Below, in pieces: positions 1-64,000 of a DNA stretch of 64,000 nt (positions within the stretch are counted from its first letter, which is position 1; every line of letters begins with the position of its first letter). Below the pieces are notes generated by a model, which was not told the origin of the DNA, did no database searches, and was given only the letters and a program-made list of their open reading frames with translations. The position numbers and the translations under genes are program-made. The stretch comes from Stictocephala bisonia. Its lineage: Eukaryota; Arthropoda; Insecta; Hemiptera; Membracidae. The stretch is from assembly GCA_035578905.1 (NCBI GenBank), contig JAQJVL010000738.1, positions 341,302 to 405,301 of the forward strand. The letters run 5' to 3'.

Positions 1-59
1 TACAAAACATGATTTCGTTCTTACATTCTTACTTAATAATGAGATACCGACACAACGTT

Positions 60-158
60 GTGCGTATTTTAAGGCGAATATGAATGATGATATGTGTGTA
101 GGATGAGTGTAGTCTGGTTACTAACTGAGTTCAACTATTCCTCAGAATGACAAGTTAT
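60..158 (+). repeat. Dispersed SINE-like repeat, left half (interrupted)
   Basis: This stretch matches 28540-28620 (shared blocks around GATGAGTGTAG, CTGAGTTC and CTCAGAA). The match resumes at 1786 after a 1.6 kb insertion. The uninterrupted copy at 28.5 kb is the empty-site reference for the insertion. I see no convincing RNA polymerase III boxes here, so the SINE label is tentative. Confidence 0.55.
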
Positions 159-1779
159 CATACTTGGGATTAACGATTAAATTTAATCGTTACTTTTTCT
201 ATTAACTTTTTAACTTATTCGTTAGTTTTGGTAATGTTTAACTTCTAACTTTAACTAGTTGAAAATCTTGCTAACGGTTAAAGTAACTCAGTTAGTTTTT
301 CAAATGTGATAAAAGGTGCAATTTGGTCCGAGGAATGTGGACTGGGGAGAAAGTATCTAAAACTCAGGTCAAAGACCGATTGTTTTCCTTATCCTGACCC
401 CCAATTGTCACCGACAAGCAAGGTCACTGTTTTGAAGACGCACCCCCTACCCTTTACTCACATTTTACTGCCTTATAAATAAAAAAGGTGGACCAAACGA
501 GTATACCATTGTTGTGGGATTGACTTGTGTCCTTGAAATGATCTTTTCACTTGACTAGTTTATGTTTAGGGGTAAAGTTGAGATAGTCATTTAGTTATCT
601 TGTTTTAAATCAACGTGTTGGGCCTAAGCTTGTTTATCTGTCATAAACTCTAATACTGTAATTTTACCTATTTACCCATCTATCTGTATAAGTAATTAGG
701 AAAATCAGTTGCATTTTGACGTTAATGCTGTCAATACTTGATTAATTGATCATTACATAAAATCCAAATTGTCCTGTTAAAAAGAAGTCGGGAAAAACCA
801 TTTAAATGGTTAGTCAATCCAACATTTCCTCAAACGTTTACTTTATTTTAAATTAGGCTTACTTGGTAAATTCAATCCAGTATATGATATCACGCAACAG
901 AATAAACTATCTTCAAGATTGCAGAACATATTTCAATTAACAATTGCTATATTTCGTTCTGTTTTCATTATTTTGCTATCGGCACCGTCGAAAAGAAAAG
1001 ATAATGATAATACTATCTTTAATATTAATAATATTATCAATGGTAATTAGTTTTGTATTTTTTTAATGATTTATATAGTTTTCATAATTTTTAATTAACT
1101 TATTTCAGTAAGAATAAAACATGCACTCAGAACGGCAAATACTTAAACATCTAATATAGAGTGAGTATATTTTGTTCAGCTTTTCTTTACCGCTAATCCC
1201 CATACTTTCTTATCAGTGACCCTTCCTTATCATCGCACGCCTGATAAAAATCACCTGGAGTCAACATGTCACGATATTATTTGGCCTTTCTTATTATCTG
1301 CGCCAATTAAAAAAAGTTTTGTTATCGTGAATTTCCTATAAGATAGTTATTGATTTTTCAAAGTATAGCTTAAAAATGTAAAACTTTAATTTCAAAGACT
1401 TATGTCAGTTTTTGTTAATAATTTTAGAAATTAAATTAAATATTTAATTTGTAAGATTTCGGACAGTTATATAACAAAAATTACTGTAGAAATTGATATA
1501 GTCTAATTAATAGTATTGTATGATAATGTACTATAAATAGGCCTATTTATCTAAGATATTATAAATAATAAAAGATAATACAGGTTGAGTATTTGTTTAT
1601 GTATATTTTACTGTACCAAAACTAACTTTTAACTTTCAATTTCAGTTAATTTTCTAATACTTTAACTTTAATCAGGTAGTTTAAATTTATTCTAACTTTT
1701 AACTTCAATTAGTTACGTTTTTAGAGTATTAACTTTAACTTTGTTCAGTTAAAAAAAATCATTAACTTTCCCAAGTATG
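159..1779. mobile_element. hAT-like non-autonomous DNA transposon
   Basis: The ends are inverted copies of CATACTTGGGA (159-169 and 1769-1779). The flanking 8-mers CAAGTTAT (151-158) and CAATTTAT (1780-1787) differ at one position, as expected for an old 8-bp hAT target duplication. Both subterminal regions (170-300 and 1620-1770) are dense in TTAACTTTAACTT-type motifs, a usual hAT feature. No transposase ORF is present, so the element would need a partner. The related repeat at 28.5 kb is continuous across this point, which supports insertion. The hAT assignment rests on TSD length and end structure only. Confidence 0.65.
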
Positions 1780-2100
1780 CAATTTATTAATAGCCCAACA
1801 GACAGGGCAACTAAGGGACCTACAGCTTTATGTAGACTCCGAACCACGTAGTGTTGGTCTGATTTACAGGTAACTGATAAATCTGACACTCATTTCTCTC
1901 CCCTACACAAAATTCGAACTCTAACTACCATCCAACATGGACATCACAGACTTCTATTGTAATGTCCACGTCGATGGCAACCGTTAAGCGGAGGCCATGT
2001 CGGTAGGACCGAGCATGGAACCTATCGCCTACAATCTCCTAAACACTTTTTCTCCAAGTAGCTGGGTTACAGATCTGTTGCCACCAGATTCCAACGCTCG
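1780..2100 (+). repeat. Dispersed repeat, right half and attached GC-richer segment
   Basis: From 1784 the sequence resumes the family seen at 28630 (TTATTAATAGCCCAA here, TTATTAACAGCCCAA there). It then continues through a GC-richer segment to about 2100 that has no other copy I can find in the window. No ORF is present. Confidence 0.45.
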
Positions 2101-2769
2101 TTGAAGCAAGAAAACTAAATTTAAGGTACACATGTGGCATATATTTTTTTACAGGAAGAAACAAGTATTATAATGGTAAATGTTTATTATAACGTGGTTG
2201 TGACAGATATTTTATACAAGCGTTAAAAGTGAAAACCTCATTTTAATTCATTAAAAATCCGCGACATGAAATTTTCAAGAAGCGAGGAATTTTTTTATTT
2301 CTTGGTCAGGTAAGTTTGACCAGCGTAAAAAAGTTTTGTAAATAACCAAAGTAATTAATAAATCTACCAGAAATTTTTTTAAGAATTATAGTTTTTTTAC
2401 AATGGGGCTTAAAAGTTAAAAATTAGCATTTTAGTGTCCAGAATAAACACTTATTTTTAATTATCAGGCTGGAAGAAATAGTATTTTGAAAGAATAGTTT
2501 TATAGAGCATACAATTCTCTACAACTTTTAAATTTAAAGTTGTTTTCTATATATTTTATAGTTCTTGTTTAATTGCTGGTTTTGTATTTTTAAAAAGTAA
2601 TTAATTTTCTGAAATAATTTAATAATTAAGTCATGAAACATGGTGGTCGTCAGTGTTATCCAAACAAATATAAAAAGGATGTCAAAATTCTCTGAGGTAC
2701 TGAACTGAGTGCCCCAGTGTATATTGCAAGATTAAAACCTTCAACGCTAACTGAAATGGTGACACAGTT
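2101..2769. other. AT-rich spacer, nothing recognised
   Basis: This is low-complexity AT-rich DNA with many stop codons in every frame. I see no repeat, RNA gene or coding signal. Confidence 0.5.
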
Positions 2770-3050
2770 TTAGAATCTGTTTGAATGTTTGGGCTTCGCT
2801 TGCTTTATTTCCGTTCCCACGCCCCGCAGGTAATTGCCTCCTGGAGACATGAGGGGGGGGAATGACATCATCAAATTACGTCACAAGTCTTATTTCCGAG
2901 ATTGCCAGTAGAGTCGCATGAATCAGTGGGTTTAAAATTGTTTGTAGTGCTTCCTACTAGGTTGCTCTGCCTCCGCTCCGATTTTTACTGTCTTCAATTT
3001 TCTGGCTGGGATGGGACTGTCTGGTATAATAGAAGGTCTATGCTATCACT
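2770..3050 (-). repeat. GC-richer unclassified repeat with a shared 25-mer
   Basis: This block is clearly less AT-rich than its surroundings and contains a G9 run near 2850. Its right end (3020-3044) is identical over 25 bases to 11976-12000 inside the Jockey LINE relic, where the same motif is half of a perfect palindrome. It is probably part of a transposon family. I could not assign a class. Confidence 0.4.
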
Positions 3051-3229
3051 TATGTCATTAATACTATATTAAATACGTATTGTATATTCTAATAATATTA
3101 GTAGGTGAGGAGCAAAAAAAATGCCTTCGCGTACTATATACAGTAAGGATTCAAAATGGATTGTCAGTTTGAGAAGAGACTTCTGGGTATAGAAAGGATT
3201 GACACAATTTTTTACTGTACATTTTTCAA

Positions 3230-3545
3230 GTTCACAAAATACATACATTAACAGACACTATAGATCATGTAATATTACAGTGTCCTAAGTATGAATTTTA
3301 CAGTAACATCCACTTTAAAAAATCAAGAAGTGTTGTAAACAAAATGGATATGACAAAGTGTTCCAATTAATTAAATTTAACGATTCGACTATCCACAAAG
3401 AACTGAATACATTCATTTTTAATGAAAAAATTAAGTTGTGAAAACATTAACATCAATGTACTAATAAAATTAAAACATTGCAAGAAGAAGTTAAAAATAA
3501 CCTAGTGCTAACGAACAATCAAATAAAATTATGTTAAAAGGACAA
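3230..3545 (+). pseudogene. LINE reverse-transcriptase ORF, C-terminal scrap
   Basis: One short frame at about 3254-3300 reads DTIDHVILQCPKYEF. This is the H...C motif typical of the extreme C-terminus of Jockey/I/R1-type LINE polyproteins. Stops occur before and after it. The A-rich sequence up to about 3545 would be the 3' untranslated region. No RT or endonuclease core is left, so the clade cannot be decided. Confidence 0.5.
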
Positions 3546-3690
3546 AAACAGACTGCAGTGTAGTTCGGGGCTACATATATGAAACCGTAAGGCCCACTTA
3601 AAATGGAATTAAAAAATTAAATTAATTAATATTACTTGCTGTAATATGAATAACCTCAGTTTTTAAGAAATGTTATAAGTTCAATTTACA

Positions 3691-3728
3691 ATTTCAGATT
3701 CCTCCACCTAAACAGTAAATACATTACA
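3691..3728 (+). repeat. 5' LTR remnant (38 bp)
   Basis: It is identical to the last 38 bases of the right LTR (8377-8414), ending in TACATTACA. Upstream of 3691 the similarity stops abruptly, so about 205 bp of the left LTR is missing. Confidence 0.8.
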
Positions 3729-3731
3729 AAG

Positions 3732-3741
3732 TGGCGACGAG
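3732..3741 (+). other. Primer-binding site, probably tRNA-Ser(GCT)
   Basis: TGGCGACGAG begins 3 bases after the LTR end. It is complementary to the conserved 3' end of eukaryotic tRNA-Ser(GCT), CTCGTCG plus CCA. Only 10 bases match, so the tRNA identity is likely rather than certain. Confidence 0.55.
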
Positions 3742-3873
3742 AAGAAAAAACCCGCGAGTGCAATATAACAGTTCAATTGTATTTTGACGTGGTAACTGCG
3801 AAATTAGGTGAGAGGAAGTGAGGTTAGATGTGATGAGCACATGGACACTAAGATATTTTGTTTGATTTATTAG

Positions 3874-5463
3874 ATGTCTGACGAAGAAGACATAGTGATT
3901 TATCCGTTATTTTCAGAAATAAACACAATGTCAGGATTAATCGGCGAATTTGACAACACTGCTGAAACGTGGTCTTCATATGTTGAACGTTTTGAATTGT
4001 TCGTTGACTGTAATAGTGTAACAGAAGAGAAGAAAGTGAGTACTTTACTAACTGTAGTTGGTGTCAAAACCTACAACCTACTTAGAGATCTGTGTACTCC
4101 CAACAAGCCATCAACAAAAGGATATAGTGACCTAGTGAAGCTAATCCAGGAACATCTGTACCCAAAACCATCATTTATAGCTGAACGCTACAAATTCAGC
4201 CAGCGCAACCAGAGAGATGGAGAGTCAGCAGCAGACTACATAGCCAGTTTGAAGAAGCTATCGTCCTACTGCGAGTTTGGAGCATCGTTGAGCGACTACC
4301 TGAGAGATCGTCTAGTGAGCGGCATCAGGAGCGAGTCAACCAAACAGAAACTACTCTCCGAGGCAAGCTTAACCTACGACCAGGCAGTGAAGATCATCTG
4401 TGCAGCAGAAGCAGCAGAGAAGAATGCGGCTGTATTCACAGTCAGCAGCGGAGGAGATAGAGTCCAGAGGATGGCAGCCAAGCAACACACAGTGAAGAGC
4501 GGCAGCCAACACAAAAGTAGTGAAATACCAGTGCAGTGTTTGTGTTGTGGCCGACATGGTCATGTTAAAAAGCAGTGTAAATTAATTGGTGTAGTATGTC
4601 ATAATTGTGGTAAGAAGAGTTGTCATCATATTGCTAAGGTATGCAGAGTTCCACATAACAGTAAGCAAAACTCTCAATTTACTAATTATAGGCCTAATAG
4701 GCAACCTAAGTTTAACTCATTTCATAGTAACAATAATAATAGGCCTAATAAGTTTAAAAATAACAAGCTGCATAATTTTGTAAATAATCAAGTTGAAGTA
4801 GGCCTAGATTCTGAAAATGTTAACGATATTAACTATGCAGAAGATCTACAGAATTTATTTAAAATGAATGAATTCAAACTAGAAAGAGTTAGAGTTGACC
4901 CAATCAAAATTGATGTTTTAATCGATAATAAAGTAACTACTTTTGAAGTCGACACCGGAGCAAGTGTCACCGTTTGTAGTGAATCTTGGTATAAAAATAA
5001 TTTAAATTATCGTAAATTACTACCAAGTGATCTAACCCTTAGTTCATACACTAACGAACCAATAATACCTGTTGGTAGAATAAATGTTAAAGTCAGTTAT
5101 GAAAATAAAGACAAAAATCTTGATTTGTATGTGATTAGGTCAGGATCGCATCCATTAATGGGTCGCGATTGGCTTAAAATTTTAGGCGTGGACATATCTT
5201 TCAAAGAAAAAGAATCTGTAAATATTGTACAAAGTAAAACTAATTTTGATCAGTTGAAAAATAATTTGATTAATGAATTTCCAGAAGTGTTTTCAGACAA
5301 GTTAGGCAATTACTGTGGCGAAGCTGTAAAACTAGTTCTGAAAGAAGACGCCAAGCCTAAATATTTTAAGCCTAGGCCCATACCATTTTCTCTAAAAAAC
5401 AAAGTCGAGAAAGAATTACAAAGATTAAGAGATGAAAATGTTCTGAATGGGGCACTCCCATAG
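3874..5463 (+). pseudogene. gag-protease and start of RT (gypsy element 1)
   Basis: This 529-residue frame starts at the first ATG after the primer site. Residues 20-190 form a gag capsid-like region. Residues 222-235 are a CX2CX4HX4C knuckle (C222, C225, H230, C235), followed by a second, irregular Cys/His cluster. An Asn/Lys-rich linker follows. The retropepsin active site DTGAS is at D360, and the conserved segment leading into RT begins near residue 495. The frame ends at 5463 where canonical RT motif 1 should continue. About ten codons are missing there and the frame changes. It would make virion-like particle protein and protease but not a complete polymerase. Confidence 0.88.
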
Positions 5464-6331
5464 TTCCAGTATTAAAAAGAATGGTGAAATTAGAATCTGT
5501 GGTGATTTCAAAGTAACACTAAATAAGTATTTAGAAGTAGACAAATATCCTATTCCTAGAATAGAAGACATGTTTGTTAGTTTGCAAAAAGGTACTTATT
5601 TTAGTAAAATTGATTTGAGCCAAGCTTACATGCAGCTCAAACTTGATAAAGAGTCACAAAAGGTATGTACCATAAGTACACACAAAGGCTTATTTTCATA
5701 TTGTAGAATGCCTTATGGTATTTCGTCTGCACCCGGAATTTTTCAAAAGGTTATAGAACAGACTTTACAAGGTTTAGAGGGTGTAACAGCATTTTTTGAT
5801 GATTTATTAATTAGTGGCCCAGATGTACAAACTCATTTTTGTAGATTACAGGCAGTTTGTAATCGATTAAAAGAAAAAGGGTTTACAGTAAGAAAAGACA
5901 AGTGTCAGTTCTTTTCAGATAAAATAGAATATCTTGGATTTAGTATAGATAAAGAAGGATTGCATACGTCACAATCCAAAATAGCAGCCATTGTAAATGC
6001 CCCTGTCCCGAAAAACGTAACTGAAGTTAAAGCTTTTATTGGTTTAATTAACTATTATGGAAAGTTCATACCAAATATGTCAACCATTTTAAGCCCTTTG
6101 TATAGTTTATTAAAAAAAGATGTTGTTTTTAACTTTAACGAAAGTTGTCTCAAGTCATTCAATAGAGCCAAAGAAGTATTAACCAAAGTACCAGTGTTAG
6201 CTCATTATGATCCGGAATTACCTGTAAAATTAGCAGTAGATGCTAGTTCAACTGGACTAGGGTGTGTGTTAAGTATCATTACTAAAGATGGTATAGAGAA
6301 TCATACCATACAGATCATAAACCCTTATTAA
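5447..6331 (+). pseudogene. Reverse transcriptase and start of RNase H (gypsy element 1)
   Basis: This frame covers RT fingers, palm and thumb. The catalytic FFDDLL motif is at D118/D119 of the 294-residue frame, preceded by the SQAYMQL and MPYGISSAPGIFQ palm motifs. The start of RNase H follows (AVDASSTGLG, catalytic Asp). An internal deletion of roughly 45 codons near 6300-6316 removes the middle of RNase H and shifts the frame into the next piece. The listed ATG is not a real start, since this is the continuation of the gag-protease polyprotein in a shifted frame. Confidence 0.88.
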
Positions 6332-7977
6332 GCATTTTTGGGCCGAAAAAAGGTCTACCAGTATTTGCAGCCAGTAGATTACAGAGATATGCTCTATTTT
6401 TGTCAGGTTACACTTTTGATATTCAATATGTAAAATCTGAGAAACATAGTAATGCTGACGCTTTATCACGCTTACCATTGCCTACAAAACACATTGTAAA
6501 TATAGATGAACCAAAATGGAAAGGTACATATTTGCATTGTATTGTTGAAAGCTCTGTTCCTTTAACATTTGAGGAGGTAAAAAAGGAAACACAAAATGAC
6601 CCTATTTTAAGTAAAATTTACAACTACATTATGTATGGATGGCCAAACCATGTAGGGGAGGAAAATAAAGAGTTGTTACCGTACTTCCAGAGGAAGGATG
6701 AACTAACAGTGGAGCATGGAATTGTTATGTGGGGATATAAAGTGGTAATTCCTAGTAAAATGCGTAATTATGTACTAAATGAGTTACATGCAAGTCATAT
6801 GGGAATTGTAAAAATGAAATCAGTTGCTAGAAGTTATTTATGGTTTCCAAACATTGATGAAAGTATCGAAGCCCTTGCTAACAGTTGTTCATCTTGCCTC
6901 ATGGAACGTGTTAAACCTAACAAAAGCCAATTGCATGTGTGGCATTATCCATCTAAGCCATGGGAACGATTACACGTAGATTACCTAGGCCCTTTTAAAG
7001 GTAAAATGTATTTAATCATTATAGACGCACATACAAAATGGTTAGAAGCCTTTGAAGTTAACTCCACAAGCGCTAAATTAGCTATAGACAAGTTAAGAGA
7101 GCTGTTTGCTAGATTCGGGATCCCAGTCGCTTTGCATAGTGACAATGGCCCACCATTCACATCTTTAGAGTTCAAACAATTCATGCAGTTAAATGGTATA
7201 AGACATACATTCTCACCTGCTTATCATCCTCAATCAAACGGACAAGCAGAAAATTCTGTCAAGTATGCAAAACGTAAATTAAGGTGTGCTTTCCAAGATA
7301 ACGTTGATGTTAACATTGCGTTAAATAGAATTTTGTTTGATTACCGTAATTCTATTCATAGCACAACTAATGAAACTCCAGCTAAATTAATGTTTGATCG
7401 TCCATTAAGATCACGCCTTGATTTACTAAAACCAAACTTAAACAGAACTGTACAAGTCAAACAAGATAAATCAAAAGAAAATTTTAGGGGTAGTAAAGTT
7501 AGATATTTGTACCCTAACCAACCTGTCCTTATTAAAAATTATAGATCTAAAGACAAGTGGATTGAAGGTAATGTTGTAAAACAATTAAGTAATGTCATGT
7601 ATTCTGTCATGTTGAAGACTGGTATTGTTTGGAATAGACATATAGATCAGTTGATAGGATTGAATAGTAATACTGTACACAATGATGACGTAGTCACTCC
7701 ACCAGATATGCAAAGTATTGACAGAGAGTTAAGGAACCAGATTAGAATTCCTAACCATTCCCATACATCTACTAATGACGTCAACAGGTCAGCTAAAAAA
7801 CCAGTTCCTACCACTCCACAACGTCACAATTCCCAGCGTCATACAACTCCTGAAAATGTATCCTATTCACCCCATCCACTTACACCTATCGCGACTCCTA
7901 TTTCTTCTACCATTATTGATACTAGTAGAAGATACCCACCTAGAATTAGAAAGCCTGTCGAAAGACTTAACTTGTAA
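6313..7977 (+). pseudogene. RNase H tail and integrase (gypsy element 1)
   Basis: The frame is open from about 6313, and the first ATG is at 6400. It begins with the DHKPLL segment of RNase H and the NADALSR linker, then an HHCC zinc domain. The integrase core has D194, D248 and E284 (numbered from the ATG at 6400), an exact DD35E spacing. The C-terminal 90 residues are Ser/Thr/Pro-rich and end in the YPPRIRKP motif common in K02A2.6-like elements. The integrase part itself has no internal stop. It would normally be cleaved from the polyprotein by the element's protease. Confidence 0.88.
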
Positions 7978-8160
7978 ATATACTTTTAGAATTAATTCAT
8001 GTTAGTCATTATATTTGTATCTTAAAATGTTTCATTTCTTGTCAGTTAAAAATGTGCCAATTTGAAATTTGTAGTTCTCATTTATTATGTGATTAGTAGT
8101 CTATTTAATATTGTTTAAAATCATTAATTTTAAATTATGTTGGAATTTTTCAAAGAATTG

Positions 8161-8171
8161 GAAAGGAGGAA
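8161..8171 (+). other. Polypurine tract (gypsy element 1)
   Basis: GAAAGGAGGAA lies directly before the TGTTATG start of the right LTR, the expected place for plus-strand priming. Confidence 0.75.
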
Positions 8172-8414
8172 TGTTATGTATGATAAATGTCTTTGATATA
8201 TAGTTGATACTCTATGTAATATGTAGTGATGCCATACCAATAATAAAGTGACGCTATTGGCTGACCTATCTGATGCCACTTCCTAAATCCACACTTCCAA
8301 CGTTTCCGCCCAGACCATTACTCTCACACAACCATGAATATAGCCAGTAGCAATGTATAACTAAAAAGTCTTTTTCATTTCAGATTCCTCCACCTAAACA
8401 GTAAATACATTACA
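8172..8414 (+). repeat. 3' LTR (243 bp)
   Basis: It begins TGTTATGTATG and ends TACATTACA, so the ends are TG...CA. An AATAAA sits near 8242. The last 38 bases match the left remnant. The TTTCATTTCAG near the 3' end looks like a splice acceptor, but I see no evidence that it is used. Confidence 0.8.
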
Positions 8415-9192
8415 GCAGGCAATCCAGTCTTTTTCTTACACGCATTTTTAACGCAGTCAGCTGGTGTTACTAGTAGTGAAAACACTTCAATTTATTTCTC
8501 CTCAATTTTTGTCAGTTTTAATATTATTTTTTCAAATGTATGCTGTTAATCATATTTTAATTGTGTTTTTAAATTTTACTAACCTTATAGATTTGTTTGT
8601 TTGTTGTTATTACGTTCTAAAGACTTAATTCATAATTACGTTCGGCAAGAATTTCCAACAATCGATGAATGTGAAGCAAATCGAACAGAATGTAATCAGC
8701 CCTGGCAAGTCCATACTACCAACCAAAAGAAAAGGAAGAACAATATTCATGTTGGCACTCTACCTAAAAGTCCAAACAACATGATTCCTCAGAACAATTA
8801 CCACTTCAAAACAGGTATGAAATATTAAATGGTACATGGGAATGATAATGCCTATGAAGAGGCAATTGATACTGAATTCTATCCTGCAGGCAAGGAACCA
8901 AAAACTTCTCCAATTTTTATTCCACATGTTTGAAATGTGAAATCCATGATCCAAACAATTGAATCGGTAATTGCAAATGATGAATATTCTTATAAATGCA
9001 TCAATCAAGATACTGTTAAACTACTTCCAAAATCTGCAGATTCATACAGAAAGATCATTCCAAAATTAAATTGAATTAATGTAAGTGTTCATACCTACCA
9101 ATTAAAGCAAGAAAGATCTTATAGGATTGTATTAAGAATATGTATTTTCAACCGATCCTTCTGAGGAATAAGGCTACTAAGTGTGAAATATT

Positions 9193-9512
9193 GTGAATGC
9201 CAGACGCTTTCAAACTAAACAACCATTATCATTATTCTATATTGATCTTGAGCCAAATCCTAAAAAAAGGAAATATTTCAAGTACAATACATTCTCAATG
9301 CTAAAATTGTTTTTGAACCCCCTCACAAAAAAAAGAGAAATTGTACAATGTAAACTATGTCAGGAATATGAACACACGAAAACATTGCAGGCACCCTTTC
9401 GAGAGAGTAGAATGTGGAAAAGGCCATGATTCAAATTCTTGAACTAAGCCCAAATCAACCCCCGCATTCTGTGCGTTATGCAATGGTGGCCATCCTGCTA
9501 TTTACAAGGGTT
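9193..9512 (+). pseudogene. LINE ORF1 (gag-like) zinc-knuckle region
   Basis: Across two frames this encodes a Lys-rich segment, then VQCKLCQEYEHTK, CGKGHDSN and a third CALCNGGHPA knuckle. This triple-knuckle layout is normal for Jockey ORF1 nucleic-acid chaperones. A frameshift falls near 9395, and there is a stop inside the knuckle series. Confidence 0.65.
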
Positions 9513-10015
9513 GTGTTATTTATTTGTAAATATATGGTATACACCATTTTACATTTACAAACGTTATTGTACAGACAACTTATTAAAGAATATATAATTT
9601 TAACTATACAATAGATGATGATACAGCAAAGTAATAAATAATTAGTAATAAGTATGTTATGAAGTTTGTATGACTAATTTGATATAAACTAGCGTGAGTA
9701 GTACGCAACAACATGCAGTTGTTGCTCAAAAATCTTCAAAAGAAGGGATTCCCACATCTAAGGGAAACAATTAGATTCTATGCAGAATAAAGAGTATCCC
9801 CCCTCTATTGTCACCTCCTGAAGAGCGTCAACCCAAAGTTAAGTCCCAAATCTATACTGAAGCCACAAAGAAACATAATACCTACAATGATGAGGCATCT
9901 TTGTAAAAGAATTTTAGAATATTTTCAGGCAACAGTCAAAGAGCAAATAGGATCTCTGATGAACGTCTTAACAACTCTTATTTTTAAGCTAAAATAATGG
10001 ATTCGTTTATTCGAA

Positions 10016-11106
10016 TTGCACTTTAGACATTTCCAAGAAGTTAAGCTCTTTTTTAATCAACACGATATTAACATTTTGTTAATTTCTGAAACTCATTTCA
10101 CTGTTAATAGTTATTTTAATGTTAAAAACTTTAGTTTATATAGCACTAACCATCCAAGTGGCCGAGCTCGAGGGGGCACAGCAGTTTTAGTTAAACATGG
10201 CCTAATACACTACGAACTTTCACAAACACAATACAAATATCTTCAACAACTAGCGTTGTTATTTCTGCTCGAACTGGACCTATAGCTGTATCATCAGTTA
10301 ACTGTCCTCTTGCTCATACTATAAACAAGGATTAGTTAACGGCTTTCTTCACTTCCCTTGGTGGAAAGTTTCTAGCAAGTGGAGATTACAACGCTAAACA
10401 CCATACCTGGGGTTCACGACTGTCAACTTCTCGAGGACGTGAGCTATATAGAGCTATCATTGAAAACTAATTGACGGTTATCTACGGGAGAGCCTACGTA
10501 TTGGCCGAATGATAGAAATAAAATACCTGACCTTCTTGACTTTTTTGTAGTAAAAGGAATTTCAAACGATTACCTAAATATTAGTTCCTGTTAGACTTAT
10601 CACCTGATCATTCTTCTGTTATAGTGACTTTTAGTAAAACCGTTGAAAGACGAGTAAATAAACCTTTTTTGTCCAATATTAACACTAATTGGGATCTCTT
10701 CAAGGAGTTAATTAATAAGGATATACATTTAAAAGTCCCTTTAAAGACAAACTCTGACATAGAAGACGCAATCACTAATCTTAATACAGTGATTCAGAAT
10801 GCGTATTGGGCATCAACACCAAAGACTTTGGATAAAATTATAAATATAAAGAGATTAGTTACAGAAAAACGTAGACTTAGAAGGGTTTGGCAAAATACAA
10901 GGCATCCAGCTGACAAAACCAGATTCAATCGACCTTCAATAAATCTTAAACAGGAGTTACTTCTTGTACAAAATAATTGGTTTGACCAATTTTTTCATGT
11001 AAAATACACAATCACTTTCTCCGATAAAAGCAACACATTATTCTTTATGGAAAGCTGCAAAATATTTAATGAAACCAACAAAACATTTACCACCAATAAG
11101 AAATGA
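10016..11106 (+). pseudogene. LINE endonuclease and linker
   Basis: The APE-like endonuclease is visible in pieces. ISETHF is at about 10086, the ARGGTAVLVK strand at about 10170, GDYNAKHHTWGS at about 10383 and a PDHSS motif (normally SDH) at about 10605. The 10624-11106 piece is the linker toward RT. It would nick target DNA for target-primed reverse transcription. At least three frame breaks make it non-functional. Confidence 0.72.
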
Positions 11107-11959
11107 AGATGGTTCATGGACAAGAAGTAATGAAGATAAAGCTCAAACTTTTTTTAAACATTTTTCTAGAGTGTTCAAAACATTTTCTGCGGACCCTAAA
11201 TTTGATATTTTGATGACAGGAAAATATTTGAATACTTAGACTCTCCTTTGCAGATGTCTCTTTCAGTTGTCCCTATAGACCCTTCTGAAGTTAAAAAAGC
11301 TATAAATAATGAACTTAATCCTAAAACGTCTCCAGGGTATGACTTAATAACAGGAAAAGTCCTACAAGAATTGCATAAAAAAGGTATTCTACTAATATCG
11401 TTAATTTTTAATGCTATATTAAGGCTTGAATATTCCCCCCTGCAATGGAAAGTTGCAGAGATAGTAGTAGTGTCTAAAGCAGGCAAACCTCCTGATGATG
11501 TATCATCATACCGACCAATAAGCCTTTTGCTAACCATATCTTAATTATTTGGAAAGTTGTTTCTTAAAAAATTTAATGCCAATCATAAACAATAAATATT
11601 TGATTCCTGAACATCAGTTTGGTTTTAGAAAACAACAGTCAACATCTGAACAAGTTCATAGAATGATCAAAGTCGTTGACAAACGCTTGAAGAAAATACA
11701 TTCTGCACTTCTGCATTCCTTGATGTCCGACAGGTAGTTGATAAAGTTTGGTATCCTAGGCTATGTTATAAATTGAAACGTATTCTTCTTCTCTCTCATT
11801 TCAATGTGTTAAGGTCATATTTGTTCGATAGACATTTTAAAGTAAAACTTAATGATACTAATACAGATTTGTGCACAATTTACTCAGGAGTTCCGCAAGG
11901 AAGCGTACATTCCAATTGTCCCTGGTGTAATGATGGCTACGTTTGCTGATGACACTGCA

Positions 11960-12004
11960 CTTCTAACATAGACCTTCTGGTATAATAGAAGGTCTATGCT
12001 TCTA
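11960..12004. repeat. 33-bp palindromic insert flanked by CTTCTA
   Basis: CTTCTA (11960-11965) and CTTCTA (11999-12004) bracket the arms CATAGACCTTCT (11967-11978) and AGAAGGTCTATG (11987-11998) around an 8-base loop. The insert interrupts the LINE RT frame just after FADDTALL. Confidence 0.6.
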
Positions 12005-12226
12005 TCATCTCATGAAGATGTTGTGGTTGCTGCTAAAACTCTTCGACAAGGATTGAGTGAACTTGAAACACGGTTTAAAAAGTAGCGAGTAGGTATAAAA
12101 TAAAAGTCTGCTCATATTACATTTTCTTTAAGAAAGGAACCCTGTTCTCGAATGTTTCTTTACAATATTATATTAACCCAGACGGAAAGTGTGAAGTATC
12201 TTGGTATACATCTCGATAAAAGACTC

Positions 12227-12267
12227 AATTGGCGAACCCACATATAGTCTTTGTGGGTTCGCCAATT
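12227..12267. repeat. Perfect 16-bp hairpin inside the LINE RT
   Basis: AATTGGCGAACCCACA (12227-12242) is repeated as its exact reverse complement at 12252-12267 with a 9-base loop. The left arm is normal LINE coding sequence and the right arm is extra. Confidence 0.7.
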
Positions 12268-12809
12268 TTACTAACTAACGACAGTAGTTAAATTTAAAAT
12301 CACGCAATCTAGATTGGCTTCTTAGCAAAAAATCAAAACTTTCAACAGAAAACAAGTTACTTCTATACAAGATAGTTTTGAAACCAATATGGACTTATGG
12401 AGTGCAACTATGGGGCACTGCCAGCAACTCTAATATAGAAATAATTCAACGATAAAAGACGTTAAGAACAATTTAAAACGCTCCATGGTTTGTTTATAAC
12501 AAAACTATCCAGCAAGACTTAACAATTTTCAGTGTAAAAAAAGAAATATCTCGGATAAGTTTACAGTGTTTAGATAAACAACCATCCAAACCACTTGGCA
12601 GTAAACCTTTTGAACAACAGTGAAGCTACAAAGAGACTGAGACGTTGTAAATTGTTGGATATTCCATTAAGATTTGCACACTTGTAGTTTTTTTTATGCT
12701 AATGCTGCTACTGCTACTTTTTATTAGCCCATGCCAATCTAAAACCAAATTATGTACTAATTGTTAATATTTTGAACAGATTGTATATGAAATAAAATTA
12801 AAAAAAATT

Positions 12810-13117
12810 TATCGTGGTCAGACAGTAAAGTGTATTAGATGTCAATTAAATTTAGTTCTTACTGAATACGATTTCAAACGAAATAAGTGAGTTATCTCAT
12901 CTAAACTAGCATCGGCATCGAGTAGGCGATTGTTTTCTACTGGATTCTCCCAGCAATTTTCCTCTCCTTCCCGCTCCACTTAATACTCATGTATTCTTCT
13001 CTTCACTTTTAAGGTTATGTCAAGCCATGCAACTCTGTTTGGTTAGAACTAAACAATTTGATTTTATTCATCTTATCCGGAGTTAATTATTTTTATTTGC
13101 AAGAAGCAGTAAGTAAT
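12810..13117 (+). promoter_or_regulatory. NOP9 upstream region and 5' UTR
   Basis: This is the sequence between the LINE tail and the NOP9 ATG. The core promoter should lie here, but I see no clear TATA box or initiator. An in-frame stop precedes the open stretch that starts near 13058, and no earlier in-frame ATG exists. Confidence 0.35.
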
Positions 13118-13289
13118 ATGGATAACACAAAAAAACGAAGGAAGAAGAGGTCCTTTTTGCAACGAGTAAAGAGGCTTGGTCAGAATAAATCTTTCTGTAA
13201 CAAGACCAAGTTTGAAAGCACGGAATATGAATATTATCTGCGTGTTTTTAAAATGATACGTGATTTTGAAGGAAGTGATGATGAAAAAG
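13118..13289 (+). CDS. NOP9: NOP9, exon 1
   Basis: This first exon encodes 57 residues plus one base. The ATG at 13118 is the first in frame and has A at -3 and G at +4. The N-terminus is very basic (KKRRKKR), fitting nucleolar targeting. It is followed by the EYEYYLRVFKMI segment that precedes the first Pumilio repeat in NOP9 proteins. NOP9 family members bind the central region of pre-rRNA and act in 18S rRNA maturation in the nucleolus. The exon ends at AAAG|GTGAG with one base of the next codon, which matches the phase of exon 2 exactly. NOP9 identity comes from protein pattern and the continuity of exons 1-3, not from a search. Confidence 0.8.
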
Positions 13290-13376
13290 GTGAGAAATTG
13301 TTTTATATTTCAGTTTTATAGTCACTATTTTTAGTTCCTTAATTTAATATGAATCTAGGCCTAGCTTAGGCATAAA

Positions 13377-13576
13377 TAAGGTAAATTGTGTCAAGTATGA
13401 AAAAGTGAAGAATTATTTATAATTAGAGAATTAGGCCTAGATGTTAAAACGAAATTGTGTCAAGTGTGAAATTGGTGTGAAACTAGCCAGTATTCATTTC
13501 TAATTAGAGAATTTGGCCTAGATGTTAAAACGAAATTATGTCAAGTGTGAAATTGGTGTGAAACTAGCCAGTATTT
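13377..13576 (+). repeat. 75-bp tandem duplication (two full units and one partial)
   Basis: Units beginning AATTAGAGAATT at about 13421 and 13502 are nearly identical and end with AAACTAGCCAGTATT. A shorter degenerate unit precedes them at about 13380. They lie just inside intron 1 of NOP9. Confidence 0.75.
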
Positions 13577-13672
13577 CCATCTAGGAAAAGGAGATGAGGG
13601 AGGAAAGAGTATTGTTTGAGGGAATTTAGGGAAATTTCACAATTGAAAAAAATTATTTTATTTTAGTTTTAA

Positions 13673-14922
13673 CCCTTTCAGTGCCAACGTCCGTTTTTTC
13701 GGACGTAGCATAACCATAACTAAATTGCCAGCGTCCTAAAAATTGGACGTTGGCTTATTAGCGCTAAAGTGCCAGCGTCCGATTTGTCGGACGTTTTGTA
13801 AAAAACACATAATAAAAAATTATCAGAAATTAACATATGTTTACTGTTTTTTAATCAAGATAAAACAATCTTTACGATGATCACATTATATAGTGTCTAG
13901 GTAGTATGACGTCATCGTAGTTCGATTTCGAAGTTGGCACACCTGACTGATTAGTAGTCAGATGGCGCCAGTTGTGTTGCTTAGTTACTGTCAGTGTTTA
14001 GTGTGTTTTAGTTTAAATTTAAGACTCTTAAGGTTTAATGTGTATTGTTCTGTTGATCTTGTGAATTTGACTTATGTGGCAAAGATTTTTACTATGATTA
14101 CTTGAAGATGGCATATTTGTTGGAGTTGTGCTTTTTGCGAATAAGTACACATTTTTCTATTTTTTATGTCATCCACATTTTTTTAGCTATCAACTTGAAA
14201 TTTGGTTTACATGTACATAAGTGTAAATAAGTGGAGAACATGATAAAATGAAGGATATTCCATTTATTAATAATTTTCTATTCTTTAATGCATTTCAAAC
14301 AGAAAAATGTTTTAATTTAAAAAATTTTTAATATATACAGTACACTCTTGATACTCCGACATTTACTAGTCCGACACGTTTGGTAGTCCGACGCCACATC
14401 AGATGACGTACTGTACATTTAATACTGTATGTAATACTGTTTGTGTTACTGTACAAATGTTGTATAATTTCTTTGCTTACATTTATTCAATTGTGTTGTC
14501 AGCCTCATTTTATCACGGCTGATAGCGCGGAAATTCTAAGAAGGGTGTACGTAGTGCATTCAGTTTATCTTAGAAATCATAATTCTCGTGAATTACAATG
14601 GAAATTTGGTAATCCGACGTTTTTGTTAATCCGACACACCGTCGGTCCCCTAACTGTCGGATTATCAAGATTAAACTGTATATATATTTTTTAAATATTA
14701 TACATAAAAATATTAGGAAAATTAATCACAGCTTTAAATAATGAATCTCCTTAGTAACAAAAAAAGAATTATTAAATTATTATTTAAAATAACGATTTAA
14801 AAAAAAATGTTTCGAAAACTGCAAAATATGGCAAAACAGCCTGGCACTTAAGGGACAACATAGTGAGTCAAGGCCTGGCAACTTAGAGCAAATTTTCAAA
14901 ATTTTGCCTGGCACTAAAAGGG
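13673..14922. mobile_element. piggyBac-like non-autonomous element
   Basis: TTAA lies directly outside both ends (13669-13672 and 14923-14926). The terminal inverted repeats share CCCTTTYAGTGCCA. Subterminal GTCCG...CGGAC hairpins and repeated GTGCCAGCGTCC blocks are present on the left. TTAA target sites with CCCTTT ends are the hallmark of piggyBac. There is no transposase ORF. The element carries a nested Tigger MITE at 14338-14678. Confidence 0.78.
14338..14678. mobile_element. Tigger/pogo-type MITE nested in the piggyBac-like element
   Basis: It is flanked by TA (14336-14337 and 14679-14680). The 24-base inverted ends start CAGT and share TCTTGATAxTCCGACA, with about 20 of 24 positions matching. 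Further internal TCCGACA copies occur near both ends. At 341 bp without an ORF it must have been mobilised in trans. Confidence 0.75.
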
Positions 14923-14926
14923 TTAA

Positions 14927-16169
14927 TGAGTAAAACTGTTTCCTACACACTAGGTCAATGACATTTGTAGGACATAGCACTTTGAAATCAGACGTCGACC
15001 GCCATTTGAGGCAAGTTCCAAAGCAAATTTCTCTGTTACTGAACGGGTGGGCCCAGCCGGTGTACCATGGTACAAAAGGGTACTACCTGTGGGTATAACG
15101 TTCAATATTCAAAAGTTTGTTGCGCAGACGTTTTTATATCATATTTTTACAATTTGCACTAGTCTTTGGTCTATTTTGTCTGCGCTAGCCGCAATTTTTG
15201 TGAAGCTCTAAACCTAATGCCTGAAAACATATATAATACAGGTCAAGCCAATATAATGTATTATTAAATGTGCATTCCTTGGGTACTAAATTCCATGTGT
15301 TATGGTGAAATTACTTCCTTTTATATGTATTTGAAAAGAGAAAGTCACTTAATTATGATAATGTGTTAACTGAAGTAATGTTATGATTGTTGGCATCACA
15401 CCTGAAGAAATTTGGCTTAATATTCTTTCAAATAGGTAGTATATGTTTGCTTTTTTTACTTCCTTGACATTATTCTGGCGTGTAGGAAACAATTCTGCTA
15501 ATTAAAACTTGTATTGGAGCAAGTTTTAACAATTGTCCCATAATTCCCTCAAAAAATACCCTTTTCTCCCGTTTAATACCCTTTTTCCTAATAATTACCT
15601 TTTCCCTTTTGCTGGATGGAAATATTGGTCAGTTTTACAGTTGTTATTATGAGGCGTAAACAAAATAATTTGATATAATTTGTTTCACTTCAAATTATTT
15701 TTTTACTCTAAAACCTATCAATTAAATTTTGTATCAAATTGGATATAATATAAAACAACGAAAACCTAATCTAGGCCTTATAAAAGTAAAGTTAGGAAAA
15801 CCAAGGAGAAGAACACGTTGTCATTAAAAGCCAAAGTGCATGCTCAGGAGAATCTTTAATGGCTGACAACACAATCAAGCTGCTGGTGGCATGGCAGATG
15901 CACAATGACAGAGATCGGTATAAAAAAGGAGTCAATGATTATCTTTTTTTACCAGGTGAAGTTAGGGCTAAGAAGCCCTGTCTAACATTAAACAGCTTAA
16001 CGTGACTTCTGAACCATGGGAGCAGCAGGGCAATAACTGTTAGTGGTTCTATTGAGAATCAAAACCGGATCAGTTGGTGGCAAGCTACAGCTGCTCTTAA
16101 GGCGTTCCATAGTTTTCTATAAGTATACTTTGTAATCTCATGATGTAAAGTTTTGTTAGTTACTATTTA
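14927..16169. other. Intronic sequence, no gene recognised
   Basis: This is mixed AT-rich intron. An inverted 14-mer (GTTTCCTACACAC near 14940 and its complement near 15483) may mark another old element. A GC-richer block at 15950-16110 is unassigned. Confidence 0.4.
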
Positions 16170-16990
16170 TAGAACAGGGCCCTTGTTGATTTTTTGGCTG
16201 TAATTTTTCATAGTTGATACATAGCTAAGAAACAAGAATATGATAATTTTTTCAGCAGAAAAGCCAGAAAAATTGGGTTAAAGAAAAAACTACAAAATAA
16301 TTTTGTCCGTAAGTAACACATAGCAATGTGGGTAAGGCCTACTCAAATTGTGTGGAAATTTGTCCTGATTATGAAAATGACAAGGTCATTGCAATCGAAA
16401 CATTATTAAGCATGTTAGCACTGGAAATGTGCCGTTTAAAGTAAGGTTATGTTTTGTTTGGATAAGGCTATGTTGGGTACTGATAGGTTAGGGTAAGTTA
16501 GGTTTGTATTTTTAAGGTTAGGTTATGTTAACCTACTTAACCTAACCAAAGTTAACATAACCTAACTAATCCTGATATAACCCAACCAAACCTGATATAA
16601 CTTAACCAAAACTAAGGCTAACATAACCTAAACAAACCTAACAACCAGACCTTACCCAAAGTAACATAACCTAAGCTATCAATACCCAACCTAGCCTTAT
16701 CCAAACAAAGGTAATAATCTTACTTTAACTGGCACATTCCCGGGAGTAACGTGCTTAGTAAGAGTTTGATTGTAAAATGCTTGTTATATTCATGATGAGG
16801 GCAAAATTCTGCATAATTTGAGTATGGTACCCACATTGCTATATGCATAAAAACAAATATTTTTCTTTTTTCTAATTTTCATAATTTATCCACTGAAAAA
16901 AACAATCATATTCTTGTTGTTTAGTTAGGTACCTACTAGGCATATGAAAAAAATTTCAGCCAACAAATCGACAAGGCCCCTGTTTTATAT
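16170..16990. mobile_element. Foldback element (long inverted repeat)
   Basis: The left half (from AGAACAGGGCCCTTGTTG at about 16172) is an imperfect reverse complement of the right half (ending near 16988). Matched blocks lie at 16332/16838, 16430/16735 and 16455/16705. The centre is made of degenerate AACCTAAC and TAACATAACC strings. The structure fits a foldback or MITE. No ORF is present and the target duplication is unclear. Confidence 0.7.
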
Positions 16991-18295
16991 AAAATAACAA
17001 ATATTTTTTATTTAAGTAGTATGCTTTTCACATTAATAATGCATGAAACATATCATTAAACGCTTTAGTTGATTATATTTCTGTTATAAAATGGGGTTAT
17101 ACCATTAACAATCGGTTTAAGAAAAAAAGGATTCTAATGTAATTTGGATTTAACCCAGAACATTAGACACGTTCTTATTGTATATATGTACGGCAATACA
17201 CCATTTTACAAATATCTTTTGTTTTGATTGCTGAATTCATAACAAACAGTATAAAGACTGAGTACTAAGAATTGTGTTGCTGAGGAGGAAAAACCTTCAA
17301 GCACTCAACTCACACTCCCAGGTTTAAGGATCAATTATAAACAATCAGTAACAAGTAGGGGTATTGCAATAAAAATCAGTATAAACTACGCAATCAACAA
17401 AAACAATAAATATCAACAATATTGGTGCTTCATGGCTTTCTAAATATTTAGAAGTTCCGGGGGGGGGGGGGGTTTATAGAATTTATGATATTTTAGCCTT
17501 AAAATGGTTTAGTAAAAAAATCTAGAGATTTCTATTTAAATATCATGCTAAACAGATTTATTTATTTTTGCTTTTAAAATAGCACAAAGTATATTTATTT
17601 ATCTAAAAGGCCTAATAACTGTCTGCCTTGTTGCAGACTCCTAGGTTGATTTTCTTTAAGAATCATATTTCAAAATGACACATTAAACAAATTTTTATTC
17701 ATAATAATTTGTAATATTTTTACTATAAGGTGATATATATATTATTTTCCTGATAACAAACATGAAACAAAAACTATTTTAAATCTAAAAATGTTTTTTA
17801 ACAAAATATTTCATAGTGCTAGCTAAAAAAAATCAATGCAATTCATTCAAACGTAAGATATGTCTTCTTATAACTTAAGTAAAAAAAATGTGTTGCCTAT
17901 TTCATCCGAAGACCTACACTCACTCAGCAGGCATCAACTTTCTGCACGGTCCATAACCAATAGGTTATTCCAAAGTTAGTTGTGGAAGGAAATAATTATA
18001 TATTACTTTCTAGTACCTATTTTATTTTTTCAAAATAAGCTGTAGGAAATTCCTATATGGATGATGAATCTCCATTATTATCTATTAATGGAATAATAAT
18101 AGATAATAATACAACTATGTACTACATCAACAAGTCTTAAACCATTAGTAACATCAATAAAGTCTAAAAATCATAACACTTTTTTTAGAAGAAAAAAAGA
18201 CCACAAATAATTATGAATAACAGAACATGGTCAATATTTAAAAGGCAATTACTAGCATACTCGGCAATAAATAAGCAGTTGCAAACTATAGTTAA
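16991..18295. other. AT-rich intronic spacer with a poly-G run
   Basis: No coding or repeat structure is apparent apart from a 14-base G run at about 17459-17472. Confidence 0.45.
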
Positions 18296-18770
18296 CTCCT
18301 CGCGAGTTAATTTATATTCTTAATGCTTAAGCATATATAAAACTTTCTTAGGTCACTACTAAATTGTGTACCAATATATAATATTATGCTTCAAAATAAA
18401 CTATTGTACGCAAAATGAACTAATATTTGGCCAAAATAATTTTTTTAAACTTTTCCAAAAATAATACTTGCGTATATACACGTCATTAGCTCTAAGGGAA
18501 TTTGTTTTGTATGTTTTTACCCGTCATTAGCTTGTTCTACTAAAATCAGTTGTTTGAAATAAAATACTAAATTAGTTGTTAATTTCATTTGATTGTATAA
18601 TCTAATGACTAAACATGATATCAAAAGTGTAATCAAGCATATTTCTCTTTAGAATGACATGCCTCAAAGCAGATTTCTGGATGCAAGTGAGCTTTTCCTG
18701 GCAGGTTTTGCAAAAGTAAACAGAACTAAACTACATAAATAAAATAAACAGGACAAATCGAATTCATAAG
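18296..18770 (+). repeat. Diverged copy of the left part of the 20.3 kb piggyBac-like element
   Basis: It matches 20285-20771 along its whole length, including ACTAATATTTGGCC and GCAGATTTCTGGATGCAAG. Like that copy it starts beside TTAA (18292-18295). The match stops at AATTCATAAG, so this copy lacks the right portion. Confidence 0.8.
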
Positions 18771-19034
18771 TGGGTGTGTGTGTGTTTATTATTCACATAA
18801 AACAGAGAATAAATATTTGAATTAGTTGGGATTAACTTGTTTCTAATATAAAATGGCTTATTATTCAGTTTAATAGTTATGAAAATAAACATTAATTATT
18901 CCTGACAGAAAGAAAGTGTGATATTTTAACATTAGATTTGTAACATATTTGATTATACAGTGACAAAATGAATTATCTGAAAGGAAATACAGTAGAATAT
19001 CAATATCAAGAATTATGTAACAGACTATCATGTC

Positions 19035-19062
19035 TACTTAGTATAATTAATTATACTAAGTA
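19035..19062. repeat. 28-bp perfect palindrome
   Basis: TACTTAGTATAATT is followed at once by its exact reverse complement with no loop. Confidence 0.75.
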
Positions 19063-19136
19063 CACATACTAATAAAATTATGTTAGTATATGGGAGAGAT
19101 AGGACATCAGCAAACTTACCTTAGAAGACAAGTCCA

Positions 19137-19341
19137 CTAACACCAAAGAAGTAGTAAACAAATACAAAAGAATTACATAATCACAAATGTTCTGTACCAC
19201 TGCTACTTTCTTCAGGCGAGTAGAGAGAGTGCAACTCTTTGGCACCACTCTTCTCTACTCGCCTGAAAAAAGTACCATTGGTACAGAAAATTTGTGATTA
19301 TATGATTCTTTTGTATTTGCTTACTACTACTCTGGTGTTAG
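19137..19341. mobile_element. Palindromic MITE (about 93-bp arms)
   Basis: The left arm from CTAACACCAAAG (19137) to GAGTAGAGAGAG (about 19229) pairs with the right arm CTCTTCTCTACTCGCC to GGTGTTAG (19341). About 18 bases form the loop and only a few positions mismatch. The terminal CTAACACC is inverted at the other end. It contains no ORF. Confidence 0.7.
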
Positions 19342-20284
19342 TACTGCTCTGCACAAAAGCAATAAAATTGTTCTGTTTAAATAACTTAGTTCAGAAATTT
19401 TTTTAGTTTCACTGTCATGTTGGATTTTGTGAATTAGTTTTGTGGTGCTTAGTTGGAATTGGAAAATAGCCCTACATTTATCTGGATTGAACCTATATTT
19501 ATATTAGAAGTGTAAGTGAGAGTAGTGACCTCAACAGTGTCAATGATTATTTCATTTGAGCTATGAAACAAAGGACACTAAGGTTACCGGTATTACAATA
19601 TTTCTTACTGTTACAACACTAATAGACTTACATCTCGCCTCTGACATCGTTTTCACCACATCTGAACTTTGCTTCTTTCTCTTTATTACCAAGATGTAAC
19701 AATGGACCTACAGCCAGGTCCTTCATTTCATCATAACAACTTGTCAAATCTAATCTTGTGTCTGTGTATTTTGTAATAAACCTACGATGGTGATGAAAAC
19801 ATAAAATTATGCAATTGCTTGTAAAAAAACACATACACTTTATTTAAGTAATTTTACACTTCTTTATATAGTAAAAAAAACATAGTTTTTTATAATTATT
19901 AATATGAATTAGTTGTTGTGAAATAAAAATAAATTTACATAAGCAAATTTATATATATAAAAAAATAAAAAAATAAAGTGGAAACAAGCAAATTTAATAC
20001 AGACAGTTAGGCCTATCTGTCTTTGGGCAAATAGTGCTGTGTAGCAGACATTTTCAACTTGCTGCATGCAACAGAGAAATTAATTTGTACCTGCTACCCA
20101 TTTTATAATATATCCAGTTATTTATATGTCCTTAAATTTACCTTACACGCAAGGTTCCCATGTAACGGGTTGCCTCATTCTAATATGGTCTATATAAGCT
20201 GAATTGTGACATCAAAGGGAGACCTCCAACCAGTTAAGTATGTTACTTACTCTATACCTCCAACACTGCATGCTGAACAATTAA

Positions 20285-21688
20285 CCTTTTGCGAGCTAAT
20301 TTATATTCTTAACGTAAGCAAATATGAAAATTGGTTGGGTAATTGCTAAATTTTTTACGAATATATAATATTATGCATAAAAATTAACTATTCTATGCAA
20401 AATGAACTAATATTTGGCCGAAATAATTCTTTTTTACATTTTTTCCAAAAATAATACTTGCTTATATATACGTCATAAGCTCTAAGGAAAATGGTTTTTT
20501 ACGTTTATACCTGTCATTAGCTTGTTTTACTAAAATTAGCTGTGAGATAAGTTTGAAATAAAATACTAAATTAGTTGTTAATTTCATTTAATTGTTTAAT
20601 TTAATGACTAAACATGATATTAAAAGTGTAATCAAGCATATTTCTCTTTAGAATGATATGCCTCAAAGCAGATTTCTGGATGCAAGTGAGGGTTTTCCTG
20701 GCAGGTTTTACAAAAGTAAACAGAACTAAACTACATAAATAAAATAAAAACCACAAATCGAATTCATAAGCTGAAGTAACTTGTGTATAAATAAACAGGG
20801 TGCGACGCGTAATGCAGCAGACGAATCACTGGACACTGGACTAACAACGACTCAAGTTTTTGAGAAAGAGAGAGGAGTGTCGATGAGGGTAGGGAAGGGA
20901 TGGGAAGGGGGAGTCAGCAATAGTATTGGGTGGAGGGTGTAGTATGACTAATAACGAGTTGCGTGTGACCTTGGGAGGCAGGATGGGGATCAAACAAACT
21001 CAAATTTCTATATGACGGGTATTACTGGCAAATGCTCGTTAAGCTAAAAATAGTGTGTCTATATATATATATACTAGGGGACACCCCTGCACGCTTCGCG
21101 TGCCAACCCCGACGCTCGCTACGCTCGATACACCTCGGCCTTCGGCCTCGGCATGTAACTATTCAATACAAAAATCGGTATATTAACTATATAACGTAAA
21201 ATTACAATATTACATTTCGGTACAGTATCTCACTCACACTAATTGCTTTGCCACCTATTTAGCCTATTTCAAGAGTGTTCATTTCATTTATTTTTGTTTA
21301 ACAGCTGAAGATTAAACTCATAGTAAAATATTAAATAGTATAATGTTAAACATTCAAAATAGACATGTTTATTTATTTACAAAACAGCTGTTATTAATTT
21401 ACTAAAATCAACCCAATGTTATCCTTATGGACCAATCTTTTAAGGGTGCTTTATACCCCTTAGGAGTACTTTATCAAGATGAAAATACTTAAGTTGTCCT
21501 ATTTAAGTTCTAAAGAAACAGTGTACAAAATTTCAGCTCTCTACCTACATGGGAAGTTGGAGAATTAGTGATGAGTGAGTCAATCAGTGAGGGCTTTGCC
21601 TTTTATATATATATATATATATACATACACACACCGCTCACTGGGAGAAAAATGTTTGCGTATATCATCGGCATATGCTCTCGAAGGG
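20285..21688. mobile_element. piggyBac-like element with nested repeat
   Basis: TTAA flanks both sides (20281-20284 and 21689-21692). The ends are CCTTTTGCGAGC and, inverted, CCCTTCGAGAGC. The left 480 bp is duplicated at 18296. The right part contains a separate TATATA-tailed insertion (21073-21622). There is no transposase frame. Confidence 0.6.
21073..21622 (+). repeat. GC-rich dispersed repeat bounded by (TA)n
   Basis: It starts after a TATATATATA run with GGGGACACCCCTGCACGC. Small GC palindromes (CACGCTTCGCGTG, CTCGGCCTTCGGCCTCGG) follow, and it ends GGGCTTTGCCTTTTATATATA. The TA microsatellite at both ends fits an RTE-type or SINE insertion. The class is uncertain. Confidence 0.5.
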
Positions 21689-21692
21689 TTAA

Positions 21693-22309
21693 CACAACAT
21701 ACTAAAAACCATTAATGTATTGTTTTCAAGAGTATTTAAAGCAGCAAATTATCTTTTTTTTATGTGCTGCTGAGTTATATTTACTTAGTAATAGTGGTAT
21801 GAATTCACAATTCAAAACAAAACCACATTCAAAATTAAACAACGCAGATTGAAGCGTCATTGAGTACGAATATCAGATGTTTTACATTGTTGCGGTTTGT
21901 TTTGTTTACAGCAGTGAAAAAACACAGCTAAGGCCTCCCTATGATTTAAATGCTACCTACGCGATGTGGATGCTTACTTGTTTGAGGCAACCTCTTGTAT
22001 ATAAACCTCTATGCACCTATGTAAAGTCCAAATAAATAAATAAAATACAACCAATATAAAAAAAAAAATAAGAAAACCTGTTCTCCTTCTCTTACTGTCA
22101 TTAAAAATGTGCTAAGTATATTTTTATATACAACTAAAATATGAATACTGATTTCATCATCTTCCATCCCCAAGCTGGACACCACATTCTTATATCCACT
22201 ATGTCATACACCACACCTTACAATCGCACAGAAAAAGTATCTGCCTTAGCTGAATTTGAACTGATCATCCTTGGCTTTGTACTAGCCACAACACAACGCC
22301 TTTATCAGT
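21693..22309. other. Intronic spacer, nothing recognised
   Basis: This is AT-rich sequence between the piggyBac-like element and the satellite. No ORF or repeat was seen. Confidence 0.45.
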
Positions 22310-23587
22310 TTCAATACTGATGATGAATTGGTATTTTTGCTTTAGTAGACCATGACGTTACTATAATGTCATTCTGCACTGATGAGTTAATAAGTTACGT
22401 TTGTTAATTATTGATTGTTTGTTTCAATACTGATGATGAATTGGTATTTTTGCGTTAGTAGACCATGACGTTACTATAATGTCATTCTGCACTGATGAGT
22501 TAATAAGTTACGTTTGTTAATTATTGATTGTTTGTTTCGATACTGATGATGAATTGGTATTTTTGCGTTAGTAGACCATGACGTTACTATAATGTCATTC
22601 TGCACTGATGAGGTAATAAGTTACGTTTGTTAATTATTGATTGTTTGTTTCAATACTGATGATGAATTGGTATTTTTGCGTTAGTAGACCATGACGTTAC
22701 TATAATGTCATTCTGCACTGATGAGTTAATAAGTTACGTTTGTTAATTATTGATTGTTTGTTTCAATACTGATGATGAATTGGTATTTTTGCGTTAGTAG
22801 ACCATGACGTCACTATAATGTCATTCTGCACTGATGAGTTAATAAGTTACGTTTGTTAATTAATGATTGTTTGTTTCAATACTGATGATGAATTGGTATT
22901 TTTGCGTTAGTAGACCATGACGTTACTGACCATGACGTTACTATAATGTCATTCTGCACTGATGAGTTAATAAGTTACGTTTGTTAATTATTGATTGTTT
23001 GTTTCAATACTCATGATGAATTGGTATTTTTGCGTTAGTAGACCATGACGTCACTATAATGTCATTCTGCACTGATGAGTTAATAAGTTACGTTTGTTAA
23101 TTAATGATTGTTTGTTTCAATACTGATGATGAATTGGTATTTTTGCGTTAGTAGACCATGACGTTACTGACCATGACGTTACTATAATGTCATTCTGCAC
23201 TGATGAGTTAATAAGTTACGTTTGTTAATTATTGATTGTTTGTTTCAATACTCATGATGAATTGGTATTTTTGCGTTAGTAGACCATGACGTCACTATAA
23301 TGTCATTCTGCACTGATGAGTTAATAAGTTACGTTTGTTAATTAATGATTGTTTGTTTCAACACTGATGATGAATTGGTATTTTTGCGTTAGTAGACCAT
23401 GACGTTACTATAATGTCATTCTGCACTGATGAGTTAATAAGTTACGTTTGTTAATTATTGATTGTTTGTTTCAATACTGATGATGAATTGGTATTTTTGC
23501 GTTAGTAGACCATGACGTCACTATAATGTCATTCTGCACTGATGAGTTAATAAGTTACGTTTGTTAATTATTGATTGTTTGTTTCAG
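22310..23587 (+). repeat. 113-bp satellite array ending at the NOP9 exon 2 acceptor
   Basis: Eleven units begin at about 22310, 22424, 22537, 22650, 22763, 22876, 23004, 23117, 23245, 23357 and 23470. Most are 113 bp. The two starting at 22876 and 23117 are 128 bp because of a repeated GACCATGACGTTACT, giving a 241-bp dimer present twice. Every unit ends in TTGTTTGTTTC followed by AA or GA. The last one continues into TTTCAG and exon 2. The array therefore includes repeated copies of the intron's own branch and polypyrimidine region. Confidence 0.92.
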
Positions 23588-23814
23588 TCGTCTTTGCCAA
23601 CAATGCATTGGCTCAGACTGAAAATCGAGAGGTTGAATGCTCTTCAAATCAACTGATTTCAAGAGTTATCGAAGGACTATTACCTCTTGCCTCTAACAAA
23701 GTTATGGAAAGATATTTTAATGCTTTTGGTAAAGATTTGCGGCCGATCTGTAATCATGAATATTCCAGTCACGTTTTACAGGCACTGATGGTCATTGCAA
23801 CAACACATTCTCTG
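23588..23814 (+). CDS. NOP9: NOP9, exon 2
   Basis: The exon starts after TTTGTTTCAG and ends CTCTG|GTAAGA. Its 227 bases complete the split Val codon from exon 1 and end in phase 0. It encodes VFANNALAQT, then the first Pumilio-type repeats including NQLISRVIEGLLPLA and CNHEYSSHVLQALM. The S/N-x-x-SHVLQ pattern is a typical Puf RNA-contact helix. There is no internal stop. The next exon in protein order is on the opposite strand in this scaffold (29680-29998). Confidence 0.88.
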
Positions 23815-24155
23815 GTAAGATTCTGAATATTATGTATATTACTAATTTAATTTTTTATCTTAAAACTGAACAACTTTGTGTTTATGTGTGGATGGTTGAG
23901 TCACTACCACTATACGTGTGTGGGTGGGTCACACTACTAGTCTGTCCTATGTAAGTTCAGCATTCATCTCCTGTTTGTAAGCCTAGTAAAATAAAAGCAT
24001 AAACATAATGTACAAGTGATATCAATTAAAGTGTGTATAATTTGTTTGTTCATCTAGTATCTGTAAGTATAAAAGATAAATTAAGAACAATTCTTTTTGA
24101 AAGAGCTCATTAGGAAGTTAAGGGCATTAAACTTATAGTGTAGAATGCTTCATGT
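23815..24155 (+). other. NOP9 intron 2, 5' end up to the gap
   Basis: This is AT-rich. A segment at 23885-23940 (GGTTGAGTCACTACCACTAT, then GGGTGGGT) is a rough inverted match to 32050-32100. The last 15 bases, TAGAATGCTTCATGT, are the reverse complement of 43297-43311. Confidence 0.6.
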
Positions 24156-24255
24156 NNNNNNNNNNNNNNNNNNNNNNNNNNNNNNNNNNNNNNNNNNNNN
24201 NNNNNNNNNNNNNNNNNNNNNNNNNNNNNNNNNNNNNNNNNNNNNNNNNNNNNNN
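24156..24255. other. Assembly gap, exactly 100 N
   Basis: A run of exactly 100 N is a conventional placeholder for a scaffold join of unknown size. Confidence 0.98.
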
Positions 24256-25949
24256 ATCATTACATTTTGTTAATTTTCAATTCTCTCATTTTCACTGACA
24301 AATTAAGAATGATTAGGCCTAAATAGTTTTTCCAGTTTATAATAAAAAAGGGTAAACAAATAAATAAATAACTAAAAATTAGTCCTTCCGTCAATATAAA
24401 ATATTTTTGAGCAGGTCATGTGTAATAGAATAGTTGGTTATTTAGTGAAAAATTATATTTTTAGCCCTTCAGAGTACTGATTTTTTAATACGTCCTAATT
24501 AATAAACAGAAAAGTAGGATCAAAAGAGTGAATATTTATTTACACAAATTTAAAAATTATAGTTTTACCCTTAATACTCTTTGCTGAACTTATGATAAGA
24601 TTGACTTGGGAGAACATTTTGATACTTACATTCTCAGAAAAAATACTAATAAAGGAGGCTTACTTTAGATATTTTGGAAATAAGATAATACAGTCTTAAT
24701 CATATAAGTCTTAATAAATATAATGAACAGTCTTTTTTGTAATGTTGTACATTGTTAATCTAAATTACCTCTTATATGAGGAACTTACTAAAAACCCATT
24801 CCTTTTCTTTTCTTTACAAATACAAACAGACTACAGGCCCTACCTAATTAAATTCCCAATGTGAAATGAGTTATAAAAAACACAATGTTGCCACCAGTTG
24901 TTTTTACTACACAGGAAGTAATGAGAAGGAATCATATAGGAACAAAATATGGAATAGCATTTAATTTATTTATTGTAAAAAAATACACTTTACTACTTCT
25001 TATTTGTTTATTTCATACTAGTTACTCACTGCAAACCATAAATACTGAGGCACAGGTGTCACGAGCACAGCTAGTGACGAGTCCCCTAGTAGGAATAAAC
25101 CATAGTAAAAACTCATAAATCATCAGTGTCAAAATGATTCATGAATACAAAAAATTAAACATTTTATTTATTTTTATTTAATTATACATTTATTTTACAG
25201 ATTTGGCCTCTACAAGTTTGATATAACTTGTCGGTGAGGTCCATGTAATAAACATTACATATATATATACATACAATTCTTTTGTATCCAAAATGAGGTG
25301 GTTTAGAGCGGCACTACAATCTTATCACTCATTTCGGCAGTTACAATGAAAGTGAAAGTTGGGACGTGCCGGCCACGGTTGCACTGTCAGTCAATATTTT
25401 ATTTTACACAGAAGAAACTGATATGCATTTTTTAATTCCTGCCTATTCCAGTGTCTTATTTGCCCATAACAGTTATTCATCTACATCTGTGCGTAATGTA
25501 AGTCATGTTCTTCTGTCCGTTCTGGAGTTACATGAAGTGCATTCCGTGGCCGACACGGCCCATCACTCAACCTGTTGCTTTTCCTAATATAATATTGTAA
25601 TATTCGTGAAATTTCAATTAAAAAGAAATCAATTACAATATATTACATTTACAATGTGAGCAAACTATAACTTTGTTAAAGTGAACGTTATTCAATATCA
25701 GGAGTTTACTTCTTTTCTTTATTGAATTCAATATGTTATTATAAGTGAAGAAAATACTACTGTTATTATATTACAATTTGTTATTATATATTATGAAAGC
25801 AAGAAAATAATACAGTGAAATGTGTTAGTTTATGAAACTGAAGTGTAGTGATGAGTGTTGTGCTGAATCTGGAATCATTGGGAGGCCTAGAGATCACTGT
25901 CCTTGGATGACGTAATAAGTTACTTGCTTTAACTAATATTTCTGAAGAA
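24256..25949. other. AT-rich spacer with a small GC-ended inverted repeat
   Basis: There is no supported gene. CGTGCCGGCCACGG (25365-25378) and its near complement CCGTGGCCGACACG (25544-25557) could be the ends of a 190-bp MITE. A segment at 25200-25280 ending in TATATATA resembles a LINE or SINE tail. Confidence 0.4.
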
Positions 25950-28442
25950 AGTTATTCATAAAAAGATAGCTGTTCTAAATTCTCCGAAATTAGATATGTT
26001 TTCAATATCTTTTGGCAATAAATTGTACAGATACGGAACTATAAACACAGGTAGCCTTTGCCCATAATTTGTTCTCGATAATGACGCAACATATTTTCTA
26101 ACATGTCTTGTTCTGAAATTCCGTATGTTGGGAGTTTTATAATTATTATTTTTAACGCTACTTATTATAACTTGTAGGTCGTACAACTCTTTTGGCGTCA
26201 ATTGTCCCATAAAACTGAATTCATTCAAATTTATAATAACATATGGGTAAGGCTGAATTTCGTTAGCGTACAGTATTCTTAAACACATTTTTTGCAGATT
26301 CATTATCTGGTATAAATGACTCTTTGCTGCTGTAACGCAGACTGATATTTCACATCTCAGCAATGATTAAAAAAAGGCATTATATATTGTATGTTTTACT
26401 TTTGGTGTTGCTTTATTTTTTATTTTATATATTATAGCAGTACATGGCATAAGTTTTTAATGCAGTGACATTACCTGATCCTTCCACGTAAGTTTATTGT
26501 CAACCATAAGTCCTAACTATTTTGTGACATTTACTTGTTTAATATCTTCACATTGGCACTGCTCCTCTCCGTTTAAACAACGATAGTTATGAAGTTTTAT
26601 ACTGATCTCTTTTTCAATACTTATATATTTTTTTTTTTTTTTATGAATATGCATAAAATTTGTTTTCTGGCTGTTTATAATCAATCCTTTGTTGTGAGCC
26701 CACTTAGTGAACATTTTAAAATCTCTTTGGATCTCTGCTATATTTAGGTGCTTATCTTTTGTTAGGATAAGCACACCATCTTATGTGCCTTCCATTTATT
26801 CTATTTAATACATCATTCAGATAAATTATAAACAAGACTGATTGCCTTGAGGAACACCATATTCAATAGTTTTTTCATCACTAATAGTGTTTAGTGCTTT
26901 GACAGAAAGTTTTCTTCCATTAAAATAGCTCTTGAACCATTTCAAATAGGGGCCCCTCACTCCTATTTTGTGTAACGCTGAAATTATGCACTTATGTTCC
27001 ACTGTCTCAAAAGCCTTAGAAAAATCAATAAATAAAGCTAGACCATGCTCTTTATTATTCATTATTTCAATAGCTACTTTTGCAAATTCCTGTAACACTT
27101 TTTCTGTACTGTAATTCTTTCTAAAACCATAATTAAATTTGTTTACTATTAAGTATATTATTTTCTGCCAGATATTTATTTAAACAGTCCAATACATATC
27201 TCTCAATTATTTTATCTAAGGAAGTTAAAATCGCAATTGGGCGGTAATTCTGGTATTTCTTCTTACTTTTGTTTTTATAAATTGGCCATATTATTGATTT
27301 TTTTTCAGCAATTAGACAATTTTCCTTGTGAAATTGATTCCTTTGTTAATTTACTCAGAGGTTCGCTGATTTTATCTATTATCTCTTTTACATCTTCCAA
27401 TCTTATACCATCGTTACCCGGTGATTTGTTAGTTTTCATTTTAATAATTATTTGTTTCATCTTTTGTTATGTGATTTTTAGTATGAATAAATTATGAATA
27501 GGCTCATTATTATATTCATTCAATTGATCATCATTGGGTTGTTCTACGGTTTTGTGAATACAGTTATGATTTAAGCACTCTATACCTTCAAAAAAAAAAC
27601 TGAGAAAAGCCATTCACAATTTCTTCTTTTTTCATAGTTTTTCCTATAGCAGTTTCTATTGTTTAATCAATACTGCTTTTATTTCCTCCACCTAATAAAC
27701 AGTTAACATTTTCCCATACTTTTCTCATGCTGTTCTTATTTTTATCAAAACACTGGTGATAATAGCAATTTTTCCTCCTCTTTACATTATTGTTTAGTCT
27801 TTTTTTTAAGTCTTTGGTACAAATTTCTATGCATATAATTTGAGGAGTCCACTTTCCACAGTATAAAAGTTCTACCCCTTTCTCTAATTAGGTTTATTAT
27901 TTCAATATTAATTCAGTCTTTGATTGACCAATTCTTATAAGAACGGCTTTGCTCATGATTCTCCCCACCTTGATATTTACTAATAGGCCTAGAGCACATT
28001 TCATAATTTTTAGAGAATTTGTTTATTATCTCTTCAAAACCTTTGTTACCATCTTTATATTGGCTCAACGCCCAGTTCTCCTCTTTTAATTTTGATTTCA
28101 GTGTAAATTCATTTATTATCATACTTTTTCCATCTCTGCGATTCCTATTCCTCCTTCCGACATCTCAAATCTGCCAGTTACAGGGTAATAATCTGATGTC
28201 TTTATTTTTATAACACCTGTATAAATTCATTTCGTGAGCCTATTCAATCTGTAATATATATGATCAATACAAGATGTAAGTAAATTATTTAGCTTTATTT
28301 CTTCTCTTGTATAATCCCATAAACCCCGTTGTAAGCCCCATTTCGTCATAATGGCTTCATATGTCAAAACATAATTATTAGTTTTGTCCTTTAAATCTAT
28401 GTCTGTGTCTCTAACCATAATTAAATTGATGTAATGAAACAT
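25950..28442 (-). mobile_element. LINE relic (Jockey/CR1 superfamily), minus strand
   Basis: Reading the minus strand from 28442 there is an endonuclease C-terminal motif (SCIDHIYYRL at about 28250), a linker (28122-27913), then RT pieces. LFIDFSKAFETVEH at about 27030 is the palm motif with catalytic Asp, and GVPQGN is at about 26850. A deletion follows where the catalytic ADD box should be. KTNFMH lies at about 26655 and a C-terminal segment at 26363-25956. Numerous stops and frameshifts are present. The 5' part, including the N-terminal half of the endonuclease, is absent. It may be the same broad family as the relic at 41836-43250. Confidence 0.75.
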
Positions 28443-28489
28443 ACTTTTATTCTTTTCTTTTCATTTCATTCATTCATTCATTTTTCATT

Positions 28490-28680
28490 TCTAAGACGCC
28501 GATCGTAGAGATATGGGCGAATATTAGGGGTGAATGAGTGTGATGAGTGTGATGAGTGTAGATGAACAAGTGTAGTCATTATTAATATCTGAGTTCGACT
28601 TAGCTCAGAAAGGACTGTTTATTAACAGCCCAATAGCCAAGGCCTTCTATGTTGATAACAAAGTTCCTGACTAGAGGAAT
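28490..28680 (+). repeat. Dispersed repeat, uninterrupted copy
   Basis: This copy shares its order of motifs with 60-158 plus 1786-1860, without the 1.6 kb insertion. It carries a short GATGAGTGT tandem at 28540-28570. A third, inverted and weaker match lies near 31950-32000. Confidence 0.55.
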
Positions 28681-28689
28681 ATATTTTAT

Positions 28690-29055
28690 AAAATGAACTT
28701 TTTGGGCTTATCGTTTGGTCTGATCAGGGCCGTTTGCTTGGGTGGGGCAACCGAGGCGGTCACGTTGAGCGCAACGATACGGTGAGGGCACTGCCGTGGT
28801 AAAAAAATATTTATTTTATGTGTTTGTGGTCTAATTTTACTTATAGGCACTTAATACGACTGAATTGATTCCTGAGTTGTACTAGAATGGATATATTCTA
28901 CCCATGTCAATTGCTAGTGCCGAACAAAGCTTGAAACTTATTTGCTCTCTACAACAGCACAGGGAAGGCTCACTCGTCCTTCTAGCAATAAAAAATGACA
29001 CTGCAAAAACTTAAAACTTCACAGATATTCTGACTACATTTGCTCATGCAAAATT
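28690..29055 (+). pseudogene. hAT transposase C-terminal (dimerisation) fragment
   Basis: At about 28911-29050 one frame reads MSIASAEQSLKLI, then REGSLVLLAIKND and, after a stop, FTDILTTFAHAKF. This is the order of conserved blocks in the hAT C-terminal dimerisation domain. The GC-rich 28720-28800 stretch may be the element's 5' end joined by an internal deletion. The catalytic core is missing. Confidence 0.6.
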
Positions 29056-29679
29056 CAGATGAATTCCTTTCAATATTTAAAGTTTGTATAGGCTTATATA
29101 CAACATAAAAGAGCACCCAAGTAAAGATCAAACAATGAAAATTCAAAGACTGTACATAACTAACATCAAATATTAGTATATGTAGTGGAGGGTGGGTGGT
29201 CCGTAATGCTGTTATTTATAATTACTATAAAATATATTATAGCTATTACAGCTGCGTAGTGAATAACGGAGTGGCTCTGAAGAGCATCTCCCTGACCAAA
29301 ACTGGAACAAAAAAAAGTTATAATGATGATGGGAACTTAGGACTTGCCTTGAGCACCTACAAATACAACAGCCCTAGGGCAGATATTGATGTTGCTGACA
29401 GTCCTGTAAACAGTAAAATTTTCCTACCTGACAAATCCCAAAATGAAAACTGTCTCACCTCAAGCATCCACAAATGAATATGCCTTTTGTTACATTTTTC
29501 TGGAATAAAAACCGAGAACCGACTTTCAGAACTGAACCTTAAAAAGGCACTTTGTGCATGTAACATAGGTTATTAGGAATCCATGTTTATTAGGAGTAGG
29601 ATCCTCAAAATGTTATAAATACAGGATAATTTGTTCTTTAATCGTTAAAATAAAACCTTATTAAATATATATACTTTAC
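29056..29679. other. NOP9 intron sequence, no gene recognised
   Basis: This is AT-rich and lies 3' of exon 3 on the minus strand. Small antiparallel open frames here show no known motif. Confidence 0.4.
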
Positions 29680-29998
29680 CTTTGAACTGAGGCCATTTTG
29701 ATATCCTAGTAAAAAACTCTTCCAGCAACTGTTTAAATTCTTTTGGAGATTCTGAAGTGGGTTGACTGATAGTAATATCTTTTTGATTGTTTTCCTTTTT
29801 AGGAGGAAAACTGCTGTTGTTATGTTTGTCCATCTGAGGAACTCCTGCCAAGCAATACATCGCAGTCCTCAGTACAGGGTTGGCATACTTCTCACTGATA
29901 TACTCCTCAATATTGTTGAGCAGATATTTGCTCACTTTCAATACCCACTTCTGACAGATATCTTTGTGATCATTATCATCCTTGGTTTCATAATTTTG
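29680..29998 (-). CDS. NOP9: NOP9, exon 3 (inverted relative to exons 1-2)
   Basis: On the minus strand an acceptor CCTTTTTTTTAG precedes the exon, and the exon ends TTCAAAG|GTAAAG. It is 319 bases long, starts in phase 0 as exon 2 requires, and has no stop. It encodes the next Pumilio-type segment (KVSKYLLNNIEEYI, YANPVLRTAMYCLAGV) and then a Lys/Ser-rich linker, the same order as in NOP9 proteins. The orientation conflict lies across a 100-N gap, so I treat it as part of the same gene on a misplaced contig. I did not find exon 4 in the window. Confidence 0.82.
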
Positions 29999-30765
29999 CT
30001 AAAAAAAAGGAAGATATGGTAACTTTTTCAAATCTTTGCTGTAGATTTTTTGCACGTACAATAGAACAATTGAGTTTGACGTTTCTGCTAAAACAAATGT
30101 AATGTGTTTTTATATTAAAAAATTGGCAACACTACTATACAGATTAGTTAATCTTCACAGAAGAGTGACAGAAGCTGTAGCAAGGCCGCTGCACATCTGC
30201 ATCCTCCTAGGTCTCAAACAACAATTAAACAGTAACATTCACAACAAAGGTTGAAGTGAATAATCTAGGAATGACCTCAGAGCTCTCCTTCCCTTTAGAA
30301 AACTAAAAATTCACAACAATAGACAAACAGATAGTTTGTCTCTTAATTCCAGCTGTAAAGCCTTGGAATCAATTGTTTTAGTCAGCACTGTTGTTGTTAC
30401 TTATTACATTTAAGTAAGAGTTATAATTTTAAAAAAATACTTTTTTACATTTAAGTAAACCATACTATAGTTCGCCCACTTTGATTGCGTCCTAATTAGA
30501 AAACCTGTGAGAGCGATAAAGCTAGTCATTGAAGTGAAACGGAAAATTAGTTTTCTCCCACCACTGAACCGACGTGGCACTATGCCGCCACTTTCACATT
30601 TCAACGTCATGAATATGCAGTGGAAAGCTCCGCATATTACGTCATCGTGCCAGTTGACCATTGGCGAGGCAGGGAACTGGAATCTAGTACAGCTGAAACA
30701 AGGCATAAGGAGAAAAGGACCTGAGATAGGAGTGAAGAATCAGCTAGTGTAGTCGATTTGTTGTC
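29999..30765. other. Intron sequence, nothing recognised
   Basis: There is no supported gene. A GC-richer stretch (30500-30740) is open in two frames but resembles no family I know. Confidence 0.4.
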
Positions 30766-31420
30766 GGGTCATTCCATGTCAGTTCAACCAGATCATTTCA
30801 CCCACCATCTCAGATTTGTATGAAACTTGGTAGCTTTGTTCTATATGTAAAGATAAGTAAAACTACCAAATTTGAAATTTTTATCTCACTTAGTTTTCCA
30901 GTTATGGCACTTTAAAGTTTTTACGTTTTTCAATTCCCGCACTCTGGAATGTCCAAACAAAACATGTCATAGAAAAGAAAATAATTTCTCATTTCCTCAT
31001 TTGAAACCCAATCTTTATGAAATTTTCAAGGCAAGTTCTTTGAGTACTAAGGAATTTGAAAAAATTACCTCACTAATCTTAGTTAAACCTAAAATATAAA
31101 AAATTACAATTTTGTTTGTTTGTTCAGTTTTAAAAACGCAAACATGTTTTACGTTAAATTCAATATCTCAAAAAGGAAATAAGATAATCAAGGAATCTTT
31201 TTTCCTATTTTAATTATCTGCATGGTATGGGCTTTAATTTAGTAAAATAATTATTCTGTGTATTTTGTTACTTTTATTTCTAAAATGCATTGCAAGTTTC
31301 AATATATTAATTACAAGTGATGTGAGTTCTTTCAATAACAATGAATACCTATAGCTTTTAAAGGAAAGATATAAACTAAATTTGAATATTTGGAAAAGTA
31401 TATTTAATAATAAGCAATGT
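30766..31420 (+). repeat. Left terminal inverted repeat
   Basis: It pairs with 35010-35717. Strong blocks include TGAAACTTGGTAGCTTT, TTCTGTGTATTTTGTTAC and ATTTAATAATAAGCAA. Identity weakens toward the inner end. Confidence 0.75.
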
Positions 31421-31799
31421 GAATTAAAAATATTTGAGTTCAGATATGATTTACAGGCTCAGTATTAAAATATAAAATTAATATTTACGTACAAATTAAG
31501 TATACAGAAACCTGTTCTTATACACACCAAATGTATATCATTAGACCCATTTCACTGAGAAGACTTGCAAGCTAATGAACTAATTTTTTTTGTTTGAATA
31601 TATTTTCAACTAATCTGGTGCACTCTAGTGGGAATTGATAGGTCCTTCCCATTGAGGTGTGTGGAGATAGTATAAATTTTATTAATATAAGTGTTCTTAT
31701 ACATATCTGAATATGAACAACTAATGAAAAACTGTGTAAAAATACTGTGACAGAATATTAATTAGGCCGAGTAAAGAATCTACACTTACATGACTTATC

Positions 31800-32060
31800 C
31801 AGTGAATTAGTCATTTAACTGTGTTAACTGACGTAATGAAATTGGTCGGTAACGTAGTTGGTTCAATCCCAGCTTCATGTGCTAAAGGTTCTCAGTTCGA
31901 TCCCAAACAGAGTCGATACATTTTGAGAAGTATTAGCTGATAATCACCGTCTGTTCATTTGTCATTGGGCTATTAATTAATTAACTGATTCAATGTTAAC
32001 GTAGAACTTTGGTACTTTTACACCCACCCATACAAGTACAATGGTAATGGACCCACCCAC
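31800..32060 (+). repeat. tRNA-like SINE fragment inside the transposon
   Basis: GGTTCAATCCC (about 31860) and AGTTCGATCCC (about 31895) resemble polymerase III B boxes. The 3' part (GGGCTATTAATTAATTAA) is an inverted relative of the repeat at 28.6 kb. No A box is convincing. Confidence 0.4.
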
Positions 32061-32094
32061 CCACCCATACAAGTACAGTGGTAATGTATGCTCA

Positions 32095-34527
32095 ACCACT
32101 GCAAGGATGTGTGGAATTGGCATGTCACATACATCATCTCGTTTGAGCCAGTAAAAAGAAGGGGATGGTCCTGCTGGGTGAAGAAACTTTACTGTTACAT
32201 CTCCATCTTCTTTGGCAACATTTGTTATTATTCCATCGTACCAGAGATTGTATTATGTACAAGCAATGAAGCGAGAGGGATATAGATCTTCTTCTTTAAC
32301 ATTTAAAGATAATCCTCTTCTCAAGTTGAATGTTAGACTTGGTTTTTCATCGCAACTGACTCGCCTTGCTTCTATAGTTCCAAAACAGTCGAGGAGTCTG
32401 AAGTTGTGAAAACTTCTAGTATCTGGAAGGGTATTCAGACCTTCAAAGCATTTTGCGAGCTTGCAACGAGTCTGATCTACTGAGTCTTTTGAGATGAAGT
32501 GGAAATTGATTTTGGCAATGTTAGATTTACAAAATTGAAAGTAGGTAGTTGCAGTCAATATTTGATTGTCAAGAGTCCTTTGATGACCATTTAACAGTTC
32601 CTCCAATACCGCCGCATTCTGTTTTGCCATGGCTTGTAGCGAAGAAAGACCATTGGCCTTTAATTTTGAAGTCTTTTTCATGAAGGGAAAGGTTCATGAA
32701 GTTGTATTTGTTCTTGTACTGCCCTGCACAACCGTCACTACAATTATAAACGTCTGTGATGTTAGGAAAATTGTCTTTGAGAAATTGTATTAGGGTTTCT
32801 TGAATTTTATAAACCATACAAACATCATGATTCAAGTCAGCAGAAATTATAGAGTGGGATGAGACTAATTTTTCCTGGTCAATACACAAATTGATGATTG
32901 CTGGATGAACAGAACAGGAGTCTGAGGTCCAGTGGTAACCCTGGACCTCATCTTGAATCATAAATGAGTAATTTTCACTAAAATCCATTGATATAATGGC
33001 TATATTTGACTCACAAACATCTTTAAGGATTTTAAATTAGCTTGACTGGCTTTTGGCAATGTAAGAATGAGGGATTAGCTTTTCTACTTTGGACGTCAGT
33101 TCATCAACAAATTCATGAATAGTTGATGTTTGTGTTACCATCTGCGTTCGATCTGTAGCAACCCATTGCTTGTGATCTATTCTATCATCTTCTTCATAGT
33201 TTTCAAACTTTGTTTTTAAGAATGTGGTCAGATTTTCTTTAGATGGACATTTTTCACATCGCCTAAACATACAGTTTTGATTTGAATTTTCACACAAAAT
33301 CAGGTTTTGTAGATCTTTATAACTCTCTTCTAGTTGTGCTGCATGTATTAGAAGTATTACATTTTGATGGATAGTACATACACAGACATAGTGTATGTAC
33401 TATTCCACTGGCACCAGCCAGAACACACCATTTCGGGCGAAAGTGTACAAAACTTAGAGAACCCTATTTTTATTTCAGGATATTCCCATTTAAAGTTTGC
33501 AAACATTTCATTCAGATTACTTAAAGTTAATCTCTTCTTCTCATATTGTTTTTTCCCTAGGCTTACTACATCTTTCATACTAAGTAAAACTATTGACTGC
33601 TCATCACTCTGATAGAAATTGACAACTAAGTCAACAACCTCGGAACTCAGTATCTTTCCTTTCATTGCTTCAGGTTCTGCCAAAAACCCTTTTTCTTTAT
33701 AAAATTTTTTGCTTGTCTTGCACAATAATCGTACACTTCAAAAGTATCTTTGATTTTTGTTTTTGACCAATTCAGTGATGCGGGAATTGTCAATAGTTGT
33801 ATTTTCTTCTTTAACGAAAGTTTGGTCAATTCACTTTTTATGTTCTCAACGAGTATGTCCATTTCTGCTGCTTTTTGCTCAGTATTTTGTTGTAATTTAG
33901 GTTCTTTTGATAGCACATCAACATCTAAAACTGTCTCAACTTTCATTTTAACGTTTTCATGTAGTTTTTCTAGTTTATTTTAAGCATAACCAATTTTTGA
34001 GTTTTCATTCAATGCATGTAATTTGAAAGGTGAACACCCAACGTTCGTCAAAGAAGCGTTTAAAGAATCAACAGCCTTTTCTTTTTGTAATTGAATTTCA
34101 GTTTCAGTTGACATGATAATATCATCATCATCTTGTGATTCTTCTTCACAGTTAACTGGAGTTCAGAATATAATTTTATAGCAATTAGTACATAACTTTT
34201 CCCCAGGTTTCACTTTTAGACCTTTTGTGACTCAGGCCTCATTCTGCTAAATGTACTACCCTTAAACTATTTTTAACGGGTTTCTTGTGATTTTTATATG
34301 GGTCACAGCATACCTTTTGTAGAAATTCATACTTTGTCAATAGTTAACTCTTATGATCAAAACAGATGTTTATTATTTCTTTACTATCTAATTCACTTCT
34401 TATCTTAATCAAGTTAAGTTCTTCTTCAGATAGATCACACACATTTTCCAACCCCTTTTTTTTGACATAAGTGATTTTGTGGCACTCTTGTCACTTTTAT
34501 TAACCCTATACTACACTTACTGTCCAT
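32095..34527 (-). pseudogene. Transposase-like gene of the long-TIR element
   Basis: The minus-strand frames run from an ATG at 34527 to about 32095 in six or more pieces. The N-terminal part has a Cys-rich zone (CCDPYKNHKK). The middle has a Leu/Lys-rich linker. The core has DFSENYSFMIQDEVQGYHW (about 32986), SADLNHD, SDGCAGQYKNKYNF and ATSHGKTECGGIGGTVK. The C-terminal part has FLHPAGPSPSFYW (about 32140). This architecture belongs to a large family of transposon proteins common in Hydra and aphids. The conserved Asp residues in the core are the likely catalytic ones. Several frameshifts and stops make it inactive. Confidence 0.65.
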
Positions 34528-35009
34528 TTTAAATTAAACTTTATTTAAAAGCAAGGTAAATTGTTCTTCGTAATTGGATTATGAAAAAATAAAAATGTAA
34601 GCAATTCAGTAGAAACAATGTTAACAGATTACCAACTGAAAATGTAAATTTAAAACTAATTATCTTTGTGTATTTAAATTTTTATTATTTTAAATTTACG
34701 TAAATAAACATAAATCAATTCACCTATACACTAAAGAAAGCTAAATAATATCACTTATAACAATGTTTACTCAAGGAGCACTGACAATAGACTGACTTAC
34801 AATCAACAGTCAGAGGGCAGAGTAACTGCAGCCTGTCAAGACATGAAACTTTCCTGGAGCAACTTGCTGCTTGTTGAGCCAAACTATCTGCTTGTCTATT
34901 TTTAGACTTGAATATAACATGAATGTTAACTTTCAACTTGCATACTATATTCAATCAAAACTTCTAAGTGAACATATTTACACTTATATTACAAAATGTA
35001 GCTTGCTTA

Positions 35010-35717
35010 TTATTAAATATCATATATTACGTTTTTTTAATTAAAATTTAAAAAATATAATAAATTATTACACAATAGTTTCTAATTAAAAACCTATACT
35101 TCCCAAATAAATATTGAAATTTAGTACATTGGGATTGAGAGAACCTCACATCAACATCACTTGTAAAAAATATATTAATACTTGCAATGGACTTAAGAAA
35201 TAGAAGGAACAAAATACACAGAATAATTATCTTACTAAATTAAAGCCCGTACCATGCAGATAATTTAGGAAAAAAGGATTTCTTGATTATCTCATTCCCT
35301 TTTTGAGATATTGAATTTTACGTAAAACATATTTGCATTTTTAAAACTAAACAAACAAAAATGTAATTTTTTATAATATTTTAGGTTTAACTTAAGACTA
35401 GTGAGGTAATTTTTTCAAATTCCTTAGTACTCAAAGAACCTGCCTTGAAATTTTCATATAGATTGGGTGTCAAATGAGGAAATGAGAAATTATTTTCTTT
35501 TCTATGTCATGTTTTGTTTGGCGCTATCCAGAGTGCAGGAATTGAAAAACATAAAAACTTTAAATTGCCATAACTCGAAAACTAAGTGAGATAAAAAATC
35601 CAAAATTTGGTAGTTTTACTTATCTTTACATAAAGAAAAAAGCTACCAAGTTTCATACAAGTCTGAGATGGTGGGTGAAAACTTATTTTTTCTGGTTGAA
35701 TTGGCGTGAAATGACCC
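35010..35717 (-). repeat. Right terminal inverted repeat
   Basis: It is the reverse complement of 30766-31420 with point differences and small indels, ending TGAAATGACCC. Confidence 0.75.
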
Positions 35718-35721
35718 TGTC

Positions 35722-36098
35722 ATTACTGATTTATATTGAGGTTATATTATAATTTGATTTAAGATATTATTGTTTTAAATATATATTTTATTTGAAATAG
35801 TTATAATGTGATTGAAGTGTTTATTTATCTTTACTTTCATTAATGTTTTATTTACGTAATAAATAAAACTATGTAAACAGTTTTAAAAGGTATGCTTTGC
35901 TAACTGTAAAGTCATAATAGATTGAGCAAGCACGTAATATTCAATTTCAACATGATTTATAATAACTACAAAAATTCAAATATACAAAATTATGACTGTT
36001 AGCCATTATTTGTAGAAAAGTTGTAATTCCTAGGGCTGATATGTATAACAAAGTTATAATACAAAATAACAATTGAGCATCCTTAAACATTTTAATGA
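35722..36098. other. AT-rich spacer
   Basis: Nothing was recognised between the long-TIR element and the Penelope-like relic. Confidence 0.45.
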
Positions 36099-36144
36099 AT
36101 TAACACCAACCGTTTTCGGCAATTATTTTAGAAACAACTTAGTA

Positions 36145-38526
36145 CAGTAGAACCTCGATTAACCGGGGGCTCATTAACCGGGGAGCTGATTAACCGTGGT
36201 TCGATCCGGTCGATTTTTTTACGAAGAAAAGATTTTTCCAGTTGGATTTAAGTTTTTGTTACAATAATGTTATGTACAGTACGGTACTTCTAATATGGTA
36301 CGAATAGCCAAGCAAAGCAATACCGAACAGTTGCTATGACAACAAGATGCGCTGTTGTCTCTGCGCAGCCTGCAATGGGTGAGGGAACGAATGACAACAA
36401 CCTGTTTTCGCGCCATCCATTTTGTGCTGCTATCCGTCTCTCCCTCCACACCCGTCTAATAAATCAGTCAGTGTACAGATGTGTTTAGATTGTTATGCTA
36501 ATGAGCTGTCGCGTGCGAATTTGATTAGTTTAGTTTGATCCTTTTTATTTACGATCGTATTTTTTTACTTTGGGTGTAATTTTGTAAAGTGCGTAAGAAT
36601 GTCTGGTAACAAGAGGAAACGTGTAGTTTTATCAATTCAACAAAAACTTCAAATTATTGAACATTTGGAAAAGGGGAGGGGTGCGAAAAGTTTGGCCGAT
36701 GAGTACAATATTGGGGAACAGACTGTTAGGGATTTAAAAAAGAAAAAGATGGATTTGTTAAAGTTTGCAAGTGCTGCAGAGTCATCTTCGGGATTAATGA
36801 AAAGAAAAACAATGAAAAAAGCCACATTCGAAACTTTAGATAAAGCTATGTTGGAGTGGTTTGCGCAAGAACGTGCTTTAGGTAATCCCGTCAATGGTGT
36901 AATTTGTGCCGAAAAGGCCAAGGTTTTTTACGAATCTTTAGGTCTTGAAGGAAAGTTTGACGCGTCTTCTGGGTGGCTCTATCGATTTAAACAAAGGCAC
37001 GGAATTCGGGAACTACACATTCAAGGGGAAGCATTAAGTGGTGATAAGGACGCGGCCGAGAAGTTTGTCGTCGAGATCAATGAGCTTGTGTCTGCAGAAA
37101 ACCTTTTGCCTGAACAGATTTTTAATACAGACGAATCTGGCCTCTATTGGAAATGTTTGCCATCGAAAACATTAGCGTTCGTAAAAGAAAAAAATGCGCC
37201 TGGCCATAAAGCCAGTAAGGACAGATTAACCATAATGACCTGCTCCAATGCTTCAGGAACGAAAAAACTTAAGCTCGTAGTCATTGGTAAAGCCAAAAAA
37301 CCTAGATCGTTTAAGGGAACAGAGGCAAAAAATTTGCCAGTCCACTACTTCAACCAGAAAAAGGGCTGGATGAACCAAGTTATTTTTCAGGAATGGTTCT
37401 CTAAACATTTTGTTCCCCAAATCCGTGACTACTTAAGGTCACAAAACCTTCCTCAAAAGGCGCTTTTAATCTTGGACAATGCCCCCTCACACCCTAGTGA
37501 AACAATCTTAAAATCAGATGACGGAAAAATCGTTGTGAAATATCTCCCTCCCAACGTGACAGCACTGATCCAGCCTATGGACCAAGGTGTCATCGCTGGA
37601 ATAAAAAAAGTTTACAGAACTTCAGTTTTGAGAAAACTGATTGAGGAAGAGAACGATCTGAAATCATTTTTAAAAAAATTCACCATACTAGACGCTATTT
37701 ATGAATGTGCATCTGTTTGGGAAAAAGTAAAAAAAAACACATTGATTAGATCGTGGAAGAAAATATTTCCCAACATTGATGATAGTGAGGATTTTACGGG
37801 GTTTGCTGAAGAAGAAATAACTTCAAATCTATTAGCAAATATGGCGAAGGCAGTGCCAGGTGGCGAAAGCGTGGACACTGAAACCATCGATGAGTGGTTC
37901 CAATGTGACAAAGACTTGCCATCGTTTGAGATGTTTAATGACGAAGAGATTGTGAGGCGCGCTATGCGAGAAGTGGAGAGCGAGGAAGAGGAGACGAGGA
38001 GGAGGGCGAGGAAGGGGAAGGGGAAATGCCAGCTGACACCGAGACCCGTATCGCTCACAGCCACGGCGCTGCACTCAATCACTTGGAATGCCTATTAGAT
38101 TACTTGGAGGGTCAAGACGATTCTCTCTGAAGTGACAAGCTATTGTTACGGAAGCTACGGTCATCGATTGCAAGGAAAGAAAGAGGTGCAAAACGGCAAA
38201 CAACGATGACCGACTTCTTCAAGCCGTCTGCTAATCAGTAATAACAATGCAGTAACTACTATAAACAGCGTAGTAAATATTTTGTAAATAATTTTCTTTT
38301 GACCAATATTTTAGTTTTATATCGAAAAGACATTCATGGATACTCTTTTACAAGCAGGTAAAATGTACTCTACACTTTAATTAGGCCTAGTCTACCTATT
38401 AAAACATGATTTCTTGCACTAAATTATGCATTTCAGTTTTTTTTCTGTTATCAGCGGCTTAACCGTGATTTCATGTATCCGTGGCCCTTCTCCCCACCAT
38501 TACCCCGGTTAATCGAGGTTCTACTG
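36145..38526 (+). mobile_element. Tigger/pogo DNA transposon, nearly complete
   Basis: It is 2,382 bp, flanked by TA duplications (36143-36144 and 38527-38528). The inverted ends share CAGTAGAACCTCGATTAACC. A subterminal ATTAACCG motif recurs at 36173 and 36190. One long transposase frame fills the middle. It is inserted in a Penelope relic immediately before its YVDD box. Confidence 0.92.
36599..38098 (+). CDS. Tigger/jerky-type transposase (C-terminus frameshifted)
   Basis: This 499-residue frame encodes an N-terminal psq-type helix-turn-helix (about residues 5-55) and a CENP-B-type DNA-binding domain (about 75-140). The DDE domain has D178 (FNTDES), D293 (ILDNAPSHP) and D328 (QPMDQG), the DD34D-type spacing of pogo. 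The reaction is cut-and-paste excision and integration at TA. Near 37985-38025, in a purine-rich acidic run, the frame appears to shift. The expected C-terminal tail continues in frame 1 to the TAA at 38239-38241, interrupted by one TGA near 38128. That tail ends with QTTMTDFF, a PIP-box-like motif. The catalytic part is otherwise intact, so this is a young copy. The domesticated jerky-like alternative is unlikely because the TIRs and TSD are present. Confidence 0.88.
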   Translation: MSGNKRKRVVLSIQQKLQIIEHLEKGRGAKSLADEYNIGEQTVRDLKKKKMDLLKFASAAESSSGLMKRKTMKKATFETLDKAMLEWFAQERALGNPVNGVICAEKAKVFYESLGLEGKFDASSGWLYRFKQRHGIRELHIQGEALSGDKDAAEKFVVEINELVSAENLLPEQIFNTDESGLYWKCLPSKTLAFVKEKNAPGHKASKDRLTIMTCSNASGTKKLKLVVIGKAKKPRSFKGTEAKNLPVHYFNQKKGWMNQVIFQEWFSKHFVPQIRDYLRSQNLPQKALLILDNAPSHPSETILKSDDGKIVVKYLPPNVTALIQPMDQGVIAGIKKVYRTSVLRKLIEEENDLKSFLKKFTILDAIYECASVWEKVKKNTLIRSWKKIFPNIDDSEDFTGFAEEEITSNLLANMAKAVPGGESVDTETIDEWFQCDKDLPSFEMFNDEEIVRRAMREVESEEEETRRRARKGKGKCQLTPRPVSLTATALHSITWNAY

Positions 38527-38528
38527 TA

Positions 38529-39530
38529 TATTGATTTCGTTATGTTGATGATGTTATTTGCTTATTCAAAGGAACAAAAGATCAACAAATTATAAACTAT
38601 CTGAATTCCATCTCCAAAACAATCAAATTTTAAATGGAAAGCCAAATAAAGAAATTAACTTTTTAGATTTAACAATTTATCAAAATTCATGAAAACATAA
38701 ATTTAAAATTGACAGAAAGAACCCTCAATCAGATCTTATAATCCCAATAAATTCCAATCGCCCATGGTGTCATAAAATGGCTTCATTTCGATCTCTAATT
38801 AGAAGACTAGTAGAAGTACCGATGTACAAACATGATTTCAATGAAGAATTCAAAATAATCAAACAAATAGCAGTGGCTAATGGTTATAAACCTTCCACAA
38901 TCGAAAAAATATTACATAAAATAAAAAACAGAAACATTTGTCAAGAAGAACCAGAAAATAGAGCATTCATCTGTGTTCCCCAAAACACAATACTACTTAA
39001 TAAAGCAATTAGAAAAATCTTTAAAAAATAAAAATTCTAAATTGGTTTTAAAACAAATAACAATGCATTTAACCTAATACAAAAGAAATCCACCTCAAAA
39101 TGACATAAAAATCAAGAAATATTTGAAAAATCAGGAATTTACAAAATTTAATGTTCAGACTGCCAAATTATTATATTGGACAAACAGGACGATCATTTAA
39201 AGGCAGATTTAATGAACACATAATAAACTCTAAAGTCAAACAACAGAACTTCAATGAAACCCTTTACTAAACAATAATCACCACTACACAAATATAAAAA
39301 CCAACATGAAAATTCTAAAATTCAGTTTAAAAAGCAAAAGACTAGATTCTCAAAAAGAACTTGAAATTTATAAACACAACCAAGAAAATCCCAACAATTT
39401 AAACAATACCATCTCAATAAAAAAAAGAAACTCAATATTTGAAACAATTTTACATATAAGAAACAACACACACAATTACAACTAACCACCAAATCACAAA
39501 TATTTACCAATTTAACATATGTTTTCTTTA
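38529..39530 (+). pseudogene. Penelope RT tail and GIY-YIG endonuclease remnant
   Basis: In one frame RYVDDVICLFKGT lies at 38538-38577, giving RT motif C. NFLDLTIY and the HKMASFRSLIRRL segment follow (about 38776-38815), then YYIGQTGRSFKGRFNEH near 39172-39220, which is the GIY-YIG catalytic start. Several stops separate the parts. Penelope-like elements use this RT and GIY-YIG pair for target-primed insertion. This copy is dead. Confidence 0.72.
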
Positions 39531-39640
39531 TAATAATTTTTTATTTTATTTTATTTGTTTTTATAAGTAAAACAGTTTAGAAAGTAAACCCCTATGAAGG
39601 TGGCATAGTTGCCGAAACCGGCGGTTGGTGTTAATATAAA

Positions 39641-39906
39641 GTTATTTTATATTATAACTTTATTAAAATTATGTCTATATTATATCAAATTTTATAATTC
39701 AAGCAGTCTTCTCTACTACCTTTACGATAACCTACAAACTAAAGGGAGCGAAGGAGATGAAGTGCCACACACATCGTAACCCACCACAACTTCAACAGCT
39801 GATTGTGTCCGTTGTCACCAACCCAACACTACCCGTCACACCAACTAAAGCCAGAATGGTGGAACACTTCCCCTCTGCTGCTGGAACCCCCTATACATGC
39901 ACTAAA
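39641..39906. other. Spacer
   Basis: No feature was recognised. The open frames at 39757-39945 overlap each other and resemble nothing known. Confidence 0.35.
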
Positions 39907-39950
39907 TATACCATGCAGGTCGCTTTCAACCCAGCCCAATTATAATAAAA
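39907..39950 (+). repeat. 44-bp direct repeat, copy 1
   Basis: It begins TATACCATGCAGGTC and ends TTATAATAAAA. It matches 40951-40994 with three mismatches. Confidence 0.75.
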
Positions 39951-40950
39951 TGTCGATTTTATTTTTTTTACTTTTTTTTACGATTGGGAGGGCCAGGCTT
40001 CAAAACCTGGTAATGGCCCCTAAGCTAAAAGGCTTATTGTGCCTTTACAGGACCTCAAACCTCATCCAATCCAAGATCCTTAGAGAACCTTGAGATTGCC
40101 TTGATGAGGTTTTCCTGTGCTACAACTTATTCCTAGCTTGGGCAGGGTGGTGGAAGAGGATGTGCCATCCAGACTCTTCTTCTTCCCCACATTTCTTACA
40201 TAAGAGAATGGGGTTTACAAGCCCCATCTTGTTCATGTATTTCCAAAATTTCCAGTTATAAAACCAACCACCCTTTGGAGTTCTGACCTTGCAAGAGAAA
40301 GAGCTTCAACTGTGTTGGACTACAATGGCCCCAACAGGACCTCCTTTGCTTGCCTGTTACCTGGCGATGCCTCCCAGGTATCCTGTTGCTTGCCAGCGAC
40401 TCATGTAGAGACAACCCTCTTGGCAAGGCTGTAAGCAACCCCGCATGCCGGCTCTGGGCCAACGAGGCGTTCCTCAGTGCCTCTCCTGGTACAGTGGTCT
40501 GTCTGCCCTCTCGTTTCTCAGTACTCCGGTGACCTGGCACCCATGACAGGATTACCCTATTGGAATGTGCCAGCATTGTAAGAATCCTGTGACAGTCCCA
40601 AATTAGACTCGAGGTGGTCGATAGATGCAAGTTACCTTAGTGCCGCTTGGCTGTCTGAGTTGTTCATATAAATTGTTTTTTCCATAAGGCCCAAATCTAT
40701 GTTTGCCTGAACACAGGCAGCTATGGCAGCCACTTCCACCTGAAAAACTGTAGCCAGTTTGCCAAGGCTAAACCGTAGCCAGTTTTTGACCTGGCACCAT
40801 AGACCCCGTAACGAGACCCAAGGTTCGTTTGTGAGTCATCTTCCTACCACGTGATTGTGTTCTTCATTGTGATTGATTCACCTCATTCCCAATCTTTTCT
40901 GTCACCAATGACGACACGATAGGATTTGTCAAAGTCAGTTTGTCTATATA
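39951..40950 (-). pseudogene. LINE RNase H and C-terminal fragment
   Basis: On the minus strand, VEVAAIAACVQANIDLG and NNSDSQAALR (about 40740-40640) are followed by RVILSWVPGH (about 40540), the RNase H active-site order found in I/LOA/R1-type LINEs. A C-terminal NPILCKKCGEEEES plus HILFHH cluster lies at about 40215-40160. Frameshifts occur at about 40630 and 40500. A 44-bp direct repeat borders the fragment on both sides. Confidence 0.65.
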
Positions 40951-40994
40951 TATACCATGCAGGTCACTTTCAACCCGGCCAAATTATAATAAAA
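40951..40994 (+). repeat. 44-bp direct repeat, copy 2
   Basis: This is the second copy, on the far side of the LINE RNase H fragment. Confidence 0.75.
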
Positions 40995-41835
40995 AGTTGG
41001 TTTTCTATGTTGTTTAGGTGCCACCGTCTTTTCAAGCCCCTCAGTATAGGTACATTTAAAATAAATGTTTAATATGATATAATGAACATATACTCCATTA
41101 GGTAGGTGATTAACAGGCTATAGCAATAAGCAGCATGTGCCATATAAGTGCAAAATATCACTTGTATGTACACACAAATGCACAATGTCTTAATGTATCA
41201 AAAGTCATTTTGTCGATCATGAATCTAAACTCTTTTTGTAGGCTTTGAAGATGGAGGGAAGAAGTGATTTTAGAGGTACGAATAGCAAAGATTTTGTTAT
41301 GAACTCCATAAAAATCATTAAAGATAGCAAAAGAATACGGATCTACAAAGAATCATATCATAGTGCAGTTACTGAGCTAGCTAGTTTTGACTCTCAAGTA
41401 GAGTTGTAGTACAGGGTGTTACCACACCAAAGTTTGCTCATTTAGTTATTTGAGAGGGGCACTGGGAGGAAGACATTAAAAAAAAAAATAAAAAGAAACT
41501 CAAGCTATCATGGAAGGAAATGAATAGAAGATAAAGAAGTGGAATAGGACATTGAGCAAAAGAGGAAATTAGTAATATCCATAATGGAAACAAAAGAAAG
41601 GTGTACTTATTTTTCTCATGAATGTCCAGATTATAGCATAATGCCTCTGATATAAAGCCTAAGCCTACAGCAAGGGATGTCATTAAAGTATGCCTAAGAT
41701 TAAGGTTCACAAAAACCATAAATTTGAGATCACACAAAGCAAAGGGAGAAACGTAGTCATTCTAACTAGCTGTTCCATTGGTTTACAGATTTGTTTTCTT
41801 TGCAGTATAGATTAGTAAAATACAGAAATGGAGTA
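40995..41835. other. Spacer, nothing recognised
   Basis: This is AT-rich with no supported coding region. Confidence 0.4.
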
Positions 41836-43250
41836 TGAAATGAAATGAAAAATCTATTTATTCCTCCTTATAACATATAAACAGAAATATATTACAAAAA
41901 TATATGAAATTGGTTCCCCACATGGGCGGCTGCCTGTGTGTGGGGAAACGAGTCCAGAACAGTCGGAATGTTGTCGGCCACTACTACTAAACAGCATAAC
42001 GAACAATATAACTTAAAACTAGTTTGATATAAAAGAATATCATATATATATATATATATATATGCATGCGCAATAAGAAGGGACAAATAATCAATTAATA
42101 TTTATTGTATCAGGAGCTATTATTAGCAGAGACTTCACACCCACTCACCTACCATACAAACACACATTCACAGTCACATTTGCACGTACTCACATCACTC
42201 CCCTATCACACACACAGACGCACCCTAACAAAAACACACACACCCACACAAGCACAACACAGACATGCATAAAAAAACACACACACGCGTCATCATTCTG
42301 AATGTGGGCTGTTGTGCGATACTTATATGTAGGAAGAACGAAAGTTACTTTTAATTTACGCTCTACCAATTTCAACACTCCACTGGTTGACAGTTTTTTT
42401 ATAAACATTTATGCTACATGGTAGAGGATGCTTAATGTGGCGAGGATCTTTCGAATAAACGATATTTGCGATATAATGAGATGATGCCGTCGTTATTGTT
42501 TTAACCAATCGAGGTGCATTAATTCTGAGATTTGTAGAAGTACGGGTTAAATATGAGTGTTGAATCTGATTGAATATGTTGTTTTTATTTTTGAAAATGT
42601 ACATCAATAAACTTCTAATATACAGTTGAGATAAATTTAGAACTTTGAATTCATCAAAGTTGGGTAACATCGATTTTTTTGTAATGCTGATTTAATTATT
42701 GTCTTCTGAGTTATTTCAAGAGGTGAAAGAAGAGTTTGGAAGCATCCACCCCAAGCTATAATTCCGTATTGAAGCTGAGATTGTATATAGGCATAATATA
42801 CAGTTTTTTTGTAATGCTGATTTAATTATTGTCTTCTGAGTTATTTCAAGAGGTGAAAGAAGAGTTTGGAAGCATCCACCCCAAGCTATAATTCCGTATT
42901 GAAGCTGAGATTGTATATAGGCATAATATACATTTTTTTTGTAATGCTGATTTAATTATTGTCTTCTGAGTTATTTCAAGAGGTGAAAGAAGAGTTTGGA
43001 AGCATCCACCCCAAGCAATAATTGCATAATATACAGTTTTTAGTAAATCCGGTTCAAGTACTCTATTAAGATAGGAAAAGATAAATATGATTTTCCGGAG
43101 TTTATTCCTTAGATAGTTTATATGACTCGACCACCTCATGCGACTATCAAAAACAATGCCCAAATATTTGTATTCATTAACAAGCTCCACGCATTCACAT
43201 GTCACACATATTTTTTTTAAAAACACAAGTCACACAGTATAGTGTTTAAG
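41836..43250 (-). pseudogene. LINE RT C-terminus and 3' UTR
   Basis: On the minus strand, ELVNEYKYLGIVFDSRMRW (about 43190-43120) and the IAWGG segment give the RT thumb region. A 130-bp triplication breaks the frame. A C-terminal piece (42670-42360) with LNLSQLYIRSLL and HSYLTRTS follows. The 3' UTR carries (CA)n at 42205-42290 and (TA)n at 42041-42063, and ends in a TTTCATTTCAT tail near 41836. Confidence 0.68.
42673..43035 (-). repeat. 130-bp tandem triplication inside the LINE
   Basis: GTAATGCTGA recurs at 42681, 42811 and 42941, with nearly identical sequence between. Each junction sits at a run of seven or eight T. The last unit lacks about 30 bp. Confidence 0.88.
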
Positions 43251-43311
43251 AACTTCTGGGATGGTTTTCAGAATTCAAGGGCGACCCTATATTATCACAT
43301 GAAGCATTCTA

Positions 43312-43334
43312 NNNNNNNNNNNNNNNNNNNNNNN
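43312..43334. other. Assembly gap, 23 N
   Basis: A run of 23 N lies directly before the minisatellite. Its odd size suggests an estimated gap. Confidence 0.97.
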
Positions 43335-45410
43335 CATTGCCATTGTACATGTTTGTGTAGGCAGGAGGCCATAGCCATTGTACATGCATGACTTGGCAAT
43401 AGATCCATAGCCATTGTACAGTATATATGGGCAGTAGGCCCATTGCCATTGTACATGAATGTGAGGACAGTAGGGCCATTGCCATTGTACATGTGTGTGT
43501 GGGCAGGAGACCCATAGCAGTTGTACATGCATGGCTAGGCAATTGGGCCATAGCCATTGTACATGTAAATGTAGGCAGGAGGGCCATTGCAATTTTACAT
43601 GCATGTGTGGGGAGGAGGCCAATTGCCATTGCACATGCATGGCTTGGTAAGAGGGCCATAGCCATTGTACATGTACATGTGGGCAGTAGGGCCATTGCCA
43701 TTGTACATGTATATGTGGGCAGAAGGCCCATGGCCATTGTACATTTATGGCTTGGCAATAGAGCCATAGCCATTGTACATGTAGTCTATATGATTTGGGC
43801 GGAAGGGCCATTGCCATTGTTCATGTATATGTGGGCAGGAGGCTAATTTCCATTGCACATGCATGGCTTGGCAAGAGGGCCATTGCCATTGTACATGTAT
43901 GGTTGGGCAGGAGGGCCATTGCCATTGTTCATGTATGTATGGGCAGGAGGCCCATGGCCATTGTACATGCATGGCTTGGCAATATGGCAATTGCCATTGT
44001 ACATGTATATGTTGGTAGGAGGCCCATGGCAATTATACATGTATGGCTGGTCAGGTTGGCCATTACCATTGTACATGTATGGGTGCCCAGTAGGGCCATT
44101 GCTATTGTACATGTATATGTGGGTAGGACGCCCATTGCCTATGTACATGCATGGCTGGTCAGGTTGTTCATTGCCATTGTACATGTATGGGTAGTCAGGT
44201 TGTCCATTGCATTGTACAAGCATGGGTGGTCAGGTTGTTCATTGCCATTGTACATGTATGGGTAGTCAGGTTGTCCTTTTGCATTGTACAAGCATGGGTA
44301 GCCAGGTTCGCCATTATCATTATACTTGTATGGGTGGTCAGGTTGGCCATTACCATTTTACATGTATGGGTGGTCAGGTTGGCCATTGCCATTGTACATG
44401 TATGGGCAGTCAGGTTGGCCATTACCATTGTACATGTATGGGCAGTAAGTTTGGCCATTATCATTGTACATGTATGGGTGGTCAGGCAGGCTATTGCCAT
44501 TGTACAGAATGGGCAGTCAGGTTGGCCATTACCATTGTACATGTATGGGCAGTAAGTTTGGCCATTATCATTGTACATGTATGGGTGGTCAGGCAGGCTA
44601 TTGCCATTGTACAGAATGGGCAGTCAGGTTGGCTATTACCATTGTACATGCATGGGCAGTAAGGTTGGCCATTATCATTGTACATGTATGGGTGGTCAGG
44701 CAGGCTATTGCCATTGTACAGAATGGGCAGTCAGGTTGGCCATTACCATTGTACATGTATGGGCAGTAAGTTTGGCCATTATCATTGTACATGTATGGGT
44801 GGTCAGGCAGGCTATTGCCATTGTACAGAATGGGCAGTCAGGTTGGCTATTACCATTGTACATGCATGGGCAGTAAGTTTGGCCATTATCATTGTACATG
44901 TATGGGTGGTCAGGCAGGCTATTGCCATTGTACAGAATGGGCAGTCAGGTTGGCCATTACCATTGTACATGCATGGGCAGTAAGGTTGACCATTATCATT
45001 GTACATGTATGGGTGGTCAGGCAGGATATTGCCATTGTACAGAATGGGCAGTCAGTTTGGCCATTACCATTGTACATGTATGGGCAGTAAGGTTGGCTAT
45101 TATCATTTTACATGTATGGGTGGTCAGGCAGGCTATTGCCATTGTACAGAATGGGCAGTCAGGTTGGCCATTACCATTGTACATGCATGGGCAGTCAGGT
45201 TGGCCATTACCATTGTACATGTATGGGCAGTAAGGTTGGCCATTCTCATTGTACATGTATGGGTGGTCAGGCAGGCTATTGCCATTGTACATGCATGGGT
45301 GGGCAGGTTGGCCATTACCGTTGTATATGTATGGGATGTCAGGTTAGGCATTACCATTGTTAATGCAGGGGTGGTCAGGTTGGACATTACCATTGTACAT
45401 GCATGTGGAC
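43335..45410 (+). repeat. 36-bp minisatellite with 107-bp higher-order repeat
   Basis: The basic unit is about 36 bp (GGCCATTGCCATTGTACATG, then a variable half). From about 44464 to 45250 it is organised as trimers of 107 bp, marked by a GTACAGAATGGGCAGTCAGG variant every 107 bases. Units contain few stops, so long open frames occur on both strands and in several frames. Those are by-products, not genes. Confidence 0.93.
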
Positions 45411-46622
45411 AACCAGTCTGCATATTTAAATTATTAAACATTATTTTACCTGTTTCGCCTGGTCGGATATTTTTAGGAAGGAAAAGTACCGGAAACAATT
45501 TATTCTGACCAATTAACTGGGGTTGAGTGTACGTCATATTGCGAAGGCATCAACTGGACTTTCTATTTAAATGTTTGCCTATTTGCTTGGTGTAAAACAT
45601 GGATACTTGCTAAAATCAGAGATGGTTTAGTTGGTCCTGACGTGACAGGACAAACGAATCCGCGACACAGGAGCGCCTCTTACCTGGCTAAGGGGTTGTC
45701 ATAAATAATTTTCGCTAGGGGTGCGACTCAGGAGCGCCTCCGAAAAGGGGTGGGGAGGCGCTCCTGTGTCGCACCTAAAACTACCTGTCCTCGGCACTCT
45801 ACCTGCTTCCTACCTGCTATCAAGCTCAGCTCGCGGGGCCTTCTAAATACCTACCAATCTAACTAATATCACAACGGCTACTATCATACTGACTTTGTTA
45901 GGTGCACTGCATATTTTGTAGGAGTAAGTGTAACATTGATTCTGTAGGGGTTATCCCAAAAGACCAATCAAAACTATTAATCACGTTTCTTAATCATATT
46001 TCATTTTATTTGAATTAAACTTGCAATAGTGGTTAAACTATTGCAGACTTGTTTTAAAACAAGTTTATAATCGTACAGATAGAAAACATCTACCCTTGTT
46101 CATGCACACTATCTACCTTGGTCTTCGGAGGTGGGCCACATCATGTTTACCACATCAACTCCCGAGGACTAAAATAATGATGTATTTATAGTCATCTTTT
46201 AAAAAAACCTATAAACTTTATACTTTTTAGTTTTATGTAAAAGGAACACGTAGACACTCTTCATTTGATCATGACTTGCCCCTTTAACCCATGAGTATTA
46301 ATTATAAAATATTTACCATAGTTTATACAAATTCGTAAAAGCCAAGCAGTGGGTTTTTAAAATTATATTAATTTTATTGCTGGGCAAGTGGTTTCAAAGA
46401 AATTGAAGTTACAAAAAAAGGTCAATAACTACAAATAGGCTGTAAATAAAAAATATGTATTTCTTAGTTTTAACACTTAATAATTTGTATAACATTCTAA
46501 AATAATAAATATAAATTTAAATTTAAACTAAATAATTTGGGTTATACTTACTAATATTTAAAACTTAAAATTAAAAAAAAAATACTTACACTCAAACAAA
46601 AAATACTATTTACACTCAATCT
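45411..46622. other. Spacer with GC-rich hairpin
   Basis: It is ordinary AT-rich sequence except for the hairpin cluster at 45662-45775. No gene was seen. Confidence 0.5.
45662..45775. repeat. GCGACACAGGAGCGCCTC repeat cluster with hairpin
   Basis: One copy is at 45662-45679. A second (45720-45741) and a third, inverted (45754-45775) form a 22-bp stem with one mismatch and a 12-base loop. Related 17-mers occur at 62981-63080. Confidence 0.8.
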
Positions 46623-48059
46623 TGTAACAGGTCCACCAAATTGATAGGCAAATTAATTAATTTAGATAAATAATAAATTATTATACAGAAGAAGAGGAAT
46701 TTATTTAATCAAAATAGATGGAGAAGTTTCAAATCATATTAGAGAATTATTGTGAGGAAAATAACCGTGGGACAGACGAGAGGCTCCAGCAATAAATCAC
46801 TGTAAACAGACCCTTTGTTCAACACAGGATGGGTGGGTCGAATTCCAAGAATTATCAAAACACATGGGAATATCTGAGACTAAACAGTCAGCAAGTTACG
46901 ACGTAGGAGCGTGAGACAAGCAGCGACTTGTCGGTTGGTTATTTTCCATTAAATCCCCTCCAGGTCACAAGTGACTGATGTGCAGTAGAGGAACTCAGAT
47001 GACGAGTTCTGAAACGAACCAATCAGAACGGGACATATCATTCCAAATTTGCCCGTAGGCCGCAGCAGCTGTCAAAACAGCCACATCGTGATATACCCAG
47101 AAGGGTCATAGTCGCGTACCCAAAAGAAAAAAGGCGGGAAACCGACTTCAACGGTTAAGAAACGTTCCTCACCCCAGTCCATCTCTGACGCCTAACTTAA
47201 CATGACCTACCGAACGAGTGACTTGTACACACCTCGTGGTATAATAACCGGTTTCAAAGTTTTAACGATGGTTTAAAGACAAAGGGCAAAGTGATTATTG
47301 TTACACTAACATTGTGCGTGTGAATTCAACATGTAATCAGTCTAAATTAAAATACGTGCTCGTGAAAATGTTGTGAAATCATCTATAACGAACGCTGAAC
47401 AGATAAGTTTAAATTAAGATTTATCATTAAGATTGTAATTGCAAATTTATCTTCACTAGATAGAATCATGATTTGATTTTAAAAAATATAATATAAGATC
47501 TTTTGTAAAGATTTTGAGTAAACTCAGTTTTAATTGAAAATATTCAATTAAAGAATGTAATAAAAAATAATTTTGTAAAAGAACTTTTGTTTTATTGCAT
47601 CATACAGTTTTCACCGAATTACCCTGAGAACGACCCTGAGAACAAAAATTAAGAGTTATCATGTTATAAAATAAAATAAATCAAATTTCTGCTACTTTTG
47701 TTTTTAAGAATCAAATATTGAATCAATGTGATACAATAACCTCCTCAAGGGAGCAAGTCACAAATATTTAATAAATAATTTGAAACAAAAAAAAAGAAAT
47801 AAATTAAAGAATTCTGATTTATTGAATATCATTATTTTAATTTAATCAATGGATTAAATTAAAATAAATAATGTAAATAATGTAACGAAAGTCAACGTTA
47901 CAGATTGACGCGACAGCGTGAGGCTTTGTTGTTGCAGATTTAATTAATTGATATAAGTGGTTGAAAATTTGCTTAATTATTACAGATTTAATAAGTTAAA
48001 AAGGCAAAACGTTACAGAATGGCGCTAGAACGTGAGGCGTCAAAAGTTTCAATGTTACA
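46623..48059 (+). repeat. 5' LTR (1,437 bp)
   Basis: It begins TGTAACAGG and ends AATGTTACA. A TATA-like box TATAATAA is at 47240. An AT-rich hairpin (ATTTTAATTTAATC and complement) is near 47835-47868. Two degenerate copies of the LTR-end-plus-primer-site junction lie in its last 170 bp. Confidence 0.92.
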
Positions 48060-48062
48060 GAA

Positions 48063-48081
48063 TGGCGCCCAACGTGGGGCT
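48063..48081 (+). other. Primer-binding site, tRNA-Lys(CTT)
   Basis: TGGCGCCCAACGTGGGGCT is complementary over 19 bases to the conserved 3' end of eukaryotic tRNA-Lys(CTT). It starts 3 bases after the LTR. Confidence 0.85.
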
Positions 48082-48382
48082 GTATGATGCAAATTTTAGG
48101 TTTTGATATTATTTAAAAAATACATGAAAATAATTGGTTAATAATTTATTAAAAAATCACAGCTTATGTGAAATTTCATGTCAAGTTGATTATAAAAAAA
48201 AAAAAAAAAATTTTTGTGATAGGCTGTATATCTTAGTAGTGAATTAAATATAGCTGAAATTATTTAAAATATAAGATAAAAGAAGCCTAGGAAAATATAT
48301 TTTAATTTCATAAAAATTTAATGAACAAAACAAAAAGATTCATAGGACATATTTTTCAATCATTAAATTTTACTAAAAAATC

Positions 48383-50113
48383 ATGGCTGATGTAGAAGTA
48401 GTCCAAAACTCGGAGCTTGACTCCGAGGACTCTGATACCTCTCTAAGCGTAATTAGGGAATCAAATTTGAATAAAAATAAAAAAACTGAAAACCATGATC
48501 TAGGAATAGACAGGGAAGATACTTTGTCTAGCATTATGGACATGTTAATAAAAATAAACACCAAACATGATAATCTAGAAACTCAACTGAACAAAATGAA
48601 CACTAAATATGATAATTTAGTAAAGATAAATAAGGAAACTAATACTAAATTAGAGGAAAATAATAAGAGACTAGATGCAGTAGAGGCTAAACTAGAAACT
48701 AAATTTGATGAAATCAGCCTCAGACTAGACCAAAATGAAGTTAAGATTAATGAAATAAACATTAACCTAGAAACTAAACTTAATGAAGTAAACAATGAGT
48801 TTAGAAGAGATATAAATCAACTTGAAAATAAAGTAGATAGACAGCTAGAACAAATTAAAACAAATTGCACTGAAGAAATTAAAGTTCAAGAAAACAAAAT
48901 CAGGGATGAAATGAACGATAGGGACAAAGAACAAATAGTAAAAATAAATGAGGTAGAAAATAAATTGAGTGAGATAAATAAAACACTGCTAGACAAGTAT
49001 ATTGAGCTAAATATTAAACTAACTAATGTGATTGTTGAAGTAGACAATCAAATGATCAAAGTAAATGACAAGATAGAAGAACAGATAGGTTATCTAAACA
49101 CTATCATAGACAATAAAATAGAAAGAGCTATCACCCTAAATAACACTAATCTAGAGGGTAAAATAAATGAGTTAAAAGATCATGTAGATAAAGAAATAAA
49201 AATAATCAGTGACCAAACTAAGAGAACTCAAATAAATAGAGACAGATCTGTTGTAAGAGACAGTAGTAATAATACACACATAGGTGAGGTAGACATATCA
49301 TTAAATAAAATCACTATTGATGATAATAAAAATAAGACTACACAAAACACTACAAATAATAAAACAATCTCTAGCACTAGTGCGGAATTGTATTTAGTAG
49401 ATTTCTACCCAGACTCAAACAAATGTCACCCAATGACATTTATTAAATTTGCTAAGAAGTTTGTAGATCTATCAGAGGATCAATGGGATTGTCAAATTCT
49501 ATTTCTTATGAAACACTTGAAAGGGGAGGCTAGTATATGGATTAGAAATAGACTTGACAAGTGGAACAACTTTCTTGAATTCGAAAGCGAATTTAGAAAT
49601 AAATATTGGGGAATAGACAAACAGAAAGAGTTTGAAAACAAATTAATGGGGGGTGGTACCTATGATGCTAACAGGGATGACATGGTAAATTACATTATGG
49701 AATACTACAACATATCATGTTTTCTAGATCATAAGCTGAGCATGACCACTTTTCTTAGTTTCATATCACGACACCTACCAATAGGGATTAGTGCATCAGT
49801 AGCGACAGCTAGTAACATACAAAACGGAGATGACCTAGAGACCTATTTGAAACAACTAAATCATGTAGGTAAAAGTCAGTTTGATTCCAATAAAAGACCA
49901 CAAAATAGATCATATGAAAACAATAATAAACAAGTAGTAGTCAATAATAACCATAGTGAGGTTAGAGAAAACCAAGAGGTTCCTAGACGTAGAGACAATG
50001 ACAGTAATAGAAGAGGGGGTTACAGAGGTAATTTTAGAGGGAATTACAGAGGCTCAAATAGAGGACAAAGCAGTAATTATCATCATAGCAGAGAAGATGT
50101 CAGAAATGAATGA
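48383..50113 (+). CDS. gag with coiled coil and RGG tail (gypsy element 2)
   Basis: This intact 576-residue frame starts at the first ATG of a long open frame about 300 bases past the primer site. Residues 45-285 are almost continuous heptads rich in Lys, Glu, Asn, Ile and Leu, a predicted long coiled coil. Residues 335-500 form the capsid-type gag domain (FIKFAKKF, LKGEASIWIRN, FESEFRNKYW). Residues 535-562 are an RGG/RG box (GGYRGNFRGNYRGSNRG), and there is no CCHC knuckle. The frame ends in TGA at 50111, and the same frame continues open into pol. The coiled coil suggests multimer assembly; the RGG tail probably binds RNA. Confidence 0.9.
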   Translation: MADVEVVQNSELDSEDSDTSLSVIRESNLNKNKKTENHDLGIDREDTLSSIMDMLIKINTKHDNLETQLNKMNTKYDNLVKINKETNTKLEENNKRLDAVEAKLETKFDEISLRLDQNEVKINEININLETKLNEVNNEFRRDINQLENKVDRQLEQIKTNCTEEIKVQENKIRDEMNDRDKEQIVKINEVENKLSEINKTLLDKYIELNIKLTNVIVEVDNQMIKVNDKIEEQIGYLNTIIDNKIERAITLNNTNLEGKINELKDHVDKEIKIISDQTKRTQINRDRSVVRDSSNNTHIGEVDISLNKITIDDNKNKTTQNTTNNKTISSTSAELYLVDFYPDSNKCHPMTFIKFAKKFVDLSEDQWDCQILFLMKHLKGEASIWIRNRLDKWNNFLEFESEFRNKYWGIDKQKEFENKLMGGGTYDANRDDMVNYIMEYYNISCFLDHKLSMTTFLSFISRHLPIGISASVATASNIQNGDDLETYLKQLNHVGKSQFDSNKRPQNRSYENNNKQVVVNNNHSEVRENQEVPRRRDNDSNRRGGYRGNFRGNYRGSNRGQSSNYHHSREDVRNE

Positions 50114-50119
50114 CAACTA
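50111..50119 (+). promoter_or_regulatory. Probable UGA readthrough site between gag and pol
   Basis: TGA CAA CTA fits the stop-CARYYA context known from tobacco mosaic virus-type readthrough. The frame is open on both sides: gag upstream, and 24 codons up to the pol ATG at 50186 downstream. Confidence 0.65.
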
Positions 50120-50185
50120 CAGCAAGGCGCAAACACAGGTAGGTCCAGAGAAAGTAAACAGTATCAATGTAACCTAGAACAAATA

Positions 50186-53100
50186 ATGGAGAAACCAATA
50201 TATTTAGATCATGAGCTAGCAGGTGATAGTCAATTAAGTAGGTTCGCTCAAAATATATTAAATAAGACTCCAGTATTTGTATTAAACAAAAGAAGAGTAG
50301 GACTGTGTGTAAGTGGCCAAAATATTCCTGAATTAAAAAATGAGTTTAATTTAAATAAGGATAACCTAAATGAAAAACTTCTCATTATGATAGGGACTAA
50401 TGACTTTTTACAAGAAATCCCAACCAAGTATATCATTAATGAATATAAAAGCATGATAGAAGAATTAGTTAGTTGGAAAAAAGAATTAATTCTGTTAACT
50501 TTACCACCAATACCAAGACTTGCTAAAAGTGATGCTTTCCATTTTCATAAACTAAATGTGTTTAATGATTTTATAACCTCTTTGAATAATGATAAAAACG
50601 TTAGGGTAATAAACATATCTAATGTTTTCATGGACACAGAATTTAAAAATAGATGCAACCTAGACTTGTTTGAAAAAGAGATTTTCTCAAGGGGCAGTAA
50701 AAGACCTGACCTTGTTCATTTAAATAAAAAGGGATTTTGCATTATGAAGGAAATAATAAATGACTTTGTGAAACAAATAAAATCAGAGCAAGAAAATAAA
50801 ATCCAAGTAAATACTAATGAAATATTTTTACATGGGGATTTAAATAGTGAACTAACCAATGAAAATAATTTTCATGAAATGCCTATTAAAGGGTTAACTC
50901 ACTTTCTTCCTGAAATAAATGTAAAAATAGGCCATAAAGAATACAGATGCATAGTAGACTCAGGATCAGAAGGGACAATAATTAGTCAGGACATTTATGA
51001 AGATATAAAAAATAATGTAGACTATCAAATACCCCAATTACCAGTTAGCAATTTACAAATAATAGGAGTAACTGGAATTAGATCAAAGAAAATAAATTAT
51101 CAAGTACAAATAGACTTTGAGATAAATAGTCAAATAGTTCCAATAACATGTCTAGTAGTGAAAGAAATTCAAGCAGGAATCATTTTAGGGTGTGACTGTT
51201 TCATTGAAAAGTTGGCTAAAATAGATTTTGAAAGAAAGTGCTTAGAACTTAAAATAGATGACAAGAAACTAGTAGTACCATTTGTACCAAGAAACAAATT
51301 AAACATGGTAAATGGACTAAGAATAATACAAGTAGGACATATTACTTGTTATGAAAGTGAAAGAAAATTAAATAACATAACCAATGAATTAATAAGTATT
51401 ATAAATAATGACCAGCTTGATAAAATATTTAAGTCAACAAATAATGAACAGATACACAATAACATGACAACAAATAGGAACATAATAATAAATAAAATAA
51501 ACATAAATAATCAAAGTGAAGTAAAAGAAATAGTAACGTCAGATATAATGAATAATGAAAACAACTTTGAAAAACAAATAAATACAAAAATACAAGAAAT
51601 AAGTAGTGAAACTAAATTTCAAAATAAAGAACAGGTTGAAATGTTAAAAAATGTTTTAATAAAAAATAAAGTAGTATTCTCAGATAATCCTGGTTGTATA
51701 AAAAACTATGTCGCTAAACTTAATGTTAAATGTGAAGTGCCGTTTATAGGAAAACCATATCCGGTACCTTTTAGTAAAAGAAAAGCAGTTGAAGCAGAAC
51801 TAGAAAGAATGCTAAATTTAAATGTAATAGAGCCATCAAGCAGTCCTTATTCAAATCCCTTGGTATGTGTTATAAAAAAAGACTTAACAATAAGAGCTTG
51901 TTTAGATAGCCGAAAACTAAATCAATACTTAATAGCAGACAGACAAAGTACCGAACTAACTGAAGAGATATTTCAAAAATTTATAGGAGCAAAGTATTTT
52001 ACAGTATTAGATTTATCACAAGGATTCTGGCAAGTGAAACTTGATCAAGAATCAAGAAAATATGTTGCTTTCACTTTTGGAGGAAAGAATTATCAGTTTA
52101 AAAGAGTTCCATTTGGACTTAAGGTAAGTACTGCACTCTTCACCAAGGCATTACAAAAAGTCTTAGGTAATGAATTTTCTGAATTTTTAACCCAATATGT
52201 GGATGATTTATTAATCACAAGTAATGACTCATTTGAACAACATATAGAACACATAGACAGAGTACTAACAAAGTTAAGAGAAGGAGGTGTTACCATTAAA
52301 CTTAAAAAATCAGAATTCCTAAAAAAGGAAGTTAAATTCTTAGGATTCATTCTAAGTGAAGAGGGAATAAGAATGGATGAAGAAAAAATGGAGAAAATAA
52401 GAAATTTTAGAACTCCAAGGGGATTGAAAGAATTGCAAAGTTTTCTGGGGCTATGTAACTATTATAGACAATTTCAAAAGGGTTATGCAAATCTAACTAG
52501 TAAATTTAGTCATATCCTTAGTTCTAAAAAAGCTTGGAAATGGGGTCCTAAAGAAAATGAGACTTTCAATGAAATAAAAAATGCATTTTTAAAGTCAGTA
52601 CTTTTACATCATCCTAATTGGGAGAAACCTTTTTACATAAACACAGATGCATCTGACATTTGTGTAGCAGCTGTCTTGTATCAGTTAAATGACAATGGTA
52701 ACGAAGAGGTAATTTATTTTGGAAGTAGGTCCTTGCTTGAGATAGAGAAATCTTACAGTGTAACAGAAAAGGAATTGTTAGCAATAGTGTTTGCATGTAA
52801 AAAGTTTAGGAGTTACTTGATAGGCCACTTTGAAATAATAATTAGATCTGATCATAGAGCTTTGTCATTTCTAAAGAGCTGTAAATTAACTCATGGTCGC
52901 TTACTAAGATGGAGTCTAGTGTTACAAGAATATAATTTGACTATTCAATATGTTAAAGGAAAAGAAAATATACCAGCAGACATACTTTCTAGAACAGACA
53001 ACAATGATTATCAAGAGAATAAAGATAAATATAACTTAAAAGTTTTAACAAATAAATTAAATGTAGATGTACCAGATAGAGTATTTAAAAACATGTTTAA

Positions 53101-53209
53101 AAATTTAGAGAAACACCAACAAGAAGATACATTTTATGGTAGGATATTAAAGAAACTTGAAGACAGCCAGGAAATAAAAATAAAAAAACAACTACTTAAC
53201 CCACAATAA
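50186..53209 (+). CDS. pol: SGNH hydrolase, protease, RT, RNase H (gypsy element 2)
   Basis: This 1,007-residue frame is in phase with gag. Residues 5-195 match an SGNH/GDSL hydrolase: block I GDS (S15), block II Gly (G44), block III GTND (N72) and block V DLVH (D175, H178). Residues 240-345 are a retropepsin with DSGSEGT (D258). RT spans about 470-760 with YVDDLL (D673, D674). RNase H spans about 815-945 (D821, then an EKELLAIVFA helix and SDHRAL), followed by ENIPADILSR. The frame ends before the integrase at a probable indel. The ATG at 50186 is only the first Met after the UGA; translation most likely enters from gag by readthrough. SGNH enzymes hydrolyse esters; the substrate here is unknown. 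Confidence 0.88.
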   Translation: MEKPIYLDHELAGDSQLSRFAQNILNKTPVFVLNKRRVGLCVSGQNIPELKNEFNLNKDNLNEKLLIMIGTNDFLQEIPTKYIINEYKSMIEELVSWKKELILLTLPPIPRLAKSDAFHFHKLNVFNDFITSLNNDKNVRVINISNVFMDTEFKNRCNLDLFEKEIFSRGSKRPDLVHLNKKGFCIMKEIINDFVKQIKSEQENKIQVNTNEIFLHGDLNSELTNENNFHEMPIKGLTHFLPEINVKIGHKEYRCIVDSGSEGTIISQDIYEDIKNNVDYQIPQLPVSNLQIIGVTGIRSKKINYQVQIDFEINSQIVPITCLVVKEIQAGIILGCDCFIEKLAKIDFERKCLELKIDDKKLVVPFVPRNKLNMVNGLRIIQVGHITCYESERKLNNITNELISIINNDQLDKIFKSTNNEQIHNNMTTNRNIIINKININNQSEVKEIVTSDIMNNENNFEKQINTKIQEISSETKFQNKEQVEMLKNVLIKNKVVFSDNPGCIKNYVAKLNVKCEVPFIGKPYPVPFSKRKAVEAELERMLNLNVIEPSSSPYSNPLVCVIKKDLTIRACLDSRKLNQYLIADRQSTELTEEIFQKFIGAKYFTVLDLSQGFWQVKLDQESRKYVAFTFGGKNYQFKRVPFGLKVSTALFTKALQKVLGNEFSEFLTQYVDDLLITSNDSFEQHIEHIDRVLTKLREGGVTIKLKKSEFLKKEVKFLGFILSEEGIRMDEEKMEKIRNFRTPRGLKELQSFLGLCNYYRQFQKGYANLTSKFSHILSSKKAWKWGPKENETFNEIKNAFLKSVLLHHPNWEKPFYINTDASDICVAAVLYQLNDNGNEEVIYFGSRSLLEIEKSYSVTEKELLAIVFACKKFRSYLIGHFEIIIRSDHRALSFLKSCKLTHGRLLRWSLVLQEYNLTIQYVKGKENIPADILSRTDNNDYQENKDKYNLKVLTNKLNVDVPDRVFKNMFKNLEKHQQEDTFYGRILKKLEDSQEIKIKKQLLNPQ

Positions 53210-54303
53210 CATACTTTTTTCAGAAATGTTCATTAGCGGGGGGTGAATATAGAATATGTATCCCAAACAAGCTGTTAAAAGATTTAATAGAAAAAACTCA
53301 TCTTAAATATGGACATTTAGGAGGGCATAAAATCTATACTATACTAAAGGAACATTGCATTTTTCAAAGATGGAGAAAACAATAAAGAAGCAACTACAAA
53401 GCTGTGACATATGTCAGAAAGCAAAGCCATCTAATAAAAAAACAGATAGGAAGTTTAAAGCCAATTATTCCTAATAAGGTCAAAGAATTAATTTCAGTAG
53501 ATTTAGTAGGAGAATTACCAACCAGTAGAGGGGGGGTAAAATATATTTTTGTTATAGTAGATGTATTCTCAAAATTTGTTAAACTATATCCAATAAAGAA
53601 GGCCAACACGAGGACACTATTAAATAAAATCATTAATGAATATATACCATTAGTAGGTAATATAGAATCAATTCTCAGTGACCACGGTACACAATTTACA
53701 AGCACACTCTGGTACAATACTCTACACAACAAAAACATTAAAACTATTCACAGCTCTGTATATCATCCACAGTCTAATCCAACTGAACGTGTAAATAGGG
53801 AAATAGGAAAGATATTGCGCATCTATTGTAATGAAAAACATACAGCTTGGGCAAACTTAATTGACTTTATAGAGCATTGTTTAAATCATTCTGTTCACGA
53901 TATAACAGAAGAAATACCATTTGAAATAATGTTTGGAAAAAAGTATGATAATATAATAAACAAGATAATCCAGTTTCCAGGAAATCACACATTTGATCAT
54001 GCACATAAAACTGTTCTGGTAAGAAACAAAATAAAAAATAAGGCACTCAAAAGGAAACAAAGACATGATAATAAAATAAAACCAATAACATATAAAGTAA
54101 ATGATCTTGTATTAGTAAAAACACATTTTCATTCAGATTTATTAGAGAAAAAGATAAAAAAGTTTTTTCTGTTATACAAGGGACCCTATAAAGTGACAGC
54201 CATTAAAATGGAAAATGCTTATGTAGTCAATGAAATAGACACAGGAGACATAATAGGAACATATAATGTAACACAACTTAAACAATATACACAAAAAGAA
54301 TAA
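53210..54303 (+). pseudogene. Integrase (gypsy element 2), frameshifted N-terminus
   Basis: The zinc domain is spread over two frames at 53225-53450 (HLKYGHLGGHKIY, then CDICQKAKPSN). The frame changes at A-rich stretches near 53378-53384 and 53441-53447, besides the one near 53205-53230. From 53404 a 299-residue frame gives the catalytic core with D33, D93 and E128 (DD34E) and the YKGPYKV (GPY/F) motif near residue 258. The integrase core itself is uninterrupted. Whether the three upstream breaks are real decay or assembly error cannot be told here. Confidence 0.85.
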
Positions 54304-55850
54304 TTAAACAACTTTTAATAAATATTCAACTCTAAAACAATTTAAAATATAAATTACTATTTAAATGAAAGAAAATTAGGAACAGCAAAATAAAAAATAA
54401 TGAATGACTAAAATAATATGATATTAATGACAACATATGAAATGTAGAGATATTGGATATATAGAAGTGTTTTGTATAAAATTGTGTTCTCAAGGTAAAA
54501 GAAACTTGATTATGTCCATATTTTAAATACAATAATGATAAAATTTGACATATATATTAGATGAAAATGTACGAAAATGTTCTAAAATATATTATTGTCA
54601 TAAACCCTGTATGTTCATATGAAAAATGATTCAAAGAATGATGATGATTAAGTTCACTTAAAATAAATAGGTGAAACATCTTGTAATATGTTGTGTAGTG
54701 ACTTGTTAATGTTGAAACAATGTCTGTATAACCTGTCAATGTTTATTCAAATAATAAGATGATATGACTCAAGGATATGTAACATCATGATAAAGTGAAT
54801 AATGTCTAATACAAGACTTTGTTTTTGTAACTCTTGTATGTAAATATTGAACATGATTTTTAAAGATACACGAGGCATGTAGTCTTATGAAACCAAGATG
54901 ATATAATGTCTATGTAAGAACAAAGATAAGGAGATGTAATTTATTATAAGGTTATATTACCATAATGTATCTATGATAATGTAATATGACTCAATGACAT
55001 ACTTTGAACATACTATTGTATGTAATCTGACAAACTTAAATGATTTATAATCATTTAAAGAATTTATAGAAGGTAAGCAGCCAGTGGTTAATAGTGATAC
55101 GATTCGATTCTAATTAAACCTTGCCACCTCCAAATTCTAAATTCTTTAACGCCAAGTACTCTGTTAACCACACAATGGCACAAGATATCAGCTTCGGGTG
55201 TTGGTCAGCCCTGACAACAGAGTCTAAAGACAAAAGCTTAAAGTGTTCTGCAGCATGGCAAGTCCCCATTTACAAAAGTCATGTTGCAGACACCAATAGA
55301 TTAGTAATTTAGAATATAACATTGATGAGGGTAATGGAAATAGTATAGATATGTAATTGTAATTTTTCTTAGTAAACTTTTATAATGTCATTGATGCAAA
55401 GTAACAGAAACTACCAATTGAAATAATTAAACTACAATTAAAGTAATAATCAGTTATACTAATATCAATAATAAATAACAAGAAATAATTATTGTAAAAC
55501 TTTTTGAATATGATGATTGTAATTAACTATAAATATATTAATTTAAAACATGCAATAATAACACCATTAATAAAACAACAAAAATAAATTAAGGTCAACA
55601 CATAATAATATACAACTTGAACATTAAAATAATCATAAATGCCAATCAACGTTGATGGACAAGGAGGAGCCAGGTTTTCCATTCATAAATGGACAAAAGC
55701 GGTGCACAAAGATCAGTAGCCTCAAGATGGTTCAACGGGCTGCTCGGACCTTCCCACCAGCAAGTCGTATGGATCAACCCTCTGCACAAATTCCTGGCAT
55801 CAAAACTTTCGGAAGTCGTCAAACAATAATCTAATCTACTAACCCAGCAA
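54304..55850 (+). other. Element 2 non-coding region, part 1
   Basis: This is AT-rich with no envelope-like frame, signal peptide or membrane segment. A 63-codon frame at 55121 resembles nothing. A GC-richer stretch (55640-55850) leads into the motif cluster. Confidence 0.6.
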
Positions 55851-55856
55851 CAGATG

Positions 55857-56713
55857 CGTGCAGTGACATCAGACCCCACTGGCGTAACAACAACTCCATG
55901 GTACGTGCAGTGACATGAGGCCCCACTGACGTAGCCACAACTCCATCATCAATCCAGAGGCACGTGCAGTGACATCGGACCCCACTGGCGTAGCAACTAC
56001 AACTCTTTTGATCCACCAGGATGTTATGGATTAAACATGAGCGGAACTCGTCGAACCATAAATGACTCTAGTTTAACAACTAATTCTTTTTCCGGAAGTA
56101 CGTGCAGTGACATCAGGCCCCACTGACGTAGCTACAACTCCATCATCAATCCAGAGGCACGTGCAGTGACATCAGGCCCCACTGGCGTAGCAACTACAAC
56201 TCCTTTGATGCAACAGGATGTCGTGGAACAACCATGCTCGGAGCAAGTCGAACTTTAATCAAACTACTGACGCAGCAACAATTATGATAGACGCCGTCGG
56301 ACCATAATTTAACTCCACTGGTGTAGCCACAACTCCATTACTATTCCAAGGTACGTGCAGTGACATGAGACCCCACTGACGTAGCAGCAGTTTCTTCAAT
56401 CTTCAAGAACCCTAATCCATACTTATGATCCAGGACACTATGGACTAACCATGATTGGAATTGATCGAACCATAAGTGATTCTAGTTTAACAGCTAATTC
56501 TTTCCAAAAGTACGTGCAGTGACATCGGACCCCACTGGCGTAACTTCGACTTCCCTCAATATTCCAAAATGGCACACTCTTGAATACCAAGGCGCTGTGA
56601 ATCAACAACTCCAGAAGCGCGTGCAGTGACATCAGGCCCCCACTGGGCGCAGCTACAAACCCATCACCAGACCAAAGTACGTGCAGTGACATCGGACCCC
56701 ACTGGCGGAGCAA
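55857..56713 (+). repeat. Nine copies of an approximately 34-bp motif
   Basis: CGTGCAGTGACATC followed by RGRCCCCACTGGCGTAGC starts at 55857, 55904, 55963, 56101, 56160, 56354, 56513, 56620 and 56680. A degenerate tenth lies near 56285. Spacings of 47-60 bases alternate with 107-194 bases. The block with copies 2-3 is itself duplicated as copies 4-5. The motif is far more conserved than the spacers. Confidence 0.9.
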
Positions 56714-59046
56714 CAATTTGGCAATATATTTCAAACTAATAAATAAAAAAAAATAAAATATTATGCAAATAGGTATGGAATAAATAATAGCAATAAATAA
56801 ATAACATATAACAAATAAATAACAAAACGTTACATATTCAATAATATGTGAGATATAAATATTAATTCAAATAATAATTTTATTACTGAAAAGAATTACA
56901 ATAATTTTTATAATAAATTATAAAGTAACAAATAATAATAATAACTTGCATCAATGACAAAGAATTATGTAATGCATCTGTTGATTAGTAAACAATGTAT
57001 AATACAAACTATTCTTGTATTAACATAGGATTTGATAACTTATTGTTGTTAATCAATACTTGTATATAATTGGATGATATGTGTACTATGTATTTCTGAT
57101 ACACAAGGTATCGTTTTGTTTGATAACTTTGATCCAGGACTGATGAATTTCATCCCAAATAAATAATAAGTATAATCTGATGATTTATTATGTAAATATA
57201 GTAATGTTTATGTGATTCAGTAATAGAGAATAATTCAAGCCATTCTTATATAAATGTAAGAGTTGATGAGCTATTGAGTGAAATTACTAATTATTATGTA
57301 AATAAATTGATAATTAATGATGTACAATTTTAAGAATTAATCATTTGTTGAACGATAAATAATATGTAAAAAGTTTTAAGGGATCTTTGATTTATTGATC
57401 AAGGATAAATGTTAAGATTTAACTAGAGATTGATGATATGTGTGATAATATGATGACATGTTAATAATTGAAAATGTTTGGAAAATTGTTTGTAATTAAT
57501 GGCTGACTTGATAACGTAAAGATTTGTTTTGGAAGTAATGACTTATATGAGAATGTTGTGGATTGTATAGTGATTAAGAATTTATTTAAAAAATTAAAGA
57601 AGGATAAAAGATTGAAAAAGATATAGGAATTTAAAGACGGATTAAGAATTGATAACGGATACTAGTATTTAAAGAAGGGTAATGGATTGATAATAGGTTA
57701 CGGAATTTAAAAACGGATAAAGGAATGAAACAGGATTTTAGCAATGAAAGAAGGGTTAATGGAATGAAAAAAGATAAAGGAACTTAAAAATGGGAAATGG
57801 ATTGATTACAGGTTACAGAATTAAAAGAAGGGTTTAAAGGGTTGATAACGGGATTAAGTATCTAAAAGATGGTTTAATGGTTTGATAACAAATACTGGCA
57901 TTTAAAGACGGATTAAAGGATTGATGTCGAAGTTAAGAATTTAAAAATGGTTAAAGGAGTTGAGAATATATTTGAAATATATGACAGGGTATTGAAAAAT
58001 GATTGACAAATTAATATAGGATGTTGAAGAAATACTTAAATAAATAAATGATGATTCATTTATGAATTGATGAAATATATAACATGTTATGGTAATGAAT
58101 AAGTCATATAATTTTAATGATGATGTTGAAATATAATAACTGTAAGTAAGTTGATAATTAAATTAATTTTGAAGTGTAACCTAATAATTGATAACTTATA
58201 TTTTGTTGATTTTGATATATGACTTATGTATTTGGTGGATGATTTCATATTGTGAAATGGAGTCATTGATTTAAATAAGAACTTGTATAATTTCTGATGA
58301 TGTATTGATCTTAGATTATAATTTTTGAATTTGTACTAGCAAATGAAATAATTTGCCAGTGGAAAACTAATCATTTACTAACTAAGAGGAAATCATAATT
58401 TAATGATTAATTAATTTTGATAAATACTTGTATAGAACTTAAAGATGTATTAATTGTTGATGTATGAATTTCAGTTATGTAAATGTAATAATTTTGTTTG
58501 ATAACTTTTAATACAAGACTGATGGATTTTTGATTGACAACCTGTAATAATTAAAAATACATTAACTATTTTATGAACAATTAATGTACAATGAAATGAG
58601 TTGTTAAACTTTTGACTTATAAATTATAGAATTGTTAGTTAACAATTTTGATTTATTGGATCATTGTTTTAATAAATGTAACTTTGAATTATTGATTTTT
58701 ATTGATAACTATGTAGGATGTGATGAATTTTTTGAATTTTTTAATCATAAGTGACTAATTTGTATTGATAATTTTATGCTTTATTGAATTGTAATTGATT
58801 GATTTGTATTAATGATTTAATGGACTCATTTTGATAAATATGGATTCTTAAATGTTGATAAGGAGATAATGATGTATATGCCATAGAATATGTAATCTGA
58901 TATTGAATTAATAGAATAGTTAATAGACTTAATTTACTAGATATAATTAAATATTGTAAAATGAAACTTATCTGAGAAACAAACGACAATTTGGCGAATC
59001 GTGTTTAAAATCAAGATTTTTTGACTCGCGTTTACTCACACATCGC
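56714..59046 (+). other. Element 2 non-coding region, part 2, with degenerate purine-rich repeat
   Basis: This is very AT-rich. At about 57600-57970 a degenerate unit of 35-40 bp (GAATTTAAAGACGGATTAAG, then GATTGATAACGG) is repeated roughly ten times. Elsewhere TTGATAACT-like strings recur. No ORF is credible. Confidence 0.6.
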
Positions 59047-59065
59047 AAAAAATCGGGGGAGGTAC
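59047..59065 (+). other. Polypurine tract (gypsy element 2)
   Basis: AAAAAATCGGGGGAGG followed by TAC directly precedes the TGTAACAGG start of the 3' LTR. Confidence 0.7.
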
Positions 59066-60522
59066 TGTAACAGGTCCACCAAATTGATAGGCAAAGTAAT
59101 TTATTTAGATATATAATAAATTATTATACGAAGAAGAAGAATTTTATTTAATCAAAATAGGATGGAGAAGTTTCAAATCATATAGAGAATTATTGTGAGG
59201 AAAATAACCGTGGGACAGACGAGAGCTCCAGCAATAAATCACTGTAAACAGACCCTTTGTTCAACACAAGATGGGTGGGTCGAATTCCAAGAATTATCAG
59301 AAACACATGGGAATATCTGAGACTAAACAGTCAGCAAGTTACGACGTAGGAGCGTGAGACAAGCAGCGACTTGTCGGTTGGTTTATGTTCCATTAAATCC
59401 CCTCCAGGTCACAAGTGACTGATGTGCAGTAGAGGAACTCAGATCACGAGTTCTGAAACGAACCAATCAGAACGGGACATATCATTCCAAATTTGCCCGT
59501 AGGCCGCAGCAGCTGTCAAAACAGCCACGTCGTGATATACCCAGAAGGGTCATAGTCGCGTACCCAAAAGAAAAAAGGCGGGAAACCGACTTCAACGGTT
59601 AAGAAACGTTCCTCACCCCAGTCCATCTCTGACGCCTAACTTAACATGACCTAACCGAACGAGTGACTTGTACACACCTCGTGGTATAAATAACCGGTTT
59701 CAAATTTTTAACGATGGTTTAAAGACAAAGGGCAAAGTGATTATTGTTACACTAACATTGTGCGTGTGAATTCAACATGTGAATCAGTCTAAATTAAAAT
59801 ACGTGCTCGTGAAAATGTTGTGAAATCATCTATAACGAACGCTGGAACAGATAAGTTTAAATTAAGATTTATCATTAAGATTGTAATTGCAAATTTAATC
59901 TTCACTAGATAGAATCATGATTTGATTTTAAAAAATATAATATAAGATCTTTTGTAAAGATTTTGAGTAAACTCAGTTTTAATTGAAAATATTCAATTAA
60001 AGAATGTAATAAAAAATAATTTTGTAAAAGAACTTTTGTTTTATTGCATCATAACAGTTTTCACCGAATTACCCTGAGAACGACCCTGAGAACAAAAATT
60101 AAGAGTTATCATGTTATAAAATAAAATAAATCAAATTTCTGCTACTTTTGTTTTTTAAGAATCAAATATGAATCAATGTGATACATTTACCTCTCTCATC
60201 AAATTTAGGTAGCAAGTCACAAATATTTAATAAATAATTGAAACTCAAAAAAAAAAGAAATAAATTAAAGAATTCTGATTTATTGAATATCATTATTTTA
60301 ATTTAATCAATGGATTAAATTAAAATAAATAATGTAAATAATGTAACGAAAGTCAACGTTACAGATTGACGCGACAGCGTGAGGCTTTGTTGTTGCAGAT
60401 TTAATTAATTGATATAAGTGGGTTGAAAATTTGCTTAATTATTACAGATTTAATAAGTTAAAAAGGCAAAACGTTACAGAATGGCGCTAGAACGTGAGGC
60501 GTCAAAAAGTTTCAATGTTACA
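59066..60522 (+). repeat. 3' LTR (1,457 bp)
   Basis: It is collinear with the 5' LTR. Differences are mostly single-base gaps, and the one larger block difference is near 60185-60215. The TATA box here is TATAAATAA at 59685-59693. Confidence 0.92.
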
Positions 60523-60794
60523 ATCTGTAGACTACAATATTCTTAAACAACAAAATATAAAATCATTATTAATTTAAAAAACCTCCTTTTAGTTACCTAC
60601 TTAAATCAAATAGATTCTCCTACTTTTGTTTAAAAAGTCATTTATAATAACTTCCCTAGCTAAATATCGTTCACACAACTGTTTTAGTCGACGCTGTAGC
60701 TGTTCAGTGTTTATTGGTTGAGTTTGTTGCAGAGAGCGTTTTGTTCTCTCCAGTGCGTCATTTCGGTGTTATGGCCTCGGTAACCGTCCACGTA
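60523..60794. other. Spacer
   Basis: No feature was recognised between the LTR and the MULE fragment. Confidence 0.4.
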
Positions 60795-61253
60795 GATGGG
60801 TTTTGGAGGCCTTCTAAGTTCTTAAATCGGTTATTCCCACGCCTCACACATATTGTTTTTTCTGTGTGAGTCGGAAAGAGTCGCTTCATGCACTTTCCAG
60901 AGTGATGGTGGAAACATGGATGGTTTAGGGTTTTCTCCTGCTGTACCGCTCACATAGTAGACGTCGAATTTAGTACAGCAGGTATAAAACTTCGACAGGA
61001 GCCAACCCCTACAGCGCTGCATCCCCTGTAGTACATCTTTTTCTGGAAGGAAAGCCAAACCATCAAGCATCTCACAAAAACTGTCCAAACTCTTCAGACT
61101 CTTTGTAGTTTCGAGTAAGACCGTACTGTTTGTTGGTTGTGCCTGCAAGTGCTTTGGCACAAAATGAAAAAAAAACAACAGACGTGATAGCAGCAGTTTC
61201 AAAGTCAAAGGTCGAGGAAGGGTTTTTGTAGATTCAATACATTTGGCCAACAC
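60795..61253 (-). pseudogene. MULE-type transposase C-terminal fragment
   Basis: The minus-strand frame (140 residues) ends ...LWKVHEATLSDSHRKNNMCEAW. This is the conserved end of the MULE transposase region in many insect elements. One extra G after that Trp codon shifts the frame; the next frame continues NNRFKNLEGL down to about 60795. The catalytic DDE core, which would lie upstream, is missing. A host gene derived from a MULE cannot be excluded, but the frameshift argues for a relic. Confidence 0.6.
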
Positions 61254-61298
61254 TTCGTAGAACAGAAAATTACAAAAACATATAAAAATATTTTAAAA

Positions 61299-61710
61299 AG
61301 TCGTGTAGACAACAATTTTTGTTATATTACCAATTAACATTTTACAATTAAGGCAAAGGATATGACTAAGAATGTCGGTACTGACATCAAAGCCACAGTA
61401 TTTTGATTAAATAAATATAGAATATTTTGTATTAATAAATACCAAAACACACTCCACAAAAATCTGTAAGATACCCTTGGTGGGGATGTATCCTGTTTAG
61501 AAGGAGGGGTATTTTTTATTAGTAATACTAATGTTGTCCTTCGGGGATTTCCATATTTTACGCGGAATACCTAATGGCGCATTCCAAGCGGTAAGACAAG
61601 AGGGTGGAAAGGGTGTAGAAAGTTCAATGAATTCATCACATCACATCTTGCCGGCCATGATACCATCCGTCTGTGGTTTAAATCTAGTTTCCAATACTTA
61701 TCTTAAAACA
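61299..61710 (+). repeat. Diverged 400-bp repeat, copy 1
   Basis: It matches 63478-63890 in order: GTCGTGTAGACAA, then TTACCAATTAACATTTTA, TACTAATGTTGTCCTTC, CCATATTTTACGCGGAATA and TGCCGGCCAT. Similarity is clearly below identity, so the duplication is old. Confidence 0.78.
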
Positions 61711-62980
61711 AAAACATCGTTTTTCCTTGTGAAAAACTTTTGCTTAATGTTTAGTTACTTTATTTAAGAAGAAAATTATTAATTTTAATATAATGGAGAT
61801 TTATGTTAAAAACTTTACTATGTACGTAAGCCTAAACCTTAGATTTATTAGTAAGGATAATTTTATTACATAGTTGTTTGTATTTTGTTTTCTGTTCTAT
61901 GAGACATAATTGATGATAAAAACTTTTATGTACTATAATGTACATTATCAGAATTTTCAAATAAATGTGTTATTTGCTTTGAGGTATTTCGCCTACAAGG
62001 TAGGGCATTATTGAACAAAAATCAAATTAAATAAACTTGTTTCCAAATATAATAATATAGGCCTAACTGATATAACATAAGGTGTAACTGTTTTAAAAAT
62101 TAAAAAGAGTTTTACATTTGGAAAGAAGATAAATAACTAAGTTATCAGTTTTATCTAATTAAATCAAGAATTTATTGTGCAGGTGTAAAAATGTTCTGAG
62201 ACTGGAAAAGACAAAATAAGATATTTTATAATTTAATTTGATTTTGACACTATGCATATTGAATTATCACTCGCTAATAAAACGTCTTTTGATTTATTTA
62301 CGCTATCTAAAGACTTAAAAAAAGATTTTTAAATATTTGATTGTCATCTACTTGTTGGTTGGTATGAAAATAATGTAATTGGGACGTGTCTCAATGATAT
62401 AACTGATTCTATTTACATAAATTTTATAGAACAGTATATGTTAAAGGTATTATTTCGTTTTATTACAAAACTGAAAAATATATACCGCAAATAGATGTTC
62501 TATCAACTTATTACTTTGTTTAAATGATTTGAATTAATTATAATGGCTATTGTTCAAGATGATTACATTATTGACGGTTCAACCTGCTTAGGCCTTGTGA
62601 TTTTAATAGAAAGGACCACGAAAAAGTAGTTTACTTACGGAATAGGTCAAACGCCAACCAATCCACGATTTTACGTCTTATATAATAACGTTTTCTATAC
62701 TTAGAAGCGTGTCAATGAATCGGACTATAACAGCTTATTTCAATGTAGCTTATATTTACAATTTCAATACATGAAGGCTTTTTTTTATTTCTAAAGTAAT
62801 TTGAAGTGTAAAATTTGTTAACAACCCGGATCTTATGTAAATACTGTAACATGTATGCTTATTTTAATAAATATATGTCTATTGCTTTCAAGTTAAAACA
62901 CACTCTCACCATAGATATCAAAGCTCCTTAGTTTTTGAAACCTTGTCAAAACCCTTGTCACATTGGACCGCGAGGGGTTA
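61711..62980. other. AT-rich spacer
   Basis: There is no ORF or repeat that I can support. Confidence 0.4.
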
Positions 62981-63080
62981 CGACAGTGGAAACGCCTCAA
63001 GGTCAGGGCGCTCCACTGTCGCAGTTGTGCTATTTCTTGGCTGACAGTTTTATTAGTTTTTGCCAGGCGCTCCCTGTCGC
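62981..63080. repeat. GC-rich 17-18-mer cluster related to the 45.7 kb hairpin
   Basis: CGACAGTGGAAACGCCTC (62981-62998) is direct. Inverted copies lie at 63006-63022 and 63064-63080. The first pair can form a stem with a 7-base loop. Confidence 0.65.
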
Positions 63081-63477
63081 TCTCCCAGGACAAACAGGGT
63101 CACTTGAAATGGTCCTTAGTTGAAGCTGTGAATCTGTAATCAATTGAATGCCCATACAGAAAGCCTGTAATGTTTTTATTTTTTAAAAACGTAACTTTTG
63201 AGAGTTATCAGAACAAGTTTTTATCTATAATTGGTTATTAATTGTTTTTAAACCTGAAGCATGTAAATGACGGTTTATCGTAAATGATATACTGTATATT
63301 TAATGTTTATTTTGTGATTCATATTAATTGAAAATTCAGTACATTATATATTTTGTTGCTGTGGGGAATGATTGAGATTATATAATTAAATTGAGAAAAG
63401 GACAAAACAAATTGTATTATTTTCATTTTTATTTGTAACTACAGAAAATTATAAAATATGACAAAAAGTAACTATAA
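63081..63477. other. AT-rich spacer
   Basis: Nothing was recognised. Confidence 0.4.
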
Positions 63478-63890
63478 TGTCGTGTAGACAAATATTTTAA
63501 TTATATTGCCAATTAACATTTTAAAGTCAAAAGAATGGCTGACGAATACCAGTACTGACAAGAGAGTCATTGTTATTTGAGTAATTATTGAATATTTTTT
63601 ATTAATATACACCGAAATACTCCGTACAAAAATTCTGCAAGATACCCCTTGTTTTTTAGTCGTCTGTTTAGAAAGAACGGGATTTTTTTTCTTATTAATA
63701 CTAATGTTGTCCTTCATGGATATCCATATTTTACGCGGAATATTTCATGATGAATTCTACGCGGTGAAGACAGTCAAAGAGGGTGACGGGTCGATAGATA
63801 GTTCGATGATATCAACACATCCTGCTGGCCATAATTCTACATGGCAACGGGGTTAAATGTAGCTCCCAACAATGATATTGTTAATCTTAA
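63478..63890 (+). repeat. Diverged 400-bp repeat, copy 2
   Basis: This is the partner of 61299-61710 in the same orientation, about 2.2 kb away. Confidence 0.78.
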
Positions 63891-64000
63891 AATAATATAT
63901 ATTTTTTTCTCTGTTGTGAGAGTTTCCCATACTATCCTATAGTAGCCGGGCATTTTTACAGACAAACATCCTTTTCTTTTCTTTTTATTATGTGTTATGA

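Follow-up and report, generated by a model that had tools for sequence, protein, structure and literature searches.

The window analysed here is a stretch of 64,000 nucleotides from the genome of the membracid Stictocephala bisonia, and it contains an LTR retrotransposon of 13.9 kb, measured from LTR to LTR, on the forward strand. The 5' LTR (46623-48059) starts with TGTAACA and finishes with TGTTACA, and forms a direct repeat with the 3' LTR (59066-60522). The two LTRs were 97.1% identical over 1462 columns of a BLAST alignment, and a 4-bp target duplication (ATCT) flanks both ends of the element. No age is claimed from the LTRs, since the mismatch count varied with the aligner (12 or 35) and a rate would have to be assumed. 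A primer-binding-site-like stretch, TGGCGCCCAACGTGGGGC, whose match to a tRNA is putative, lies directly 3' of the 5' LTR (48063-48080), and a polypurine tract is found immediately 5' of the 3' LTR. A TTACAGA-TGRCGC-ACGTGRGGC-like motif occurs three times between 47895 and 48080, twice near the LTR end and once as the primer-binding-site-like stretch.

The gag ORF (48377-50113, forward strand) has its first ATG at 48383 and closes with TGA. Its N-terminal part gave an Apolipoprotein-like Pfam match below the cut-off, matches to capsid families were weak and also below the cut-off, and its C-terminal end is RG-rich; inspection of the ORF revealed no CCHC knuckle. The pol ORF of the window copy (50114-53209, forward strand) encodes in one frame an OSK-type SGNH domain (about 50186-50785), an aspartic protease (PR, 50876-51265; RVP, E 1.6e-5; DSG at 50957), a reverse transcriptase (RT, 51641-52450; RVT_1, E 7.2e-28; YVDD at 52196) and an RNase H (RH, 52541-52933; RT_RNaseH, E 1e-33; RT_RNaseH_2, E 1.4e-31). 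The integrase core with its GPY motif (IN, 53386-54303, forward strand; rve, E 6.1e-13; GPY at 54181) sits, in this copy, in a different frame. An open frame of 1395-1398 residues was found in 23 of the 150 sibling matches listed, and 22 of these 23 were free of stops within the match. The following 4.8 kb (54304-59065) contain no long ORF on the forward strand, the longest stop-to-stop frame being one of 142 residues on the reverse strand; 47-bp and 77-bp repeats are present in this long 3' non-coding part, at 55823-56719 and 57594-57925. On the basis of its TG..CA LTR ends, its target duplication and the order PR-RT-RH-IN, with the integrase here out of frame, the sequence identifies the element as a Ty3/gypsy (Metaviridae) retrotransposon. 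One LTR pair showed 99.5% identity by BLAST, which points to young copies of a multi-copy retrotransposon.

The gag and pol ORFs share one frame and are separated by the TGA codon, so that translation of pol is expected to depend on read-through of this stop, without a frameshift. The stop lies in the context TGA-CAA-CTA (50111-50119, forward strand), that is, a stop followed by CARYYA, the leaky context of the tobacco mosaic virus type. This hexanucleotide is best known following UAG, not UGA, and read-through is typically 5-10%. TGA followed by CAAYTA was found in 76 of the 77 sibling copies examined (at the expected place in 71, by pattern in four and by the printed context in one, L018; L010 was unconfirmed), and the chance of CARYYA at a single site is about 0.002. 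When 100 bases were folded, no strong RNA structure was predicted near the stop. We infer from the shared frame and this context that the gag UGA would be read through and that the domain at the head of pol would be synthesized at the Pol level.

The sequence-only reading had proposed an SGNH/GDSL hydrolase domain at this position, and Pfam bore it out. OSK (PF17182), the top-scoring family, gave 59.9 bits (cut-off 27) over ORF residues 26-216, and Lipase_GDSL_2 gave 38.8 bits (cut-off 32.9) over the same region; with both scores above the cut-offs, the match is beyond chance. Counted from the ATG at 50186, the catalytic residues S15, G44, N72, D175 and H178 stand where they had been placed. 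Structure prediction, which had been suggested as a check, returned an SGNH alpha/beta fold (pLDDT 94, pTM 0.91), and the lists obtained by fold comparison of this model were headed by OSK and GDSL/SGNH proteins. Drosophila OSK was the best PDB match both by sequence and by fold, Oskar leading the fold list of the predicted model by more than 5 Z units. A PDB sequence search with the window domain, at E up to 10, retrieved three chains, two of Oskar and one of a bacterial GDSL protein, and the ZfL2-1 esterase was absent from these matches; a beetle relative matched Oskar with an E value of 2.8e-6 and ZfL2-1 with 0.15. With an HMM made from Oskars only, the window domain scored 53.9 bits, as compared to at most 31.2 bits for bacteria. 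By all these scores the domain is of the OSK type, as in the germ-plasm protein Oskar, and not of the CR1/L2-LINE type. Since the full active site is kept, it is a predicted esterase, catalysis being predicted from the residues and the modelled fold.

In the genome assembly (1.68 Gb, 11105 contigs) at least 150 sibling matches were scored. We examined 77 copies, corresponding to rows 1-60 and 62-69 of these matches and nine further loci. Loss of Ser and His in most siblings had been named beforehand as the outcome that would count against the domain. Both residues, and with them Gly, Asn and Asp, were present in all 77 copies, which are 74-100% identical to the window, are mostly the best ranked of the at least 150 and hence the best conserved, and share ancestry. 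Over the 195 residues of the domain, 88 positions were invariant and 107 variable, and an in-frame stop was found inside the domain in five of the 77. The dN/dS ratio, calculated as a ratio of means over non-independent pairs with dS of 0.02-0.1, was 0.188 for the SGNH domain (482 pairs), as compared to 0.125 for PR (186 pairs) and 0.069 for RT (88 pairs). The SGNH domain is under purifying selection, and its constraint is weaker than that on PR and RT. The surroundings of some copies were unusual. At L021/L022 (contig C228), repeats of a 46-bp unit occur on both sides of the copy, forming a long array at one flank and a short run at the opposite one; the copy thus seemingly lies inside a satellite. 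Three domain copies at C1089:221027-232161 have the same orientation and a spacing of 5.2 kb, shorter than the full element, and may represent a shorter relative repeated in tandem. C1016:732-1436 and C4474:40338-41042 have identical scores and stops and may be two haplotype copies of one locus.

A protein search with the window pol ORF and the domain region, at E up to 1e-3, returned two proteins. The first, P0001, is a pol protein of 1318 residues with the same domain order as the window element, and provides the fusion in another element that the sequence-only reading had suggested looking for; its identity to the window is 47% in SGNH, 50% in PR, 73% in RT, 75% in RH and 67% in IN. The second, P0002, is annotated as an 'OSK domain-containing protein' of the leafhopper Graphocephala. 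With the P0002 domain as query, 12 proteins were retrieved at E up to 10, P0002 included, and an alignment-based search gave 62 proteins, all with PF17182; as the query alignment (A2) contains the fly Oskar sequence, its Oskar matches, including the Oskars among the 62, are circular. It had been asked whether the element captured the domain or gained it convergently: homology to an insect protein family along the whole length of the domain speaks for capture and rules out a convergent SGNH set.

The family splits sharply into 32 catalytic-type and 38 Oskar-type proteins, a split that describes the set and is no independent test, because the two groups were sorted by eye and by tree, partly on the same motifs. 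GDS is present in all 32 catalytic-type proteins, GTN in 31 and the D-x-x-H end in 28; this end is missing from P0028, P0058, P0060 and P0071, whose gene models are partial or odd, and P0060 is without the Asn block as well. None of the 38 Oskar-type proteins has GDS or GTN: Asn is replaced in all 38, and Ser in every one of the 31 where this block is present. The catalytic type is represented in leafhoppers, planthoppers, psyllids, scale insects, thrips, beetles and a termite, among them Graphocephala P0002, Macrosteles LOC128997898 and proteins of Frankliniella, Agrilus, fireflies and Cryptotermes. The host family covers four insect orders (Hemiptera, thrips, beetles and a termite); the order was confirmed for Graphocephala, Macrosteles, Cuerna, Homalodisca, Cryptotermes, Frankliniella and Ignelater, and for the remaining proteins it is the one to which we take them to belong. 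In four psyllid and scale-insect proteins (P0009, P0013, P0034 and P0036), long inserts of up to several hundred residues, real or mis-predicted, precede the catalytic Asp-His. These host genes share 27-41% identity with the element domains, and the same catalytic residues and spacing, whereas several of them have long N-terminal parts and none is fused to PR-RT-IN.

Because only three of five Oskars gave a match to the Pfam LOTUS model, and this below the cut-off, we built our own profile from nine Oskars (six of them from named flies), which detected six of seven held-out Oskars and can therefore miss some. With this profile LOTUS was found in none of 22 catalytic proteins, nor in the host gene described below, at E below 9, and the window gag gave no match at the same sensitivity.

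Trees were built from insect, element and bacterial rows. Near-identical or isoform rows (P0010-P0012, P0014, P0015, P0037 and P0038), partial or odd gene models (P0058, P0060 and P0071, all without the Asp-His end), 26 of the 38 Oskar-type rows and 72 of the 77 element copies were dropped. The 41 insect and element rows formed one clade with respect to 11 bacterial rows (100/99), six of the latter being the best PF17182 matches among 398 genomes. P0001 and five of the 77 copies, which together make up the six element rows, formed one clade, on a long stem, in three trees, with support of 94/61 in the first, 100/95 in another and 100/99 when Oskars and bacteria were removed; one tree carried a long-branch warning for Oskar and bacteria. 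AU tests of four placements of the element clade gave p values of 0.12-0.52 (0.40 in a later analysis). They rejected none of its groupings with leafhopper, hemipteran, beetle or Oskar rows, and the grouping of Oskar with bacteria was not rejected either, so that the trees single out neither a donor nor a direction. The HMM of nine Oskars, taken as LOTUS-bearing (LOTUS being unconfirmed in P0061), ranked all 29 catalytic and element rows (38.2-85.1 bits) above all 11 bacterial rows. In the opposite direction, a profile of the element domains, which ranks similarity and is not a tree, gave its top scores in five of seven leafhopper-group genes (159.7-168.6 bits), followed by beetle-group, thrips and planthopper rows; the beetle group takes in P0017 and P0030, and the leafhopper group P0004, for which the organism is not stated.

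The scans for a close prokaryote relative gave weak matches: one prokaryote scan returned seven weak loci with 23-27% identity, and among 398 genomes of Bacillota (the phylum of an Apilactobacillus genome) PF17182 was matched in 31 at E up to 1e-3 and in five above the cut-off, the best match (31.4 bits) covering part of the model. The five genomes reached via the weak prokaryote loci contained no PF17182 match, and one IMG/VR scan for close viral relatives gave 25 pattern matches, none of which was confirmed.

The S. bisonia genome also contains a single host locus (L009:526-2136, C588:73736-74365) that encodes a catalytic OSK-family domain and in which no LOTUS was detected. It is 61% identical to P0002, as compared to 31-42% for the element copies, and clusters with six genes, five of them from leafhoppers (100/99). 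With the element-domain profile it scored 131.3 bits, below most beetle rows. The window gag, PR-RT-RH, IN and LTR and the P0001 pol found no match in the 19.8 kb around this gene. A recent capture from this gene of the element's own host was rejected, as the clade joining it to the element gave an AU p value of 0.008.

We compared these data with published systems. The OSK domain of Oskar (PF17182; PDB 5a4a, 5cd9) belongs to an insect germ-plasm determinant that also contains LOTUS and has lost the triad, and Oskar is defined by a LOTUS domain followed by OSK, homologues needing both (PMC8662646). In the window element, on the contrary, no LOTUS precedes the domain, the triad is intact and the domain is part of a mobile element. 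The same survey found oskar nearly wholly absent from Hemiptera; since it demanded LOTUS plus OSK, LOTUS-less genes would be passed over (PMC8662646). An earlier study reports that BLAST with Osk gave no significant insect SGNH relatives (PMC3084197), and another placed OSK nested among bacterial GDSL lipases, found the most similar sequences to be bacterial and named a transposable element only as a possible cause of integration (PMC7250577). Oskar has been treated as a chimera that received one domain by transfer, forerunners without the chimeric structure having been seen for another case (PMC13389597), and as a non-catalytic SGNH protein, in a paper that also describes the esterase of LINE ORF1p (PMC3905857); in vitro RNA binding was ascribed to OSK and not to LOTUS (PMC12247748). 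Bdelloid rotifer Vesta LTR retrotransposons carry a catalytic GDSL enzyme, so that the presence of such an enzyme in an LTR retrotransposon is not entirely new, but in Vesta it is a separate ORF3 downstream of pol, whereas in the window it is the first pol domain, in frame and before the protease (PMC5408684); the word 'Oskar' is absent from that paper. ZfL2-1 (PDB 4c1b), the ORF1p esterase of a CR1/L2-type LINE, likewise has an SGNH fold upstream of RT (PMC3905857), but in a non-LTR element and in ORF1, not in pol. Host-like enzymes in mobile elements are also exemplified by AlkB in orchid Ty3/gypsy elements, a different enzyme in a separate ORF in plants (PMC9289625), and by the SGNH hydrolase of a platyfish Helitron, a DNA transposon of fish (PMC4021074). 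A literature search that covered few subscription journals found no description of an OSK-type domain in a retrotransposon or of a LOTUS-less catalytic OSK family.

The data above establish the position and the frame of the domain, its catalytic set in every examined copy, the purifying selection on it and its OSK-type ancestry. The most likely reading, which we consider probable, is that a Ty3/gypsy lineage captured an insect OSK-family esterase gene and makes the enzyme at the Gag-Pol level. The donor would be a member of the LOTUS-less, catalytically intact gene family extant in Hemiptera, thrips, beetles and a termite. The esterase would be made as the first Pol domain whenever ribosomes read through the UGA closing gag, and a minor share of Gag would continue into a Gag-esterase-PR-RT-RH-IN protein, which would be incorporated into the particle and processed by the protease. 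Within the particle the enzyme may take acyl or acetyl groups off a membrane lipid, a glycan or an RNA-bound protein and, by analogy with what was proposed for CR1/L2 LINE and rotifer ORF3 esterases, may serve assembly, uncoating or transport. Oskar's OSK would be another branch of the family, which lost the active site and binds RNA. Oskar is likely to have inherited OSK as an enzyme and then lost the activity, and the element keeps the complete active site.

The element might instead have kept the fold and not the enzyme, with OSK-like RNA binding aiding genome packaging and the active site retained for ligand binding. The nearest fold is indeed the RNA-binding OSK, the domain has a net positive charge (pI 8.7-9.5 in three element rows) and gag has no CCHC knuckle; nevertheless, the triad is exactly what Oskars lost and what elements and catalytic genes kept, and the RG-rich end of gag could already bind RNA, so that we consider this explanation unlikely. 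A flow in the reverse direction, in which a retroelement lineage brought SGNH/OSK into insects, and catalytic host genes and Oskar OSK are its domesticated descendants, appears improbable as well. It would agree with the presence of the domain in two distinct element families, and the element clade was nearest the bacterial side in the first tree, without support (47/48), but the host family, spread over four orders, shows more diversity than the single clade of element rows, and no further element parts were found in the 19.8 kb around the host gene. That the domain is an ordinary GDSL passenger akin to the esterases of CR1/L2 LINEs or rotifer LTR elements, with no special link to Oskar, is very unlikely: SGNH enzymes did enter retroelements several times (PMC3905857, PMC5408684), but the PDB search found Oskar chains and not ZfL2-1, Oskar heads the fold list by its wide Z margin, and the Oskar-only profile places every insect and element row above every bacterial one.

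The probable capture of an insect esterase gene by the Ty3/gypsy lineage bears on the history of oskar, which directs the building of germ plasm in flies. The origin of oskar has so far been attributed to a GDSL domain transferred from bacteria (PMC3084197, PMC7250577). As a long shot, OSK might not have reached a LOTUS gene directly from a bacterium, and could be the inactive offshoot of an ancient family of active insect esterases moving between host genes and retrotransposons, one such retroelement having carried the domain to the birthplace of oskar. Beyond what was first read from the sequence, the domain is an active-site-bearing relative of Oskar. The nearest relatives of OSK found here are active-looking insect genes, several of them in Hemiptera, and a multi-copy retrotransposon, and a germline-linked domain is thus seen carried by a mobile element. 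The short list of accessory enzymes of LTR elements would gain one at the Gag-Pol level, and the step from an enzyme to an RNA-binding scaffold would become testable with living intermediates.
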